Part shown: piece by piece, positions 1-63,526 of the stretch | Layout: the number at the start of each line of letters is the position of its first letter | How positions within the stretch are numbered: position 1 is the first letter of the stretch | Source of the DNA: Lachnospiraceae bacterium | GTDB lineage: Bacteria; Bacillota; Clostridia; Lachnospirales; Lachnospiraceae | Direction: 5' to 3' | NCBI GenBank assembly: GCA_024696005.1 | Contig: JAILHF010000073.1 | Coordinates: 1 to 63,526 of the forward strand | Length of the DNA stretch: 63,526 nt | Made by a program: the position numbers and the translations under genes | The notes under the pieces: generated by a model | What the model was told of the DNA's origin: nothing | Databases searched by the model: none | What the model saw: the letters and a program-made list of their open reading frames with translations, nothing else

Positions 1-2
1 GT

Positions 3-141
3 TCAGTCCCGAGCCACGCACTTCGCTGCGTGGCTACGGGCCGACACTTGGGCTGGCAGGCTTGCCGCCCATCGGCGAAGCCGATTATGCATGGCGGCAA
101 GCCAGTTACGTTCAGTGGCTGGCAAGCCACTGAACAGTAAC
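3..141. repeat. Hairpin-rich dispersed repeat, copy 1 (window start)
   Basis: The unit folds into three successive perfect hairpins. AGCCACGCA (12-20) pairs with TGCGTGGCT (27-35). An 11-bp stem GGCTTGCCGCC (59-69) pairs with 93-103 and encloses an inner ATCGGC/GCCGAT stem (71-85). GTTCAGTGGCT (110-120) pairs with AGCCACTGAAC (125-135). The reverse complement of 63388-63526 matches it over 139 bases with one difference, at position 46. A diverged copy lies at 16023-16210. No protein is coded here. Confidence 0.95.
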
Positions 142-145
142 GAAT

Positions 146-943
146 TTACAGCCCGGACAGGAATTCTTCGATGAGACGGTTGACCTGTTCGGGTTGATCG
201 TCATTGGAATTGTGGGCAGCGTCTTTCACCCATTTCACGGAAGTGTTCAGCTCTTTTGCCCATTGTTCATTGTACTGCTTCACCCTTCCGGTGATGTCGA
301 ATTCACCGACGATGAGCAGCGTGGGGCAGCTGATCTGCAGGTCGCAGTTGTCCTCCAGAAATCCGGCAAAGCCGATCCCCATCAGATGACAGAGTTCGTT
401 TTTTTCGTAGACCGAAAGCATGTCCTCCATGTTCCGGCGGGCACGCTCTTCACGTGCGGTCTGTTTCGCGATGGCCTTTTTCAGCGCTTTTTCCGGATAA
501 AGACGGGACATCCATTCCACCTGTCTGAGCCACCATCTGTCGGACTTCGAATAATACTTTTCACCAAAGGGCGTGCTGTCCAGGGAAACAAAGGCTTTCA
601 CGCGTTCCGGCGCACGCTTGAGCACGGACTGGGTGATGAAACCGCCCATGGACTGCCCGATGAAGACTGCTTCGGCGATCCCCAGTTCATCCAGGATCCG
701 GATCAGGGCGTTGGCGGCTTTTTCGTAGGTGAAGTCTTTGAAGGGACGTGACAGGCCGTGCGCGGGAGCGTCCCAGGTGATCACGTTATAACGATCGGAA
801 AAATGGCCGAGCTGCTGTTCGAACAATTGATGACTTGCGGTCAGGCCGTGCAAAAAGAGCAGGCTGAGCCTGTCGGGACGGATCTCCCCGGAGATCCAAT
901 AGCGGATGTTTCCGGATTCGGTTTCGAGTGTTTTTTCGATCAT
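146..943 (-). CDS. Alpha/beta-fold hydrolase
   Basis: A 265-residue alpha/beta hydrolase, probably a cytoplasmic esterase or lipase-like enzyme; the substrate cannot be told. It has the oxyanion-side HG in FLHGLTAS, the nucleophile elbow GQSMGG, the acid in GEFDITG and the catalytic histidine in DAAHNSN, so the Ser-Asp-His triad is complete. The family usually has 250-300 residues. The reading frame is open up to 979, but MIEKTLE at 943 is the natural N-terminus. A TATAAT box ends only 6 bases before this ATG, so the messenger may be leaderless. It is transcribed away from the cysteine synthase gene, alone, and ends beside the terminal repeat. Confidence 0.85.
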   Translation of the reverse strand: MIEKTLETESGNIRYWISGEIRPDRLSLLFLHGLTASHQLFEQQLGHFSDRYNVITWDAPAHGLSRPFKDFTYEKAANALIRILDELGIAEAVFIGQSMGGFITQSVLKRAPERVKAFVSLDSTPFGEKYYSKSDRWWLRQVEWMSRLYPEKALKKAIAKQTAREERARRNMEDMLSVYEKNELCHLMGIGFAGFLEDNCDLQISCPTLLIVGEFDITGRVKQYNEQWAKELNTSVKWVKDAAHNSNDDQPEQVNRLIEEFLSGL

Positions 944-979
944 GCTGTCATTATACATCCCTGCAGGCACCGCGCGCAA
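941..979 (-). promoter_or_regulatory. Promoter abutting the hydrolase start codon
   Basis: On the minus strand TTGCGC (979-974), an 18-base spacer and a perfect TATAAT (955-950) are followed after 6 bases by the ATG at 943. Initiation at the usual distance would fall on the A of the ATG. No Shine-Dalgarno sequence stands at the correct distance for another start. Confidence 0.5.
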
Positions 980-1088
980 GGTAAATGGACTTTTTCTCCT
1001 TCCCGTGATAAACTATTGCTTTAGTTGTTGAATGCCGCGGGATCTGTGACATGATGCGAAAATAATCTGTCGGAGAGTATGGAAGAAA

Positions 1089-2015
1089 ATGATTTACGAA
1101 AATATTCTGGAAGCGATGGGCAATACGCCCATGATCCGTCTGAATCACATGACGGAAGAGAACGATGCCCGCATACTGGTAAAATACGAAGGACTGAACG
1201 TCGGCGGTTCCATCAAGACGCGGACCGCTTTTCAGATGATCGAAGCGGCGGAGGAGGAAGGGCTCCTTAACAGCGATTCCGTCATCGTCGAACCGACCAG
1301 CGGAAACCAGGGGATCGGCCTGGCGCTTGTCGGTGCCGTGAAGGGATACCGCGTGATCATCATCATGCCGGATTCGGTGAGCGCGGAACGGCGCCTTTTG
1401 ATCAGGCAGTACGGTGCCGAGCTGATGCTGATCCATGATGATGACAACATCGGCGAATGCATCGACCGCTGCATCGAGACCGCAAAGAAGCTTTGCAGGG
1501 AAAACAAAAACTATTACATGCCGGACCAGTTTTCCAATCCGGATAATACGAAAGCGCATCTTCTGCATACCGGCAAAGAGATCCTGGCCCAGGTAGACGG
1601 CCCGATCCACGGCTTCTGCTCCGGGATCGGAACCGGAGGGACCATCAGCGGGATCGGAAGAGCATTGAAGGAAAAGAATCCGGACATGCTGATCTGGGCG
1701 GCGGAACCCGAGAACGCGGCCATACTGTCCGGCGGATCCATCGGTTCCCATCTGCAGATGGGGATCGGAGACGGCCTGATCCCGCCGATCCTCGACCGCG
1801 ACATCATCAGCCGCATCGAGCTTGTTTCGGATGAAGAGGCCATAGAGACCACGAAGAAGCTGATCCGCGCGGAAGGGATCCTCTGCGGGATCTCGAGCGG
1901 AACGAATGTATGCGTTGCGATCCGGATGGCAAAGCTGCTCGGAAAAGGACATACGGTCGTTACCGTTCTGCCGGATACGGGAGAGCGTTATTTCAGCACC
2001 GAACTGTTTCAATGA
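1089..2015 (+). CDS. cysK: Cysteine synthase family protein (PLP-dependent)
   Basis: A 308-residue fold-type II PLP enzyme that would make cysteine from O-acetylserine and sulfide in the cytoplasm. The PLP lysine is in GGSIKTRTA (near residue 41), the substrate loop is PTSGNQGIG and the phosphate-binding loop is GTGGTISGIG. The loop reads SGNQG where CysK usually has SGNTG, so a related beta-replacement activity is possible. The start follows GGAAG. It heads a run of same-strand genes reaching the metallo-hydrolase. No T-box or S-box is visible in its 110-base leader. Confidence 0.85.
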   Translation: MIYENILEAMGNTPMIRLNHMTEENDARILVKYEGLNVGGSIKTRTAFQMIEAAEEEGLLNSDSVIVEPTSGNQGIGLALVGAVKGYRVIIIMPDSVSAERRLLIRQYGAELMLIHDDDNIGECIDRCIETAKKLCRENKNYYMPDQFSNPDNTKAHLLHTGKEILAQVDGPIHGFCSGIGTGGTISGIGRALKEKNPDMLIWAAEPENAAILSGGSIGSHLQMGIGDGLIPPILDRDIISRIELVSDEEAIETTKKLIRAEGILCGISSGTNVCVAIRMAKLLGKGHTVVTVLPDTGERYFSTELFQ

Positions 2016-2042
2016 AACGCTTCGCAGGGAAGACGAAAGCAC

Positions 2043-2342
2043 ATGACGGATGAATGGACAAGAGCAAAAGAGCAGCTGGTTGCGGCAGTCAGGCAGCTCG
2101 GCTTTCCCGGGGAACTGGGAGAGCAGATCGCAAAACAGCTCGGAAGCCCGAAAGCGATGGGCAGGATGACGGCATATCTGCACTGCGAAAAACCGAAAAG
2201 TGCGGAAGTGATCGTGGACGAGATGCTGGCGATCTGTTCGGACATCGACCGCTGGAGGGAGAAAAAGGCGGCTGAGGAAGCGAATGCAAGGTACAACGAG
2301 ATCCTGTATCACGGAATCGGAACGGGGGACGGAGATGACTGA
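2043..2342 (+). CDS. Conserved-looking small protein, unknown function
   Basis: A 99-residue soluble, mostly helical, charged protein not recognised as a named family. It begins 27 bases after the cysteine synthase, and its last 8 bases overlap the start of the following metallo-hydrolase, so the three are probably co-transcribed and translationally coupled. It has no membrane segment and only one cysteine. The low-complexity tail GTGDGDD lies in the overlap. Confidence 0.7.
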   Translation: MTDEWTRAKEQLVAAVRQLGFPGELGEQIAKQLGSPKAMGRMTAYLHCEKPKSAEVIVDEMLAICSDIDRWREKKAAEEANARYNEILYHGIGTGDGDD

Positions 2343-2973
2343 AAATATCGAAGTGTTCAAACACAACAGCATTCGGATCAAAGCCATGTGCGGCAATCTC
2401 TACATCGATCCCTTTGAGCTTGAGGAATGCCCGAAGGATGCGGCCTGCATCTTCATCACCCACGATCACTACGATCATTTTTCTCCGAAGGACATTGAAA
2501 AAGCCGCCTGCGCCGATACGATCCTGGTGGTCCCGGAGAAGATGGAAGCGAAGGCGCGCACGGTGCAGGATCTGGTCGGAAAGATCGTGACGGTCAAGCC
2601 CGGAACCTTCCACGAGATCGGCGGTCTGGAAGTGGAAACGGTCCCTGCCTATAACATCATGAAGCCTTTTCATCCGAAAAAAGCGGGGTGGGTCGGCTAC
2701 GTCCTGCATGTCAACGGAAAGCGCATCTATGCTGCCGGGGATATCGATGCGATCAGGGAAGCGGCTGCCGTGAAATGCGATGTGGCGCTGGTCCCGATCG
2801 GAGGCTTTTATACGATGGACGCAAAGAAAGCCGCGGAACTGATCAATGCGATGCATCCGTCCGTGGCCATCCCGGTCCATTACGGAGCCATCGTCGGAAA
2901 GCCGGAAGATGCGGAAGTTTTTGCGCAGAATGTTAAGGCGCCGATCCGGACCGAGATCAAGATCAAATTCTAG
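2335..2973 (+). CDS. Metallo-beta-lactamase fold hydrolase (UlaG-like)
   Basis: A 212-residue cytoplasmic metal-dependent hydrolase. The signature is THDHYDHF (near residue 43), followed by AAGDID and a late histidine in IPVHYGAI. Its short length and the HDHYDHF form match the UlaG/COG2220 group rather than beta-lactamases. ATG 2335 has GGACGGAG in front; the frame is open back to 2284, but that extension is not family-like. The substrate is unknown; lactonase or phosphodiester activity would fit the group. Confidence 0.85.
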   Translation: MTENIEVFKHNSIRIKAMCGNLYIDPFELEECPKDAACIFITHDHYDHFSPKDIEKAACADTILVVPEKMEAKARTVQDLVGKIVTVKPGTFHEIGGLEVETVPAYNIMKPFHPKKAGWVGYVLHVNGKRIYAAGDIDAIREAAAVKCDVALVPIGGFYTMDAKKAAELINAMHPSVAIPVHYGAIVGKPEDAEVFAQNVKAPIRTEIKIKF

Positions 2974-2986
2974 GGAGGGTGTGACC

Positions 2987-3538
2987 ATGCCGAACAGTCT
3001 GTTTTTGAAGATCATGCCGATCATCGTGGCAGTGCTTCTTGTGACCGCACTCATCGTCGTCTTCCTCGCATGGAAGAGAAAGGAAAAATACATGAAGCTG
3101 GGAGAATTGAAGAACTTCTCATACAGTCCGGGATATTGCGACATGCTCGGCGAAAGCCATTCCGCGGAGCTGCGGAATGGCGGGGACGGAAGCTGGACTC
3201 TGATCTCTTATGACCGGCAGGAGCACAGCGAACCCCTGATCAAAACGACCTATGCCGTTTCGGAAGAAGAGGTCCTCCGTTTCGAGGAGTATCTGAAAGA
3301 GAAGAAGATCGCATCTCTGGACGGGCGGAAGGACAGCGATGATTTTGCAACGGATTACAGTCCCTGGAGTTATCGCCTTCTTTATGACAACAGCTCCGTG
3401 GGAGGAGAGAAAAACGCGGAATACGCGATCCGGGAATTCCGGAAATATTCGGATGCGGACAAGGCATTGCTGAAGGAACTGGGAGAACGCTGGAAAAGCC
3501 TTTTCGGGGAGAAGATCTCGGAAGAGCCGGAGGAGTGA
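2987..3538 (+). CDS. Membrane-anchored protein of unknown function
   Basis: 183 residues: one N-terminal membrane helix (about residues 9-28, followed by WKRKEK), then a mixed alpha/beta domain of about 150 residues, probably outside the cell or facing the cytosol from a signal anchor. There is no lipobox or catalytic motif. The start at 2987 follows GGGAGGGT; the frame is open back to 2846 but that part overlaps the preceding gene. It lies 13 bases after the metallo-hydrolase, in the same apparent operon. Confidence 0.75.
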   Translation: MPNSLFLKIMPIIVAVLLVTALIVVFLAWKRKEKYMKLGELKNFSYSPGYCDMLGESHSAELRNGGDGSWTLISYDRQEHSEPLIKTTYAVSEEEVLRFEEYLKEKKIASLDGRKDSDDFATDYSPWSYRLLYDNSSVGGEKNAEYAIREFRKYSDADKALLKELGERWKSLFGEKISEEPEE

Positions 3539-3601
3539 CGCGGCCTGCCGCACGCTAACGTTGCCGGGCGGAACTTCTTCAGTGCACCGGATCCGGGTGT
3601 A

Positions 3602-3630
3602 TTGAAAAAGCCTTCCGCAGCCTATATAAT
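3602..3630 (+). promoter_or_regulatory. Sigma-A promoter
   Basis: TTGAAA (3602-3607), 17 bases, TATAAT (3625-3630). It lies about 40 bases before the start of the zinc-ribbon membrane protein, so it probably starts a new unit that may include the ABC exporter. Confidence 0.8.
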
Positions 3631-3670
3631 AAAATCGGATACAGGAATTTCTTGCGAAGGGGGAAAAAAG

Positions 3671-4492
3671 ATGACGAGTGGGGTTGCTACTTTAATATTC
3701 GGACTGATCTTTGCGGCAGTGGGCTTCGGCGTGATGTGCATCGGCATATTCAAGCCGCCCGGAACGGTGGTCGAGAACGCGGGCATCGCGCTGGTCGCCG
3801 GACTGATCTTCGGTGTGATCGGACTGATCGTGCTGGGCAGAGGCGTTCTGGATCTGGTCAGGTATCTTACCGCGATCAAAAACGGAACCCGTTACGCGGC
3901 CAAGGTCTGGAAGCATGATCTGGATTACAGCATAAGGATCAATGACCATCCCGCGATCCTTCTGGTTGTCCGTTATTTTGACAACAACGGACGCCTGCAC
4001 GAGGAATCCCTGAGCACGGGAACAACGAATCAGCATAAATTCCCGCTCGGACAGACCGTCCGGGTGGTGGAATACGAAGACCGGGTATATCTGCTCACCA
4101 AAAAAGCGGAGCCTGTCAGGGTCGACAGGGAAGAGGAGCTGCTGAGCGCGGCGGCCGTTCCGGAGGTATCCATTACCACCGTGATCGTGGAGAGAACAGC
4201 CGCAAGCACCGCCCGCACGGACAATGCGATGGTAAAGATCGCGGGTGCGCTGACGGGCATGGATGAGGATCAGGTGCGGATGCGTGCAAACGCCAACGGT
4301 TATGTCTTTCAGGGGCAGCAGGCTCCCGCCTATACCGCGGGGGGCGGATATGCAGGTGCCGGCCCGTCTTCACCCGCCATCGAAGTGGCCTGTCCGTCCT
4401 GCGGTTCCGTCATGGCGGTATTGCCGGGAACAAAAGTACAGTGCTCCTGCGGAAGACAGTTCTCGCTTACGCAGGATCACATGATCGTATAA
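3671..4492 (+). CDS. Two-TM membrane protein with C-terminal zinc ribbon
   Basis: 273 residues. Two hydrophobic helices near the N-terminus (about 5-25 and 37-58) are followed by a DUF3592-like beta-rich cytoplasmic domain, an Ala/Gly-rich linker, and a zinc ribbon with CPSCG and CSCG near the end. The start at 3671 has GAAGGGGG about 8 bases upstream; an in-frame TTG at 3602 is part of the promoter and is rejected. It sits 15 bases before the ABC exporter genes, but nothing ties the functions together. Confidence 0.75.
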   Translation: MTSGVATLIFGLIFAAVGFGVMCIGIFKPPGTVVENAGIALVAGLIFGVIGLIVLGRGVLDLVRYLTAIKNGTRYAAKVWKHDLDYSIRINDHPAILLVVRYFDNNGRLHEESLSTGTTNQHKFPLGQTVRVVEYEDRVYLLTKKAEPVRVDREEELLSAAAVPEVSITTVIVERTAASTARTDNAMVKIAGALTGMDEDQVRMRANANGYVFQGQQAPAYTAGGGYAGAGPSSPAIEVACPSCGSVMAVLPGTKVQCSCGRQFSLTQDHMIV

Positions 4493-4507
4493 AATGAACG
4501 TCCGATC

Positions 4508-6280
4508 ATGAAACTGATCTTCAGACAGATGAAAAAGCACTGGAAGCCGGTAGCGCTGGCCATCCTGATCAAGTTTCTCGGATCGGTCAGTGAGCTCTCG
4601 CTTCCTTACATACTCGAGTACATCATCGACGAGGTCGTCCCTTCGGGTGTCCTGGCGATGGTGCTCCTTTGGGGTTCGCTGATGTTCGTGACGGCTGTTG
4701 TGTTCCGGGCATTGAACGTCGTTGCGAACAAAAGGGCCATCGATAACGCGCACAGGATCAGCTACGAGATCCGCCAGGAACTCTTCGAAAAGACGATGAA
4801 TCTTTCGGGGACACAGTTTGATTCGCTTACGCTCCCCAGCCTGATCTCCCGCATGACAAGCGACAGTTATAACGTGCAGAGTGCCGTGGCGCAGCTGCAG
4901 AGCCTTTGCGTGCGTTCGCCCATGATGCTGCTCGGCGGCCTGATCATGACCATGTTCATGGATCTGAAGCTGTCTCTGGTCCTGCTCCTTCTGATGCCTG
5001 TTCTGATCCTGGTCATCTATGTCATTTCTTCAAAGGGCATCCCCCTGTATTCCGTAGTCCAGAAAAAGCTCGATGTGGTGGTTCGCGTGATGCGCGAAAA
5101 CATCACCGGCATCCGCGTGGTCAAGGCGCTGAGCAAGGAGGACTTCGAGAAAAGACGTTTCGCGGAGAGCAATCATGAGCTGACCGGGAGCGATGTCACG
5201 GCGGCAACCGTCATGGCGATGCCCGGTCCCGTCATCCAGTTTCTTCTGAACATCGGCCTGTCGGTCGTCGTTTTTGTGGGCGCCTGGCGCGTGAACATCG
5301 GCGAGATCAAGCCCGGTGTGATCCTGGCGTTTCTGACCTATTTCAACATGATCACGATGGGCGTCATGGGACTCAGCAGGATCTTTATCACCATGAGCAA
5401 GGCCAGCGCCAGTGCGAACCGCATCGCGGAGGTGCTTGCCGCGGACACGGATGAAGAAATTTCCGGAGAAGCCGACGGGGAAGCCGGCTGCGAAGAGGGC
5501 GGAGAGCACATCCGTTTCGAGCACGTATCCTTCAGCTACGGAAAGCAGGATGCGGATGAGGCCGGAGACGCTGCGGATTTCGGCGGTGAGACGCGCGAAA
5601 AGGCGCTTTCCGACATTTCCTTCACCATGAAAAAGGGCGAAACGCTCGGGATCATCGGGCCTACCGGCTGCGGCAAGTCCACGATCGTAAATCTCCTGAT
5701 GCGCTTTTACGAGACGGACGAAGGCCGCATCCTGATCGACGGAAAGCCCGTTTCCGCATACGGGAAGGATGAACTGCGCCGGAAATTCGGCACTGTCTTC
5801 CAGAATGACATGATCTTTCAGAACACGCTGTACGAAAACGTTGATTTTGAACGCAGGCTGGATCCGAAGGCGATACGCAGCGCCGTGGAGGATGCCTGTG
5901 CCGCCGAATATGTGGACAGTCTGGAAAAGGGCCTGCAATATGAGGCCAGCATCAAGGGCGCGAACCTCTCCGGCGGCCAGAAGCAGCGCATGCTTGTCGC
6001 AAGGGCGCTGGCCGGGGATCCCGACATCCTGATCCTCGATGACAGCTCCTCTGCGCTGGATTACAGGACGGATGCGGCGATGCGCAAGGCCATCCTGGAG
6101 CATCACCCCGATTCCACGCTGATCTTGATCGCGCAGCGCGTATCGAGTGTGATGAACATGGACAGGATCCTGGTGCTGGATAACGGAAAGTGCATCGGTT
6201 ACGGAACGCACGAGGAACTGATGCAGAGCTGCAGGGATTATCGCGAGACATATGAGGTGCAGATGGGCGCCATGAGCTGA
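4508..6280 (+). CDS. ABC exporter half-transporter, degenerate-site subunit
   Basis: 590 residues: six-helix membrane domain (about 1-320), an acidic linker, then a nucleotide-binding domain with GPTGCGKST, LSGGQKQR and LILDDSSSALD. The residue after the Walker B aspartate is Asp instead of the catalytic Glu, as in the TM287 half of heterodimeric exporters. The next gene supplies the partner, whose signature motif is the altered one. Together they should form one exporter with a single fully hydrolytic site. The substrate is unknown; multidrug, lipid or peptide export are all possible. Confidence 0.9.
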   Translation: MKLIFRQMKKHWKPVALAILIKFLGSVSELSLPYILEYIIDEVVPSGVLAMVLLWGSLMFVTAVVFRALNVVANKRAIDNAHRISYEIRQELFEKTMNLSGTQFDSLTLPSLISRMTSDSYNVQSAVAQLQSLCVRSPMMLLGGLIMTMFMDLKLSLVLLLLMPVLILVIYVISSKGIPLYSVVQKKLDVVVRVMRENITGIRVVKALSKEDFEKRRFAESNHELTGSDVTAATVMAMPGPVIQFLLNIGLSVVVFVGAWRVNIGEIKPGVILAFLTYFNMITMGVMGLSRIFITMSKASASANRIAEVLAADTDEEISGEADGEAGCEEGGEHIRFEHVSFSYGKQDADEAGDAADFGGETREKALSDISFTMKKGETLGIIGPTGCGKSTIVNLLMRFYETDEGRILIDGKPVSAYGKDELRRKFGTVFQNDMIFQNTLYENVDFERRLDPKAIRSAVEDACAAEYVDSLEKGLQYEASIKGANLSGGQKQRMLVARALAGDPDILILDDSSSALDYRTDAAMRKAILEHHPDSTLILIAQRVSSVMNMDRILVLDNGKCIGYGTHEELMQSCRDYRETYEVQMGAMS

Positions 6281-6330
6281 GACACCGCATTTTGCGGGCA
6301 GGTGTAACAGATCCGGAAGGAGAGCGGGAA

Positions 6331-8121
6331 ATGCCGGGACCGGGAGATCGGGGCGGAAAAAAAGAAAAGCCGAAGGACGCCAGGGGTACGCTTTTGCGCA
6401 TCCTGCGCTATCTTTCGAAATATAAGTGGATCATCTTCCTGCTTTTTTTGTGTGCGATCATCAGCAACGTCGGAAACCTCCTGGGGCCGCGCTTTGCCGG
6501 AAAAGCCATCGGCGTGGCGGAGGAAGGCTGCAAAAAGGGAGTGGGGCAGGTGGACATGGACCTGGTGCTCCATTACACACTGCTCATGCTGGCGGCCTAT
6601 GTGGGCTCCAACATCCTGGGCTTTCTGGTGAACGTGTGCATGACGCGCGTGGGAAAACGCGTTGCGGAGCAGCTCAGGCAGGATGTGTTCGAAAAACTCA
6701 TGAAGCTTCCGGTCGGCTATTTTGACCGCAATCAGGCCGGCGACATCATCAGCCGCGTTTCCTACGACATCGACGTGGTCTCGACCTGTCTTTCCACGGA
6801 TGTGATCCAGATCCTCACCAGCACGATCACCGTGGCCGGCAGTTTCATCATCATGTGCACGATCTCGGTCCCGCTGGTTCTGTGCATGATCTTTACCATC
6901 CCGCTTTCGATCTGGTACACCAGGCACATGGGAAAGATCACGCGTCCGCTTTATTCCAAACGGAGCAGCGCGTACGGTGTGATGAACGGATACGCGGAGG
7001 AGATGTTTACGGGACAGAAGACCATCCTTGCCTATGCCTGTGAGGACAGGATGTCCGAAAAGTTCAGCAAGATCAACCGCGGCGCGGCGGAAGCCTACCG
7101 GGATGCCGACGGTTACGGCATGCGGATGGGGCCCACGATCGGCATGATCTCCAACCTGGGCCTGGCTGCCATCGGCATGGGCGGTTCGCTGCTTTACATG
7201 AAGGGCATCGTCGGCCTTGAGCAGATCTCCAGCTTCATCCTATACAGCCGCAAATTCTCGGGACCGATCAACGAGATCTCGAACATCATCAACGAACTCT
7301 TCAGCGCGCTGGCAGCAGGGGAGCGCGTGTTCCGCCTTCTGGACGAGCCCGAGGAGACGGCGGATCTGCCCGAAGCGCGGGAACTTTCGGACTGCCGCGG
7401 CGAGGTGGCTGCGGAGCACGTGGCCTTCGGTTATGTGCCGGAGAAGACGATCCTGCACGACCTGAGCTTTCAGGCGCTTCCCGGCCAAACCATCGCGATC
7501 GTCGGGCCAACCGGCGCCGGCAAGACCACGATCATCAATCTGCTGATGCGTTTTTACGATGTCAATTCGGGCGAAATCCGCGTGGACGGCGAAGAATACA
7601 GGCAGTATGCGATGGAGAGCCTGCGAAAGAATTACGCGATGGTCCTGCAGGATACCTGGCTCTTCCAGGGCACGATCTTTGACAATATCGCCTACGGCAA
7701 GGAGGACGCCACGAAAGAGGAAGTGGTGAGGGCCGCGAAAGCCGCCAAGATCCACGACTACATCCTCAAGCTGCCCAAGGGCTACAATACCGTCATCTAC
7801 GAGGACGGCGGAAACATCTCGAAGGGGCAGAAACAGCTGCTGACCATAGCGAGAGCCATGCTCTATGATACCAACATGCTCATACTCGATGAAGCGACCA
7901 GCAACGTGGATACCAACACGGAGCGGCAGGTGCAGAAGGCGATCCGCAGCCTGATGAAGGGAAAGACCAGCTTTGTCATCGCGCACCGACTCAGCACGAT
8001 CCAGAACGCGGACCGCATCCTGGTCGTCAATAACGGCGATGTGGTCGAACAGGGCGACCACGATGGTCTGATGGAGCAGAAAGGCTTTTATTACAGGCTG
8101 TACGCGAGCCAGTTTGAATAA
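6331..8121 (+). CDS. ABC exporter half-transporter, catalytic-Glu subunit
   Basis: 596 residues. The charged N-terminus is followed by a six-helix domain and a nucleotide-binding domain with GPTGAGKTT, ISKGQKQL and LILDEATSNVD. The Walker B glutamate is present, while the signature motif departs from LSGGQ, the mirror image of the upstream subunit and the pattern of TM288. Start 6331 follows AAGGAGAGCGGG; the open frame to 6292 lacks such a site. It lies 50 bases after its partner. A new promoter follows directly downstream. Confidence 0.9.
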   Translation: MPGPGDRGGKKEKPKDARGTLLRILRYLSKYKWIIFLLFLCAIISNVGNLLGPRFAGKAIGVAEEGCKKGVGQVDMDLVLHYTLLMLAAYVGSNILGFLVNVCMTRVGKRVAEQLRQDVFEKLMKLPVGYFDRNQAGDIISRVSYDIDVVSTCLSTDVIQILTSTITVAGSFIIMCTISVPLVLCMIFTIPLSIWYTRHMGKITRPLYSKRSSAYGVMNGYAEEMFTGQKTILAYACEDRMSEKFSKINRGAAEAYRDADGYGMRMGPTIGMISNLGLAAIGMGGSLLYMKGIVGLEQISSFILYSRKFSGPINEISNIINELFSALAAGERVFRLLDEPEETADLPEARELSDCRGEVAAEHVAFGYVPEKTILHDLSFQALPGQTIAIVGPTGAGKTTIINLLMRFYDVNSGEIRVDGEEYRQYAMESLRKNYAMVLQDTWLFQGTIFDNIAYGKEDATKEEVVRAAKAAKIHDYILKLPKGYNTVIYEDGGNISKGQKQLLTIARAMLYDTNMLILDEATSNVDTNTERQVQKAIRSLMKGKTSFVIAHRLSTIQNADRILVVNNGDVVEQGDHDGLMEQKGFYYRLYASQFE

Positions 8122-8131
8122 AATATCCCAC

Positions 8132-8160
8132 TTTACAAAATCGAACATATGTTCTATACT
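8132..8160 (+). promoter_or_regulatory. Promoter with LexA (SOS) box between -35 and -10
   Basis: TTTACA (8132-8137), 17 bases, TATACT (8155-8160). The spacer holds CGAACATATGTTCT (8142-8155), which fits the Bacillus/Clostridia LexA consensus (CGAAC-N4-GTTCG type) in both half-sites. LexA bound here would cover the promoter. Confidence 0.85.
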
Positions 8161-8181
8161 TCAAGAACGAGGTGGTAGAGT

Positions 8182-8475
8182 ATGGGACAGAATGTGCCTG
8201 CTCTTGTAGCAGTGGATGTGATATGCCAGCATAGCAAAGACGGCGCCATCGTGCCCATCCGGATACGTGTGACGGACGAGGACGGCCTGAAGCAGGCGTT
8301 TACGATCAAGGAATACCGGGAATTGCCGCAGCAGGGCGCACGCACGATGCCCGACGGGGTCTATGTCACGGATCATACCATGATCTTTGAGTGCAAGATC
8401 GTGATCTTTGAGCGGCTGCGCCTGATACGCCTGTATTATGAACCTGCGCAGATGATATGGAGGATGACAGGCTGA
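8182..8475 (+). CDS. Probable SOS-induced small protein, unknown function
   Basis: A 97-residue soluble protein without membrane helix, LysM domain or cysteine motif, so it is not a YneA-type division inhibitor. The sequence is beta-rich in its first half and ends in a basic, aromatic segment (RLRLIRLYYEPAQMIW). The start follows GAGGTGG. It stands alone between the ABC exporter and aspS, and its promoter carries a LexA box. The family was not recognised; the SOS link is from the promoter only. Confidence 0.8.
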   Translation: MGQNVPALVAVDVICQHSKDGAIVPIRIRVTDEDGLKQAFTIKEYRELPQQGARTMPDGVYVTDHTMIFECKIVIFERLRLIRLYYEPAQMIWRMTG

Positions 8476-8522
8476 GACGGGCGGGGCCGTTTGCGGAAAA
8501 CTATGGTCATTTCGGAAAAATG

Positions 8523-8568
8523 TGATATAATGGTGCGGATTCCGAACGGGGAGGAAAGAGCCCCGTTC
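8523..8568 (+). promoter_or_regulatory. aspS promoter (extended -10) and leader hairpin
   Basis: TG-A-TATAAT (8523-8531) is an extended -10 without a clear -35. The transcript would then carry GAACGGGG (8544-8551) pairing with CCCCGTTC (8561-8568) around a 9-base purine loop. Only two T follow, so it is a weak terminator at best. No T-box specifier loop or TGG anticodon-binding sequence is present. Confidence 0.6.
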
Positions 8569-8604
8569 TTATATGAAAACGGATGATCACGAGAGGTAAA
8601 AAAG

Positions 8605-10401
8605 ATGACACAATCACGTACACACAATTGCGGAGAATTGAGACAGGCGGATGAGGGCAAGACCGTCACGCTTGTCGGCTGGCTGGAGAACCTGCGCGAG
8701 GTGGGCGGAAACCTGGCGTTTGCGATCCTGCGCGACTTTTACGGCACCACACAGCTGGTGGCGGAGGACGAGGACATGGTCCGCAGGTTCAAGGATATCA
8801 CCAAAGAGTCCACGATACAGATCGAGGGCACGGTAAGGGAGCGCAGCAACAAGAACCCCAAGATCCCCACGGGCGACATTGAAGTGGTGCCCACCGCCGT
8901 CACGGTGCTCGGGCGCAACCGCAACAACGAGCTTCCGTTCGAGATCAACCGCAGCAAGGAAGCGGACGAGAACCTTCGCCTGAAATACCGTTATCTGGAT
9001 CTGCGCAATCCCGAGGTAAAGAACAACATCGTGCTCCGCTGCAAGGTGGTCGCGGAGCTCCGCAGGCTGATGACCGAGGAAAACTTCCTCGAGATCACCA
9101 CGCCGATCCTGACGGCTTCCTCGCCGGAGGGCGCCAGAGACTATCTGGTACCGGCCAGAAAGCATCCCGGAAAGTTCTATGCACTGCCGCAGGCACCCCA
9201 GCAGTTCAAGCAGCTGCTCATGACCTCCGGCTTTGACCGCTATTTCCAGATCGCGCCCTGCTTCCGTGATGAGGATGCGAGAGGCGACCGCACGCCCGGC
9301 GAGTTTTACCAGCTCGACATGGAAATGGCCTTTGCCGACCAGGAGGATGTGCTGGCGGTATTGGAAAAGGTCCTTGTGCCCGTCTTTGAAAAGTACGGCA
9401 TCTATAAAAAGATCACGCCGGCGCCTTTCAAGCGCATTCCTTTCCTTGAGGCCATGGAGAAATACGGTACCGACAAACCCGACCTCCGCATCGACCTGGA
9501 GCTGCAGGACGCAACGGAGCTGCTGAAGGGCATCGGTTTCGGACCCTTCGAGGAGAGCGCCGATACCAGGATCAAGGCCGTTGTGGTCTCCGATTTCAAG
9601 GCGACCCGCAAGCAGATCGACCAGCTGGTCGCGGATGTGGAAGTGCAGACCGCGCGCAAGACCTTCTGGTTCCGTCTGGACGAGAATAACGAGATCGTGG
9701 GCGGCATATCCAAGTTTGTGCAGCCCGTCAAGGATAAGGTGATCGAGGGCCTGGGACTGAAGCCCGGCGATTTTGTCGGCCTGGCAGCAGGCGATCTGGG
9801 CACGGCACAGAAGACCGCAGGCGTTCTGCGCTCGAAGCTGGGCCTGCTCTGCCCCGAGCACATGGAAAAAGAACAGTATCAGTTCTGCTGGATCGTGGAT
9901 TTCCCGATGTACGAGATCGGCGAGGAATCCGGCGAGCTGGAATTCTGCCACAACCCGTTCTCGATGCCCAACGGCGGACTCGAGATCCTCGAAAAGGCAG
10001 CGAAGGGCGAGGTGGATCCTTTGAGCATCACGGCCTTCCAGTACGATCTGGTCATCAACGGTTATGAATCCGCTTCCGGAGCCGTGCGTAACCACGATCC
10101 CGAGATCATGGTCAAGGCTTTTGAAATGGTAAGACTGGGCGAGGACGACGTGAAGGCAAAATTCCCCGCCATGTACAACGCATTCACCTACGGAGCACCC
10201 CCTCACGCGGGAGCCGCTCCCGGCGTGGATCGCATGATCATGCTCCTTACCGGAGAAGAGTCCATCCGCGAGGTCATCACCTTCCCGATGAACAAAAACG
10301 CAGCCGATCTGATGATGGATGCGCCTTCGACCGTGAGCGACAAGCAGCTGGATGAGCTTCATCTCAAGTGTGTGGTCCCGGAAGACGAAAAGGAAGAATA
10401 A
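8605..10401 (+). CDS. aspS: Aspartyl-tRNA synthetase
   Basis: 598 residues, full length for a bacterial class IIb synthetase: N-terminal OB anticodon-binding domain (about 1-110), catalytic core with motif 2 CFRDEDARGDRTPGEFYQLD, the bacterial GAD insertion (about 290-420) and motif 3 ending in PGVDRMIML. The motif 2 loop (TPGEFYQLD) and the upstream FYALPQAPQQFKQ are of the form I associate with alphaproteobacterial AspRS, whereas most Firmicutes have QPEFTQ(I/L)D. The start follows GAGAGG. Charging of Asn-tRNA as well cannot be judged here. Confidence 0.95.
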   Translation: MTQSRTHNCGELRQADEGKTVTLVGWLENLREVGGNLAFAILRDFYGTTQLVAEDEDMVRRFKDITKESTIQIEGTVRERSNKNPKIPTGDIEVVPTAVTVLGRNRNNELPFEINRSKEADENLRLKYRYLDLRNPEVKNNIVLRCKVVAELRRLMTEENFLEITTPILTASSPEGARDYLVPARKHPGKFYALPQAPQQFKQLLMTSGFDRYFQIAPCFRDEDARGDRTPGEFYQLDMEMAFADQEDVLAVLEKVLVPVFEKYGIYKKITPAPFKRIPFLEAMEKYGTDKPDLRIDLELQDATELLKGIGFGPFEESADTRIKAVVVSDFKATRKQIDQLVADVEVQTARKTFWFRLDENNEIVGGISKFVQPVKDKVIEGLGLKPGDFVGLAAGDLGTAQKTAGVLRSKLGLLCPEHMEKEQYQFCWIVDFPMYEIGEESGELEFCHNPFSMPNGGLEILEKAAKGEVDPLSITAFQYDLVINGYESASGAVRNHDPEIMVKAFEMVRLGEDDVKAKFPAMYNAFTYGAPPHAGAAPGVDRMIMLLTGEESIREVITFPMNKNAADLMMDAPSTVSDKQLDELHLKCVVPEDEKEE

Positions 10402-10420
10402 ACAGGATAGTGTGTGTGAA

Positions 10421-10451
10421 AAGCGCCGGGATCTCCCGGCGCTTTTTTTTT
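10421..10451 (+). terminator. Rho-independent terminator of aspS
   Basis: AGCGCCGGG (10422-10430), loop ATCT, CCCGGCGCT (10435-10443), followed by a run of T to 10451. Confidence 0.95.
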
Positions 10452-10525
10452 GCGGCAGCAAGCCGGCAAGCGGCTTTTTTTCTGCGTTGCAGCAGCGCAG
10501 GGACCAACGATCCGGCAGAACTGAA

Positions 10526-10544
10526 TTTGGGAATCATTCGCAAA
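10526..10544. promoter_or_regulatory. Fur/Zur-family-like palindrome, site 1
   Basis: TTTGGGAATCATTCGCAAA is a 9-1-9 dyad with only one mismatched pair. It lies just upstream of the -35 box at 10549. The GAAT-N-ATTC core is typical of Fur/Zur/PerR family operators; which metal regulator binds cannot be told. Confidence 0.65.
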
Positions 10545-10548
10545 TTGG

Positions 10549-10594
10549 TTGACAAAGGAAAAAGCGCGGGCTATAATCGGGAATGGTTCTCAAA
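10549..10594 (+). promoter_or_regulatory. Consensus promoter with second palindrome
   Basis: TTGACA (10549-10554), 17 bases, TATAAT (10572-10577): a perfect sigma-A promoter. Directly after the -10, CGGGAATGGTTCTCAAA (10578-10594) is a second, weaker copy of the GAAT-N-NTTC dyad, about 50 bases from site 1 and over the transcription start. Confidence 0.75.
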
Positions 10595-10636
10595 TTGGGA
10601 GCCGCTGAGATATCCGTAGATCAGGGAGTGGCGGCA

Positions 10637-10948
10637 ATGCCGAATGCAAAGAAAACAAAGCTCATAAGCCTTATTTCCTGCATGATAAGCATGCTCTTGT
10701 GTGTGCTTGCCCTGCTTTCCTCTTACTATGTCGCAATGGAGACCGGGCATGTCTGCGAAGAGGAAGAGTGTCACATCTGCGCCTGTCTGGAGCTCTGCGA
10801 AGCGGTACTCCACCAGCTGGGAACTTCGATCCCCGTGGTGGTGGCTGTCCTGTTACCGTTCATTCTGTTTTTATCTGCCGATGTCGCAGGCAAAGACATC
10901 TTCGTAAGGCAGACGCCTGTCAGTAAAAAGATCCGCCTGAACAATTGA
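10637..10948 (+). CDS. Small membrane protein with HxxxxxxCxxC motif (putative metal-related)
   Basis: 103 residues: a membrane helix (about 9-33), a Cys/His-rich loop reading GHVCEEEECHICACLELCE, and a second helix (about 68-86). I know similar short Clostridia proteins with an H-x-C...C-x-x-C-A loop, often next to metal-responsive genes, but none with a proven role. The start at 10637 follows GGGAG; an upstream in-frame ATG at 10583 overlaps the palindrome and is less likely. The Fur/Zur-like sites in front suggest metal control and the loop could bind a metal. Confidence 0.7.
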   Translation: MPNAKKTKLISLISCMISMLLCVLALLSSYYVAMETGHVCEEEECHICACLELCEAVLHQLGTSIPVVVAVLLPFILFLSADVAGKDIFVRQTPVSKKIRLNN

Positions 10949-10977
10949 ATCCTTTTTGATCTTCATGTCAACTGATC

Positions 10978-11005
10978 TGAAGGGAATCATCATCCCTTTC
11001 TTTTT
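10978..11005 (+). terminator. Weak terminator
   Basis: AAGGGA (10980-10985) pairs with TCCCTT (10993-10998), then CTTTTT. Just downstream, GATCTGCCG/CGGCAGATC (11022-11041) is a further perfect 9-bp inverted repeat without a T run. Confidence 0.5.
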
Positions 11006-11127
11006 GCGTGGGAAAGAGGCCGATCTGCCGGACGGCAGATCACGGGAGTGCCTCATGGACCGGTGCGGAAAAGGATGATGGTCTGTAGTCATGATCTCAA
11101 AATTTCAGAAAATCGGAGGAAAATAAC

Positions 11128-12798
11128 ATGAACAAAAAAAGGATACTCGCGGTATTATCGGCCGTATTTTTGACGGCATGCGGCGGAGCAGACCCCGCAA
11201 CACTCAGCAAGGTTTCCGCAGGGGGCGTAACGCCCGCGGCCGGGGAAGCAGCAACGGAAAAAACGGCAGAAACGGAAGACGCCGTCGCTCCCGTAAAAGA
11301 GGAAGTGATCGCAGCGATCAATTCCGAGCCGGGTTCCGGTTGGGATCCGGTCACCGGATACGGGCAGCGTTACGATCCCATCCTGCAGAGCACCCTGACG
11401 AAAGCCTACGGCGGCGAGATCAGCAACGATCTGGCGGAAGAGTATTTCGTCAGCGATGACGGTCTGGACTGGACGTTCCGGATCAGGGACGATGCGTATT
11501 TTTGCAACGGGGAAAAGCTTGTGGCAGGCGATGTGGCGTTTACCTATGAAGCGGTGCGTGACGGCGGAACGAGCCTGGATCTCAGCAATATCCGGGATGC
11601 GGAAGCGATCGATGATACAACGGTCGTGTTTCATCTCAACAGTCCTGATTACACCTTCCTTTACACGACCTATAAGGTCGGCATCGTTCCGGAAGCGCAT
11701 TATGACGGGAATTACGGCGAGAACCCGATCGGATCCGGTCCGTTCAAACTGGTGGAGTGGGAAAAAGGACAGCAGTGCATCTGGGAGTACAACGAATACT
11801 ACTATGGCAAGGAGCCTTCGATCAAGCGCATCGTGCTCCTGTTCATGGATGACGATGCAGCGTTCATGGCAGCACAGCGCGGGGACGTGGATCTGGTCTA
11901 TACCAATCAGAATCTCGCAACGCAGACGATCGACGGATACCGCATGGAAGCCATCGAATCCATCGATAACTACGGCATCATCTTCCCGACGACCATGGAT
12001 GAAGGCAAGACCTCCGAAGACGGCCGTCCGGTCGGAAACAATGTGACCGGCGATGTGAACATCCGCCGTGCGCTGAGCGTGGGGATCGATCGTGAAGCCC
12101 TGATCCGGGATGTGTTCAACGGATACGGGATCGCGTCCTATTCGATGTGTGACACGATGCCCTGGTTCAACGAGGAGACGGCGCTCAACGCCGAGAACTC
12201 CGGAACGGACAAGGCAATCGCCATCCTGGAAGAGGGAGGCTGGATCGACACGGACGGAGACGGCGTGCGTGAGAAGGACGGGTTGAAGGCGGAATTCACA
12301 CTCTTTTATACGGCAAGCAATGCCAACCGCCAGGCAATGGCAATGGCGATCGCGGAGCAGGCAAAGGCACTGGGGATCGCGATCTCGCCGGAAGGCGGCG
12401 CCAATGCCGATTTCAATGACCGTCTGTTTACCACGCCCTATATGTTCGGCCGCGGCGATTATACCCCGAACGAGTTTTATCTGATGAATTCCACCAATAC
12501 CAGAGGTGCGGGCTGGAGCAATTCGAGCTTTTATTCCAATCCCGATGTGGACAGGTACATGGAACTCGCAATGGGCAGCAGGGATTTGGAAGATGTGTAC
12601 AAATACTATAAGCTCGCGCAGTGGGACGGAAAGAGCGGAGCCAGTCTGATCGGCGACGCGCCTGCGGCATGGTATGTGCGCGCGGATCACTGCTATTTTG
12701 TGCGCGACGGCTTAAACATCGGCAATCAGCCGGTCCAGCCCCACTGCGCGAACGGACAGGTAGCGCTCAGCAATATCTGTGACTGGTACTGGGAGTAA
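11128..12798 (+). CDS. ABC transporter substrate-binding lipoprotein (peptide/nickel family 5)
   Basis: 556 residues with a lipoprotein signal: MNKKR, hydrophobic core, lipobox LTAC with Cys18. The mature part has the SBP family 5 pattern (Y-DPILQSTL, WTFRIRDDAYFCNGEKLVAGDV, GSGPFKLVEWEKGQ). It starts a four-gene importer operon at AATCGGAGGAAAATAAC-ATG. The family binds oligopeptides, nickel or metal-chelator complexes. The Fur/Zur-like sites upstream of the previous gene make a metal or metallophore ligand worth considering, but a weak terminator lies between. Confidence 0.9.
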   Translation: MNKKRILAVLSAVFLTACGGADPATLSKVSAGGVTPAAGEAATEKTAETEDAVAPVKEEVIAAINSEPGSGWDPVTGYGQRYDPILQSTLTKAYGGEISNDLAEEYFVSDDGLDWTFRIRDDAYFCNGEKLVAGDVAFTYEAVRDGGTSLDLSNIRDAEAIDDTTVVFHLNSPDYTFLYTTYKVGIVPEAHYDGNYGENPIGSGPFKLVEWEKGQQCIWEYNEYYYGKEPSIKRIVLLFMDDDAAFMAAQRGDVDLVYTNQNLATQTIDGYRMEAIESIDNYGIIFPTTMDEGKTSEDGRPVGNNVTGDVNIRRALSVGIDREALIRDVFNGYGIASYSMCDTMPWFNEETALNAENSGTDKAIAILEEGGWIDTDGDGVREKDGLKAEFTLFYTASNANRQAMAMAIAEQAKALGIAISPEGGANADFNDRLFTTPYMFGRGDYTPNEFYLMNSTNTRGAGWSNSSFYSNPDVDRYMELAMGSRDLEDVYKYYKLAQWDGKSGASLIGDAPAAWYVRADHCYFVRDGLNIGNQPVQPHCANGQVALSNICDWYWE

Positions 12799-12803
12799 AG
12801 GCA

Positions 12804-13775
12804 ATGCTTAAAAAATTAACGGCAAGTGTTTTAAAAGCTGTGCTGCTTTTGGTGACGGTCAGCATCGTGACCTTTTCCATGGTGGAGATCTCGCCGATCG
12901 ATGCGGTGGAATCCTATGTGGGAGAGGCTGCCGTTACCGCCGAACAGCGTGCACAGATAGAAGTGTACTGGGGGCTCGATGAGCCCCCTCCGGTACGTTA
13001 TGTGAAATGGGCTGCCAATCTGCTCCGCGGAGACATGGGAGTATCGATGATCTATCGGAAGCCCGTGATAGATGTGATCGCGGAACGTTTTCAGTTATCA
13101 CTCGTACTGATGGCGGCATCGTGGATCCTCTCGGGTGTGATCGGTCTGCTGCTGGGGATCCTGATGGCGGTATACCGCGGCAGCGTTGCGGACAAACTGA
13201 TACGCGTCTATTGCCTTGCACTGGAATCTTCGCCGGCATTCTGGATCGGGATGCTCCTGCTTTTGCTCTTTTCGGTTAAGCTGCATCTTCTTCCGATGGG
13301 ACTGGCGTCACCGGTGGGAGTGCCCGTTGCGGAGGCGGCTTTGTCCGATCGCGTGCGTCATCTGATCCTTCCGGCTCTGACACTGGGATTGACGGGTGTT
13401 TCCAAGATCACACTCCAGACGGGGGAAAAGATGCGTCAGGTTCTGGACAGCGATTATGCCATGTTTGCGAGAGCGCGCGGAGAAAGCGTTTGGAGGATCG
13501 TATTCCGTCACGGATTGCGAAACATCATGCTGCCTTTTATCACTCTGCAGCTGGGATCGGTCAGCGAACTGTTCGGCGGCTCGGTACTGGCCGAGACGGT
13601 GTTTACGTATCCGGGACTCGGAAATGCCACGGTGCAGTCGGCACTGAAGGGTGATATCCCGCTGTTTTTGGGCATCACGATGTTTTCGGCTTTGTTTGTT
13701 TTCGGCGGTAATCTGCTTGCCAATATCCTGTATACGGTGGCGGATCCGCGCATCAGGGAGGAGGGAAAGAAATGA
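12804..13775 (+). CDS. ABC transporter permease, DppB/OppB type
   Basis: 323 residues with an N-terminal signal-anchor helix and five further helices. The EAA loop is visible as ARARGESVWRIVFRHGLRN, which docks on the ATPase, and the family sequence SVSELFGGSVLAETVFTYPGLG is present. It starts 5 bases after the binding protein and overlaps the next permease by 4 bases (ATGA), so expression should be coupled. Confidence 0.92.
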   Translation: MLKKLTASVLKAVLLLVTVSIVTFSMVEISPIDAVESYVGEAAVTAEQRAQIEVYWGLDEPPPVRYVKWAANLLRGDMGVSMIYRKPVIDVIAERFQLSLVLMAASWILSGVIGLLLGILMAVYRGSVADKLIRVYCLALESSPAFWIGMLLLLLFSVKLHLLPMGLASPVGVPVAEAALSDRVRHLILPALTLGLTGVSKITLQTGEKMRQVLDSDYAMFARARGESVWRIVFRHGLRNIMLPFITLQLGSVSELFGGSVLAETVFTYPGLGNATVQSALKGDIPLFLGITMFSALFVFGGNLLANILYTVADPRIREEGKK

Positions 13776-14587
13776 ATCGTCGCATTCGTACGATAACGAT
13801 CATCTGCCTGGCTCTGATCCTGATCGCATCGCTGACGCTGGCGGGAAGCCTCATGGATCCGGAAGCTTACGCACCGGTTTTTTCGGAAAAGAATCTGGGC
13901 CCGTCAGCCACCCATTTGTTCGGAACGGACTGGATGGGCCGCGATATGTTCATGCGCACGGTCAAAGGATTATCGGTCAGCATCTTCATTGGCCTGCTCG
14001 CCTCGGTGTTCTCTTCCGTAATGGCTTTGTTTTTGGGAACATTTGCAGGAATTTTCGGCGGAAAGGTATCTGCGGCGTTCAACTGGGTTGTGGATCTGTT
14101 CATGGGTATTCCGCATCTGATCCTTTTGATCCTGATCTCGATCTTGCTCGGAAAAGGGGCGAAGGGTGTGGCTGTCGGCGTCATCGTCACGCACTGGTGC
14201 AGTCTCGGGCGCATCGTGCAGGCCGAGATCCTCTCGCTCAGGGAATCCCATTTTGTGCATGCGTCCTATCGTTTCGGACATTCGCGTGTCTGGGTTGCAC
14301 TGCATCATGTCCTGCCGCATGTGATCCCGCAGTTCATCATCGGAATGGTCCTGATGTTTCCGCATGCGATCATGCACGAGGCGTCCATAACGTTTCTGGG
14401 CTTCGGACTTCCGGCCGAACAGCCGGCGATCGGCATCATTCTCTCCGAATCGATGAAATACCTGACGACGGGGATGTGGTGGCTTGCGGTGTATCCGGGT
14501 GTCGCCCTGTTGCTTGTGGTGGTAATGTTTGAAGCGCTCGGCAGCAATCTGCGCATGCTTTTGGATCCGTATAACGCACAGATGTAG
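13772..14587 (+). CDS. ABC transporter permease, DppC/OppC type
   Basis: 271 residues, the second membrane subunit. N-terminal helix, then the DppC hallmark HLFGTDWMGRDMFMRTVKG, five more helices and an EAA loop (RFGHSRVWVALHHVLPHV). GGAGGGAAAGAA precedes the ATG. It pairs with the upstream permease to form the channel. Confidence 0.92.
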   Translation: MNRRIRTITIICLALILIASLTLAGSLMDPEAYAPVFSEKNLGPSATHLFGTDWMGRDMFMRTVKGLSVSIFIGLLASVFSSVMALFLGTFAGIFGGKVSAAFNWVVDLFMGIPHLILLILISILLGKGAKGVAVGVIVTHWCSLGRIVQAEILSLRESHFVHASYRFGHSRVWVALHHVLPHVIPQFIIGMVLMFPHAIMHEASITFLGFGLPAEQPAIGIILSESMKYLTTGMWWLAVYPGVALLLVVVMFEALGSNLRMLLDPYNAQM

Positions 14588-14600
14588 GCGGGAGGGAAAC

Positions 14601-16022
14601 ATGAAGGAAACGATACTTGAGATAAAAGATCTGTCCGTGGGTTTTCGCATGTATGAGCGCGGGCTGAAGCAACATGAACTGAATATCATCAAAAAAATGA
14701 ACCTGACGATCCATGAAGGGGAATTCCTCGCGATCGTCGGAGCAAGCGGAAGCGGGAAGAGTGTTCTGGCGCACGCCGCACTCGGACTGCTTCCGCCTAA
14801 TGCCGTGGAGGGCGGGGAGATGTACTTCTGCGGCCGCAGGCTTGACAAAAAGCTGCGCAGGGAGAAGGTCGGAACGGAGATGATCATGATCCCGCAGTCC
14901 CTGACGTATCTTGATCCGCTGATGAAGATCGGGAAGCAGGTACGCGGCGTGCACGGCAGCGTGGAAAAACAGAAGGAAGTATTCCGGCGTTACGGTCTGA
15001 AAGAGTCGGTGGCAAAGCTCTATCCTTTTCAGCTTTCGGGCGGCATGGCCCGCAGAGCCCTGATCGCTACGGCCGTGATCACGGATGCGAAGCTGATCCT
15101 GGCGGACGAACCGACACCCGGACTCAGCGAGGATCTCGCGCTGGAGACCATGAACCATTTCCGGGACCTGAGCAAAAGCGGCTGTGCCATTCTGATGATC
15201 ACGCATGACATCGAGCTTGCGCAGAAATATGCCGATACGATAGCGGTATTTAAGGATGGAGAGATCGTCGACGTCTGTGCTTCGGAAGATTTCCGGAAGG
15301 GCGCGGAAGGATTGTCCCATCCATACACAAAAGCACTGTGGGAAGCACTTCCGAAAAACACTTTCTTTGAGAGTGTCATTCCGAAAAAGAAAAAAGAATG
15401 CGAAAGGACGGTTTTGCTTGAGGGAAGAAACATCGGCTTCCGTTACGGGAAAGGAGACTGGATCCTCAGGAACGTGAACATTTCGATCCGCCGGGGCGAG
15501 GTAGCAGGGCTGGTCGGACCTTCGGGGCGCGGAAAAAGCACCCTCGCGAGAGTGCTCGCGGGATACGAAAATCCGGACGAGGGCGTGGTGAGATGGAAAG
15601 GAAGAGAATTGCCGAAAAAAGGCTATGATCCGATCCAGATGATCTACCAGCATCCGGAAAAGGCTCTTAACCCGCGCTGGAGACTGAAGCAGTCGCTGGA
15701 AGAAGGGTGGGTGGCGAATGATGAGCTGCTGGAACGTCTCTGCATCCGGAAAGAGCTCTGGTCCGATCGCTGGCCCAATGAGCTATCCGGCGGAGAGCTG
15801 CAGCGTTTCTGCGTTGCCCGCGTGCTGGGGCCCAAAACGGAATTCATCATTGCCGACGAAATGAGCACCATGCTGGATGCGATCACACAGATGCAGATCT
15901 GGAAGGTGCTCATGGAAGAGGTGAGACGGCGTGAGCTGGGCATGCTCGTCATCACCCACAACATGGACCTTGCCGCGGCTCTGTGCGACCGGATCATCGA
16001 TCTGTCGAAAATGGGGAATTAA
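14601..16022 (+). CDS. Fused two-domain ABC ATPase (DppD-DppF type)
   Basis: 473 residues with two complete nucleotide-binding domains in one chain. Domain 1: GASGSGKSV, LSGGMARR and ILADEPTPGLSED. Domain 2: GPSGRGKST, LSGGELQR and FIIADEMSTMLD. Most dipeptide or nickel importers use two separate ATPases, so this one fuses them with short domains of about 235 residues each. The start at 14601 follows GGGAGGGAAAC; the open frame from 14529 overlaps the permease. Domain 1 lacks the usual long C-terminal oligopeptide extension. The dispersed repeat begins directly after the stop. Confidence 0.9.
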   Translation: MKETILEIKDLSVGFRMYERGLKQHELNIIKKMNLTIHEGEFLAIVGASGSGKSVLAHAALGLLPPNAVEGGEMYFCGRRLDKKLRREKVGTEMIMIPQSLTYLDPLMKIGKQVRGVHGSVEKQKEVFRRYGLKESVAKLYPFQLSGGMARRALIATAVITDAKLILADEPTPGLSEDLALETMNHFRDLSKSGCAILMITHDIELAQKYADTIAVFKDGEIVDVCASEDFRKGAEGLSHPYTKALWEALPKNTFFESVIPKKKKECERTVLLEGRNIGFRYGKGDWILRNVNISIRRGEVAGLVGPSGRGKSTLARVLAGYENPDEGVVRWKGRELPKKGYDPIQMIYQHPEKALNPRWRLKQSLEEGWVANDELLERLCIRKELWSDRWPNELSGGELQRFCVARVLGPKTEFIIADEMSTMLDAITQMQIWKVLMEEVRRRELGMLVITHNMDLAAALCDRIIDLSKMGN

Positions 16023-16210
16023 GGCAAGCACGTCACTTTCAGTGGCCAACGGCCACGGAAAGTGAAAAAACGATTCCGACCCGAGCCACGCACTGGCTGC
16101 GTGGCTGCGGGCCGATACTTTGGTTGGCAGGCTTGCCGCCCATCGGCGAAGCCGATCCTGAATGGCGGCAAGCACGTCACTTTCAGTGGCCAACGGCCGC
16201 TGAAAGTGAC
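16023..16210 (+). repeat. Hairpin-rich dispersed repeat, diverged internal copy
   Basis: The same element as at the window ends, in the orientation of copy 1, with the CCACGCA/TGCGTGG hairpin, the GGCTTGCCGCC/GGCGGCAAGC stem enclosing ATCGGC/GCCGAT, and a terminal CACTTTCAG hairpin. A 32-base stretch (16023-16054) recurs at 16167-16198 with a period of 144 bases, so this is a partial tandem array. ORFs reading through it are repeat artefacts. It fills most of the gap between two operons. Confidence 0.9.
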
Positions 16211-16261
16211 TAATCTGTCACCCGGACAGTCATCGGGTTGTCATATGAGAGTGGTATAGTA

Positions 16262-16292
16262 GAAAGCGTCAGAGGAAAACTTTGGCGCTTTC
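16262..16292 (+). promoter_or_regulatory. Leader hairpin upstream of the Bce-like operon
   Basis: GAAAGCG (16262-16268) pairs with CGCTTTC (16286-16292), followed by CTATTTTAT. It lies between a TATAGT box (16255-16260) and the ATPase start and resembles a weak attenuator. Confidence 0.4.
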
Positions 16293-16324
16293 CTATTTTA
16301 TAAAACAGACAGAGAGGTAAGACA

Positions 16325-17014
16325 ATGGAAATCCTGAGAGTGGAAAATGTTTCGAAGATATACGGCTCCGGAGAGACCGAGGTAAAGGCGCTCGACAACG
16401 TGAGCTTCACCGTGGAGAAGGGCGAGTTCGTTTCGATCATCGGGCCTTCGGGCAGCGGCAAATCGACCCTGCTGCACATCCTGGGCGGTGTGGACAAGCC
16501 GACGGAAGGAAAGGTCTTTATCGATGACACCGAGATCCACAGCCTGAACGAAGACAAGCTGGCGATCTTCCGCAGAAGACAGATCGGGCTGGTCTATCAG
16601 TTTTACAATCTGATGCCGGTGCTGAACGTGGACGAGAACATCGCGCTGCCGCATCTGCTGGACGGCAGGCCGCTCGACAAGGAAAGGCTGGATGCGGTGG
16701 TGGAACATCTGGGCCTGACGGACAGAAGGCAGAACCTGCCGAACCAGCTTTCCGGAGGACAGCAGCAGCGCGTGTCGATCGGAAGGGCCATGTACAGCCA
16801 CCCCGCGATATTGCTTGCGGACGAACCCACCGGAAACCTGGACCGCAAGACCGGGGAAGAGATCGTGGAGCTTTTGAAGGAATCGAACCGCAGCGTGCAG
16901 CAGACCCTGATCCTGATCACCCATGACGAGCGCATTGCAATGCAGGCCGACCGCGTGATAGGCATCGAAGACGGCCGGATCGTGCGTAACGAAAAGGTCA
17001 GGAATCTGGTATAA
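16325..17014 (+). CDS. ABC transporter ATPase (MacB/Bce type)
   Basis: 229 residues: GPSGSGKST, LSGGQQQRVSIGRAM, LLADEPTGNLD and the switch histidine in LILITHD. This is the LolD/MacB/BceA subgroup that works with FtsX-type permeases. AGAGAGG precedes the ATG. The permease follows after 25 bases, then a response regulator and histidine kinase, the arrangement of antimicrobial-peptide sensing and detoxification modules. Confidence 0.92.
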   Translation: MEILRVENVSKIYGSGETEVKALDNVSFTVEKGEFVSIIGPSGSGKSTLLHILGGVDKPTEGKVFIDDTEIHSLNEDKLAIFRRRQIGLVYQFYNLMPVLNVDENIALPHLLDGRPLDKERLDAVVEHLGLTDRRQNLPNQLSGGQQQRVSIGRAMYSHPAILLADEPTGNLDRKTGEEIVELLKESNRSVQQTLILITHDERIAMQADRVIGIEDGRIVRNEKVRNLV

Positions 17015-17039
17015 AGAGCGGAAGGTTTGGAGGAAGGCA

Positions 17040-19976
17040 ATGAACAACAAAAAGATCATATTCAAAGTCACGGCGGCATACATGAAAAAGAACAAAAAGC
17101 GCACACTGATCACGTTCCTGGGGATCATGATCATGGTGGCCATGATGACGGCCGTGTTCGTGGGAAAGGATACCGTGCTGGAATACATGAAGAACGCCGT
17201 TGCGGCGGACAAGGGAAAGTGGCACATCCAGGTCTACGATGTGAACGCATCCCAGCTCGAAAAGATCAGGGCGCTTAAGTCCACGGACCGGGTCGAGATC
17301 GCCAGATCCCTGGGCTACAGCGAATTCGCGCAGAGCGGAAACCCGGACGAAACGCCCTATATCGAGTTGAAGGGCTATTCGGGAGAGCTTTTTGACTGGA
17401 TGAACATCAAGGTGAAGGAAGGCAGGTATCCGGAGAATGAGAACGAGATCCTGCTGAGCGAGCGCGCATTGAAGGAGGGCTCCGGGATCGCGATCGGTGA
17501 TGTGATCGAAGCGGAGATGTTTGAGCGCTACATTCACGCCTTTGCTTCGGAAAAAGACGAAGAGGCGATCGCAAATGGCGAAGAACCGGGAATGGTGTTC
17601 TTCTCGAGCGGATTCAGGGTGCTTCATGGCGAAACACTTCCCGTGCCCGCGCATTTTCCCTACTATGAGAATAACGATCACTTCGAGATCCTCCGCGAGA
17701 TGACCGGCGAAAAAAGAAGCCTGACGGTCGTCGGCTTCATGGAAATGCCTTATTACGAAGCGGAGGGACAGGGCGGCTACATTGCCCTCAGCGGAACCGA
17801 AGCGTCTTGCGCGGAGGATGAGCGTGTCAACATCGTCCTGACGATCGATCTGCATTCGAAGCAGGATTGCTTTGCCGAGATCCTCAGCATCCTGGACGAA
17901 GACAGGACGGAAGAGGAGCGTGAAGCAGTACGGAAAGAGGGCTGCTCCTACATGACGGACGACGGAAGATCGATCCCGGTGGAAGAAGGAAGGGTCGTGG
18001 AGAACAACATGCTTTTGACCTTTGCCGCAAGGGGAAATGACGCGAGCTTCAATTATCTCTGCATCTTCTTCCAGGTCTTCTTTGTGGCGCTGATCACGGC
18101 AGCTGCGTTGATCCTGATCGTGAACGTGTTCTCGATGTCTTTCCGCGAAAGGAGCCGCTACCTGGGGATGCTCTCTTCCGTCGGCGCTACCGGAAAGCAA
18201 AAAAAATGGAGCGTGTACTACGAAGTGTTTTCCCTGCTCCTCTTCGCTCTGCCCGGCGGGATCCTTCTGGGACTGCTTACGGTCAAGGGCGGGATGATGC
18301 TCCTGTATCCGCACTTTTCCAAGCTCATTTCGGCGATCGCGAGCAATGTGATCAACGGAAGGAGCTGCGAGATCGGCTACCGTCTGATCGTGAATCCCGT
18401 AAACATCCTCTTTGTCATCGTATTTTCCACGCTGGCAGTCCGGATATCCGCATGGATCCCGGCGATGAAGATCAGCAAGGTAGGGCCTGTGGAGAGCATC
18501 CGCGGGAATGAAGATGTCCGGACGGGAAAGAAGCGCTACAAAAGCCGCCTTGCGTTATTGCTGAAAGGAAAGCCCGAAAGACTGATCGCCGCTGCTTCGC
18601 TGGAACGGAACCGTCATTCCACAAGGGGCATCGTCAGGAGCATCACGGCATTTGCTGCCCTGAGCCTGATCACGGCGTTTGCTTCGAGGAGCATGGTAGA
18701 CATCATAAAGACCAAAACGGAAAACGAAGACTTCATGCCGGGCGAGCGTTTTCAGGGCTATGATTATGCCTTTGCCACCGATGATGATGCCGATTACGCG
18801 AAGGGAAAGGCAGACATCGAAAGCTCGCCGGAGACGGAAAGCTTCCGGGAGCTGGAGTATTCCCTGTTTGCATACAACATCGCGATGAAGGATCTGAAGG
18901 AAGAATATAAAAACACGCTGCGGACGATCGTGGAAATGTATTTTCCCGAGAAGATCCCGGATATCGTCATGGAAAACGTGCTGGAGCCCACAGACACGGC
19001 AACCAATCCGGTATGCAATTTTGTGTATCTCTCTCCCGAGGATTATGCCGAGGTCGCGAAAAACGCCGGAGCAGACGTGAGCGGGGAGCATACGGTCCTG
19101 GTCTATGATACCGTCAGGCTTTCCACGGATGAATACCGCTTTGCGTTTGACGGTGCCCTGCAGCCGGATTATGCCGTATACGATCTGAAAGAGATGCTTG
19201 CGCTCGCGCCGGGGGAGGAGCTTGACCTGCTCACGAACGGCTATGACGAGGAAGAGGACCGGGTTTATGAAACACAGATACCCGTTACCTTTGCGGGCTA
19301 TGTTGATGCGGAGGACGTCAGTGATTTCTTCCGCCTGCGGCCCGGCTACATCTGGATCATCACGAGCACGGAGACAGGGCAGTACATGGACGGACTGCTG
19401 AAAGACGGCAGGGGGATCCTCGTGAGGTCGTTATTGTTCAACGTGAATACCGAAGATTCGTCTCTTGTGCGCAGGCTGTCCCAGATCAACGACACTTACG
19501 GGGACAGCGCAATCACTTCGGCATCGATGTACGACGGGATGACGGACTTCATGACGGCGATCACCAGGATCATCGAGATCACGGCCGGCTGCTTTACGAT
19601 CCTGATTGCGCTGATCTGTCTCTTGAACCTTTACAATTCGGTCGCCGGAAGAAAGCTTTCGCGTCACCGCGAACTGTCCGTGCTGGATTCGATGGGCATG
19701 ACGAAGGGGCAGAAGCAGCACATGCTGCTGTTGGAAGACATCAGCCTGCTGGGCAGATCCTTCCTGCATTCGGTATTGATCGTCATGGTGTTTGTGCTGG
19801 TGCTTCAGAAGCTTTTAAGCGACCGCTTCGGAAAGCTGCATTTCACGCTGCCGCTTCCGCTCATCGCGGTCACGCTGATCCTGAGTGTTGCGGGACTGCT
19901 GCTCTTTACGGCTCTGTCCTATCGTGACAGGGGGAGAGAGGAGCTGATCGAGAAACTGCGGACGGAGAGCGTGTGA
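17040..19976 (+). CDS. FtsX-type ABC permease with two extracellular domains
   Basis: 978 residues. A membrane helix near 24-42, a large extracellular domain (about 45-335), three helices (about 340-480), then a second set: helix near 535-555, another extracellular domain (about 560-840) and three C-terminal helices. This 1+3/1+3 layout is a duplicated MacB/LolC-type permease, larger than classic BceB (about 650 residues). GGAGG precedes the start. It probably senses or removes a peptide or lipid from the membrane with the adjacent ATPase. Confidence 0.9.
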   Translation: MNNKKIIFKVTAAYMKKNKKRTLITFLGIMIMVAMMTAVFVGKDTVLEYMKNAVAADKGKWHIQVYDVNASQLEKIRALKSTDRVEIARSLGYSEFAQSGNPDETPYIELKGYSGELFDWMNIKVKEGRYPENENEILLSERALKEGSGIAIGDVIEAEMFERYIHAFASEKDEEAIANGEEPGMVFFSSGFRVLHGETLPVPAHFPYYENNDHFEILREMTGEKRSLTVVGFMEMPYYEAEGQGGYIALSGTEASCAEDERVNIVLTIDLHSKQDCFAEILSILDEDRTEEEREAVRKEGCSYMTDDGRSIPVEEGRVVENNMLLTFAARGNDASFNYLCIFFQVFFVALITAAALILIVNVFSMSFRERSRYLGMLSSVGATGKQKKWSVYYEVFSLLLFALPGGILLGLLTVKGGMMLLYPHFSKLISAIASNVINGRSCEIGYRLIVNPVNILFVIVFSTLAVRISAWIPAMKISKVGPVESIRGNEDVRTGKKRYKSRLALLLKGKPERLIAAASLERNRHSTRGIVRSITAFAALSLITAFASRSMVDIIKTKTENEDFMPGERFQGYDYAFATDDDADYAKGKADIESSPETESFRELEYSLFAYNIAMKDLKEEYKNTLRTIVEMYFPEKIPDIVMENVLEPTDTATNPVCNFVYLSPEDYAEVAKNAGADVSGEHTVLVYDTVRLSTDEYRFAFDGALQPDYAVYDLKEMLALAPGEELDLLTNGYDEEEDRVYETQIPVTFAGYVDAEDVSDFFRLRPGYIWIITSTETGQYMDGLLKDGRGILVRSLLFNVNTEDSSLVRRLSQINDTYGDSAITSASMYDGMTDFMTAITRIIEITAGCFTILIALICLLNLYNSVAGRKLSRHRELSVLDSMGMTKGQKQHMLLLEDISLLGRSFLHSVLIVMVFVLVLQKLLSDRFGKLHFTLPLPLIAVTLILSVAGLLLFTALSYRDRGREELIEKLRTESV

Positions 19977-19978
19977 AT

Positions 19979-20017
19979 TTGACATACGAAACACGATAGT
20001 GTAGCATTTATGAAATG
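19979..20017 (+). promoter_or_regulatory. Promoter with start codon at the predicted +1
   Basis: TTGACA (19979-19984) overlaps the end of the permease gene; a 17-base spacer and TAGCAT (20002-20007) follow. The response-regulator ATG at 20015 begins 8 bases after the -10, and no Shine-Dalgarno precedes it, so a leaderless transcript is likely. Confidence 0.6.
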
Positions 20018-20710
20018 AAGATTTTTATTGTAGAAGATGATCCGATCATAACGGAGGGACTGAAGATCGCCCTCGGCCAGGAAGGATACGAGGTGGAGAC
20101 ACACGCCACCTGTGGGGATGCCCTGGAAAAACTGAAGGGCGGTGTGGATTTCGATGTCTGTCTTCTGGACGTGATGCTTCCGGACGGGGACGGATACCGC
20201 ATCTGCAAGGCATTGCGCGAGATCTCGGACGTGCCCGTCCTCTTTCTCACGGCCTGCGACGATGAGGTGCATACCGTGCTGGCTCTGGAACAGGGAGCAG
20301 ACGACTACATCGCCAAGCCGTTCCGCATCCGGGAACTGGTGGCACGCATCAAAGCGGTGATGAGGCGCAGCGGAAAGAGCGTGACGAACGCGCAGGAGGA
20401 GAAGGATGCGCAGGAGCTCATCCGCATCGGAGAGAACGAACTGAACCTTTCGACGGGGCGCATTCTGCGGGGCGGGGAAGAGATCTTCCTGTCCGCGGCG
20501 GAATACAGGCTGCTGCTCGTTTTTGTCAGAAACCGCGGAAAGCTTCTGACGCGCAGCCATATCCTGAACGAGATGTGGGACAGCGCCGGCGATTTTGTCA
20601 ATGACAATACACTGACGGTTTATGTGAGAAGGATACGGAAGAAACTCGAGGCCGAGGGAGATGCGCCGGTGATCGAAACGGTGCGCGGCGTCGGATACCG
20701 GATGGATTAA
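20015..20710 (+). CDS. OmpR/PhoB-family response regulator
   Basis: 231 residues. The receiver domain has EDD near the N-terminus, the phospho-acceptor in LLDVMLPDGDG and the conserved Lys in AKPFRIRE. A winged-helix DNA-binding domain ends in NTLTVYVRRIRKKLEAEG and VRGVGYRMD. It is coded 3 bases before its kinase and after the FtsX-type transporter, so it probably controls that transporter. There is no ribosome binding site in front of the ATG. Confidence 0.93.
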   Translation: MKIFIVEDDPIITEGLKIALGQEGYEVETHATCGDALEKLKGGVDFDVCLLDVMLPDGDGYRICKALREISDVPVLFLTACDDEVHTVLALEQGADDYIAKPFRIRELVARIKAVMRRSGKSVTNAQEEKDAQELIRIGENELNLSTGRILRGGEEIFLSAAEYRLLLVFVRNRGKLLTRSHILNEMWDSAGDFVNDNTLTVYVRRIRKKLEAEGDAPVIETVRGVGYRMD

Positions 20711-20713
20711 GGG

Positions 20714-21628
20714 ATGGATACGATCATTGCGGCGGCGGTCACGGCACTTGTATGCCTGGCCGTGTGCGTGACCGCGCATTTTGTGCGGAAACGAAGGGAA
20801 GAGAAGAAGATCAGGGAGCTGATCGATTACCTGACCCGTGTCCAGGATCATTCCGAGCTGCCGCAGATGAAAGAGATGTCGGAGGGGCAGATCGGCATCC
20901 TGCAGAGTGAGATCTACAAGGTCGTCACCATTCTGAAGGAAGAATATTCCAGCGAACATCGTCAGAAAAAATACATGTCCGACATGATGTCGGACATCTC
21001 GCACCAGTTCAAGACCCCGCTCACGGCGGTTTCCCTGATGACGGAGCTTCTGATGGCACCGGATGTCACGGAGGAGCAGCGTTACGATTACGCCGCAAAG
21101 ATCGACACGCAGATCAGCAAGATGACCTGGCTGATCCGCAATCTCCTGACGCTTTCGCAGCTGGAAGCCGGCGTCCTGGAAATGAAATGCGCCGACATCC
21201 CGCTTGCTTCCGTCACGGAGGATATCGCCCGTTCCCTCGAGGTGATGGCGGATGCGGCCGAAGTGGAGCTGAGCTTTGCGGTCCCGGAAGGGCTTTCGGT
21301 ACATGCCGACGGGCACTGGCTGCGCGAGGCACTGACCAATATCATCAAGAACTGCATCGAGCATACGGCCGAGGGCGGCTTTGTCCGGGTTTCGGCCCGC
21401 AGGGACAACCTGGCGGCGTACATCTGCATCGAGGATAACGGAAGCGGGATCGACAAAGAGCACCTTCCGCACATCTTCGAACGTTTTTACAAGGCGGGAA
21501 ATGCTTCGAACGAGAGCGTCGGCATAGGCCTGGCGATGGCAAAGCAGATCCTGCGCAATCACGGTGGCGACATCGAGGCAGAGAGCGAAAAGGGCGTGGG
21601 AACGAAGTTCCGCATCCGTCTGCCCTGA
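20714..21628 (+). CDS. Sensor histidine kinase (short, one membrane helix)
   Basis: 304 residues: a single N-terminal helix (about 4-23), a short coiled linker, the H-box SDISHQFKTPLTAV with the phospho-histidine, an N-box (NIIKNCIEH) and G-boxes (DNGSGI, VGIGLAMAK). There is no extracellular sensor domain, as in BceS-like kinases that read the state of a partner transporter. It is translated with the response regulator. Confidence 0.92.
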   Translation: MDTIIAAAVTALVCLAVCVTAHFVRKRREEKKIRELIDYLTRVQDHSELPQMKEMSEGQIGILQSEIYKVVTILKEEYSSEHRQKKYMSDMMSDISHQFKTPLTAVSLMTELLMAPDVTEEQRYDYAAKIDTQISKMTWLIRNLLTLSQLEAGVLEMKCADIPLASVTEDIARSLEVMADAAEVELSFAVPEGLSVHADGHWLREALTNIIKNCIEHTAEGGFVRVSARRDNLAAYICIEDNGSGIDKEHLPHIFERFYKAGNASNESVGIGLAMAKQILRNHGGDIEAESEKGVGTKFRIRLP

Positions 21629-21662
21629 CGGGCTGCATGCAAAAGCTGACAGGAGGAATGAG

Positions 21663-21839
21663 ATGGAAACATTTTATTATGTTGTGGAGAGCATCGAAAG
21701 CGATTATGCAAACCTTCGCAGGACCGACATCGAGTCGGATGACCTGAAGCTGGTGGCCCGCGCGCTGCTTCCCCCCGAGATCACGGAGGGAACGAAGCTG
21801 AAATACGAGATGCTGCAGTATTCCATAGTTGAACAGTAA
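21663..21839 (+). CDS. Small conserved-looking protein, unknown function
   Basis: 58 residues, acidic, no membrane helix: METFYYVVESIESDYANLRR and onward with VARALLPPEITEGTKLKYE. A strong GACAGGAGGAATGAG precedes the ATG and a terminator follows the stop. I have seen similar short proteins in Lachnospiraceae but know no function. It is 34 bases after the kinase and is probably the last gene of that unit. Confidence 0.75.
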   Translation: METFYYVVESIESDYANLRRTDIESDDLKLVARALLPPEITEGTKLKYEMLQYSIVEQ

Positions 21840-21846
21840 TAAAATA

Positions 21847-21877
21847 AGCCCCCGACGGATCGGAGGCTTTTGCTGAT
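21847..21877. terminator. Bidirectional terminator
   Basis: AAGCCCCCGA pairs with TCGGAGGCTT (one internal mismatch), followed by TTTT on the plus strand and, on the complement, by TATTTTATTA. It lies between the small gene ending at 21839 and the convergent citrate synthase gene. Confidence 0.8.
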
Positions 21878-21897
21878 ATTTCCTGTTTCTGCTGTGC

Positions 21898-23268
21898 TCA
21901 GGAGGCCTTCAGGGCTTCCCTGTATTTTTCCAGCATTTCATCATCACTGATCATGGTGATGCGTCCGTTGTCGTATTCGGACTTTACCCAGTCGCAGATG
22001 TGACGGATCAGCGGGTGGTTCTTTTCCAGTTCGTCTTCTTTATGGGCACGTCTGTACTCGTTTACCCAGAACGCCACGCCGGCAGCGCCGCTGGAGGAAT
22101 TGATCGAGACCCTGGGCGGCCGGTCGAGTATGGCCGTGGTATCGAAGATATTGTAGATCTCCGGATTTTTCATCATGCCGTCCGCGTGGATCCCGGCTCT
22201 CGTCACGTTGAAGTTCGCGCCGACAAAGGGTGTCATCGGCGGGATGCTGTAGTTGGTCTCGTCGCGGATGTATTCGGCGATCTCGGTGATCATGTGCGGG
22301 TCCATGCCGTTTAAGTGCCCGCGCAGGGATGCATATTCGAAGACCATGGCTTCCAGAGGAACGTTTCCGGTCCGCTCCCCGATGCCCAGAAGCGAGCAGT
22401 TCACGGCGCATGCTCCGTACATCCAGGCGGTGGTCGCGTTCACCACGCCCTTGTAGAAGTCGTTGTGTCCGTGCCACTCGATCATCTCGGAGGGAACGCC
22501 CGAATAGTGCATCAGACCGTAGATGATGCCGGATACGCTCCGCGGGAGCGCGGCACCGGGATAGGGCACGCCGTAGCCCATCGTGTCGCAGGCGCGGATC
22601 TTGACGGGAACGCCGCTCTTTTCGGAAAGTTTCATCAGCTCGTTCGCGAAAGGAACCACGAAGCCGTAAAAGTCCGCTCTCGTGATGTCCTCGAAATGGC
22701 AGCGGGGACGCAGGCCCGCATCGATGCATTCCGAAACGATGCCCAGGTATTTGTCGAGGGCCTCTTTTCTGGTAAGTCCCATCTTATGGAAGATATGGTA
22801 ATCGGAGCAGCTTACGAGTATGCCCGTTTCTTTCACGCCGATCGAGCGCACCAGCTCGAAATCCTTGCGGTTTGCGCGGATCCAGGTGGTGATCTCGGGG
22901 AATTCGTAGCCGAGCTCCATGCATTTCTCCAGAGCTTTCCTGTCCTTTTCCGAGTATACGAAGAACTCGGTCTGGCGGATCATGCCGTTCGGACCTCCCA
23001 GCTTGTGGAGCAGCTCGTAGATGTGCACCATCTGTTCGGTCGTGTAGGGCGCGCGTGACTGCTGGCCGTCCCGGAAGGTCGTGTCGGTGATGAAGATGTC
23101 CTCCGGCATGTTCTCGGGGACCCTGCGGTAGTTGAACGCGATCTTCGGCGTTTCCGTATAGGGAAACATCGCGCGGAACAGCTCCGGCTCTTCCACATCC
23201 TGGAGCTGATAGTTGTAAGGGTCCTGTTCCAGCTTATAGGTCTTGTTGCTGAGTGTGATATCGCTCAT
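21898..23268 (-). CDS. Re-type citrate synthase (homocitrate/isopropylmalate synthase family)
   Basis: 456 residues, DRE-TIM metallolyase superfamily. ITDTTFRDGQQ supplies the metal ligand and catalytic Arg/Asp, and EWHGHNDFYKG has the HxH metal ligands. The N-terminus (YNYQLQDVEEPELFR..FPYTETPKIAF) and LVSCSDYHIF match my memory of the Clostridium kluyveri Re-citrate synthase rather than LeuA or NifV. It would condense acetyl-CoA and oxaloacetate to citrate with Re stereochemistry. Start 23268 follows GGAGGG. It is divergent from a LysR gene, the likely regulator. A homocitrate or citramalate activity cannot be excluded. Confidence 0.85.
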   Translation of the reverse strand: MSDITLSNKTYKLEQDPYNYQLQDVEEPELFRAMFPYTETPKIAFNYRRVPENMPEDIFITDTTFRDGQQSRAPYTTEQMVHIYELLHKLGGPNGMIRQTEFFVYSEKDRKALEKCMELGYEFPEITTWIRANRKDFELVRSIGVKETGILVSCSDYHIFHKMGLTRKEALDKYLGIVSECIDAGLRPRCHFEDITRADFYGFVVPFANELMKLSEKSGVPVKIRACDTMGYGVPYPGAALPRSVSGIIYGLMHYSGVPSEMIEWHGHNDFYKGVVNATTAWMYGACAVNCSLLGIGERTGNVPLEAMVFEYASLRGHLNGMDPHMITEIAEYIRDETNYSIPPMTPFVGANFNVTRAGIHADGMMKNPEIYNIFDTTAILDRPPRVSINSSSGAAGVAFWVNEYRRAHKEDELEKNHPLIRHICDWVKSEYDNGRITMISDDEMLEKYREALKAS

Positions 23269-23350
23269 GATCCTGCCCTCCAAAAAAAACGTTGTTCATA
23301 TATAAGCACATATGGTACTATATGTAAAATGAATTATTTGGATAGTAATA

Positions 23351-23365
23351 ATTCCAAACAGGAAT
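23351..23365. promoter_or_regulatory. LysR-type operator
   Basis: ATTCC-aaaca-GGAAT is a perfect dyad of the T-N11-A form bound by LysR-family regulators. It lies in the 190-base divergent region between the citrate synthase gene and the LysR gene. Confidence 0.6.
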
Positions 23366-23458
23366 AATGAGCCCGTAGGAGGCGGATGAGAACGAAACGG
23401 ATCGTCCCGTGACGATGCGTTTTGCGGACGGATGGAAGCGTCCGGAAGGAGGAAGAAA

Positions 23459-24325
23459 ATGGATACGGAAGCTTTGGAAACGTTTCTGACACTGGCATCC
23501 ACGGAGAGTTACACAAAGGCGGCGGACCAGCTTTTTGTCGCGCAGTCGACGATCAGCAAGCGCATCAAGGAACTGGAAAGGGAATTGAAGGTATCCCTGT
23601 TTGAACGCACGAACAGGAGCGTGGAGCTGACTCTCGAAGGAGAGCAGTTCAAGCAGTATGCCGAGCAGATGATCGAGCTGACGGAAACCTCGCTGGCGCA
23701 GATCTCTTCGATACGGCATTTTGACAGGCACCTGCGGATCGGGAGCGCGGATTCCATCTACGAAGGACATCTCGCGTCGCGCATCCTGAAATACCGCGAA
23801 AAGCACCCGACGGATTCCCTGCGCATCTCGATCGGCCTTTCCACGCATCTGATCGACCAGCTGCAGGGAGACCTTCTGGATATCGCGTTCACGTACATTC
23901 CCCTGCAAAAGAGCAGCTATTCCTGCAGGCTTTTCAAGCGGGATAAACTGATCCTCGTCACAGACATCAAAAACAGGAAGTACAGAAAGGGGATACGGCA
24001 GCAGGAGCTGATCGGCGAAAAATATCTGATGTGCAACTTCGCGCTGCAGAACGTGGGAGAATACATCCGAAAGCTCTTCCCGCGTTTCCACCAGTTTGAA
24101 TTCGAGATCGATGACTGCATGAAGATCGTGCCCTATCTGCTGAAGCAGGATAATTATTCCTTCCTGCCGGAGGACATGGCGAAAGCTTACATCGCGGAGG
24201 GGAAGCTGCGCAAGATCGATCTGATCGATTTCCAGACGCCCGTGATCAGCAGCTACATCATCTACAGGAAAAGAAGGGAAAGCCTGTGTGCCGATTTTCT
24301 GAAGACGGTGCAGAAAGAGCGCTGA
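23459..24325 (+). CDS. LysR-family transcriptional regulator
   Basis: 288 residues. The winged helix is at the N-terminus (DTEALETFLTLASTESYTKAADQLFVAQSTISKRI), followed by a coiled linker helix and a substrate-binding-like effector domain. The start follows GGAAGGAGGAAGAAA. The gene diverges from the Re-citrate synthase, and a T-N11-A dyad lies between, so autoregulation and control of citrate synthesis are likely by analogy with CcpC and GltC; the effector is not known. Confidence 0.9.
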   Translation: MDTEALETFLTLASTESYTKAADQLFVAQSTISKRIKELERELKVSLFERTNRSVELTLEGEQFKQYAEQMIELTETSLAQISSIRHFDRHLRIGSADSIYEGHLASRILKYREKHPTDSLRISIGLSTHLIDQLQGDLLDIAFTYIPLQKSSYSCRLFKRDKLILVTDIKNRKYRKGIRQQELIGEKYLMCNFALQNVGEYIRKLFPRFHQFEFEIDDCMKIVPYLLKQDNYSFLPEDMAKAYIAEGKLRKIDLIDFQTPVISSYIIYRKRRESLCADFLKTVQKER

Positions 24326-24328
24326 TGC

Positions 24329-24357
24329 TTGCGGGAGGCTGCCTTCTCGGATATAAT
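24329..24357 (+). promoter_or_regulatory. Sigma-A promoter
   Basis: TTGCGG (24329-24334), 17 bases, TATAAT (24352-24357), about 50 bases before the alcohol dehydrogenase start. Confidence 0.75.
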
Positions 24358-24409
24358 GGAGCAGTGGGTGCGGCGTGCCTCACAGCAGTGAATGACAGGA
24401 GGTTGTTCC

Positions 24410-25489
24410 ATGCATTTTTACATGCCCGTCAGGGTATTTGATGAAAGAGACTGCGTGCTCCGGCACGCGAAGGACATCGCGCGTCTCGGAAAGAAGGCGC
24501 TCATCGTGACGGGGAAAAGTTCTTCGCGCAAAAACGGCTCCCTGGACGATGTCATGGCTGCGCTGGAAGCGGAGCATGTGGAGCATCTGCTTTTTTCGGA
24601 GGTGGAGGAGAATCCCTCCACGGAGACCGTGCTGCGCGCAAGGGATCTGTTTTCGGACAGCGGCATCGACCTGGTCATCGGCGTCGGCGGCGGATCGGCG
24701 TTGGACGCGGCAAAGGCGGTCGCGCTCGTTCTGAAGCATCCCGGGGCGGATCTTTCCTATCTGTATGACGCTACGAAAGATGCGTCGGCCCTTCCCGTGG
24801 TCTGCGTTCCCACGACCTGCGGAACAGGCTCGGAGGTGACCGGGGTGTCGGTCCTGACGCGGCATGACAAAAGGACCAAGATCTCGATGGTGCACAAGAT
24901 CTTCCCGGTGCTGGCGCTTGTTGACGGGAAGTATCTGAAAAATGCGCCTGCGGAACTGATCGTGAACACTTCCGTTGACGCGCTCGCGCATTTATATGAA
25001 AGCGTCCTGAACGCGAAAGCGGACGATTACACAAGGATGACGGCAAGTGCCGGGCTTCGCTGCTGGGCAAAGACGAAGGAGATCCTCACAAAGGAGAGAA
25101 CGGCATCGCAGGAGGATCTTGACCTGCTCATGCGTTCTTCCCTGCTTGCGGGCATGTCCATCGCGCAGAGCGGGACCTCGCTTCCCCACGCGCTGAGCTA
25201 TGCGCTGACCTATGATCTGGCGCTGCCACACGGGAAAGCGGTGGGGATCTTCCTGCCGGCCTTTCTGAAAGCCGCGCCGGAAGCGGAACGGGACGAATTG
25301 CTGCAGCTGGCAGGCTTTTCCGGCCTTGCGGAATTTGCGGCTTTCATTGGCGGACTGTTCGGCGGGACGGAAGTGCCGGAGGAAGAACGCAGGCGGACTT
25401 TTGAAATGGTGGCCGGTAATGCGGCGAAGATGAAGTCGGCGTCGTTCCCCGTTGATGAGAAGGTGCTGGAAACGATCGCATTTGGTTGA
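24410..25489 (+). CDS. Iron-containing alcohol dehydrogenase
   Basis: 359 residues, group III metal-dependent dehydrogenase. The dinucleotide loop is GVGGGSALDAAKAVAL; the metal ligands are the Asp/His of SVDALAHLYES, His in SLPHALSYAL and His in LPHGKAVG. It would interconvert an alcohol and an aldehyde or ketone with NAD(P)H; the substrate is not told by sequence. The start at 24410 has CAGGAGG. It has its own promoter and stands between the LysR gene and a small membrane protein. Confidence 0.9.
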   Translation: MHFYMPVRVFDERDCVLRHAKDIARLGKKALIVTGKSSSRKNGSLDDVMAALEAEHVEHLLFSEVEENPSTETVLRARDLFSDSGIDLVIGVGGGSALDAAKAVALVLKHPGADLSYLYDATKDASALPVVCVPTTCGTGSEVTGVSVLTRHDKRTKISMVHKIFPVLALVDGKYLKNAPAELIVNTSVDALAHLYESVLNAKADDYTRMTASAGLRCWAKTKEILTKERTASQEDLDLLMRSSLLAGMSIAQSGTSLPHALSYALTYDLALPHGKAVGIFLPAFLKAAPEAERDELLQLAGFSGLAEFAAFIGGLFGGTEVPEEERRRTFEMVAGNAAKMKSASFPVDEKVLETIAFG

Positions 25490-25527
25490 TCGGGAACACC
25501 TTTTTGCCTTTTGAAAGAGAGGATATC

Positions 25528-25791
25528 ATGAAGGAAAAAGCAGCCAAAACGGTAAAACTGCTGTTTGTCGTGCGTGTGATCCTGTGGCTCATTGCGCTGA
25601 TCTGCACGGCTTACTGGATGTATTATTCCCATAAGCTGCATCTGGACGGGATCTTTGATCCCCATGAATATGCGACGCTCTTGCGGCCGGTGCTCTACAC
25701 CAATCTGATCATCTCGATCGTTGCGGTATGTGCCAGCTTTGCGCTGTATGCACTGAGCCGGAAGATCAAGAAGGAACACGATTTGAAATAG
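25528..25791 (+). CDS. Small two-TM membrane protein
   Basis: 87 residues with two hydrophobic helices (about 9-29 and 53-75) joined by a 20-residue loop and a basic C-terminal tail (SRKIKKEH). GAGAGG precedes the ATG. It is 38 bases after the dehydrogenase, possibly co-transcribed. The family is not recognised. Confidence 0.7.
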   Translation: MKEKAAKTVKLLFVVRVILWLIALICTAYWMYYSHKLHLDGIFDPHEYATLLRPVLYTNLIISIVAVCASFALYALSRKIKKEHDLK

Positions 25792-25838
25792 GCCTTTCAG
25801 CGGACTTTTTCTGTTCTGAAAAAATTTTGAAAAAAGTG

Positions 25839-25900
25839 TTGACAGATATATCGGCCGGTGATATATTAAAACCACGATATAACGACAGACGATATATCGG
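25839..25900 (+). promoter_or_regulatory. Promoter with PadR-type operators
   Basis: TTGACA (25839-25844), 17 bases, TATATT (25862-25867). The spacer contains GATATATC, the -10 region GATATAT, and downstream CGATATAAC and the perfect dyad CGATATATCG. The repeated ATAT-core dyads fit PadR-family binding, and a PadR gene lies in the operon. Confidence 0.75.
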
Positions 25901-25961
25901 AACACAGAAAAAGATTTGAAACGCCGGAAAGCGGCGTGAACAGAAAAAGGAGGAAATCAAA

Positions 25962-26180
25962 ATGAGAACAGCTAACAACGAAACCGGTCTTAAGGTCGTA
26001 AGAATCGCAGCACTGGCAGTCCTTGCATTGAACTTCGGGATCCTGGCATTCGGCTGGATCAGCGGAACGGAGCTTCCTGATGCGGCAATACGTTTCCTGG
26101 GTGTCATCGACCTGATCGCGATTCCGGCAGGCGTATTTGCCGGTGTAAGGCTTAGCATGAATCTCAAGAACAGAAGATAA
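25962..26180 (+). CDS. Small two-TM membrane protein, first gene of PadR operon
   Basis: 72 residues with two helices (about 12-33 and 42-63). AAAGGAGGAAATC gives a strong ribosome binding site. It precedes the PadR regulator by 12 bases and shares its promoter. Function is unknown. Confidence 0.75.
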   Translation: MRTANNETGLKVVRIAALAVLALNFGILAFGWISGTELPDAAIRFLGVIDLIAIPAGVFAGVRLSMNLKNRR

Positions 26181-26192
26181 GGAGAGAAAGCT

Positions 26193-26549
26193 TTGAAAAG
26201 CGGACGGTTTACCAAGGATCTTCCATTAACAGAGGCGGTGTTCTACATCCTTCTGGCACTGCGGCATCCGAACCACGGCTACGGCATCATCCAGGAAGTG
26301 GAGGAAATGACGGAAGGGCGACTGGTGCTGGGAGCGGGAACACTGTACGGGGCGATACAGACGCTGGAGAAAAAGCATTGGATCAGCGTCTACAGCGCGG
26401 AGGAGGGCTCGCGCAAAAAGAAGGAATATCTGCTGACGCCGGAAGGGCGTGAGGTGTTCCTTGCCGAAACGGAACGGCTTCAGGAGCTTCTCGGAAACGC
26501 GGGACGGATCAATTCGGACCTGATCGGAACGGAGGAAGAGGAAGGATGA
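26193..26549 (+). CDS. PadR-family transcriptional regulator
   Basis: 118 residues, a winged helix with LTEAVFYILLALRHPNHGYGIIQEVE and a recognition region LGAGTLYGAIQTLEKKHWI, then a short C-terminal helix for dimerisation. It starts with TTG at 26193 (GGAGAG 7 bases upstream); no ATG fits. It overlaps the DUF2812 gene by ATGA, a standard pairing in Firmicutes. It is probably autoregulated through the ATAT dyads at 25839-25900. Confidence 0.92.
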   Translation: MKSGRFTKDLPLTEAVFYILLALRHPNHGYGIIQEVEEMTEGRLVLGAGTLYGAIQTLEKKHWISVYSAEEGSRKKKEYLLTPEGREVFLAETERLQELLGNAGRINSDLIGTEEEEG

Positions 26550-27244
26550 TACGCTTTCGTTTGTATTATGACAAAGATGCAGAGGTGGAATGGCTTAACC
26601 GCCTGGTCGGAGAGGGCTATGCCATGGACCGCTTTTTCGCGGGTTTCTATCATTTTGTGCCCTGCGAAAAGGGCGAGTGGCAGTACCAGGTCGACATCGG
26701 CCACGGTTTCGGCGGGGTAAGCCGTGAATTCAAAGAGTTCATGAACGAAATGGATGTGGAAGTCGTTCAGAGCTGGGGCCCCTGGGTCTACCTCAGACGA
26801 AAAGCGCAGGAAGGCGAGTTTCAGCTTTATACGGATGTGGACAGTGCGATCGGCCAGTACAAAAAGATCGCCCTGCTGTTCAAGCTGGCCATTCTTTTGG
26901 AGATGGCCTGCATGATCCTGGAGGTCTATTATGCCACGGTCGGAGGACAGACCATAGCCTGGGCGATCGTGTGTCTGATCGTTGCCATTGTATTGGGCAT
27001 GTTCAATGCCCTGATCCGGACCAGGAAGATCATATATGAGCTGCAGGAGAGGAAGGGCGAGGCACCGGCAGCGCCGAACGGCCGCAGGGTTTCGGCTCTG
27101 ATCCCCGTGGGCTTTCTGCTCAATGCGGTCCATCTGCTGGCGGCAGATCACATTCCCACAGCGATCAGGTTTGTGTTTTTGGGCATTTCGATGGCGATGA
27201 TCCTGATCGGAGCCGTGCAGACGGCTGCGTCGCGGAACGGCTGA
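26546..27244 (+). CDS. DUF2812 membrane protein
   Basis: 232 residues. The cytoplasmic N-terminal domain (about 1-105: RFRLYYDKDAEVEWLNRLVGEGY) is typical of DUF2812, followed by four hydrophobic helices. It is translated with the PadR regulator. These proteins are regularly coded after PadR genes and are thought to take part in envelope stress or compound sensing, but none has a firm function. Confidence 0.85.
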   Translation: MIRFRLYYDKDAEVEWLNRLVGEGYAMDRFFAGFYHFVPCEKGEWQYQVDIGHGFGGVSREFKEFMNEMDVEVVQSWGPWVYLRRKAQEGEFQLYTDVDSAIGQYKKIALLFKLAILLEMACMILEVYYATVGGQTIAWAIVCLIVAIVLGMFNALIRTRKIIYELQERKGEAPAAPNGRRVSALIPVGFLLNAVHLLAADHIPTAIRFVFLGISMAMILIGAVQTAASRNG

Positions 27245-27287
27245 CGATCCCTGACAGGGCTTTCCCGGGTGCGTAGGCCGGAATCCG

Positions 27288-27316
27288 TTGCGAAGCATTC
27301 CCGATTTTGCTATAAT
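27288..27316 (+). promoter_or_regulatory. Promoter with extended -10
   Basis: TTGCGA (27288-27293), 17 bases, TGC-TATAAT with the -10 at 27311-27316, about 50 bases before the GTG start of the cyclase. Confidence 0.75.
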
Positions 27317-27365
27317 GTTTTCCGGGGCGCGGGCTGCAAGCCTGCGGGAGGGGAGAACGGACATT

Positions 27366-28451
27366 GTGAAGGAGCGGAGATTATCTGAAAGAATAATGCA
27401 CTTTCTTGTCCATAACAGCAATCTTGTGACGGTTGCTGTCATGGGAATGGTCCACGCCGCGCTCCTGTTCATCATGTGGGCCGCGGGTGTGATGCCGCTG
27501 GTCCAGTTCAATCTCCTGAGTGTCATCATCTATATCTTTTGCATGGCGCTGTGCAGATCCGGATTCGTCATGCCGGTCTTCATCAGCATCATCGCCGAGG
27601 TTACAGCCTATACGGTCATTTCCACCCATTATGTGGGTCTGCGCTGCGGCACCTATTGTTTTCTCTTTTCCATCGTGCCGATCATCATCTATTTCGGCTG
27701 TTTCCTGTTCAAGGGGAAAAAAAGACTGATCATCATTGCTCTTCTGGCAATGAATTTTGCGGTCTTTGCTTTTCTGTATGTCTTCTTTACCCCGATGCCG
27801 CCGGTTTATGATGTGCCTGCTTCGCTCAGGACGACGCTTGTTCTTCTCTCGGCGTTTGCCATGGTATTTGCGACCATCTTCTATAATTTCATGTATATCT
27901 ATGCCAGTGAGGGTGAGGTAAACACGCTCGAACGGGAAAACAGGAAGCTGTCCGTCGACGCGAAGGAGGACGCCCTGACGAATCTGCTGAACCGCAGAGG
28001 TTTTCTGCCTTTGATCGAGCCGATCATGAAGGATGAAGAGAAGGGGCATTTTTGCATCGCCTTTTGCGACATCGACAATTTCAAGCGGATCAACGATTCT
28101 TACGGGCATGACGGCGGTGATGAAGTGCTGCGGCACATCACCGCGCTGATCCGGAGGGAAATGCACGGATGCGACATCTGCAGATGGGGCGGGGAAGAGA
28201 TCATCATCCTCATGAAGGATTACGATCTGGATAAAGCCAGGGAGAAAGCGGAGCTTTTGCGAAGGAACATCGAATCGAACCCGACAGTCTTCTTTAACAA
28301 GCGGATCTTCTCGACGATCACGATCGGGCTTGCGGAGAACAAAGCGGATCACCGGGAAGCCGAGGAGCTCATCAAGGTCGCGGATGAACGGATGTATTAC
28401 GGAAAACAGCACGGCAAGAACATCGTGGTCTGGGAAACACTGCAGGCCTGA
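27366..28451 (+). CDS. Membrane diguanylate cyclase (GGDEF domain)
   Basis: 361 residues: five or six membrane helices (about 15-185) and a C-terminal GGDEF domain starting at DALTNLLNRRGF. The active-site loop is RWGGEEI, with Ile in place of the usual Phe, and the metal ligand is in CDIDNFKRIND. There is no RxxD inhibitory site five residues upstream. It should make c-di-GMP in response to a membrane signal, if the Ile is tolerated. GTG at 27366 after GGGAGGGGAG is the best start; ATG 27396 is an alternative. Confidence 0.85.
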   Translation: MKERRLSERIMHFLVHNSNLVTVAVMGMVHAALLFIMWAAGVMPLVQFNLLSVIIYIFCMALCRSGFVMPVFISIIAEVTAYTVISTHYVGLRCGTYCFLFSIVPIIIYFGCFLFKGKKRLIIIALLAMNFAVFAFLYVFFTPMPPVYDVPASLRTTLVLLSAFAMVFATIFYNFMYIYASEGEVNTLERENRKLSVDAKEDALTNLLNRRGFLPLIEPIMKDEEKGHFCIAFCDIDNFKRINDSYGHDGGDEVLRHITALIRREMHGCDICRWGGEEIIILMKDYDLDKAREKAELLRRNIESNPTVFFNKRIFSTITIGLAENKADHREAEELIKVADERMYYGKQHGKNIVVWETLQA

Positions 28452-28470
28452 ATCAACAGACAGCTGCGGG

Positions 28471-28498
28471 GGCCTTTCACGGGAAAGGCTCTTTTTTT
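28471..28498 (+). terminator. Rho-independent terminator
   Basis: GCCTTTC (28472-28478), loop ACGG, GAAAGGC (28483-28489), then TCTTTTTTT. Confidence 0.9.
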
Positions 28499-28519
28499 AT
28501 GCCTTTTCGTAATTTTCTG

Positions 28520-28545
28520 CAAATCTTTCAAAGATGAAAGATTTG
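28520..28545. promoter_or_regulatory. Perfect 10-6-10 inverted repeat (operator candidate)
   Basis: CAAATCTTTC (28520-28529) and GAAAGATTTG (28536-28545) around AAAGAT. It lies about 70 bases before the ABC ATPase start. No T run follows, so it is more likely an operator than a terminator. No adjacent regulator gene matches it. Confidence 0.6.
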
Positions 28546-28611
28546 AGAAACGATCTGGTAATGATCCGGTGTTATCCTGTGATCAAGATAAAAAAACACG
28601 GAGGTAAGATC

Positions 28612-29274
28612 ATGAAAATCCTGGAAGCAAGAAACCTGAAAAAATACTACGGCGAAGGCGACACGCTTGTAAAAGCACTGGACGGGGTATCCCTGAGCGT
28701 GGAACGCGGCGAATTCGTCAGCATCATAGGGACGAGCGGAAGCGGCAAATCCACCCTGCTTCACATGCTGGGAGGCCTTGACAATCCCACATCCGGAACG
28801 GTGGTGATCGATGACAGGGACATTTCCGGACTGAAAGGGGATGCGCTGTGCATCTTCCGGAGAAGAAAGATCGGCTTTGTCTTCCAGAGCTTCAACCTGG
28901 TCCCGTCCCTGACGGTCTACGACAACATCGTTCTTCCGATCCGCCTGGACGGCAAGGAAGCGGACAAGGATTTCATCGATAACGTCATTGAGACGCTGGG
29001 CCTGGCAGACAAGACCGACAGGCTTCCGTCCAAGCTTTCCGGAGGGCAGCAGCAGAGAGTGGCCATTGCCAGGGCTCTTGCGTCAAAGCCCGCCATCATC
29101 CTGGCGGATGAGCCTACCGGCAACCTGGATTCCGCGACCAGCCAGGATGTGCTGGGATTGTTAAAGACCGGCGGCAGGAAATACGAACAGACCATTGTCA
29201 TGATCACGCACAATGACGAGATCGCGCAGATGGCAGACCGAACGATCCGCATTGAAGACGGACGCATCGCATAA
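28612..29274 (+). CDS. ABC transporter ATPase (MacB/LolD type)
   Basis: 220 residues: GTSGSGKST, LSGGQQQRVAIARAL, LADEPTGNLD and MITHNDE. It pairs with the FtsX-type permease 12 bases downstream. The start at 28612 follows GGAGGTAAGATC; the open frame upstream to 28534 runs through the inverted repeat. No two-component genes are next to it, unlike the related pair at 16-20 kb. Confidence 0.92.
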   Translation: MKILEARNLKKYYGEGDTLVKALDGVSLSVERGEFVSIIGTSGSGKSTLLHMLGGLDNPTSGTVVIDDRDISGLKGDALCIFRRRKIGFVFQSFNLVPSLTVYDNIVLPIRLDGKEADKDFIDNVIETLGLADKTDRLPSKLSGGQQQRVAIARALASKPAIILADEPTGNLDSATSQDVLGLLKTGGRKYEQTIVMITHNDEIAQMADRTIRIEDGRIA

Positions 29275-29286
29275 AGGAGCGGGATC

Positions 29287-31878
29287 ATGCAGAGAGTTAA
29301 TAACAAGAAAGCCATAAACGATCTCGCGATGAGCGGGATCCGGATGAACGTCAAGAAATACATCGTGCTGGTCTCGGCAGTCATTCTCACCACCCTGCTT
29401 TTCTCTTCCCTGTTTACGGTGGGCGGAAGCATGCTGCGTGAGGTGCAGCTGGGAACGATGCGGCAGGTGGGAACCGAGATGCACGCCGGCCTGAAGTATC
29501 TTTCGCAGTCCGAATACGAACAGATGAAGGACTATAAACGGGCAAAGGCTGTCACCTACAGGATCACCGTGGGCATAGCAGCAGACGAGCGCCTCAAAAA
29601 GAATTACACGGAGTTCTGCTATTCGGAGGCGCTGGATGCGAAATGGAGCTTCTGCTATCCGGAAGAGGGAAAAATGCCCGAAGCGGAAAACGAGATCGTC
29701 CTGAGCACCATCACGCTGGACGACCTCGGTGTCGAAAAGCGGATCGGCGAAGAATTTCACATTACAATGAACATCAAGGACGAGATCGTTGACTGTGACT
29801 TCAGGCTCAGCGGTTTCTACACGGGCGATCCCATTGCAACGGCGCAGATCGGCCTTGTTTCCAAAGCCTTTCAGGAAAAGTATGCTCCCACGGCGGTGAA
29901 TCCCGAAGATGTGAAAAGCGGTGTGTACGCCGGAACCTATTCCGCGGACATCATGTTTCCGTCCTCCTTTGACATCGAGTCGCAGGTACAGCGTCTGATC
30001 ACCGAAACCGGACTGAGCGAGGACACGGAGTACGGCCTGAACTGGGCATACGCGACCTCGACAGTGGATCCTTCGATGCTCTTTATCTGCGGCGTGCTGC
30101 TGCTGACCTTCTTCCTGGCAGGATACCTGATCATTTACAACATCTTTTATCTGAACATCGTGTCCGACATGCAGGAGTACGGCCTGCTCAAGACCATAGG
30201 GACCACGGGAAAGCAGATCCGGAAGATGGTGCTGAAACGCGCAAGCATCATCTCGGCAGTGGGCATCCCGATCGGCCTGTTTCTGGGCGTCGGGCTGGGA
30301 GCGGCGCTGCTCCCGGTGATCTCGGACCAGTTCAATACGGTCGCTGTCGGGAAGGGACAGCTGCACATGAACATCTGGATCATCATCGGAGCGGCCGCAT
30401 TCTCTTACCTGACCGTGCTCATCAGCGCCGGAAAGCCCTGCAAAAACGCATCCCGGGTTTCGCCGATCGAAGCGTTCCGCTTTACCGAAGTACGGGGAAA
30501 GGACGGGAAACCGAAAAAGAAGGTCGTTGTCGTGGTGCTCTCCCTTTCGCTTGCGCTGGTCATCCTGAATTCCGTATACGCGATCGTGTCCGGCTTTGAC
30601 ATGGATGATTATCTGAAGAACCTGTTGATGACGGATTTCAGCGTGCAGGACGCCCTGCTCGATAATCCGGGCGGAGGCTGGAACAGCCTGGACGGCGTTG
30701 ATGCGGATTTTGTCGAAGAGCTTGCCGGCAGGCCCGGCGTGGAGCGATCGGGAGCGATCTACGTGGAGACCTATGTTTCGACGGAATTTGACGCGGAAAA
30801 CTGGGAAAAGGTCATGAGCTCGCTGTCCGGAGATGAAAAAGTATATGAGAAACTGATGTACTTTCATTCCCATGAAGAGGAATTTGACCCGAAAGCCTAT
30901 CTTGAGCATGTGAAAGAGTCGGACGGGCTCACGGGCAACCGTTACGGGATCAGCGAATTTGTGGCGCAGAAGCTGGATGTGGTGGAGACGATCGACGGCT
31001 CGGATCATATCGACTGGGAGAAGTTCTGTTCGGGAGATTATGTACTGATCTCGAGATTTGACTGGGAGGACTATCATAAGAATTTCCTGGAGCCCGGGGA
31101 CAAGGTGCGGCTCCGCACCCATGCGCCGGAATACGCGGAGATCAGAGAGCTGACGGCGCCGAACGGGGAAGTGTATGAGGTGTTGGATTACGATAATGCA
31201 CCCGTAAAGGAATTTACGGTATACGGGGTGGTGGACATCCCTTATGCGCTGGGGGTTCGCAGCTTCATCGATTTCCAGTTCGACTGCCTTCTTCCGGAAG
31301 GCAAATTCACGGAACTCAGCGGTGAGAGGGAAGCCATGAGGGTCCTGCTGGATGTGGAAGACGGCCGTGAAGCGGAATTCGAGGAATGGATCAGCAACTA
31401 TGTGAATAACGTTGACAAAGACCTCAAGTACTCGTCGAAAGAGACGATCCGTGCGGAATACAAAGGCATTACCGACATGTTCGCGATCGTCGGCGGTGTG
31501 ATCGGCCTGATCCTCGGTCTGATCGGCATCATCAACTTCGCGAATACGATCATCACTTCGATCCTGGTGCGCAGCAGGGAGCTCGCGATGCTGGAAGCCG
31601 TGGGCATGACCGGAAAGCAGCAGAAACAGGCGCTCGCGAAGGAAGGCTTCGGTTACTTCTGTCTCACAGCCCTTGCGGCAATCGGAATGGGTTCGCTGTT
31701 ATCGCTCACGCTTCTGAAATCGCTCATGGCAGAGATGGGAATGTTCCGCTGGCATTTCTCGCTCCTGCCGATCTTCCTGACACTGCCTCTGATCGCCGCG
31801 CTTGTGGTCATCATCCCGGTGGCAGCTTACAGGTCGCTGAGCAAAAAGAGCGTGGTCGAACGGCTGCGTGTGGAGTAA
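29287..31878 (+). CDS. FtsX-type ABC permease
   Basis: 863 residues with the 1+3/1+3 helix layout: helix near 25-45, extracellular domain to about 255, three helices with the conserved YGLLKTIGTTGKQIRKMVLKR loop, then a helix near 415-435, a second extracellular domain to about 720 and three C-terminal helices including ELAMLEAVGMTGKQQKQAL. It partners the preceding ATPase; the substrate is probably a peptide, lipid or antibiotic, as in related systems. A terminator follows. Confidence 0.9.
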   Translation: MQRVNNKKAINDLAMSGIRMNVKKYIVLVSAVILTTLLFSSLFTVGGSMLREVQLGTMRQVGTEMHAGLKYLSQSEYEQMKDYKRAKAVTYRITVGIAADERLKKNYTEFCYSEALDAKWSFCYPEEGKMPEAENEIVLSTITLDDLGVEKRIGEEFHITMNIKDEIVDCDFRLSGFYTGDPIATAQIGLVSKAFQEKYAPTAVNPEDVKSGVYAGTYSADIMFPSSFDIESQVQRLITETGLSEDTEYGLNWAYATSTVDPSMLFICGVLLLTFFLAGYLIIYNIFYLNIVSDMQEYGLLKTIGTTGKQIRKMVLKRASIISAVGIPIGLFLGVGLGAALLPVISDQFNTVAVGKGQLHMNIWIIIGAAAFSYLTVLISAGKPCKNASRVSPIEAFRFTEVRGKDGKPKKKVVVVVLSLSLALVILNSVYAIVSGFDMDDYLKNLLMTDFSVQDALLDNPGGGWNSLDGVDADFVEELAGRPGVERSGAIYVETYVSTEFDAENWEKVMSSLSGDEKVYEKLMYFHSHEEEFDPKAYLEHVKESDGLTGNRYGISEFVAQKLDVVETIDGSDHIDWEKFCSGDYVLISRFDWEDYHKNFLEPGDKVRLRTHAPEYAEIRELTAPNGEVYEVLDYDNAPVKEFTVYGVVDIPYALGVRSFIDFQFDCLLPEGKFTELSGEREAMRVLLDVEDGREAEFEEWISNYVNNVDKDLKYSSKETIRAEYKGITDMFAIVGGVIGLILGLIGIINFANTIITSILVRSRELAMLEAVGMTGKQQKQALAKEGFGYFCLTALAAIGMGSLLSLTLLKSLMAEMGMFRWHFSLLPIFLTLPLIAALVVIIPVAAYRSLSKKSVVERLRVE

Positions 31879-31896
31879 AGCGAAGACAAAGATCAT

Positions 31897-31926
31897 GAAA
31901 AACGCCTCTGAAAAGGGGCGTTTTTT
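31897..31926 (+). terminator. Rho-independent terminator
   Basis: AAAACGCCTCT pairs with AGGGGCGTTTT across a short loop (one mismatch), then T residues to 31926. Confidence 0.85.
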
Positions 31927-31977
31927 GCTGTATTTACAGGGGTTTGTAAGTTTGCAAAGAAAACTTGGCAAAAAGTA

Positions 31978-32028
31978 TTGACAAGTTAACTTGGCAAGAG
32001 TATATTATGAGCATGACAAGTTTACTTG
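31978..32028 (+). promoter_or_regulatory. Promoter with two CAAGTTnACTTG operators
   Basis: TTGACA (31978-31983), 17 bases, TATATT (32001-32006). CAAGTTAACTTG (31982-31993) is a perfect palindrome overlapping the -35, and CAAGTTTACTTG (32017-32028) repeats it 35 bases downstream. AACTTGGCA occurs again at about 31952-31960. A dedicated repressor is likely; the XRE gene at 34552 is the nearest candidate. Confidence 0.75.
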
Positions 32029-32074
32029 GCAAGTGAACAAAAACAACAACACCACCGACAAGGAGGAAAAGAAT

Positions 32075-32245
32075 ATGAGACACATCATCATCCGTACCAT
32101 CGCAGGCATCGTTTTTGCAGCAACGGCAGTGATCAGCGCCGTCAAAGGGGATCTCACGAACGCAGTGATCAGCGCAGCCGGTGCACTCGCATTTCTCGGC
32201 TCGGCTGCAATGCTCTACAAGAAGAGCAGGAAAGGGAACGCATGA
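32075..32245 (+). CDS. Small two-TM membrane protein
   Basis: 56 residues: two hydrophobic helices (about 5-19 and 25-45) and a basic tail KKSRKGN. AAGGAGGAAAAG is a strong ribosome binding site. The stop overlaps the ATG of the ABC ATPase (ATGA), so they are coupled. It is similar in size and position to the first gene of the PadR operon. Confidence 0.75.
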   Translation: MRHIIIRTIAGIVFAATAVISAVKGDLTNAVISAAGALAFLGSAAMLYKKSRKGNA

Positions 32246-32943
32246 TGAAGACGGAAGAACTGCTTTCGATCAAAAACATAAAGATCTGGTATACGGAAGG
32301 AAAGCCGGTGATAAAGGATCTGTCGATCGGGCTGTATGCGAACGAGATTGTTGGCCTGATCGGACTCAACGGAGCGGGCAAGACAACGATGATGAAAACG
32401 ATCTCGGGTCTGCTTTCCGGCTTCGAAGCAAAGGAGATCCGCTGGAAGGGCAAAGAGACGCGTTTCCGCGACAAGGACTTCAAGAAAAAACGTTTCATCG
32501 TGTTCGCGGAAGACAGCTCCTTCGGATATTTCACCTTCCGCGAGTATCTGAAATACGCCTGCGGCTCTTACGGCGTGAAGGCGGAGAATGTTGAAGAAAT
32601 GGTGGAAGGCTTTCACTTCGGGGAATACACGGATGTGCTGATGAAGGAGCTGTCCACGGGCAACCGCAAGAAAGCCGGCCTGATCGTCGCTTTCGCGCTG
32701 CACCCCGAATTCCTGCTTCTGGATGAGCCGGTGAACGGCCTGGATTTCCAGAGCACGGAGTATCTGTACCGACTGATCAACGATTACAGGAAATACGGAA
32801 GCGTGCTGTTTTCCTCACACATACTGGAAAGCATCTGCCTCACCTCCGACAGGGTGATGGTCCTGGAAGAGGGAAAGATCGACAAGGTCTTTGAAGGGGA
32901 GAGCATCAACGCCGAAGTGATCCGGGAGGTTCTCAAGCAATGA
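32242..32943 (+). CDS. ABC transporter ATPase (YtrB/CcmA-like)
   Basis: 233 residues with GLNGAGKTT, signature LSTGNRKKAG and Walker B FLLLDEPVNGLD. The signature deviates from LSGGQ, as is common in the YtrB/BcrA exporters. It overlaps the small membrane protein upstream and the permease downstream, forming a tight three-gene ABC-2-type exporter unit. ATG 32242 is chosen for coupling; 32245 is a second ATG. Confidence 0.9.
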   Translation: MMKTEELLSIKNIKIWYTEGKPVIKDLSIGLYANEIVGLIGLNGAGKTTMMKTISGLLSGFEAKEIRWKGKETRFRDKDFKKKRFIVFAEDSSFGYFTFREYLKYACGSYGVKAENVEEMVEGFHFGEYTDVLMKELSTGNRKKAGLIVAFALHPEFLLLDEPVNGLDFQSTEYLYRLINDYRKYGSVLFSSHILESICLTSDRVMVLEEGKIDKVFEGESINAEVIREVLKQ

Positions 32944-34187
32944 GAGTATTTTCAGTTCTTGCAAAACAATTATTCGGAGCAGATTTCAAGAAAGCCAAGA
33001 ACGCGCTTTTCATCTCGGTCATCATCTTTTCTTCGATCTTCGGCTCCGGCGCACAGATGGCGATCGCGCAGAAGGTCCTCTTCCTGACGGCAAGCGTGTT
33101 TTCGGCGGGGATCATGATGCAGATGCTCACTTCGAAGCATAACGACGAAATGTTCCTCGGCCTCTTCAGCCTTCCGTTTGAAGCGGCGGACTGCAAGATC
33201 GGCGTGGTGGGTTCCTTTACACTTTACGCGGTCCTGACCAAATCCCTGCCGGTCCTCATGCTCTTTTTTGCACTGAGCAGGCCCGATCCCGTGCAGGTCG
33301 CACTTGCGCTGGTATTTGCCGTGGCAGCCTGCATCCAGATGGCAGCCTGGTTCTGCCTGCTGCATTCGGCCAAAGTTTTGGGAGTTCTGGCTGATCTGCT
33401 CTGGATCGCTGCACTGCTTTGCAGCATTCTGTTTGCACCGAACCTTTACATTACCGCCGGTGCCATGGCAGCGGGGCTCATCCTCGCATGCATCGTGCTT
33501 GCTGTCTCGGATCCTTACGTTTTTTACCGGCAGTACAGTTCTTCGCACGCGGGAAGGAAGCACCATGCGGGCGGCATCTTCGCTTATTTCTTCCGCATCA
33601 TGCGCTCGAATGCCAGCTATGTGACGAACAGCATCTTCCTCTGCGCGCTTGCGGTATTTTTACCCTTCCTTACAAAGCAGTTTGAAGACGCCGGCTCCTT
33701 CTTCCTGCCGGTGGGCCTCGGGCTCCTTTTGCTCAATACGCCCCTCTGTACGATGATCTCCTACGACCGCGACACGGAGGAAGTCCTGCGCATGATGCCC
33801 GGCCAGGAGACCGCTTATGTCCTGAAATACAATCTTTTCATCTTTGTGTTTGACGTTCTGATCGAGCTGGTATATCTGGTCGCGTGGCATTTCATCCGCG
33901 GAGCTGTGGGCGTGACGGAGCTGATCTGGGTGCTGCTCTTTTCCCTGCAGGGTTCGATCTTCTGCTCCTTCCTGGAGTGGAGATTCCCGATCCTGAACTG
34001 GAAGACGGATCCGGATCTGTGGCATCATCCGAGAAAGTACATCGTGCCCGGCGTCATGATGGTCTTTGGCGGGCTGCTTTCGCTCTCTCCGCTTGTTACC
34101 TGGATCTGGGCCGGAGTACTTGTGCTTGAAATGATCGCATATCCGTATATAATGATGGGAGACGGGCGTATGCCGGCGAGGTCATGA
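32940..34187 (+). CDS. Multi-pass membrane protein, ABC permease
   Basis: 415 residues with about ten hydrophobic helices and no periplasmic domain. It overlaps the ATPase by 4 bases and is its likely membrane partner. The sequence is not one of the well-known ABC-2 permease families by eye. With the operator-controlled promoter it looks like an inducible efflux or bacteriocin-immunity type exporter. Confidence 0.8.
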   Translation: MRVFSVLAKQLFGADFKKAKNALFISVIIFSSIFGSGAQMAIAQKVLFLTASVFSAGIMMQMLTSKHNDEMFLGLFSLPFEAADCKIGVVGSFTLYAVLTKSLPVLMLFFALSRPDPVQVALALVFAVAACIQMAAWFCLLHSAKVLGVLADLLWIAALLCSILFAPNLYITAGAMAAGLILACIVLAVSDPYVFYRQYSSSHAGRKHHAGGIFAYFFRIMRSNASYVTNSIFLCALAVFLPFLTKQFEDAGSFFLPVGLGLLLLNTPLCTMISYDRDTEEVLRMMPGQETAYVLKYNLFIFVFDVLIELVYLVAWHFIRGAVGVTELIWVLLFSLQGSIFCSFLEWRFPILNWKTDPDLWHHPRKYIVPGVMMVFGGLLSLSPLVTWIWAGVLVLEMIAYPYIMMGDGRMPARS

Positions 34188-34226
34188 CCGGCAGCCCCCG
34201 GGATTCATGAAAAGAGAGGCTTGGGA

Positions 34227-34547
34227 ATGGACAGGGAAGAGATACTGAAAAGAAGCAGGAAAGATAACGAAGGCCGCGATGAGATGGAGCGCAAGGTTTT
34301 CACGGGCTCCGGGCAGAAAGCATGCGCGGTGGGCGGCATCCTGTGTGCGATCCTTGTGATGCTGGAAGGATTCGTCTGTGACAACTTCAATATGGGACTC
34401 TGCGCGGTCCTCATGTCGATGTGCGGGACCATGCTGCTTTTCAAGGGCATAGAGCTGAAGCAGAAGATCAAGCTGATCGGCGGCGCGGTCCAGCTGTTGA
34501 TCGCCGCGGCTCTTTTGGTCATGCACATTATCACGATCCTGAGGTGA
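34227..34547 (+). CDS. DUF6442-like membrane protein
   Basis: 106 residues: a charged N-terminus (MDREEILKRSRKDNEGRDEMERKVF) and three hydrophobic helices. This N-terminus is typical of small proteins coded directly before an XRE regulator in Firmicutes, as here with a 4-base gap. ATG 34227 with GAGAGG is preferred over TTG 34221. Function is unknown; it may act with the regulator in membrane sensing. Confidence 0.8.
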   Translation: MDREEILKRSRKDNEGRDEMERKVFTGSGQKACAVGGILCAILVMLEGFVCDNFNMGLCAVLMSMCGTMLLFKGIELKQKIKLIGGAVQLLIAAALLVMHIITILR

Positions 34548-34551
34548 GCGG

Positions 34552-34755
34552 ATGGAAGATCTGGTCTTAAAGAACAATCTGAAAGAGATACGCACGCAGA
34601 AAAAGATCTCGCAGGCCCAATTGGCCGAGATGGTGGGTGTTTCCCGGAACACGATCAGTTCGATCGAGACCGGGCAGTTCAGTCCCACCGCAAAACTGGC
34701 GCTGGTCATATGCATCGCGCTGGAAAAGAAATTCGAGGAAGTTTTTTACTTCTGA
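34552..34755 (+). CDS. XRE-family helix-turn-helix regulator
   Basis: 67 residues, a minimal Cro/CI-type HTH: LKEIRTQKKISQAQLAEMVGVSRNTISSIE followed by GQFSPTAKLALVICIALEKKFEEVFYF. There is no effector domain. It is translated with the preceding membrane protein and may repress the promoter at 31978 or the unit it lies in. Confidence 0.9.
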   Translation: MEDLVLKNNLKEIRTQKKISQAQLAEMVGVSRNTISSIETGQFSPTAKLALVICIALEKKFEEVFYF

Positions 34756-34833
34756 CAGAATGCCGCATGCTCACTACACGGCCTACATATTGGTGGGGGC
34801 CCGGGTGGTTACGAAGCGTGTATGTATGGATTG

Positions 34834-34876
34834 GAGTAAATATACACATGTTAACATTACGTGTGTATATTTACTC
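34834..34876. repeat. Perfect 15-bp inverted repeat
   Basis: GAGTAAATATACACA (34834-34848) and its exact complement (34862-34876) around a 13-base loop. It is AT-rich, with no T run after it, and lies just outside the island, downstream of the XRE gene. It may be an operator, a processing hairpin or a remnant of a mobile element. Confidence 0.8.
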
Positions 34877-34887
34877 AAAAATCCGGC

Positions 34888-34915
34888 TTGATCTTCGGTT
34901 GGACAATGGTATAAT
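34888..34915 (+). promoter_or_regulatory. Possible promoter into the island border
   Basis: TTGATC (34888-34893), 16 bases, TATAAT (34910-34915). It points at the 21-bp repeat and no plus-strand gene follows, so the island may have separated it from its former gene. Confidence 0.4.
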
Positions 34916-34931
34916 TACAGTAATCATACAC

Positions 34932-34952
34932 ATAACCTGTCTTTTACAGCAA
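34932..34952. repeat. 21-bp direct repeat, left island border
   Basis: ATAACCTG...TACAGCAA is identical to 41480-41500 in the same orientation, 6.5 kb away. It contains the small dyad CTGT-N5-ACAG. The AT-richer signalling island lies exactly between the copies, so it may be an attachment-site or target-site duplication. Confidence 0.8.
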
Positions 34953-34962
34953 ATGAGATAAT

Positions 34963-35004
34963 AAAACTCTGCAGCTCCAGATAAAATGGCGCTTGCAGAG
35001 TTTT
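34963..35004. terminator. Terminator at the 3' end of the island operon
   Basis: AAAACTCTGCA (34963-34973) pairs with TGCAGAGTTTT (34994-35004) across a 20-base loop. On the minus strand TTTTATTATC follows, closing the leftward island transcript; on the plus strand TTTTTT also follows. Confidence 0.75.
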
Positions 35005-35025
35005 TTGCTTTGAAATGATGTGTTG

Positions 35026-35223
35026 CTAAATTTGCTCCTTTTTTCGATGCCGTAAAATATTTTTGATTTCTGCCTTTGACATATATTTTCTGGTGAAGTC
35101 CCAGCCGTATATATGTGAAATCGCATCCAGTACCTCGTCGCGATAATCAAAGAGATAGTAGTTTTGTTCGAGATATGAGCATTCGTACTCACAAAGGGCA
35201 TCAGAAAAAGCATCATGTATCAC
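35026..35223 (-). pseudogene. Short ORF, possible gene remnant
   Basis: 65 codons reading MIHDAFSDALCEYECSYLEQ and onward, ending in KNILRHRKKEQI. The composition is protein-like with no low complexity, but there is no ribosome binding site and an in-frame stop lies 9 codons upstream of the alternative GTG context. It could be the 3' remnant of a longer gene at the tail of the island, or a small gene. About 110 bases between it and the response regulator hold nothing else I can name. Confidence 0.35.
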
Positions 35224-35336
35224 AAGCTGTTTGGCGTGGGACGTTTACTTCTGGCCTTTCCCGAAATGCAGCACAGAACATATCAGGATATAGTCGAAAA
35301 CCTTCGGAGCTTTACTGTGAAAAAATAGAAGACGGA

Positions 35337-36104
35337 TCAGGGATTCCTGAAAAAATCTTCCAGTTTTTTAAGCAGCGCCTGTTTGTTTATCGTTTTAAGC
35401 AGATAGTCGACAGGGCTGAGTCCTACAACAGAAAGCACGCTGTCCCTGTCACCGTGGCCTGTCAGAAACATCACAGGAATATGACCTGTATCGGAATCAC
35501 TTTTCAACATGGAAAGAACCTGCGGTCCGTTGGCGATAGGCATCTCATAATCAAGAAGTATAAGATCAGCTTTGTTTTTGGCCAGATAGCTGATCGCCTG
35601 CACCCCGTTAGATGCCATTCCTACGTGATATGTATCCTTTAACCATTCATAAACAGTGCGCATATAAGTGAAATCATCATCTACGATCAGTACGGTTTTC
35701 ATTCGCTTATCGCCTGTATTCTCATCCATATATGAGCTTATCCGCTTGATAAGTTTCTCAATGTCCAGCGGACGCTTGAACATATCTGTCACAGCTGTTT
35801 CCGGTATTGTCCTTTTAACGGATGCAAACTGTGAATCCTCTCCGATAAGGATCAGTCCCAGGTCTTTATCCAGTATGATATCCTTAAGATAAACCAGGGT
35901 TTCAGGCACATTCTCAAGTTCTTCGCTCATAAAGATAACAACAAGTTCCATTCCGTCAGAGTATTTCTCGATCTCTTTGATATCTGCATGAACGAGTACC
36001 GCCCGTACACCGCAGGCGGACAGTTTTGTGATCACGCTCTTTGCCAGAAAGCTGTCTGAATAACTTACGATCACTACATTTTTTCCATTTATCTGCTCTG
36101 CCAT
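35337..36104 (-). CDS. Double receiver-domain response regulator
   Basis: 255 residues. The N-terminal half (KNVVIVSYSDSFLAKSVITKL) looks like a receiver fold without the acidic pocket. The C-terminal half is a full receiver: VLIVDDDF, the phospho-acceptor in LILLDYEMP, Thr in MFLTGHGD and Lys in LLKTINK. There is no DNA-binding or enzymatic output domain. The start at 36104 follows GAGGAG; the frame upstream overlaps the EAL gene. It is the last gene of the island operon and a likely phosphoryl target of the hybrid kinase's HPt domain. Confidence 0.85.
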   Translation of the reverse strand: MAEQINGKNVVIVSYSDSFLAKSVITKLSACGVRAVLVHADIKEIEKYSDGMELVVIFMSEELENVPETLVYLKDIILDKDLGLILIGEDSQFASVKRTIPETAVTDMFKRPLDIEKLIKRISSYMDENTGDKRMKTVLIVDDDFTYMRTVYEWLKDTYHVGMASNGVQAISYLAKNKADLILLDYEMPIANGPQVLSMLKSDSDTGHIPVMFLTGHGDRDSVLSVVGLSPVDYLLKTINKQALLKKLEDFFRNP

Positions 36105-36129
36105 CTTTATTCTCCTCTCTGTTTCGAAA

Positions 36130-38217
36130 TCAATGCATTGAAATAAGCTTATCCAGCTCAACCGCAGGGCTGAAAAGATAACCCTGATAAAGAAGTACAC
36201 CTACCTGTTCCAGCGCGTTCTTAAGCTCATCTGATTCAACATATTCCGCAAGCACCTTAAAATCCAGTGATTTTGAAAGATACACGATGGAACTTATTAT
36301 CTCCTTTGTCCTTTCATTTGTAAGGACAGACTTAACAAGACCTCCGTCCAGTTTCACCAGATCAAAAGGATTATGCTGCAGGTACTGCAAAGATGTATGT
36401 CCCATGGAAAAATCATCCAGGGCAAATGTATATCCGAAGTTTCTTATCTCCTGTATCAGCGCACCGGTATCTTCAGATGTGATCAGCTCTGTTTCCTCTG
36501 TGATCTCAATACAGATATTTCCGCGCCTCAGCATATATCGTTTTGCCAGCTCATGTAAGAAAGCAGCATATTTCTTATCATAGAGCGTTGAAACCGTAGC
36601 ATTTACACTGAGTTTGAAATCCTCCCCGAATGTCGCACGCAGCTTCTTTGAATCCTGAACAGCTTTCTCAAGGATATATGTTTCCAACTCATACAGATCA
36701 CCGCTCTCCTTCGCAAGATGTATCACAAGAGGAGGGTAGATACAGCCATAGCGCGTATGTTCCCACCTGAGAAGAGCCTCCGCTCCGATACATTTCCCTG
36801 TGTTGTCATACTGCGGCTGGTATTTGATCATAAGCGGATTCTCCGTATTATCTGAGGAAGCGTCCTCAGTTGATGCGTGTAAAGAGTCCTGCAGATCTGT
36901 CACTAGCAGCTTTGCCAGCCGCCCGGCATTACCCTCGCATTCCGTAAGAGTAACTTCCTCCGTAGTCTCCTCACTCTTTTTCAGGATCCCCACCAGCTCG
37001 TCCATTGCGGTCCCGAATTCATTCAGCGAACGTTTCTCATAAAGACGTACAAACGGTGCATAGCAGGCCGTTGAGATCAGGATATTGATAAGCTGTACGA
37101 TGATACCGCGCACGGAATCAGTGGCAATATAACCGCTTAAGAGCGGCGGTGTGGTCCATATCACATTAGCAGCAACCTCAGGTAAAAACCCGGCTTTTGT
37201 AAGACAATATGCACTTGTATAGCACAATGCCGGAGACAGGATAAACGGGATCACCATAAACGGATTATAGATCACCGGAAAGCCAAAGACCAAAAGCTCC
37301 GATATATTAAACAGACAGGGAACAAAGGCTATGCGGGAAAGTTTTTTTACGGAACTTCGCTTTCCAAAGATCATTATGGAAATGAGAAGTCCGATAATGC
37401 ATCCTGTACCTCCCATAATGACAAATGTATCCATAAAACTCTTGGAAACGATCTCTCCGGGTATAAGCTCCGTGAACATATCCTCAGCAACCTGATTCAG
37501 CACATTGTTTCCATGTATGCCAAACCACCACATAAGGCTGATAAGAACAGAGAACAAAAGCCCGCTCAGATACGACCTGTGCATTTTTAAGAAGACCGAA
37601 TCCACTGCATTCATAAACAGATGCTGAACACTTGTGACATTGAAGGCTAAGGTGATCAGGTAATTTATCACTGCGAAGCAGACTATTGTTGCAAGAAAAG
37701 GCTTGATCACGTAAAGCGCCGCATTAAAGGCAGAGTCCGCCCCGTCAACATAGCTGTGCCTGCCGGACTTAAATACAGACTCAAACTTCAGATAAAGCAT
37801 TGAGCCGATGATACCTGACAGAAGAGCGCTGAAAACTCCCTGACCGCTTAGCAGGGAAAAATCCGGCGCGCCGGTAAAGAAGCCTACAAGAATAAAGAAT
37901 CCTGTCAGACATGCCAGAAGGCTTCCGAGCTTTGATACCGTCTGCCCGCTCTCCGGCGAATTGTCCATATAGCTCAGATTCAGGGAAACTGTCATGTAAA
38001 TGGCAAGGGTTCCGACAGTTGTCACCTGCAGGATCTGAAGAATGCTCCGAAGCGCTCCGCCCAGAAAAGAATCCAGAAAATCCTGATACGCCTGCACGGG
38101 AAATCCGTTTAACAGAACCGTCATACTGCCTATGAACAGCACGGGTAACACCATGGCAAGACCCATTTTTATAGTATTACCTATAAGAGATAACGTTTTA
38201 AAAAAAGATCTTTTCAT
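36130..38217 (-). CDS. PTS EIIC-like membrane domain fused to EAL phosphodiesterase
   Basis: 695 residues. Residues 1-405 are a sugar PTS EIIC-like membrane domain with the GIHGNNV loop (233-239) and ISELLVFGFPVIYNP (305-319). Residues 460-690 are an EAL domain with its catalytic set: E480 of EALLRW, N539, E571, D601-D602 (DDFS), K622, E658 and Q678. It should degrade c-di-GMP, perhaps when the EIIC part binds a sugar; no EIIB or phospho-cysteine domain is present, so transport is doubtful. It overlaps the kinase gene by 4 bases. Confidence 0.9.
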   Translation of the reverse strand: MKRSFFKTLSLIGNTIKMGLAMVLPVLFIGSMTVLLNGFPVQAYQDFLDSFLGGALRSILQILQVTTVGTLAIYMTVSLNLSYMDNSPESGQTVSKLGSLLACLTGFFILVGFFTGAPDFSLLSGQGVFSALLSGIIGSMLYLKFESVFKSGRHSYVDGADSAFNAALYVIKPFLATIVCFAVINYLITLAFNVTSVQHLFMNAVDSVFLKMHRSYLSGLLFSVLISLMWWFGIHGNNVLNQVAEDMFTELIPGEIVSKSFMDTFVIMGGTGCIIGLLISIMIFGKRSSVKKLSRIAFVPCLFNISELLVFGFPVIYNPFMVIPFILSPALCYTSAYCLTKAGFLPEVAANVIWTTPPLLSGYIATDSVRGIIVQLINILISTACYAPFVRLYEKRSLNEFGTAMDELVGILKKSEETTEEVTLTECEGNAGRLAKLLVTDLQDSLHASTEDASSDNTENPLMIKYQPQYDNTGKCIGAEALLRWEHTRYGCIYPPLVIHLAKESGDLYELETYILEKAVQDSKKLRATFGEDFKLSVNATVSTLYDKKYAAFLHELAKRYMLRRGNICIEITEETELITSEDTGALIQEIRNFGYTFALDDFSMGHTSLQYLQHNPFDLVKLDGGLVKSVLTNERTKEIISSIVYLSKSLDFKVLAEYVESDELKNALEQVGVLLYQGYLFSPAVELDKLISMH

Positions 38218-41138
38218 ATAACCTCACCTGCCTTTTCAGCAATTCCCTCCCAATCCAGTTCGGTCAGCATTTTTTCGATATCCGAGATCCTTTCCCTGTC
38301 TGATGCAGGGAGTCTGTATCCGCGAAGATCCTTTAAAATACCGTCCATCAGCTCATAATCATAGCTTCCGGCAATTTCAGCTATCGTCTGGTATGCTTCC
38401 TTAAGCATGCTCCCACTGATCTCGGGCCGGTCTTCATCCGTGCTGTCAAGCCGGGACAGGCCGTCGTTTAATGAACGGTACATCTTCAAAAGTCTGTCAG
38501 TATTATCATCTATAAAAGCCTTGTCTCCGCTTTTTCCTGCGTCCTCAAGTTTAAGTGCAAGCCCGGAAAGTTCGGTCGCTCCTATTATACGGGCCGAGCT
38601 TTTCAGTGCATGAACCTTTATCGTAAAATTTTCAATATCGCCCTGCCTGCAGAGCATTTCAATTTCGTCAGCCTTATTCTTTGCGGTTTGATGAAATACC
38701 GATATAACTGAAAGGTATCCCTCTTCGGATCCGCAGTTTTTCAGGCCTGCCTGCACATCTATTTCTTCTATGCATTCAAGTTTTTTCAAAAAGTCACTGT
38801 TCTCTGTCTCTTGAATAGCCGTCTTTGTACTGCAGTCTTCCGCTTCCGTCGTCTCTTCCGCAGGTTCAACTTTTTCGGCCGGCAGCATATTTTTTATCAT
38901 TCTCTCCAGCTTTTCTCCATCGACGGGCTTGGAGAGATAATCAGTAAATCCGGCTTCAAGATACTTTTCCCTTGCGCCGGATACGGCATTTGCCGTCAAA
39001 GCCACAGAAGGTGCGTCCTTACACATTCCGGAGGCACGTATCGCTTTTAATGTCTCGATCCCGTCCATATCGGGCATCATATGGTCTATAAAAAGAATAT
39101 CATAGGCCGAAGAGGCAGACATCCTGACAGCATCCTTGCCTGACGCGGCGGTATCTATACTGATGAGTGTCCGCTTCAGCAGACTCTTTATGACCGTAAG
39201 GTTCATCTCAGTGTCATCCACAACCAGGATCCTCGCCTTCGGTGCATGAAAAAGCTCTCTGTATTCCCGCATGGCGGAAGATATATCGCGGAATCTCGCT
39301 GTGATCTCTCCGATCTCATCCCATTTCGCGACCTCCTGTTCCACAGCAAACGAAAATTTCGATCCCTTTCCATATTCACTCTCTACCTCAAGCCTGCTTC
39401 CCATCAGTTCGAGGAGCTGTCTTGTGATACTCATGCCAAGCCCCGTTCCCTCTATGGCACGGTTTCTCTTTTCCTCAATGCGTTTATAGGGTGAAAAGAG
39501 GTATTCCATATCTTCCGGCTTCATACCGATACCGGTATCAAGAACCGAGAAGCACAGGCTGATATGAGAATCGTCAGTTTTATCAGCGGAAACAGTAAGG
39601 CTTATCGCACCTTTTTCCGTATATTTCACAGCATTGGTCAGCAGGTTCATCACACACTGCCGGATGCGGATCTCATCCCCGACAAGCAGATGGGGGATCT
39701 GCTGATCCACGCTGACATTCAGTATCAGGGCTTTTTTCTCTGCCCGCTCCCTTATAAGATTTACCAGATCGTTGATCAGAGAGGAAAGATCATACTGCAC
39801 GGGTATGATATCCATTTTTCCCTCTTCCACTTTCGAAAGATCCAGAATATCGTTGATCAGTGAGAGCAGAGTTCTCCCGGCCGACATGATATCTGCCGCA
39901 TATGCACGGATACTTTTTTCATTAGACTCACGAAGGATCATCTCGTCCATCCCGATCACAGCGTTGATGGGAGTTCTTATCTCGTGTGACATATTGGCCA
40001 AAAAACGGCTCTTTGCCTCATTTGCCCTGTCTGCTATATCTCTCTGTTTCTGAACCTCTTCTATATAGTGATAATGTTCCGTATCATCGACAAGAACAAA
40101 CAGCCTTCCATAGCTTTCGCCCTGAAGTTCGAGTTCGTTCTCTTCAGGCGTATAGATACGGTCACCTATATGGATCGTATCATTGTTACGGACGGCCCCG
40201 TCAATTTCCGAGATTATATCGTAAGGAGTACGGGCATGTCCCATGGAAGCCTGTGGTTCTGACAGATCCGGCGTTTTTTTGTGAGATCCTGTTTTTGCAG
40301 GCTCAGTCTTTCCAAAAAAGGTCAGAAATTCCGGGTAAAGTCTTGTGACAGGCTCGTTGTAATACTGTATCCTGCCCTCGTTATCCACTGCGATGATCCC
40401 CTCGGATATCCTGTCTATCACAAAATCCCTTGCGATCTCACTAGTCCCCAAAAGGTCAAATCCAAGGATACCGATCAACAGGAGTATCGTTCCGAAAAGG
40501 GCTCCCGGCATAGTGAGGTCGTAATATCTGGAAATTTCAAATACGCCTGAAAGCTGCACGATCAGAGACAGTATCTGAACACCGAATGACATGATCAGGC
40601 ACAGATACCTTGACTTTGATTTTCTGTTTTTCTCCCGGAGATATTCCCGGATCAGCCAGCGGAGCGCCAGCACAGCAAAGACGCAGTTCATTCCCATCAG
40701 AAGATCATGCATACTTCCGTTGGTGTGATAAAAAACAGGACTTACGGGATACGGTACAAATTCATAAGATCTATAATAAGCTCCATTGCTGCCGATCGTC
40801 AGGATCGTAAGGTAGATCGCGGTATTTATGAGTCCGAAAAGAGCTGTCACCCATTTCGGTATCCGGATCCTGCACATCCGGGCAGCAAATAAAAACAGCA
40901 AAAAACTGATCCATACCCGACCCGCATACGAAAGCTTTAAGGCTGTAAGGTAAGCCTCCTCGGTGGTCGCTTTCATTTCCAGAAGATATCCCAGATTGCT
41001 GATAAAGGTTGAAACACATGCAAGGAAGAGGTAGGAGTGGATCGAATTCTTCCATCCCAAAAACACGATACATATCTCAGCAAACAATGCGCCTACGGTT
41101 ATATACTGTATCGTCAGCAGAATATCATGTGTGCTCAA
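38214..41138 (-). CDS. 7TM hybrid sensor histidine kinase with receiver and HPt domains
   Basis: 974 residues: seven N-terminal membrane helices (about 5-230), a PAS-like region (about 240-360), HisKA with phospho-histidine 385 (MSHEIRTP), HATPase (to about 605), a receiver with D685 (ILFIDHMMPD) and an HPt domain with H843 (HALKSSAR). The complete relay is in one chain, so the phosphate can pass to the receiver protein coded downstream. It starts with TTG at 41138 after GGGAGG. Codon use is AT-richer than that of the flanking genes. Confidence 0.9.
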   Translation of the reverse strand: MSTHDILLTIQYITVGALFAEICIVFLGWKNSIHSYLFLACVSTFISNLGYLLEMKATTEEAYLTALKLSYAGRVWISFLLFLFAARMCRIRIPKWVTALFGLINTAIYLTILTIGSNGAYYRSYEFVPYPVSPVFYHTNGSMHDLLMGMNCVFAVLALRWLIREYLREKNRKSKSRYLCLIMSFGVQILSLIVQLSGVFEISRYYDLTMPGALFGTILLLIGILGFDLLGTSEIARDFVIDRISEGIIAVDNEGRIQYYNEPVTRLYPEFLTFFGKTEPAKTGSHKKTPDLSEPQASMGHARTPYDIISEIDGAVRNNDTIHIGDRIYTPEENELELQGESYGRLFVLVDDTEHYHYIEEVQKQRDIADRANEAKSRFLANMSHEIRTPINAVIGMDEMILRESNEKSIRAYAADIMSAGRTLLSLINDILDLSKVEEGKMDIIPVQYDLSSLINDLVNLIRERAEKKALILNVSVDQQIPHLLVGDEIRIRQCVMNLLTNAVKYTEKGAISLTVSADKTDDSHISLCFSVLDTGIGMKPEDMEYLFSPYKRIEEKRNRAIEGTGLGMSITRQLLELMGSRLEVESEYGKGSKFSFAVEQEVAKWDEIGEITARFRDISSAMREYRELFHAPKARILVVDDTEMNLTVIKSLLKRTLISIDTAASGKDAVRMSASSAYDILFIDHMMPDMDGIETLKAIRASGMCKDAPSVALTANAVSGAREKYLEAGFTDYLSKPVDGEKLERMIKNMLPAEKVEPAEETTEAEDCSTKTAIQETENSDFLKKLECIEEIDVQAGLKNCGSEEGYLSVISVFHQTAKNKADEIEMLCRQGDIENFTIKVHALKSSARIIGATELSGLALKLEDAGKSGDKAFIDDNTDRLLKMYRSLNDGLSRLDSTDEDRPEISGSMLKEAYQTIAEIAGSYDYELMDGILKDLRGYRLPASDRERISDIEKMLTELDWEGIAEKAGEVI

Positions 41139-41211
41139 GCGTAACCTCCCATATGTCCGTTGCCATGTTGTATGGATTGTATTGAATCCTGTAGTGTATC
41201 GCCAGTAAACC

Positions 41212-41271
41212 TCAAATACTCTCTGTTGCTTCTCTTATTCCCTGAAGAAACAATAAATAATCCATATCCAT
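41212..41271 (-). CDS. 19-codon ORF in the kinase leader (leader peptide or remnant)
   Basis: MDMDYLLFLQGIREATESI, then TGA. GAAAGGAAGG lies about 9 bases before the ATG. It is on the transcript from the promoter at 41362-41391, about 75 bases before the kinase start. The sequence resembles the beginning of a longer membrane protein, so it could be a remnant of a displaced gene or a regulatory leader peptide. Confidence 0.4.
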   Translation of the reverse strand: MDMDYLLFLQGIREATESI

Positions 41272-41296
41272 AACTACACCTTCCTTTCAAAAACCG

Positions 41297-41440
41297 GGGG
41301 GGGACGGACCTCGTGGCTTTTTTTGTCAGTATGCCTGCGGCTAGGCCGAAAGCATATATGAAGTATATACTTATGTAAAGCTAGGTGTCAACAGAACCAG
41401 GGGGACGGACCCAGGGGGACGGACCTCCCGGCTTTTTTTC
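41297..41440. repeat. GGGGGACGGACC repeats (REP-like)
   Basis: The 12-mer occurs at 41299-41310, 41400-41411 and 41414-41425, the last two in tandem with a 14-base period. Copies 1 and 3 both continue as TC-NN-GGCTTTTTTT. Similar G-rich motifs are dispersed in some Clostridia near RAYT-type transposases, but no transposase is here. The remaining sequence between 41272 and 41694 holds only the promoters, terminator and border repeat listed separately. Confidence 0.75.
41362..41391 (-). promoter_or_regulatory. Promoter of the island operon
   Basis: On the minus strand TTGACA (41391-41386) and TATACT (41367-41362) with an 18-base spacer; TATATA with 16 bases is the alternative register. The transcript would contain one G-rich repeat, the 19-codon ORF and then the kinase gene. 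Confidence 0.65.
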
Positions 41441-41479
41441 TTGACATGAAATCAGCTGCGGAGAATGTTTTAAAACCAT

Positions 41480-41500
41480 ATAACCTGTCTTTTACAGCAA
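41480..41500. repeat. 21-bp direct repeat, right island border
   Basis: Identical to 34932-34952 in the same orientation. Host-like GC-rich sequence with its own terminator resumes just to the right. Confidence 0.8.
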
Positions 41501-41584
41501 GCCATGCAAAAGTTCATAGCGTTTCTGGAAAGCCTGGATACAGCTTTTTGATAAAGGGAAAGAGCTGATTATGAAATGGAGAAG

Positions 41585-41608
41585 AATCGGGAGACCGATT
41601 TTTTTCTT
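41585..41608 (+). terminator. Rho-independent terminator without an upstream gene
   Basis: AATCGG, loop GAGA, CCGATT, then TTTTTC. No plus-strand gene of any size precedes it except a 15-codon frame from 41505, so its gene may have been lost when the island arrived. Confidence 0.7.
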
Positions 41609-41624
41609 TTGCGATAAAAAGGCC

Positions 41625-41666
41625 TTGACAAAATTGTATATTGACTGTATATTGCCATATATACAG
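41625..41666 (+). promoter_or_regulatory. Promoter with GntR (YtrA-type) operator
   Basis: TTGACA (41625-41630), 17 bases, TATATT (41648-41653). CTGTATAT-tgcc-ATATATACAG (41645-41666) is an imperfect dyad covering the -10. The operon codes a YtrA-type GntR regulator, the likely ligand. Confidence 0.75.
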
Positions 41667-41694
41667 TTGATGTACAAGAAAGTCGGAGGGTGTC

Positions 41695-42543
41695 ATGATC
41701 GAGTTTTCCGGAATAAGCAAGCGGCTGGGAAAGTTTGAATTGAAGGATCTGTCTTTTCAGATCGCCGAGGGTGAGATCTGCGGCCTGGTCGGCAGGAACG
41801 GTGCCGGCAAGACGACGCTTCTGAATCTCCTGCTGGGGCTGATCCGTCCCGATGAAGGCACGATCACGATCGACGGCATGGAGTATCGTGAAGAGGAGAA
41901 AAAGATACGGGCGCTTCTTGGTTGTGTTCTGGTCGATGAGCTCTTTCTTCCGGGTGCCGGACTTTCGGAAAACGCCTCCTACTTCGGTTCTACCTATGAT
42001 GCGTTCGAGCTTTCCCGTTTTGAAGGGCTGCTGCAGGAATTCCGCCTGGATCCCGCAAAAAAGTTCCGGGCCCTCTCCAAAGGCGAAAAGCTCAAGTGCC
42101 AGTTCGCGTTTGCCCTGGCCGTGAAGCCGAAGTATCTGCTTCTCGACGAGCCGACGGCCAATTTCGATCCGGATTTCCGCGATCACTTCTGGGAGCACAT
42201 GAAGAGATTCACGGCAGGCGGCGGAAGTGTACTGCTTGCCACCCACCTGACAGACGATCTGGACCGCATGGCGGACAGCCTGATCTTTCTCGACAAAGGC
42301 AAGAGCATCTTCACCGGAGACATGGAAAGCTTCCGCGACACGTACCGCATCGTTTCCGGCGAGAAATACCTGGTCAAAATGATCGATGAGCAGTACCGGA
42401 TCGGGATGGAGGAAGCGAAGTACAGCACCAGGGCGCTGATCGCCCATCACAGAAGGATACGGTATCCGGAGGGGCTGGAGCTCAGTCCGGTATCCATCGA
42501 AGAGTTCATGTATCTGTACAGCAAAGGCGGTGAGAAAAAATGA
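41695..42543 (+). CDS. ABC transporter ATPase (YtrB-like), first copy
   Basis: 282 residues: GRNGAGKTT, a degenerate signature LSKGEKLKCQ, Walker B YLLLDEPTANFD and the switch His in LATHLTDD, with a 70-residue C-terminal extension. The CcmA/YtrB subgroup exports lipids or peptides with membrane partners. GGAGGGTGTC precedes the ATG. It overlaps the membrane protein by 4 bases. Confidence 0.9.
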   Translation: MIEFSGISKRLGKFELKDLSFQIAEGEICGLVGRNGAGKTTLLNLLLGLIRPDEGTITIDGMEYREEEKKIRALLGCVLVDELFLPGAGLSENASYFGSTYDAFELSRFEGLLQEFRLDPAKKFRALSKGEKLKCQFAFALAVKPKYLLLDEPTANFDPDFRDHFWEHMKRFTAGGGSVLLATHLTDDLDRMADSLIFLDKGKSIFTGDMESFRDTYRIVSGEKYLVKMIDEQYRIGMEEAKYSTRALIAHHRRIRYPEGLELSPVSIEEFMYLYSKGGEKK

Positions 42544-43187
42544 GCGGAAATGTTTTCAGAGAATATCGAATGAACAGGTCTTCCCTGCGAAACAAAGACG
42601 GAAAGGCGGATCCTCGCTTCTTAAGCATGGCTCCGGCGATCTGCCCGCTGATGGCCCTGAATCATGGGAAACTGGACGCATGGATCCTTCTGTTTGTGCT
42701 GCCGCTGTTCTTTGTCTGGATCTCGGCGATCATGCATCCGTTCCGGCTGACAAAGATGCATTATCTCTGCCCGATGACGGCGGAGGAAAGGATAGAGCGC
42801 ATCGTTTCCGTATACCGTTTTCGCTGCGTCTTTCATTACCTGGTCCTCACTCTCTGTCTTCTCCCTGTATTTCTGTTCCGGGGCATGCATCCGCTGGCAC
42901 TGCTTTATATCATGATCAGCAATTTCCTTTATGTGTGCGTCGCGAACCCCGGAAGGTGCGAAGGAAAAGCAGGCTGGTACGTCTTCCTGATCATCGCCTG
43001 TTTTGTCGGATCGGTCGTCATGTTCTGCATGCCCGCGGATGGGATCTACAGCAGGACGGAGACCATCATAAGCATATGTTTTTATTCGCTGCTGCTCCTC
43101 ATGATCCCTGCTTTTCTGATCCTGAGAAAAGCGATGCGTGAGGAGATCGAAGCCGCAGCTTATTACGAGGAGGAAAGCCGGTCATGA
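42540..43187 (+). CDS. Membrane protein, putative ABC partner
   Basis: 215 residues with about six hydrophobic helices and a charged C-terminus (EEIEAAAYYEEE). It is coded between the first ATPase and the GntR gene with overlaps on both sides, so it is probably that ATPase's membrane subunit. No known family recognised. Confidence 0.8.
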   Translation: MSGNVFREYRMNRSSLRNKDGKADPRFLSMAPAICPLMALNHGKLDAWILLFVLPLFFVWISAIMHPFRLTKMHYLCPMTAEERIERIVSVYRFRCVFHYLVLTLCLLPVFLFRGMHPLALLYIMISNFLYVCVANPGRCEGKAGWYVFLIIACFVGSVVMFCMPADGIYSRTETIISICFYSLLLLMIPAFLILRKAMREEIEAAAYYEEESRS

Positions 43188-43558
43188 TGAAGATCAACAT
43201 ACTGCCCCAGGGGACCCTGGCGATCTACGAACAGATCGTGAACCAGCTGAAGAGCGCCATCGTGAGCGGCGAGTTGAAAGCCGGCGAAGCGCTGCCATCC
43301 ATACGCAGCCTGGCGGCGGATCTGTCCGTGAGCGTGATCACGACCAAGCGCGCCTATGAGGAGCTGGAGAAGGAAGGGCTGCTGCGCTCGGTCGCGGGCA
43401 AGGGCTTTTACGTCTGCGAATACAACACCGATTATCTGATGGAAAAGCAGCTGATGATGATCGAAAAGCGCCTGGGCGAGATCATCGGCGAGGCAAAGCA
43501 GGCCGGCATCTCAAAGAAGGATTTTCTGGAGATGGCCAAAACCCTGTACGAAAGCTGA
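43184..43558 (+). CDS. GntR-family regulator, YtrA subfamily
   Basis: 124 residues: the winged helix (IYEQIVNQLKSAIVSGELKAGEALPSIRSLAADLSVSVITTKRAYEELEKEGLL) and a short helical tail rather than a ligand domain, as in YtrA. It lies third in the operon, unlike B. subtilis ytrA, which is first. Probably represses the promoter at 41625. Confidence 0.92.
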   Translation: MMKINILPQGTLAIYEQIVNQLKSAIVSGELKAGEALPSIRSLAADLSVSVITTKRAYEELEKEGLLRSVAGKGFYVCEYNTDYLMEKQLMMIEKRLGEIIGEAKQAGISKKDFLEMAKTLYES

Positions 43559-43571
43559 AAGGAGAATGGAG

Positions 43572-44222
43572 ATGGGAACGGCATGTCTGGAGTTTGAACA
43601 TGTGAGCGGAAAGAAAGGAAAATTCCGCCTGAAGGATATCAGCTTCTCCCTGGAAGCAGGCTTCATCTATGCCATCGCCGGAGAGAACGGCGCGGGCAAG
43701 ACCACGCTGATGAATTACATCCTGAACGAGAGCCCGCTCTACGACGGTGTGATCCGCTTTGAAGGAGAAGACATCGCGGGACGCCACCGCGAGCTGATGA
43801 ACGCGATCGGCTTTGTCTCCGAGGACCGCATCTTCTTCAATGAGCGATCCGCACTGCAGAACGCGGAACTGCTCGGACGCTTTTACGACGACTTCGACAT
43901 GGAGCTTTATAAGGAAATGCTTAAGCAGATGGAACTGCCCGGAAGCCGGACCTATTTCAAGATGTCGCGCGGCGAAAAGATGAAGATGCAGCTTGCGTTC
44001 GCGATCGCGCACAAGTGCAGGCTGTTGCTTCTGGATGAGGCGACCGCCGGCCTGGATCCGGTCTACCGCATCGAATTCTTTAACATGCTGCGGCACAGAC
44101 TGGCGGAAGAGAACATCACGGTGTTGATGATCAGTCACAATACAAACGAGATCGACAAGAACGCGGATTATGTGGCGATCATGAAAGAAGGATCTTTGGG
44201 AGGTTTCGATGAGAACATTTAA
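43572..44222 (+). CDS. ABC transporter ATPase (YtrB-like), second copy
   Basis: 216 residues: GENGAGKTT, degenerate signature MSRGEKMKMQ, LLLLDEATAGLD and MISHNTNE. A second ATPase of the same subgroup as the first gene of the operon. ATG 43572 has AAAGGAG at a proper distance; ATG 43566 is too close to it. It overlaps the next gene by 14 bases. Confidence 0.9.
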   Translation: MGTACLEFEHVSGKKGKFRLKDISFSLEAGFIYAIAGENGAGKTTLMNYILNESPLYDGVIRFEGEDIAGRHRELMNAIGFVSEDRIFFNERSALQNAELLGRFYDDFDMELYKEMLKQMELPGSRTYFKMSRGEKMKMQLAFAIAHKCRLLLLDEATAGLDPVYRIEFFNMLRHRLAEENITVLMISHNTNEIDKNADYVAIMKEGSLGGFDENI

Positions 44223-44742
44223 ATTGGATGAAAAACAACAGAAGATCATTGCCGAATTCTTCAAGGAAGAGACAACGTATTTCCCGAATCATGTGCTGAT
44301 GAAATTTCTGGCCTGTTTTCTGGTGAGCCTTTCCATGATCATGCTGATCCCGCCTTTTGCCGTCTGGGAAGGGGAAAAGATGCTGAGCGTGTTCGGCTTC
44401 TACTTTTTCTGGATCGGGATCGCGTGCTATGGTACAAAGTACGCGTCCTATGCGGAGCCCTTGACGAAGATCTCGGTACGCATCACGAGCCTGCTGCGTT
44501 ATGTGCCCGTGGAAAAGGACCAGCTGATGCTCTTCCGCCTTTGCAAGATCCTGAAGCCCTGCGTGATCCTCACCCCGGTCGTGCTCATGTTCCGCATCGC
44601 CATTTCTCTTGGCGTGTTCGGAAGCGTGCAGGTCTGGGACCTCGTCCTGCCTCCGCTTTTCATGATCGTGCTTCCGGTCGTGTTTGAGTTCATCAGTCCC
44701 TGGGGGATGAACTTCGGAGCAAACATCTCCACGCGGATGTAA
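44209..44742 (+). CDS. Membrane protein, putative ABC partner
   Basis: 177 residues with four hydrophobic helices (about 27-47, 55-75, 105-125, 140-165). It is translationally coupled to the second ATPase and closes the operon, so it is probably the ATPase's permease. Short for an ABC-2 permease; a homodimer or a shared complex with the 42540 protein is possible. Confidence 0.8.
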   Translation: MRTFKLDEKQQKIIAEFFKEETTYFPNHVLMKFLACFLVSLSMIMLIPPFAVWEGEKMLSVFGFYFFWIGIACYGTKYASYAEPLTKISVRITSLLRYVPVEKDQLMLFRLCKILKPCVILTPVVLMFRIAISLGVFGSVQVWDLVLPPLFMIVLPVVFEFISPWGMNFGANISTRM

Positions 44743-44760
44743 GCCAATCCTTCCGTTTTA

Positions 44761-44769
44761 TGGTATAAT
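44761..44769 (+). promoter_or_regulatory. Extended -10 promoter of the helicase pair
   Basis: TGG-TATAAT, without a clear -35, 70 bases before the start of the RecQ-UvrD gene and after the end of the ABC operon. It would give the two helicase genes their own transcript. Confidence 0.5.
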
Positions 44770-44839
44770 GTTACTGTTTTGATCCCGGACCGTTGTTTTG
44801 AAAAAGAATATTGCTCCGCAGGGGGCAGGAAGAGGATCG

Positions 44840-47800
44840 ATGAAGGACAGTGACTATACAGCGTATCTGAAAAAATTCTTCGGAAAAGACGGCTTTCTGG
44901 AAAATCAGCTGGAAGCGGTGAAGGCAGCGGATGAGGGCAGGAACCTTTTTGTGCAGCTGCCTACCGGCGGCGGCAAGTCGCTGTGTTTTCAGCTGCCCGC
45001 GCTGATCAGCATGGACAAGTGGAACAGCGCCGGGAAGGATCCGAAGAAGAGCCCGCTCACGATCGTGATCTCGCCGCTTCTGGCACTCATGAACGACCAG
45101 GTCGGCAATCTGAATTCCAGGCTTCAACTGCAAATGGAGGAAGACGACATTTCCCCGGAAGAAGAGCAGGAGAGTGATGACCTGCTTTCGTTCTGTGCGG
45201 GCAGCATGAACGGTGGCCAGAGCAGGCCCGAGCGCTGCGACATCCGGCGGGACATCATCGAAGGCAGGGCGGCGATCCTCTATGTATCGCCGGAAAGCCT
45301 GCGTTTCCGTGAGCTTCCTTTTCTCTGCCGCGAGCGCCGCATTGAGAGGATCGTGATCGACGAGGTGCACTGCCTCTTCGAGTGGGGGCTGAGCTTCCGG
45401 CCTGACTACCGCAACATCGCGGATTTCATCCGGACCATCGAAAAGAAAAAAAAGAAAGACATCCCGGTATCCTGTTTTACCGCTACGGTCTCCGCAGAGG
45501 CGAAAGACAGGATCATCGCCTATTTCAAACAGGACAGGGACAGAAGATTTCTGTCGATCGGCTCGGGGGCATCCAGGGACAATCTCTCCTATCATCTGCA
45601 TGAAACGGATCCTCTGGCGGATCCCGACGAAAGCAAGAAGAAGCTTTTGTGGGATCTGATCCGGCCGAACGGGAAAGGCCGCATCCGCGGGATCCTGAAG
45701 AAAGACCGGAACGGAAAGTACCGGATCGCCTCTCCCGTGATCATCTATGCGCTCTATACCAAAACAACCGAAGAGATCGCGAAATTCCTGAACGAAAAGC
45801 TGTGTGAGCTGAACGGGGAAAGAAGCGGCGAGTACGTCCTCTTCTTTCACGGCAAATGCACGCAAAGCCACAAGGACGAGGTGATCGAAAAGTTCTGCGG
45901 AGAGAGTGCCGGCGGGCGTGAGTATTTCGTTGCCGCGAATGCCGCCTTCGGCATGGGGATCGACAAGCCGAACGTGCGCGCCGTGATCAATTACGACATG
46001 CCCGAGTCTTTCGAGAGTTATATCCAGCAGGCCGGGCGCGCCGGCAGGGACAGGAAGCCGGCGGAATGTCATATCCTTCACAGTGTGTCGGATTATAAAA
46101 AGCACGATCTGCTGCTCGAACATTCCGTCATATCCCTTTCGGAGGTGCAGAGGCTGTGGCAGTATCTGCGGGAGCGTGAGCTTGATCGGCCCGAAGCCGA
46201 AAGAGGGAAAAAGCATCTCGGGATCGGCACGGGCATTCTTTGCTCCAATCTCGGTTTCGATCCGATGAAGGTCAACATGATCCTCCGCCTGCTCGAAGAC
46301 AAAGCCTATATCGAAAGGGACCTGAACCGCTTTTACGAAGAAGAGAAAGCGGAAACGACAGCGGAGAAGCCGGCCTGTTATGTAAGGCTGAAGAGGGATT
46401 TCCCGAAGGTGGCGGCCGGAAGGATTCCCTGCTCGGTATATGAAGATACAAAGCTTTCGGAAGATCTGTGCCTGCAGGGCCTGCCCGTTTTCCTGCAGGA
46501 TCTTGTGATCACGAAGATCATGGTTGAAAAGCTGAAGAAGAAATACGGGGAGGGCTGTCTTTCCGGCGTGGAGCTTGCCGAAGCGATGATCGACCGGGAA
46601 CCGGAAGTGATCCTCTGCCGCATCCGCTCGATCGGAAAATATCCGAACAATGTGTCGTGGGAGCAGATAAGGCGCTATGTGATAAAGCCCGATGACTCAC
46701 AGAGAGAGCGCTTCCGAAGTTTTCTGAAGCTTGTCATCGATGCGGATCAGAAGGACACTTCGGACACAAGGATCGGCTACAAGGAAGACTGTCCCGATCT
46801 TCTGAAAGGATATCTGAATAAAGAAGACTTCTCGATCCTCGTTCCGCGTTTTTCACCGGCAGCTTCCTTTAGCCGGATACCCAGATACAGCGAGCAGGAA
46901 CGGGAGGAACTGAACCGCGTGCGGGAGCTTCTCTGCGAGCGGGCCCTGATGTATTCCCTTGAGGAAGGGGGAAGCAGGCTGAAGCTCTTCAGCTGCCGCT
47001 TCCATCCCGATGAGGACATGGAAAACATGCGGTATTCGGGATATCTCTCCACGGATCTTCTGGATCTGGACATGACAAAGGCGGCCGATCTTTACGGGCG
47101 CGTCTGCACGCTTCCGCTCGGAAAGCATGTGCCCTTTGATGCGAAAGAAGACGATCTCGGCCGGAGAGGCAGCCTGGCGCTCTTCGAAGACCTCGGCCTG
47201 CTTACCTGTCTGGAAGAGAAGCCCGGAAAACGGAGGATGCGCATGCTGATCCGTCTCCGGAAGATGCGTGATTTCCGGGAAGAGGATTTCCGGGAGACGG
47301 CAGAACATTATCAATGCTGCAGGGAACGCAAGATCTTTCTGGAACATTTCGCGCAGCTTGTCAGGGATGGCAGCCCGGAGCAGATCCGGGATGCGATCGT
47401 TGCTTACTTTTCTGCCGGGAGCCCGGAGGAAGCCCTGCCTGCGAAGCAGGATGAGGCAGCGCCCGTCCTGCCCGGACCGTTCCGGGAGGAAGATCCGGAA
47501 GAAGAAAAGCTTGCAGTCATCCGGGATGAAAAACACCGCGTGATCAGCGTGGCGGCCGGGCCGGGAAGCGGAAAGACAAGCCTGCTGATCCGGAAGACCG
47601 CGGCCCTTCTGAAAAGCGGAAGATACTCGCCGGACGATTTCGTCATGCTCACCTTTACGAACAAGGCAAACGAAAACCTGAAGGAAAGGCTGGAAACGGA
47701 GGCCGGGATCGATACGGGCGGGATGATCGTGAGTACCTTTCACGCCTATGCCTGCCGCCTGACGGGCAGGCGCTTTCTTCCCGATGAGGGCGGCGATGCG

Positions 47801-49507
47801 ATCCTGTTTGAAGCGGCGGAAAAACTCTCTCCGCAGAACCGGGAATCCGCGGACGAACGCCTGTGGAGAAGAAAGATCCTGATCCTTGATGAGGCGCAGG
47901 ATCTGACCGAAGGAAAGATGAAACTGGTCCGCGCGCTGTTCGAGGCCGGAAACATGGATCAGCTGATCTCGGTAATGGATGACGACCAGCAGATCTTTGC
48001 GTACATGGGCGCGGGATCGAAGTATATAAAGGATTTCGTGAAAAGCTTCCCGAAGCGGGAGACGGCAAAGTATGAGCTGACTTCCGATTTCCGCAGCACG
48101 GAGACGCTGGTCCGCTATGCGGAGCGCTTTCGGAATGCGAATATCCGCGATAAGGAAAGAAGCAGGGCAATGGTCTCCCGAAGAACGGAGCAGGGAAGCG
48201 GAGTGCAGGTCTTCCGCTGCGCGCCCGAAGACTGCAATTCCGTGATCTGCGATGAAGTTTCCGCAGAGGCACGCCGTATCCTGAAGGAAGGCAGAAAGGC
48301 CGTACTGGGCGTGCTTCGCGTGCGTGCGGATGACGTGCGTGAGATCTACACGGAACTGAAGAAGCGCTTCGGCGGCAGAAAGGGTGTTCAGCTGCGCATG
48401 TTTGTGGGCGGGAACCGGGAAGAGGATGATTTCTACCTGGTCTGGCTGGATGAGGCGGATGCGATCCTGCGCCGCTTTGAGAAGGAGGCACAGAAGGCGG
48501 ATGGCTGGGTCAATGATCCGGACCGGCTGATCGCGGATTTTGAAAGAGCTTATCAGAGCAGCATCTATTGCCGGCCCATGCTGCGCTTTGTGCAGGATTA
48601 CCGCAGAAGATATACGGATGGCGGCAGGCTGCATTACGCGGCCCTGTACCGTTACATGCGCACGGTCCTCTTTTCGGAATTTTTCGATGACTATGTAAAC
48701 GAGATCAACAGCGATGAGGGGCTCACGATCTGCGTGTCCACGGTGCACAGCGCGAAAGGACGGGAATTTGACAGCGTCTGTATGTGCTGCCCGCAGGACG
48801 AGCGGCTCGACAATTGCACGGAAGAGGATTACGAAAGGCTGCGCTACGTGGCGATGACAAGGGCACGGGATGGGCTTGTGATCTTTGATCCGGAACCGGA
48901 GCTGCATTATCCGGAACCGGACGGTTCCGAAACAGCGGAAGCTTTTCCGGAATGCAGAAAGAAAAGACGTTCCGGCGGACAAAAGAGCGCGGCGAAGGGA
49001 ATACTCTACGGGCCCGGTGACATCCGTCTGTCCTTTTTCGGAACGAAGGACGAAAAGGATGAAGCGAAAGCCGTGGAAGGCCGGAGAAAGCTTTTCGAAG
49101 CCTTCCAGTTTGAAGGGAAAGACAAAAGCAGCTTCAGCGATACGCCGCCCTGCCTGCAGGCCGGACAGGAACTGGGGATCGACGGGTATTACATCACCGT
49201 GGAAACGGAAGGAGGAAAATACACGTTGGAGCAATTGAAATACTCGGTCGCCGATTCCTGCAGGGCGGAAGTGGGGGTAGTGCGGATCTATCCGGTATAC
49301 AATCCCGTGCACGCAGAGGGTGCCGGCAGCGTGGAAAACTACGCGAAAGGGATCGGCGCGGAATACTGGATGAAAAAACTGGATCCGGAATTCGAAAAAG
49401 CGCCCTTCGAATTTGAAAATGACAGATACGGCAGGCCGGTCATCGGCAGCCTGCGCTATCGGAAAAAACTGATCCTTCCGAGGACCATTCCGAAGGAAGA
49501 AAACTGA
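44840..49507 (+). CDS. RecQ-UvrD fusion helicase
   Basis: 1555 residues with two helicases in one chain. Residues 1-500 are a RecQ-type SF2 helicase: LPTGGGKS (40-47), DEVH (174-177), TAT (214-216), QAGRAGRD (397-404), with a winged-helix-like region near 460-500. Residues 890-1390 are a UvrD/Rep-type SF1A helicase: GPGSGKT (907-913), DEAQ (1017-1020), SDFRST (1082-1087) and VHSAKGREFD. The middle and the last 150 residues match nothing I know. The start at 44840 follows GGAAGAGG. The gene ends 38 bases before the helicase-nuclease gene. It could unwind or remodel invading or stalled DNA. Confidence 0.92.
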   Translation: MKDSDYTAYLKKFFGKDGFLENQLEAVKAADEGRNLFVQLPTGGGKSLCFQLPALISMDKWNSAGKDPKKSPLTIVISPLLALMNDQVGNLNSRLQLQMEEDDISPEEEQESDDLLSFCAGSMNGGQSRPERCDIRRDIIEGRAAILYVSPESLRFRELPFLCRERRIERIVIDEVHCLFEWGLSFRPDYRNIADFIRTIEKKKKKDIPVSCFTATVSAEAKDRIIAYFKQDRDRRFLSIGSGASRDNLSYHLHETDPLADPDESKKKLLWDLIRPNGKGRIRGILKKDRNGKYRIASPVIIYALYTKTTEEIAKFLNEKLCELNGERSGEYVLFFHGKCTQSHKDEVIEKFCGESAGGREYFVAANAAFGMGIDKPNVRAVINYDMPESFESYIQQAGRAGRDRKPAECHILHSVSDYKKHDLLLEHSVISLSEVQRLWQYLRERELDRPEAERGKKHLGIGTGILCSNLGFDPMKVNMILRLLEDKAYIERDLNRFYEEEKAETTAEKPACYVRLKRDFPKVAAGRIPCSVYEDTKLSEDLCLQGLPVFLQDLVITKIMVEKLKKKYGEGCLSGVELAEAMIDREPEVILCRIRSIGKYPNNVSWEQIRRYVIKPDDSQRERFRSFLKLVIDADQKDTSDTRIGYKEDCPDLLKGYLNKEDFSILVPRFSPAASFSRIPRYSEQEREELNRVRELLCERALMYSLEEGGSRLKLFSCRFHPDEDMENMRYSGYLSTDLLDLDMTKAADLYGRVCTLPLGKHVPFDAKEDDLGRRGSLALFEDLGLLTCLEEKPGKRRMRMLIRLRKMRDFREEDFRETAEHYQCCRERKIFLEHFAQLVRDGSPEQIRDAIVAYFSAGSPEEALPAKQDEAAPVLPGPFREEDPEEEKLAVIRDEKHRVISVAAGPGSGKTSLLIRKTAALLKSGRYSPDDFVMLTFTNKANENLKERLETEAGIDTGGMIVSTFHAYACRLTGRRFLPDEGGDAILFEAAEKLSPQNRESADERLWRRKILILDEAQDLTEGKMKLVRALFEAGNMDQLISVMDDDQQIFAYMGAGSKYIKDFVKSFPKRETAKYELTSDFRSTETLVRYAERFRNANIRDKERSRAMVSRRTEQGSGVQVFRCAPEDCNSVICDEVSAEARRILKEGRKAVLGVLRVRADDVREIYTELKKRFGGRKGVQLRMFVGGNREEDDFYLVWLDEADAILRRFEKEAQKADGWVNDPDRLIADFERAYQSSIYCRPMLRFVQDYRRRYTDGGRLHYAALYRYMRTVLFSEFFDDYVNEINSDEGLTICVSTVHSAKGREFDSVCMCCPQDERLDNCTEEDYERLRYVAMTRARDGLVIFDPEPELHYPEPDGSETAEAFPECRKKRRSGGQKSAAKGILYGPGDIRLSFFGTKDEKDEAKAVEGRRKLFEAFQFEGKDKSSFSDTPPCLQAGQELGIDGYYITVETEGGKYTLEQLKYSVADSCRAEVGVVRIYPVYNPVHAEGAGSVENYAKGIGAEYWMKKLDPEFEKAPFEFENDRYGRPVIGSLRYRKKLILPRTIPKEEN

Positions 49508-49545
49508 ACCGGCATTATCATGAAACAGGAAAGAGAGGACATGGC

Positions 49546-52500
49546 ATGTACAGATTGGTTTGGGATTACTACCACAGCCTGGCGGAACGCTGCGGAAGGG
49601 ACGCGGAAGGAAACGAGCTTCCGTTTTCCCTGATCCCCTTCTATGCGGGGAAGGAAGCGGAAGGCGGGATCGAGCAGAATCTGAACCGGCTCGCAAAAGC
49701 GTTTCTCGGAAAAGAGGAAGAGCTGGAAACGGTTCACCGCGCGGGAGAGGCCGAGCTCGAAGACTTGAAGCGCCGCGTCAGGGAGATCTGCAGCGCGCAG
49801 ACAAACGATTCCCAGATCGATGCGGTCTCGCAGGCGATCCTGAATGATCTGACGATCATACAGGGGCCTCCGGGAACCGGCAAAACGGAAACGATCAAAA
49901 ACATCGTGCTCTGCATAAGGCGTCTTCGCCCGGCGGCAAAGATCGCCGTCATTTCCGCGAACCGGGAAGCGCTGTCGAATGCGGAGGATGCGGTGCGGGA
50001 GGATCCGGATCTGAGCCGGCGTGCCGCCCGTCTCGGAAACCAAAGCATGCGCAAGGAGTTCTTCGAGAAGCTGCGTGCCGAAGATCCGCAGCTTCATCGG
50101 GAAATGTCGCATTTCTTTACCAGGGAAAACCGCTGGGTGTTTCCGGCTTCCCTGCTGGAACATTATCCGATCATCTTCAGCACGATCCATTCTCTCAGAA
50201 ACAGCGTGAAAGCAGACGAATACGATTACGTGCTCGTGGATGAATGCTCGCAGGTCTCCTGCATGCTGGGAATGCTTGCGATCTCGCAGGCCTCGCATCT
50301 GATCCTTCTGGGTGATGACGAGCAGCTTCCGCCGATCCATAAAGATACGGAAGACCTCTGCCCGGAGATCATCCGAAACGACGCACCGTGGTATTTGGAC
50401 GAGAAGGACAACAGTTTCATGAAAGCCGCGGCGAAGTCCTTTGACGGGCGCTGCGGAAACATATTGCTGAACGAACATTACCGCTGTCATCCGGCGATCA
50501 TCGGTTTCTGCAACCGGGAGATCTACGGCGGCCAGCTGCGCGTGATGACGCACGAGGACAACAGGCTGCCGATCCGGATCCGCTGGTATGAGGGCGATTA
50601 CTGGGAGCAGACCGAAGACGCGCAGACCGAAACAAAACGGAACTGCAATCTGAAGCAGATCGAGATCTTCCTTAAGGATGAACTGCCCGGGGTGATCGAA
50701 AAACGCAGGGAGGATCCCGGCTACAGCATCTGCGTGCTCTCACCCTACCGCTGCGAGCTGGAGGTTTTGCACGACCGCCTGGAAGAGGTCCTTGCCGCGG
50801 ACGATCCCGTGGAGAACACGCTGGAAGACATCCCGGAGGACGTGAACGACATCTCGCAGCTGACGATCCACAAGGCGCAGGGCCGGGGATACGACAGGGT
50901 CTATATCCTGCCGGTCCAGGATGCCGGTTTCTCGCCCTGGTCGCAGAAGCGCGAGCTGATCAACGTGGCGATCTCCAGGGCCAAAAAGGAACTCTGTGTG
51001 ATCACCTCATCCGTGTGGATGCCGCGCGAACTGCAGCGCGAGAGCGGGGTGTACGTGAACCCGAGGGAGAACGGGAGGAACACCTATCTGCGCAGTTTCC
51101 TTGCCTACGTCCGGGAAGAGCTGGAACACAGGGATCCCGGGACCGACTACGGCTTTCTTCGGAGCAGCCTCCGTTCGATCTTTGACAAGGTCCCGAAATA
51201 CAGAAGGATGAAGCATTGCGCGGATGAGCTGCGCATTCCCAAGATCAACCGCAGCCCCTCCGCACCGGAGCTGTGCCTGATCGACGAACTGGATCATTGT
51301 GACGAAATTCGCAATGGCTACCGCTATTACCGTGAAGTACCCTTAAGCCTGATCGAAGGGATCGATCAGAGGGATGAAGAGATCCGCCGCTATATCGAAA
51401 ACGGCTCGCGGGCGGATTTTGTGATCGCAAGGGAGGACAGGATCTGTGCCATCATCGAGGTGGACGGGGCGTATCACCGTTCCGATCCGGAAACGATGGA
51501 GAATGATGCCCTGAAGGACAGGGCGATCCGTTCCCTGGGAGAGGATTTTTACCGCGAGCGCTTTCTGCGCCTCACGACCGACGGAAGCTCGGAAAACGAG
51601 ATGGAGCGGATCCTTTCTGTTCTGAACAGTGATGCGCCTACGGTGCGCCTTCTTGCGGAGGAAGGGGAGCTGACGGAGGAGCAGAACGAGAAGGACGACC
51701 TGATCGATGTGCTGGACCGGGTGATGGATGAGCAGATCGAAGGGATACGGCAGATCATGTCACGGCCCGGTTCGCCGGAATACCGGGAAGCATTCCGCGT
51801 CTGGAGCACGATACGTTACGACAGGGAGCATGAGGACGGCGGAAGGGGCCCGGGGGCGGAGGATTATTCGGATCCGCTGTTCGTCTCACGCTATCTGATG
51901 AAATATGCCTATGTTTACGCTTTTGAGTATTGGGTGATGTATGATGCCCTGCTGCATGATTTCCGCGGGGCAGAAGGAAACGGGGAGCTCACGTATTTCG
52001 GCTCGGCCTGCTTTGGCTGCGGGAGCTGCCTGGATGCCTGGTCCCTGGCCTATGCGGCCGCGAAGATACGCGCGGAAGAAGAAAACGTGCTTCCGGAAAA
52101 CCTGGAGCTGCTCTATTACGGCTACGACCGCGCCCGCTGGGGCTTCCGCTTTGACGGCATCCGCGGACTGACGCGCATGGCGGTCAATCCTTTCGATGCA
52201 AACGGCTTGGCGCCGGGCATTGAGGAAGTGTTTGCGGATACGGATTACGAGGACAGCAAATGGTCGCGATACAATGTGCTGATGTTCGGAAAGATCCTGA
52301 ACGAGCTGCCGGGCCGGGTCCTGGATGAAGCGATCGAAAACATCCGGATCGCTGCAGAAAACGGGCGTTTTCCGAGGAAGGAGATCTACATCTGCATCTC
52401 GCATAACCGTTCGGGCGGCGAGAACAACGAAGAACTGCAGGAGATCGCGTCCCGGGTGGTCGGTGCGATCAACTTCGACGGCTCCTTCGAAGTAAACGGC

Positions 52501-52794
52501 CGTGTGATCGAAAGCTCGCCCCTGTATCAAAACGGGAAGATCCGCTGCATGAACGAAGCGGGAGACGAGCTGCACAGGATCTACGCCTTTGCGGACGGCA
52601 GGCAGTATATCTGGAGTCTGAACCCCGACTTTTCGGGCCTTCGGGAGATACAGACCCTGCAGAACGATGATGAGTTTGCGGACGAATTCACCGCGGGCCT
52701 GCGGCAGGCCGACCCCCGCGCGACGTTCCGCCTCAGCACCCTGACGACGGCGTATATTTCCGTTCAGATCATCAAGCTGACAAAAAGAGATTAA
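49546..52794 (+). CDS. Upf1-like helicase / DUF2726-like nuclease / methyltransferase-like fusion
   Basis: 1082 residues. Residues 85-490 are an SF1B Upf1/Dna2-like helicase: GPPGTGKT (107-114), DECS (232-235), GDDEQLPP (256-263), NEHYRCHP (309-316), HKAQGRGYD (442-450) and NVAISRAKK (473-481). Residues 570-690 look like a PD-(D/E)xK nuclease of the DUF2726 type: D624 of ADFVI, E638-V-D-G-AYH and K657. Residues 780-960 resemble a class I SAM methyltransferase: FGCGSCLDAW (823-832), YYGYDRARWG (857-866), YNVLMFGKILNEL (909-921). GAAAGAGAGG precedes the start. It is very likely in an operon with the RecQ-UvrD gene. Confidence 0.9.
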   Translation: MYRLVWDYYHSLAERCGRDAEGNELPFSLIPFYAGKEAEGGIEQNLNRLAKAFLGKEEELETVHRAGEAELEDLKRRVREICSAQTNDSQIDAVSQAILNDLTIIQGPPGTGKTETIKNIVLCIRRLRPAAKIAVISANREALSNAEDAVREDPDLSRRAARLGNQSMRKEFFEKLRAEDPQLHREMSHFFTRENRWVFPASLLEHYPIIFSTIHSLRNSVKADEYDYVLVDECSQVSCMLGMLAISQASHLILLGDDEQLPPIHKDTEDLCPEIIRNDAPWYLDEKDNSFMKAAAKSFDGRCGNILLNEHYRCHPAIIGFCNREIYGGQLRVMTHEDNRLPIRIRWYEGDYWEQTEDAQTETKRNCNLKQIEIFLKDELPGVIEKRREDPGYSICVLSPYRCELEVLHDRLEEVLAADDPVENTLEDIPEDVNDISQLTIHKAQGRGYDRVYILPVQDAGFSPWSQKRELINVAISRAKKELCVITSSVWMPRELQRESGVYVNPRENGRNTYLRSFLAYVREELEHRDPGTDYGFLRSSLRSIFDKVPKYRRMKHCADELRIPKINRSPSAPELCLIDELDHCDEIRNGYRYYREVPLSLIEGIDQRDEEIRRYIENGSRADFVIAREDRICAIIEVDGAYHRSDPETMENDALKDRAIRSLGEDFYRERFLRLTTDGSSENEMERILSVLNSDAPTVRLLAEEGELTEEQNEKDDLIDVLDRVMDEQIEGIRQIMSRPGSPEYREAFRVWSTIRYDREHEDGGRGPGAEDYSDPLFVSRYLMKYAYVYAFEYWVMYDALLHDFRGAEGNGELTYFGSACFGCGSCLDAWSLAYAAAKIRAEEENVLPENLELLYYGYDRARWGFRFDGIRGLTRMAVNPFDANGLAPGIEEVFADTDYEDSKWSRYNVLMFGKILNELPGRVLDEAIENIRIAAENGRFPRKEIYICISHNRSGGENNEELQEIASRVVGAINFDGSFEVNGRVIESSPLYQNGKIRCMNEAGDELHRIYAFADGRQYIWSLNPDFSGLREIQTLQNDDEFADEFTAGLRQADPRATFRLSTLTTAYISVQIIKLTKRD

Positions 52795-52800
52795 AAAGCA

Positions 52801-52857
52801 TTGACATCCGTCATCAAGTGATGTATTCTTTGTATTAAGGTTAGTAATACAAAGAAT
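52801..52857 (+). promoter_or_regulatory. Promoter with perfect 13-7-13 GntR operator
   Basis: TTGACA (52801-52806), 17 bases, TATTCT (52824-52829). ATTCTTTGTATTA (52825-52837) and its exact complement (52845-52857) around 7 bases cover the -10 and the transcription start. The first gene of the unit is a YtrA-type GntR, so autorepression is likely. Confidence 0.85.
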
Positions 52858-52893
52858 GCATCAGTTTTGTTTGTCGGAAAGGAGAAAGCTTGC

Positions 52894-53271
52894 ATGATAA
52901 TACGGATCGATGAATTGTCCGATGTGCCGATCTATCTGCAGATACGCAACCAGATCGTGATGGGCATCTCCTCCGGTGAACTGGCTGGAGGGGAGCAGCT
53001 TCCCACCGTGCGTGCCCTGGCTCTCGAGATGGGCATCAATACGATGACGGTGAGCAAGTCCTATCAGCTTCTGAAGCAGGAGGGCTATATCATGACGGAC
53101 CGCAAGAACGGCGCCAGAGTGAGGACGGAGATCAGGGTGCAGGGCGGCATCAGCGACAGCAACAAGACCGAGCTCAAGCGCATCGTCTCGGAAGCGAGAC
53201 TGTCCGGTGTCAGCCGTCAGGAGATCGTATCACTGGTGGATGAGTATTACGGAACGGACGATAAGGGATAA
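52894..53271 (+). CDS. GntR-family regulator, YtrA subfamily
   Basis: 125 residues: winged helix with PIYLQIRNQIVMGISSGELA and LPTVRALALEMGINTMTVSKSYQLLKQEG, plus a short dimerisation tail. Start MIIRID at 52894 follows GGAAAGGAGAAAGC. First gene of an operon with a DUF5808 membrane protein and a YhfC protein. Confidence 0.92.
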   Translation: MIIRIDELSDVPIYLQIRNQIVMGISSGELAGGEQLPTVRALALEMGINTMTVSKSYQLLKQEGYIMTDRKNGARVRTEIRVQGGISDSNKTELKRIVSEARLSGVSRQEIVSLVDEYYGTDDKG

Positions 53272-53310
53272 GGAAAACGGGGATATCCTGTTTTCATTCG
53301 GAGGGAAGCC

Positions 53311-54696
53311 ATGGAGAGTCTTTTGTTCGGATCGTTCATGTTCATTTGTCTGATCCCTTGTCTCTGGATCAGCCTGTTATATCTGTATCCGAAAAAATGG
53401 AAAGAGAAAAAGATCGTTCTCGGTGTGAAGCGCAGGAAGGAATTCGGGGAAGCCGGGACGGAAGAGAAGGTCGAAGCCATCGTAAACGAAGCCAACAGGC
53501 AGGCAACGGCGATCACACTCGTCTGCACGGTGATCGGAGTGATCCTGCTGTTTCTGCACGGCTTTTTAATGCAGATGTTCATCTGGTGCGGCTTCATCTA
53601 TATCGCGCTTTTGGCAGACATGGTACCTTATATTCTCGGTCATGCCCACATGATAGCACTCAAAAGGGAGCTCGGGCTGAGCAGCGAACAGGGCGTCAGC
53701 TATGTCGACCTGAAGGCAGCCGGGAAGATCAGGGCTTTGAAGCTGCCGGCTGTGCTGCTTCCGAACATCGCAGGCCTGCTTGCGGTGGGGGTTGCCGTTT
53801 TGACAGATCTGGGCGTGATCAGGTTCGGCAACATGCGGGCAGGAGTACATATTGCACCCTGGGTATGCGGCATGTTCTGGCTGATGGGAATTCTGATAAC
53901 GGTCCTCGCGTTCCTGATGGACAACATGAAAAATGAAGTGATCGCAAGCGACAGTGATGTGAACGCAAACTTCAACAGGGCCAAAAAGAAAAACCGTGCC
54001 AACATGAACATCACGTTCCTCTGGGTCAACGCGGCCTATATCCTCATCATTGCCCTGTTCACTTATTCCGAAATGATCACGATGCTTTCCATGGCTTTTT
54101 ACATGATCCTTCTCCTGGCGGGGATCGCCGTGTTCGTGTCGACCGATAAAAAGATCGAGGCCCGCTACCAAAAGCAGACCGATCTGGTCTCGGATGACGA
54201 TGAATGCTGGATCGGAGGCATGATCTATTACAATCCGAAGGACAGGCGCTTTCAGGTGGAAAAACGCGCGGGTGTCGGGGCGACCGTCAATCTGGCACAT
54301 CCCGGAGGCAAGATCGTGGTAGGACTGGCTGTTCTGGCCCTGGTTTTGTGCTTTGTATGGTTGGGCATGATCGAAGCAACGCCCATCGATCTGCGGGTAG
54401 AGGACGGAAAGCTGATCTGCCATCAGCTCCGCGACGAGTATGTGATCCGTCTGGACGAGATCGAGAGTGTCAGCTACGGAGAGGATATCGGAAGCCTGCA
54501 GCTTTACCGCCTGGCAGGTGTCGGAATGCCGACCCTCCTGAAAGGAGATTTTTCCGCGAAGGACATCACGAAGTGCAAGGTCTTCCTCGCGCCGCAGGAG
54601 GGAGTGTATATCATGGTAAAGACCGGGAACGGGATCTACATCGTCAGCGATACCACCGCTGCGGAGACAAAAGAAATATTTGAGCAGATCCGCTGA
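53311..54696 (+). CDS. DUF5808-domain membrane protein
   Basis: 461 residues: about seven membrane helices between residues 1 and 270, then a DUF5808-like block WIGGMIYYNPKDRRFQVEKRAGVGATVN (about residues 307-334), another helix (near 340-355) and a PH-like C-terminal domain. Such proteins commonly follow YtrA-type regulators in Firmicutes and are thought to answer membrane stress. GGAGGGAAGCC precedes the ATG. Confidence 0.8.
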   Translation: MESLLFGSFMFICLIPCLWISLLYLYPKKWKEKKIVLGVKRRKEFGEAGTEEKVEAIVNEANRQATAITLVCTVIGVILLFLHGFLMQMFIWCGFIYIALLADMVPYILGHAHMIALKRELGLSSEQGVSYVDLKAAGKIRALKLPAVLLPNIAGLLAVGVAVLTDLGVIRFGNMRAGVHIAPWVCGMFWLMGILITVLAFLMDNMKNEVIASDSDVNANFNRAKKKNRANMNITFLWVNAAYILIIALFTYSEMITMLSMAFYMILLLAGIAVFVSTDKKIEARYQKQTDLVSDDDECWIGGMIYYNPKDRRFQVEKRAGVGATVNLAHPGGKIVVGLAVLALVLCFVWLGMIEATPIDLRVEDGKLICHQLRDEYVIRLDEIESVSYGEDIGSLQLYRLAGVGMPTLLKGDFSAKDITKCKVFLAPQEGVYIMVKTGNGIYIVSDTTAAETKEIFEQIR

Positions 54697-54717
54697 AGCG
54701 GAAGAAAGGAGCCCCAA

Positions 54718-55569
54718 ATGCAGTTTCAGACAGTTCCGTCAAGTTCTATAGTGGTACAGGTCACGGCGCTGCTCATCTTTTTCGGTGTGCCGCTGATCCT
54801 GGCGATCTGGTGGAAGATCCGGAAAAAGGAACCGATCCTTTCCATCCTGAGCGGTGCCGCGATCTTTTTCCTCTTCGCACTGATCCTGGAAAAACCGATC
54901 CAGACACTGGTCATCGTTCCGGACAATGCCTTGAGCAGGTTCATAAAAGCCACGCCTCTCCTGTACGCGCTGGTGCTCGGCCTGTTCCCCGGGATCTTTG
55001 AGGAGACCGGCCGTCTGGTGGCGTTCAGGTTCCTGCTCGGCAAGCAGAAGAACAGAGAGACGGCGATCTCGTACGGGCTCGGTCACGGCGGCATCGAGGT
55101 GATCCTGATAGCGGGAATGACCTATGTCAATAACCTGATCTATACGGTCATGATCAACACGGGCACTTTCGGGAGCGTGGTCGAGCAGGTGAAGCAGGTG
55201 GCGCCCGATCAGGTGGAAACCTTCATGAACCTGCCCGAAGGGATTGCGGCCCTGTCTTTCGGCACTCTGGCTTTAAGTGTATTCGAAAGAGTGGTGGCGA
55301 TGATCTTCCACATCGGCTGTTCGATCCTGGTCTTCTATGCCTGCAGGGACAAAAAGCGCTTCTGGCTGTATCCGCTCGCGATCCTTCTGCATACGATCAT
55401 GGACGGCGTGATCGGACTGTATTCCGTCGGCATCTGGAAGACTTCGGTCGAGGGTCTGGAAGCGGCGTTTGCCCTGATCGCGATCCCGGTCTTTCTCGGA
55501 GCGTATTTCCTGCTTTACGCAAAGGACAGGACGCCGGAACCGGTGGAGGAAGATACGGAAGCAGAATGA
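54718..55569 (+). CDS. YhfC-family intramembrane metalloprotease
   Basis: 283 residues, about eight helices. The motif FEETGRLVAFRFLL, the GLGHGGIEVILI segment and HTIMDG are the conserved polar residues of the YhfC family, related to CPBP/Abi proteases; they would hold a metal inside the membrane. Its substrate is unknown; membrane-protein cleavage or a bacteriocin-related role would fit the family. It is 21 bases after the DUF5808 gene and closes the operon. Confidence 0.85.
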   Translation: MQFQTVPSSSIVVQVTALLIFFGVPLILAIWWKIRKKEPILSILSGAAIFFLFALILEKPIQTLVIVPDNALSRFIKATPLLYALVLGLFPGIFEETGRLVAFRFLLGKQKNRETAISYGLGHGGIEVILIAGMTYVNNLIYTVMINTGTFGSVVEQVKQVAPDQVETFMNLPEGIAALSFGTLALSVFERVVAMIFHIGCSILVFYACRDKKRFWLYPLAILLHTIMDGVIGLYSVGIWKTSVEGLEAAFALIAIPVFLGAYFLLYAKDRTPEPVEEDTEAE

Positions 55570-55588
55570 ACAGTAACATGCCATATGT

Positions 55589-55626
55589 GCGGCAGTCTTA
55601 ACAGACTGCCGCTTTTGTGTTATAAT
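55589..55626 (+). terminator. Terminator overlapping the next promoter
   Basis: GCGGCAGTCT (55589-55598), loop TAAC, AGACTGCCGC (55603-55612), then TTTT. The next gene's promoter, TTAACA (55598-55603), 17 bases, TGT-TATAAT (-10 at 55621-55626), has its -35 in the terminator loop. Confidence 0.85.
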
Positions 55627-55675
55627 AGACGCGGCCGGATATTCCGCAGGCAGCGGAGTCCGCTGGGAGAGTAAA

Positions 55676-56980
55676 ATGAAGATCACATGTACTTATTGCA
55701 ACAGTCTGTTTGATGATACGCTGGAGAAGTGTCCCTCCTGCGGTGCGACGAATGCAAACGTCCGCCGGAGCACAACGGATCAGCCTCTGACCATTGAGGA
55801 GCTTCAGGAATGGTACGCCTCCAAGGGGCTGCCGCCTTATGAGACAACGCGCTTTTTCATCGGCATCGATCACAATGGACCGAGGGCCTTCGGGATCTAC
55901 CGGGATGAAAAGAGCGGAAATTTCGTGGTCTATAAGAACAAGGACAACGGCAGCCGTGCGGTCCGTTACGAAGGAAGTGACGAAGCGTATGCCGTGAACG
56001 AGCTGTTCCAGCGCCTGAAGCAGGAGATCATCGAGCAGAAGGGCAGGATCGCCGCGAAAGAGGCTGTGCGCGGGAACGGAAACGGCGTACCTTCCCGGGA
56101 AAGTGATGCGGGATCGGCCGCGGAAGCGGGGCAGGACGCGCAGGATGCGGGGAAAGACGCTCGTGAAGCCGGTGCGGAAACAGGGCATGGCGGCAGTCAG
56201 AAATCGAATGTCACAAGCGCGCTCATCTTTCTGGCCTGTGTCATCGGGGGCGCCTTGATCCTCTGCGGGCTTATCTCTCCGCTGAGGCCTCTGATCTGGA
56301 ATCTGACCCATCCCGATACTTCGACCGAATCGGGTTATTACTCCTATAACGGCGAGATCTATTATACTCTTTCGAATTACAGCTATTCGGAGGACAATAA
56401 CACAAGATGGCTGCATTATGACCGCGGAAGCGGTGAGTGGGAGCGCGTTCCGATCGATGTGATCCCGGAACTGGCGGAGAACAAGACGGCGAAGCCCTAC
56501 TATCTCGATGTGATCTGGAAGGATGAGTACGGCGTTTCGGATGCCACGCAGTCACGGGCCTTTTACGACTGCCTCTATGAACCGGGTATCACGACCGCCG
56601 GCTATTACGAGTATGAAGGGCGGGATTTCTATCACCTGGACACTTACGATAACGAAAGCTGGTACGAGTTTTCGGACTCCGGGGACTGGGAGAACATAGA
56701 CTACTCCGAGGTCCCGGACTTGCTCAAAAACGAGTATGACGCCAAGGATTTCTATTATTGTCCCGACTGGGATACAGAGACGCAGCTGACGGATTTTTCG
56801 GAAACGCCGTATTACGAGGAGCATGAGCGGATCCTGAACGGGAATGCGGACAGCAGCGGTTTTTGGGATAACGACGACAGCAGCGATCCCTGGGACAACG
56901 ATGACAGCAGCGATTATGACTGGGACTGGGACAGTGATTCCTGGGATTCCGGTTCCACGGACTGGGACAGCGACTGGTAG
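55676..56980 (+). CDS. Zinc-ribbon membrane protein with Trp/Asp/Ser-rich tail
   Basis: 434 residues. An N-terminal zinc ribbon (CTYCNSLF and CPSCGATN) and a cytoplasmic domain lead to one membrane helix (about 183-203). The outside part has two beta-rich repeats beginning near ESGYYSYNGEIYYTL and TAGYYEYEGRDFYHL, and ends in a tail of Asp, Ser and Trp (SSDPWDNDDSSDYDWDW). GGGAGAG precedes the ATG. The duplicated domain and the acidic, aromatic tail suggest binding to cell-wall or a cationic ligand; no family is recognised. Confidence 0.75.
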   Translation: MKITCTYCNSLFDDTLEKCPSCGATNANVRRSTTDQPLTIEELQEWYASKGLPPYETTRFFIGIDHNGPRAFGIYRDEKSGNFVVYKNKDNGSRAVRYEGSDEAYAVNELFQRLKQEIIEQKGRIAAKEAVRGNGNGVPSRESDAGSAAEAGQDAQDAGKDAREAGAETGHGGSQKSNVTSALIFLACVIGGALILCGLISPLRPLIWNLTHPDTSTESGYYSYNGEIYYTLSNYSYSEDNNTRWLHYDRGSGEWERVPIDVIPELAENKTAKPYYLDVIWKDEYGVSDATQSRAFYDCLYEPGITTAGYYEYEGRDFYHLDTYDNESWYEFSDSGDWENIDYSEVPDLLKNEYDAKDFYYCPDWDTETQLTDFSETPYYEEHERILNGNADSSGFWDNDDSSDPWDNDDSSDYDWDWDSDSWDSGSTDWDSDW

Positions 56981-57016
56981 ATCCCGCGGGGCGGCTGTTT
57001 CCGTTTTTTGAAAATG

Positions 57017-57025
57017 TGATATAAT
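57017..57025 (+). promoter_or_regulatory. Extended -10 promoter
   Basis: TG-A-TATAAT, identical in form to the aspS promoter, about 95 bases before the cyclase start. No convincing -35. Confidence 0.55.
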
Positions 57026-57118
57026 GGATCCTGTGTGAGCAGGTGCATGGAGGCAGGCACGTTCGTTCGGGGGCCGGCAGGTCACGGAACATGACACAAA
57101 GAATTGTGGGGGATGTTT

Positions 57119-58417
57119 ATGGGTAAATACAGTTTGGATACCTTCCGGGTAGAAGACGCGAGTGTTTATCTCAGGGATCATGTGGATGCCATCGTGGCGG
57201 TGGACGGGAAGGCAAATGCCATCAAGCCGCTCAGCAAGGAGGGGATCTTCCGGGATTTCATCCGGGATAACTGGTCTTATACCGATATGATCGAGAAACT
57301 GTGGTATCATTTCCAGAACAGCGCGGAAGCCATCGTGGATGACTACCGTGTCTTTCTGGCTACCTCGGGTAAATTCCAGGGGAAATACAGCAGGCGCGTG
57401 AACATCATGATCGACGGTAACCTGCATGTGATACAGATCCTGGTCTATCCGGTGGAAGAGGATTTTTATCTCTATCTGATGGAAGAGCTTGACAAGAGCG
57501 CTTTCAGAGAAGAAGACATGACGAACAAGAAGGTGGATACGATCCAGAAGATCTACCTCTTCTCCATGTATATCGACATCGTGAAGGACACGACCAGCAG
57601 CATCAGCGTGACCGAGCTCTCCGGCGATGTCATGAACCAGCAGCTCAAGTACAGCGAATGGAGAATGATGATCGTCAATATGATCGGAAAGGAATACCAG
57701 GCGCAGTTCCTTGAGGAAACGGATCCCGAAACCCTCAAGAAGAAGTATGCCCCCGGAAGGACATCTTCCTTTGACTGCATGATGATGAATCTGGAAGGGG
57801 AGTATATCTGGGTCAAGCTGATCCTGAGCCGCGCCGAGACCAGTAATGCCGACGACTACCGTTTTGTCTTCATGGTCCAGAATATACACGAGGAATTTGC
57901 CGAACTGCGCCGTACGCTGAAGGAATATGAGCAGAGGGCCTCGATGGATTCCCTCACCTCCATCTTCAATCACGGACGTATCGAGACCGAGATGTGCAAC
58001 GCCATCGTGGAACGGGGCAAAAACGGCCGTCCCCTTTCGATCATGATGCTGGATATCGATTTCTTCAAGCAGATCAACGATGTGTTCGGCCATGCGGTGG
58101 GAGATTCGACCCTCGTGCAGTTTACCCGCAAGCTCTCCGACTGCATCAGTGACAGGAATGCGGTGCTCGGCCGCTGGGGCGGCGAGGAATTTGCCGTTGT
58201 CTGCTATGATACGGACGGGAAGGCGGCAGAGGAGCTTGCGGAGACGATCCGGAAGGCCATCGAGGAGAATGAGTTTGAACGGATCGGCAACATCACCTGC
58301 AGCATCGGTGTTACCGAGGTGAAGGAAGACGACAGCTTCAACAAGGCTTTCGAGCGTTCGGACAGTGCCCTTTATCAGGCAAAAACGGATGGACGTAACC
58401 GGGTGGTGGTATTCTGA
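57119..58417 (+). CDS. Diguanylate cyclase with N-terminal PAS-like sensor region
   Basis: 432 residues without membrane helices. Residues 1-255 form two PAS-like or related sensory segments; the GGDEF domain starts at ASMDSLTSIFNHGRIE and has the active loop GRWGGEEF with metal ligand DIDFFKQIND. It is probably a soluble c-di-GMP synthase. No RxxD inhibitory site is seen at the usual place. The start at 57119 follows GTGGGGGA; ATG 57113 is within the binding site. Confidence 0.88.
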   Translation: MGKYSLDTFRVEDASVYLRDHVDAIVAVDGKANAIKPLSKEGIFRDFIRDNWSYTDMIEKLWYHFQNSAEAIVDDYRVFLATSGKFQGKYSRRVNIMIDGNLHVIQILVYPVEEDFYLYLMEELDKSAFREEDMTNKKVDTIQKIYLFSMYIDIVKDTTSSISVTELSGDVMNQQLKYSEWRMMIVNMIGKEYQAQFLEETDPETLKKKYAPGRTSSFDCMMMNLEGEYIWVKLILSRAETSNADDYRFVFMVQNIHEEFAELRRTLKEYEQRASMDSLTSIFNHGRIETEMCNAIVERGKNGRPLSIMMLDIDFFKQINDVFGHAVGDSTLVQFTRKLSDCISDRNAVLGRWGGEEFAVVCYDTDGKAAEELAETIRKAIEENEFERIGNITCSIGVTEVKEDDSFNKAFERSDSALYQAKTDGRNRVVVF

Positions 58418-58439
58418 CCGAGCCCGGGCGGCGTTTAGT

Positions 58440-58470
58440 GAAAAAAAAGCGGGAGCTGCCCCGCTTTCGG
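58440..58470 (-). terminator. Terminator of the gtrA-like gene
   Basis: On the minus strand AAAGCGGGG, a short loop, CCCGCTTT and a run of T. On the plus strand few T follow, so the adjacent cyclase may use it less well. Confidence 0.8.
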
Positions 58471-58489
58471 ATAAGAAAAGAAGCAGGTG

Positions 58490-58924
58490 TCAGTCCTGCT
58501 TCTTTTTGAAGATGAAGAGCTTGCTCAGGATATAGTTCGTGACGATGACAACGAACTGTCCGATCAGCTTGACAACGAGGGCGGCGAGGCCCTGGTCGTA
58601 ACCGAGCTTGTCGCAGCCGATCCATATGATCAGGTCTTCCAGCACGAGGGTGAAGAGGCGCGCCGCCACGAAACTAACGAACTCCTTCAGGATCCCGCCA
58701 AGGGAGCGCACATTGCTCCTGAACACGATCAGCTTGTTGGTCACGAAGGTGAAGAGTACGCAGATGACCCAGTCGATATTGTTCGAGAGCACCTCGTCCC
58801 AGCCGAAGACATTGACAAAGAGCCAGAACAGGAACATGCTCAGGACAAAGGCGATGCCTCCCCAGAAGAGGTAGTCGATCCCCTCCTTATGTTTTTTGTA
58901 GATATCCAGAATCTTCTTTATCAT
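58490..58924 (-). CDS. GtrA-family membrane protein
   Basis: 144 residues with four hydrophobic helices and the GtrA pattern: YLFWGGIAFVLSMFLFW, VLFTFVTNKLIVFRS and ending in NYILSKLFIFKKK. GtrA proteins are linked to flipping or handling lipid-linked sugars for cell-surface glycans. ATG 58924 has AAAGGTGG at the right distance; the GTG at 58933 is too close to it. It stands alone. Confidence 0.88.
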   Translation of the reverse strand: MIKKILDIYKKHKEGIDYLFWGGIAFVLSMFLFWLFVNVFGWDEVLSNNIDWVICVLFTFVTNKLIVFRSNVRSLGGILKEFVSFVAARLFTLVLEDLIIWIGCDKLGYDQGLAALVVKLIGQFVVIVTNYILSKLFIFKKKQD

Positions 58925-59004
58925 CGTATTCACCCACCTTTGTTAAACCTGCGTCATTATAGCAGATAGCAGAAATATCCCAATCCTTCCACAATTATCT
59001 TTTT

Positions 59005-59241
59005 TCAGTGTTCGTGCTCGATCTTTGCGTCTTTTACGGTAAAGGAAGAGAATCTGCCAAATGTGAGTTCCTTTTCCTTTTTGTTTCTTTCCCGCCGCAG
59101 GAATAGGATCAGCAGGAAGCTGATGGCCAGCGCCAGGCTCATAGCCAGCAGGGCGTTGACCAGAAGGGCGGTCAGGGGCGGAATTTCATTCTCTTCGGCC
59201 GCAAGCAGGATCAGGGAAGACATATCATTAATCCCAGGCAT
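59005..59241 (-). CDS. Small single-TM protein
   Basis: 78 residues: an outside N-terminal stretch, one membrane helix (about 24-48) and a basic then acidic tail (FLRRERNKKEKE..KIEHEH). AGGAGGTG lies 7 bases before ATG 59241. It overlaps the end of the zinc-ribbon membrane protein by 14 bases, so it is coupled to it. No family recognised. Confidence 0.75.
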   Translation of the reverse strand: MPGINDMSSLILLAAEENEIPPLTALLVNALLAMSLALAISFLLILFLRRERNKKEKELTFGRFSSFTVKDAKIEHEH

Positions 59242-60853
59242 GATCGGCACCTCCTTTTCTCTTCAGCTGGGGCAGCGGTCTGGTGACCATGATGTTGTAC
59301 TGGTCCAGGGTGATCATCTGCGAGATCAGTGTACCGATAAGGATCACGCACACGCAAAGGAGCATCTGGGCGGCACCCGCTTCCGTCATAAGGGTCAGAT
59401 AGGTCCCATAGAGCGTTCCGGCAAAGGTGATCCAGATCCCGGCGAGCAGGGGGACTTTTTGCTGTTCCACGATCTTTGCGATCAGAAAACTGCTCCTAAA
59501 CAGGAAGATCTCGATCACGATGCTCAGGATAGAGGTGAGCTCCAGTGTGAATCCGTTGAAGAGAGCCGCAAGCACGAGGTTGATCCGGGGCAGAAAGATC
59601 ATGACAGCCGCCACGAGGAGATAGGGCAGGAGGGCAAGGCCTTTCTGCCGGATGGAGCGGATGTCCGATGTTTCTTTCAGGTAGTAAAGATAGTTCAGCT
59701 TCCTGTTTTTTGACTGGTAGCCTTTATCGTAGATCTTTTCCCTTTGGACAAAGATCCGTTTGAGCATCTGCGTGAGCATAAAGACGGAACTCAGGGACAG
59801 GCATTCGCTGATCAGGAACAGGGCTGTGGGGGGGATGGCGGGCTGCAGGCAGAGAAAGCCAAAGAGCGGCAGGGCGATGAGCAGGGCCAGCAGACAGAAT
59901 TTCTTTCTGTCCACAGGCAGGTCACTGACCATGCGTCCGTTCTGCCCGTTGATCACCGCGTAAGCCACACGGTCCTTGTTACGGTAGGACAAAAACCAGA
60001 CCGGAAACAGGGTCGTGTAGGTTTCCGAGCAGTGGGCATCGATGGTCGGACGGAACAGTTCCTTCTGTGCCTCGCTGAAATGAACGGAGGGAAAGGCCTT
60101 TTGCAGACGGGAAGAGGATAATACCCTTTCCTTTGCGATGAAGATGGCATTGTCTTCGTATACGCTGTCATCAAGATCCGGCAGGTCTGCGTAGAAGCCT
60201 GTCAGGTAAGCCGGTGTGAATTCCACCAGGGCGTTGTGATCAAAAGGGGCGATCTGTTCGCTGAAATGATCCTCAAAGGAAGAGGAAGCATCGAAAAAAG
60301 CACCGGTATAGACGGCGTGGAGCCAGCCCTTGCAGCGTACCTTTTCCGTGCCGCCCGCATATCCCGGGCGCTCTCCTTCCAGGGCGAGGTATCCGTTCAG
60401 GCTTACGTCGTAACCCCAATAGCTTATGTAGATCCCGCGAAAGCGGTCCAGATACTCCGGGTCCTTCAGTTCCTTGGGTGCCAGCAGGGCACGTTTTACG
60501 TGATCCAGATAAAGCTGCTTGCAGTGTTCCTTGTCGATGCGGAAAGGTGCAACGTATTTCGGATATTTCATCTTTGCCATGCGGGATTCGAGCATAACAT
60601 AGGAACCGCAGTAGCTGCAGAAACCGTTTATGGACTGTTCCGTGGAATAGATGCTGCCGCCGCACTGGGGGCAGCTGTAGAGCGTGACCGAAATCTCGTC
60701 GTTTTTCCCGGAGCGGGCAGTTGCCTCATCCGCCGCCGGGCCGAAATCCGAAAAACGCCCCGGAGCCTTTTTTCCGCTGCAATAAGGGCAGAGCAGGCTC
60801 TGGGACTTGATGTCAAAAAATAATTCTCCTCCGCATTCGGGACAGGCGTTCAC
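59228..60853 (-). CDS. Double zinc-ribbon membrane protein (TFIIB-zinc-ribbon-like)
   Basis: 541 residues. Two N-terminal zinc ribbons (CPECGGELFFD..CPYCSG and CPQCGGSIY..CSYCGS), a soluble domain of about 250 residues typical of zinc-ribbon proteins in Firmicutes, then about seven helices in the last 220 residues. GTG at 60853 has GGAGG 5 bases upstream; the frame is open to TTG 60886, but that lies at or before the predicted transcription start. Unknown function. Confidence 0.8.
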   Translation of the reverse strand: MNACPECGGELFFDIKSQSLLCPYCSGKKAPGRFSDFGPAADEATARSGKNDEISVTLYSCPQCGGSIYSTEQSINGFCSYCGSYVMLESRMAKMKYPKYVAPFRIDKEHCKQLYLDHVKRALLAPKELKDPEYLDRFRGIYISYWGYDVSLNGYLALEGERPGYAGGTEKVRCKGWLHAVYTGAFFDASSSFEDHFSEQIAPFDHNALVEFTPAYLTGFYADLPDLDDSVYEDNAIFIAKERVLSSSRLQKAFPSVHFSEAQKELFRPTIDAHCSETYTTLFPVWFLSYRNKDRVAYAVINGQNGRMVSDLPVDRKKFCLLALLIALPLFGFLCLQPAIPPTALFLISECLSLSSVFMLTQMLKRIFVQREKIYDKGYQSKNRKLNYLYYLKETSDIRSIRQKGLALLPYLLVAAVMIFLPRINLVLAALFNGFTLELTSILSIVIEIFLFRSSFLIAKIVEQQKVPLLAGIWITFAGTLYGTYLTLMTEAGAAQMLLCVCVILIGTLISQMITLDQYNIMVTRPLPQLKRKGGADHAWD

Positions 60854-60888
60854 GTTATCCTCCGGGCTATCATATTCGGTCTCCAAGT

Positions 60889-60897
60889 ATTATAGCA
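60889..60897 (-). promoter_or_regulatory. Extended -10 promoter
   Basis: On the minus strand TG-C-TATAAT with the -10 at 60894-60889. Initiation near 60882 supports the GTG start at 60853 for the zinc-ribbon gene. Confidence 0.55.
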
Positions 60898-60922
60898 CAA
60901 AAAATGAAGGAATGCGGCTGTC

Positions 60923-61555
60923 TTATTTTTTGAAAGTGAGCGTAAGATCGCTGTCGGGACCCGTCTCGCTGATGGAGAAGGAATCGTCGGAATCAAACTT
61001 GCCTTTTCCGTCACTTCCGTCGGCATTGAAGTTGCTCAGGGTGATCTTGTCGCCGGAAAGGGTGTATTCGCCGCCCACTTCCGAATCCTTGAGAGAATCG
61101 CGGAAGCCGTCCATGGCGCTGTCCAGGGAACCCATCATCTCGCCGATCAGATAATCGGAGAAATCCTGAAAGCTGTCGTAACCGGCAGTTTTGGAAATGG
61201 ACTCGTACTGGGACTCATCGATGTTCTGTGCCGTGAGTACCGCCTTTACGACGGAATCGCCGTTTTCCTCAAGGCCGGACTTGAAGTCGGCCATCAGCTT
61301 TTCGGCATCGGGCGCCATTTTGTAATTTCCGTCCTCGTCCAGCGTAAGGACCAGGGTGACGTTGGTATCCATCAGGAAACCCATGCCCTGCTGTTCCAGT
61401 GCTTCGATATCACTCTTGTCTTCTTCCGACATGATATCTTCAAACTTGAGCGTGGAAGTGTACTCGCCTGCCACATCCTTCATGCTGCGTCCGCAGCCGG
61501 AAAGAAGCGCCATTGCCACGACAGTTCCGCCTAATACTTTCATTCCTGTTTTCAT
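60923..61555 (-). CDS. Lipoprotein of unknown function
   Basis: 210 residues with a lipoprotein signal ending in the lipobox LLSGC (Cys about 21). The mature part is acidic, with two similar halves ending in beta strands (GGEYTLSGDKITLSNF), as in small lipocalin-like or DUF-type lipoproteins of Clostridia. ATG 61555 is 6 bases after GGGAGG; ATG 61561 abuts it. It has its own promoter. Confidence 0.85.
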   Translation of the reverse strand: MKTGMKVLGGTVVAMALLSGCGRSMKDVAGEYTSTLKFEDIMSEEDKSDIEALEQQGMGFLMDTNVTLVLTLDEDGNYKMAPDAEKLMADFKSGLEENGDSVVKAVLTAQNIDESQYESISKTAGYDSFQDFSDYLIGEMMGSLDSAMDGFRDSLKDSEVGGEYTLSGDKITLSNFNADGSDGKGKFDSDDSFSISETGPDSDLTLTFKK

Positions 61556-61591
61556 GATCATCCTCCCTAAAAGTTTACGATACGAGTCGAG

Positions 61592-61620
61592 AGTATATCA
61601 TAAGAAGGGTGATCGTGCAA
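61592..61620 (-). promoter_or_regulatory. Promoter of the lipoprotein gene
   Basis: On the minus strand TTGCAC (61620-61615), 17 bases, TATACT (61597-61592). Confidence 0.7.
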
Positions 61621-61624
61621 GCGT

Positions 61625-61660
61625 GTTACGATCAGCGTCCGTCCGGCTGCTGATCGTAAC
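61625..61660. terminator. 12-bp perfect hairpin after the permease gene
   Basis: GTTACGATCAGC (61625-61636) and its complement (61649-61660) around 12 bases. There is no T run, so it is at best a weak terminator or a messenger-stabilising hairpin for the leftward permease transcript. Confidence 0.45.
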
Positions 61661-61689
61661 GGCACTTGCGGGCTTCCTCTGCCGGGGGA

Positions 61690-63300
61690 TCACAGCTTCA
61701 TCCTGCCCAGGCCGCGATACAGCAGAAGGCCCAGGCAGCCGATCAGGAGCGCCGCAGCCAGAGAGGCGGGGATCACGTAGTTTTCGGGGAGCAGCATGAC
61801 CCCGACCCCGGGCAGCAGCACAACGAAAATGGCGAGCATGCTAAGGCCTACGGCTGCGCTCTGCTTTACGACCTGCAATTCGCTTTCCCAGCTGAAGTTC
61901 GGAAGCTTGGAGTTGAGGAACAGCCCGAAACAGTTCGAAAACAGGATCGACACCGCGGGAACCAGGAGGAAGACGAGGCGTTCGGCCGCGCCTGCCGGCT
62001 GCGTGAACACGAGGATCAGCTCGGACACAAGGTAAAACGGCGAAGCCAGAAGCAGACCAAAGAGGAGCTTCGCGTTCAGGATGTCCCGGAGCGGAACGGG
62101 CAGGCTCTTTAAGATCCACCAGTTCTTTCCCTCCAGGGAGATCGAAGAAGCCGCCGGAGTCATCATGGCAAAGATCATGCCCAGAAGGAAGGGAATGAAC
62201 GCCTGTGAGTTCAGGTTAACAGGCAGCCCCTGTGCGTGGGTAAGCAGAGCGGCCGGATCGACGAAGCCCAGGGTCACGGCGAAGATCACGGCAAGCACAG
62301 GGCCTACGATGGTATTGGATACATAGATCCCGGACGAAAAATAGCGTCCGGCTTCTTTTTGCAGGAGTGCGGTCAGCAGCTCCTGCGATTTCATTTTCCC
62401 CATCCGGAATTCGCGGTGAAAAGCCACGGGGAACAGTTTCCGGCTGATCGCAAAGAAGTTTCGCCCGATGACAAGCGCCGTCAGGAGCAGGATGACGAGC
62501 GAGACAAAACCGTAGGCAAGAAACGCAGGGATGTTTTCGCCCAGCAAAGCGGAAGAGCAGCTCTTCAGGAACGGGAAAGAGGCTTCGAGCTTTTCGAAGG
62601 CACGCGTTGCTTCCGCAGACATCTCCTTCAGGGCCTCCGTGTTGTTTCCGTCCATCCTTACGGAAAATCCGTTGTCCGCGCCCGGGATCAGGACAGGCAG
62701 AAGGAAGGTCGCCGTGACCAGAATGAGCATGAGCAGGACTTCGGTAAGCACTTTGTGACGGTTTCTTGCTATGATCGCCGAGAAGACTATGCCGACCCAG
62801 GCCGCAAGGGCGGTGGGGAGTACGGGCAAAAGCAGCAGGGCAAGAACGAGATTCAGATAGAAGCCCGCACCGAGCCCGCCGAAGATCCCGCAGATCAGAA
62901 ACGTGGGCAGGATCGCGATGGCACCAAACAGCAGGTTTTCCACATAGGAGCGCAGCAGTCTGGCCATGACGATCGGAAGGCTGCTCACCGGAAGGGACGA
63001 AAGCAGCTCCAGGTCCTTGTCACGGTAAAGCTGGCTTTTGGCCTTGAGAGCACCGAAGACCAGGATGAAAACGCTTGTTATGAGGGCAAAACACAGCGGG
63101 ATCCTGTCCCCGATCCCGAGCATCGTCAGACCGTAAGCGCTGCCGGCGAGATAAGCAGCCATCATGAGCGCAACGAGGCCAAAGAGGATCGTCATCGCGG
63201 TCTTCCGTTTTTTGATCCGGGGATCTTTTTCGTGGCGAAGCACATTGATCCCGAAAATATTCATGAGCTCCAATTTTGAAAAAGCAATGAACTGTTTCAT
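61690..63300 (-). CDS. Large ABC-2-type exporter permease
   Basis: 536 residues with about twelve hydrophobic helices. The cytoplasmic start (FSKLELMNIFGINVLRHEKDPRIKK) and KDLELLSSLPVSSLPIVMARL are typical of Firmicutes exporters of this kind, which need a separate CcmA-like ATPase normally coded just upstream. Upstream here is only 87 bases and then the repeat, so the ATPase gene is either cut off by the window end or absent. GAGGAG lies 7 bases before the ATG. Confidence 0.85.
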   Translation of the reverse strand: MKQFIAFSKLELMNIFGINVLRHEKDPRIKKRKTAMTILFGLVALMMAAYLAGSAYGLTMLGIGDRIPLCFALITSVFILVFGALKAKSQLYRDKDLELLSSLPVSSLPIVMARLLRSYVENLLFGAIAILPTFLICGIFGGLGAGFYLNLVLALLLLPVLPTALAAWVGIVFSAIIARNRHKVLTEVLLMLILVTATFLLPVLIPGADNGFSVRMDGNNTEALKEMSAEATRAFEKLEASFPFLKSCSSALLGENIPAFLAYGFVSLVILLLTALVIGRNFFAISRKLFPVAFHREFRMGKMKSQELLTALLQKEAGRYFSSGIYVSNTIVGPVLAVIFAVTLGFVDPAALLTHAQGLPVNLNSQAFIPFLLGMIFAMMTPAASSISLEGKNWWILKSLPVPLRDILNAKLLFGLLLASPFYLVSELILVFTQPAGAAERLVFLLVPAVSILFSNCFGLFLNSKLPNFSWESELQVVKQSAAVGLSMLAIFVVLLPGVGVMLLPENYVIPASLAAALLIGCLGLLLYRGLGRMKL

Positions 63301-63387
63301 GCTATCATCTCCTCAAGCTTGTTTGCCGGTCCCGTGTATCCGTTTCACGGAATTCCGGGATCCATCCGCCGACACAAAGATTATTGT

Positions 63388-63526
63388 GTTACTGTTCAGT
63401 GGCTTGCCAGCCACTGAACGTAACTGGCTTGCCGCCATGCATAATCGGCTTCGCCGATGGGCGGCAAGCCTGCCAGCCCAAGCGTCGGCCCGTAGCCACG
63501 CAGCGAAGTGCGTGGCTCGGGACTGA
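63388..63526. repeat. Hairpin-rich dispersed repeat, copy 3 (window end, inverted)
   Basis: Reverse complement of 3-141 with a single base difference, and ends at the last base of the window. The open plus-strand frame that runs into it is an artefact. Confidence 0.95.

Follow-up and report, generated by a model that had tools for sequence, protein, structure and literature searches.

RecQ and UvrD helicases translocate 3'-5', and Upf1-like SF1B helicases translocate 5'-3'. Motors of both directions are joined in BLM/Sgs1-DNA2 and in RecBCD, which combine a 3'-5' helicase, a 5'-3' helicase and a PD-(D/E)XK nuclease. Partial resemblance to BLM-DNA2 and RecBCD is discussed in the available sections of PMC9042962. 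Among the described defense systems, Mokosh appears with a PLD-like domain in the accessible part of PMC10952713. In PsyrTA (RqlHI), a DprA-like PsyrA stands beside PsyrT, and the RecQ protein carries a PRTase domain (excerpts of PMC4670107). The nearest printed precedent that we found, in the accessible text of PMC3710099, are giant proteins that unite HEPN, SF1 helicase and Vsr domains, are devoid of modification genes and are predicted to act on invading DNA. The list of SF1/SF2 helicase defense proteins in the Hachiman paper, as far as its text was available (PMC12278908), names no RecQ-UvrD fusion, and none was found in the accessible portions of PMC5512222, PMC11291487, PMC10853773 and PMC12839542.

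Here, we analyzed a stretch of 63,526 nucleotides from a Lachnospiraceae bacterium (contig JAILHF010000073.1; hereafter, the window). The two adjacent giant open reading frames of the original prediction were found in their places (Table 1), on a common strand and separated by a gap of 38 bases, with purine-rich AGG-type sites ahead of both starts. An extended -10 element lies 70 bases upstream of the gene 1 start, in line with the proposal that the pair has its own promoter, although a consensus promoter scan listed none at 44761 to 44769, ahead of gene 1. We propose that the two genes are an accessory helicase-nuclease operon that is probably directed against invaders, with motors of opposite polarity and an acquired, defense-associated domain of methyltransferase fold.

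Table 1. Features of the two-gene locus (positions in the window)
Feature	Position	Strand	Basis
Extended -10 promoter element TGGTATAAT	44761..44769	+	Read from the sequence
Gene 1, RecQ-UvrD double helicase, 1555 aa	44840..49507	+	ORF and domains; ATG start preceded by AGGAAGAGG
Gene 1, SF2 RecQ helicase core, aa 9-432	44864..46135	+	TIGR01389 1.5e-63 (below its cut-off); Pfam DEAD, Helicase_C
Gene 1, SF1A UvrD helicase core, aa 898-1348	47531..48883	+	Pfam UvrD-helicase, UvrD_C; helicase motifs read in the translation
Gene 2, helicase-nuclease-CTD protein, 1082 aa	49546..52794	+	ORF and domains
Gene 2, Upf1-like SF1B helicase, aa 85-490	49798..51015	+	AAA_11, AAA_12; motifs aligned with 10 relatives
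Gene 2, DUF2726-type PD-(D/E)XK nuclease, aa 600-690 (D624, E638, D640, H644, D654, K657)	51343..51615	+	Pfam (sub-threshold) and alignment
Gene 2, C-terminal domain (CTD), aa 716-1082, predicted class I methyltransferase fold, family absent from Pfam	51691..52791	+	Motif I GCGSC aa 824-828, acidic D861, NELP aa 919-922

The helicase assignments of the original prediction were confirmed by Pfam for both genes. In gene 1, an SF2 RecQ core (DEAD, 1.1e-26; Helicase_C, 1.1e-18) is followed in one chain by an SF1A UvrD core (UvrD-helicase, 1.5e-28; UvrD_C, 4.5e-12), with intact motifs, which identifies the protein as a RecQ-UvrD fusion. As a housekeeping RecQ it scored far too low (215.1 bits against TIGR01389, with a cut-off of 640.2), and, among the NCBIfam families listed (in the case of gene 1, the 25 top-scoring ones out of 43), none matched above its cut-off. 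Identity to five aligned RecQ-UvrD relatives, one of them the longer protein of locus L062, was 25-33%.

The helicase of gene 2 matched AAA_11 (7.7e-21) and AAA_12 (1.9e-14). Its nuclease region gave sub-threshold Pfam matches (MTES_1575, 3.5e-4; DUF2726, 9.5e-4) and contains the DUF2726-type D...ExD...H...D..K pattern, all six residues of which (Table 1) are identical in 11/11 aligned sequences (gene 2 and 10 relatives). Therefore, we regard this region as an active PD-(D/E)XK nuclease. Phage records with matches to gene 2 numbered five, and these matches were partial, covering at most 28% of the query.

The most interesting part of the locus is the CTD, which, according to its predicted structure, represents an unrecognized and unnamed methyltransferase-fold family. 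The model is of moderate confidence (pLDDT 68.8, pTM 0.75) and shows the marks of a class I SAM methyltransferase fold: a Rossmann-type arrangement in which strand 1 is followed by a glycine-rich motif I and strand 2 by an acidic residue. The methyltransferase-like domain noted originally is thus supported by the model, but Pfam yielded no match for it. Fold matches were tied between Rsm22/METTL17 and GRAS proteins, neither of which has significant sequence similarity to the CTD; sequence searches against PDB and Pfam returned weak, chance-like matches only, with no profile match to either. For yeast Rsm22, a SAM-dependent RNA methyltransferase activity is reported in the available part of PMC8171064. 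SAM binding by the CTD itself is putative and rests on the moderate-confidence model. DNA amino- and C5-methyltransferases of restriction-modification (R-M) systems carry an NPPY/SPPY/DPPY or a PCQ motif. These motifs are missing from the CTD, making a classical R-M reading unlikely, and we rejected this reading. The aligned motif-IV region reads NELP in the window and NEL, SEF, GEF or SDM in relatives.

Assigned by family, the RecQ and UvrD motors of gene 1 would run 3'-5' and the SF1B helicase of gene 2 would run 5'-3', giving a bipolar motor. The two proteins would come together where DNA has an end, a gap or a fork and unwind it from opposite strands, in analogy to BLM/Sgs1 with DNA2 or RecB with RecD. 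The nuclease of gene 2 would cut the exposed strand, and the CTD, if SAM-binding, might modify nucleic acid (self-marking or RNA) or act as a switch for the nuclease.

GntR-type regulators are located on both sides of the pair, the upstream one recognized by Pfam and the downstream one by reading of the sequence. This agrees with the predicted regulator-controlled surroundings, but the window has no visible defense island. Among the neighbors scanned, which all lie above about 32.9 kb of the window, no recognized defense system or integrase was found (Pfam, n = 17; PADLOC, n = 10). Nine of the 17 matched transporters, regulators, signaling or membrane proteins in Pfam and eight had no match. 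In PADLOC, two ABC transporter ATPases gave partial ATPase-type matches (best, mad3, 9.1e-26), one histidine kinase weakly matched PDC-M43B (4.8e-6), and 7/10 had no match. The window gave no match to Rfam and no tRNA. The codon-usage distance of the two genes to the rest of the window was 3.1 and 4.1 (3.3-9.3 for other long frames, some of them mechanical). Both genes are therefore close to the codon usage of the window, and a recent transfer is not recognizable.

Both proteins are accessory. The C-terminal half of gene 1 matched 23 of 391 genomes of the class (E 1e-15) and gene 2 matched 22 of 391 (E 1e-12), each count including the genome of the window (22 and 21 of the 390 others); these searches scored at most two candidates per genome, so that weak or second copies may escape. 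The gene 1 match lay within a frame of at least 1500 aa in 18 of the 390, such a frame being verified as a RecQ-UvrD fusion for the fetched loci only. None of the 390 appeared on both lists, which overlap in the window's own genome only. Additionally, we collected 41 loci besides that of the window with RecQ-like and UvrD-like matches, 23 of them with wide flanks. A gene-2-like stretch was detected in 0/21 of those with at least 3 kb downstream (tblastn, E 1e-6; L111-L129, with flanks of about 1.5 kb, and L144 and L148, with less than 3 kb downstream, were left out of this count). We therefore rejected a conserved two-gene system, and the original idea of a module is not supported, the homologs in these genomes and loci being rarely neighbors, one of the outcomes named beforehand as refuting it.

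Plasmids gave the same picture. Gene 1 matched 252 plasmid records and gene 2 matched 82; the RecQ-UvrD gene stood alone, with no gene-2-like neighbor, in 8/8 neighborhoods examined, and the helicase-nuclease relatives had no annotated RecQ neighbor in 3/3. Single RecQ-UvrD loci adjoined type I R-M with HNH, type I-D CRISPR genes 4-5 kb away, HipA or a VapC pair, and some had nothing defense-like nearby. One helicase-nuclease relative (L067) lies downstream of SNF2, N-6 DNA methylase and TIR genes; the other two had no defense neighbor by annotation. RecQ-UvrD fusions and helicase-nuclease proteins are thus each sporadic and, in the loci examined, solitary. The separate plasmid loci and the absence of a shared genome among the 390 are what would be expected if two unrelated single-gene defense or maintenance proteins were neighbors by chance in the window, each working alone. 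Their common strand, the 38-base gap, the one promoter-like element ahead of gene 1 and the polarities, complementary by family, argue otherwise, and we consider chance somewhat unlikely.

Clearly less likely is a role in accessory DNA repair, in which RecBCD-like or BLM-DNA2-like end processing replaces a missing RecQ. It would fit the native-looking codon use and a domain set that resembles BLM-DNA2. It would also fit the absence from the window's genome of any RecQ above the TIGR01389 cut-off, gene 1 being the best RecQ match there; this cut-off is strict, with only 7/14 control genomes passing it. However, most of the 34 other genomes of the genus lack the proteins, which argues against core repair. 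A RecQ-UvrD-type long frame was present in 2/34 (G027 and G023) and a CTD relative in 1/34 (G022; single-protein search). Relatives also occur on plasmids, some near CRISPR and R-M genes, and CTD relatives are often linked to defense. The housekeeping role named at the outset as the alternative is unlikely.

Loci of CTD relatives outside the window carried a radical-SAM-like DUF1848 gene directly 3' of the relative in 10/13 cases, and in 7/10 groups after collapsing by kinship (L083, L084 and L087 are 92-99% identical; L081 and L085 are 87% identical over 161 aa). The DUF1848 model was weak (pLDDT 58.5); its radical SAM fold matches span approximately residues 1-220, with other barrel folds scoring not far below. 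One body of open papers contained no mention that we could find of DUF1848 or of a RecQ-UvrD fusion. Defense genes were located near the CTD relative in 5/13 loci: PsyrTA at a distance of about 4.7 kb (G022); NACHT with Vsr, type II REase and Dcm (type II R-M); PDC-S02 with AAA-M41 (AAA-protease); type III-B CRISPR; and a CRISPR array with a TM1812 gene. No recognized defense genes were present in the remaining 8/13. Searches for CTD relatives on plasmids gave no match, and scans of viral contigs gave 63 pattern matches, 0 matches and 27 pattern matches, none of them a relative.

The closest full-length CTD relative (L080) and the closest RecQ-UvrD protein of the genus (L062; 40% over RecQ) are found in homologous loci of one R-M type (Dcm 83%, Vsr 70% and type II REase 63% identical). 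Further, L080 encodes a UvrD-type protein that shares its N-terminal domain of ~300 aa with the L062 RecQ-UvrD protein (42% identity). L062 also shares a TraG-like gene with L078 (36% over 478 aa). Ahead of the cargo, G022 and G027 have an unassigned gene pair in common, X1 (35% over 91 aa) and X2 (34% over 47 aa); a gene resembling X2 is also present in G769 (35-40% over 34-47 aa), whose X1 candidate had no match. By sequence comparison, the shared genes offer hints, and no more, of one cargo site of integrative elements.

The anti-phage link suggested for this mix of domains is backed by several relatives in defense loci. An anti-invader defense reading is plausible for both proteins. Since its relatives elsewhere adjoin genes for a radical-SAM-like DUF1848 enzyme, for a NACHT ATPase or for an AAA protease, the CTD has the look of a portable module, fused to gene 2 in this locus. 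Possibly, if with some doubt, the family is a portable immunity module, paired with DUF1848 and found beside NACHT ATPases, AAA proteases, PsyrTA and type III CRISPR. In the window, it would be joined to a helicase-nuclease that, together with a RecQ-UvrD motor, acts as an antiviral machine of the BLM-DNA2 kind. If so, methyltransferase-fold and radical-SAM chemistry would be added to the bacterial immunity repertoire. Being compact and recurrent, the CTD-DUF1848 pair would be easier to investigate than the window's giant proteins. Alternatively, the CTD might itself be the effector: a methyltransferase that targets RNA or the ribosome and is set free once the helicase-nuclease encounters invading DNA, so that infection would end with translation arrested. 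This seems very improbable.

We tentatively favor the explanation that the two genes are an accessory operon for a helicase-nuclease machine that attacks invading or aberrant DNA. We counted in its favor the intact helicase motifs and nuclease residues, the common strand with its 38-base gap and AGG-type sites, the sporadic relatives (gene 1 long frames in 18/390 and gene 2 in 21/390), the defense contexts of CTD relatives (5/13), the R-M homology of L062 and L080, and the neighbors of L067. Against it, we counted that the pair is not conserved, that no recognized defense system or integrase was found among the neighbors scanned in the window, that no recent transfer is visible, that several RecQ-UvrD loci and 8/13 CTD loci have no defense neighbor, that the polarities are assigned by family and that SAM binding depends on a moderate-confidence model.

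The expectation that this make-up fits no described defense system agrees with PADLOC, in which no system fits (judged on the top 25 of 93 and of 30 families). The RecQ part is matched best by DpdF and PsyrT, the UvrD part by GajB and RTasHel and the gene 2 helicase by MkoA. Each of these models covers the shared helicase region only, and seven relatives (three helicase-nuclease and four RecQ-UvrD proteins) showed the same pattern. Mokosh (MkoA, MkoC) is the best match of gene 2, in the helicase part only (118.8 bits), and was rejected: neither protein has a PLD domain at E 0.1, and gene 2 combines a PD-(D/E)XK nuclease with a methyltransferase fold. PsyrTA has a RecQ-type helicase in common with gene 1, which scored 170.8 against PsyrT compared to 760.8 for the G022 protein; we rejected this system as well, gene 1 lacking a PRTase and the neighbors lacking a DprA-like match (Pfam, n = 17; PADLOC, n = 10). 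Hachiman and Gabija share the logic of helicase plus nuclease and differ in the helicase and nuclease families (available parts of PMC12278908 and PMC10952713). Gabija was rejected, since the GajB matches fall in the UvrD part and the only match nearby to the OLD-type GajA (ATPase and TOPRIM; PADLOC, n = 10) was a partial ATPase match of 44 residues (5.3e-6) in an ABC transporter ATPase. The Dpd 7-deazaguanine system was rejected on its DpdF score (174.9 bits against an NCBIfam cut-off of 550).

Closer to gene 1 are the solitary RecQ-UvrD proteins annotated as "RecQ family ATP-dependent DNA helicase" (~1460-1790 aa), which occur sporadically on plasmids and chromosomes and have the same RecQ-then-UvrD chain. 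Some have an extra N-terminal domain that gene 1 lacks (read as exonuclease-like in L063 and L064), and, unlike in the window, no gene-2-like neighbor was found. Gene 2 is likewise approached by solitary "AAA domain-containing" helicase-nucleases (~860-930 aa; for example, on plasmids of E. coli, Parabacteroides and Bacteroides), which share its helicase motifs and nuclease residues but are longer overall ahead of the nuclease and have no C-terminal methyltransferase-fold domain. With BLM/Sgs1-DNA2 and RecBCD, the likeness is an analogy of parts, to which the window adds a UvrD motor and a predicted methyltransferase fold; if the antiviral reading is true, bacteria would have in this locus an equivalent of the RecQ-DNA2 end-processing machine that serves defense.

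Members of the CTD family, to which the methyltransferase-fold C-terminal domain of gene 2 belongs, recurrently stand in a fixed order: the methyltransferase-fold gene is followed directly by a DUF1848 gene carrying a radical SAM motif (loci L079, L081-L087, L071 and L140). At L140, this pair has a CRISPR-type repeat array on one side and type III-B genes on the other. A search of one library of open papers found no paper on DUF1848.

In the genome containing the window, gene 2 is the sole CTD match, and a single DUF1848 gene is located on another contig. The product of this DUF1848 gene might partner the gene 2 CTD in trans. In L080, the locus of the closest full-length CTD relative, a 90-aa DUF1848-like fragment (58% over 60 aa) is located 7.6 kb downstream of the methyltransferase-fold gene and looks like the remnant of its decayed usual partner.

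Features discussed in the text and their coordinates
Feature	Location	Genome
DUF1848 gene	L141:5658-6632	window's own genome
DUF1848-like fragment	L080:18799-19071	
X1 + X2 pair	L061:12024-14668, L062:6690-9112	G022 and G027
X2-like gene	L078:12922-13590	G769
Inverted repeat	window 52819-52863	window's own genome
Histidine kinase + PTS EIIC-EAL fusion protein	window 36130-41138	window's own genome

Around the operon, the downstream GntR-like operon is preceded by a TTGACA-17-TATTCT promoter whose -10 element is overlapped by an inverted repeat of 19 pairs; this repeat looks like the operator of the GntR-like operon. The genes for the histidine kinase and the PTS EIIC-EAL fusion protein have a lower G+C content (0.45-0.47) than the whole window (0.54).

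RecQ-UvrD genes encoding 1463-1763 aa were also detected on contigs classed as viral (L142-L153 except L146, and L189), where they may be either true phage genes or parts of host flanks. The unassigned X1/X2 gene pair and the X2-like gene adjoin differing defence-like cargo in the three genomes, with only local similarity among these genes. Possibly, X1/X2 mark the cargo site of integrative elements.
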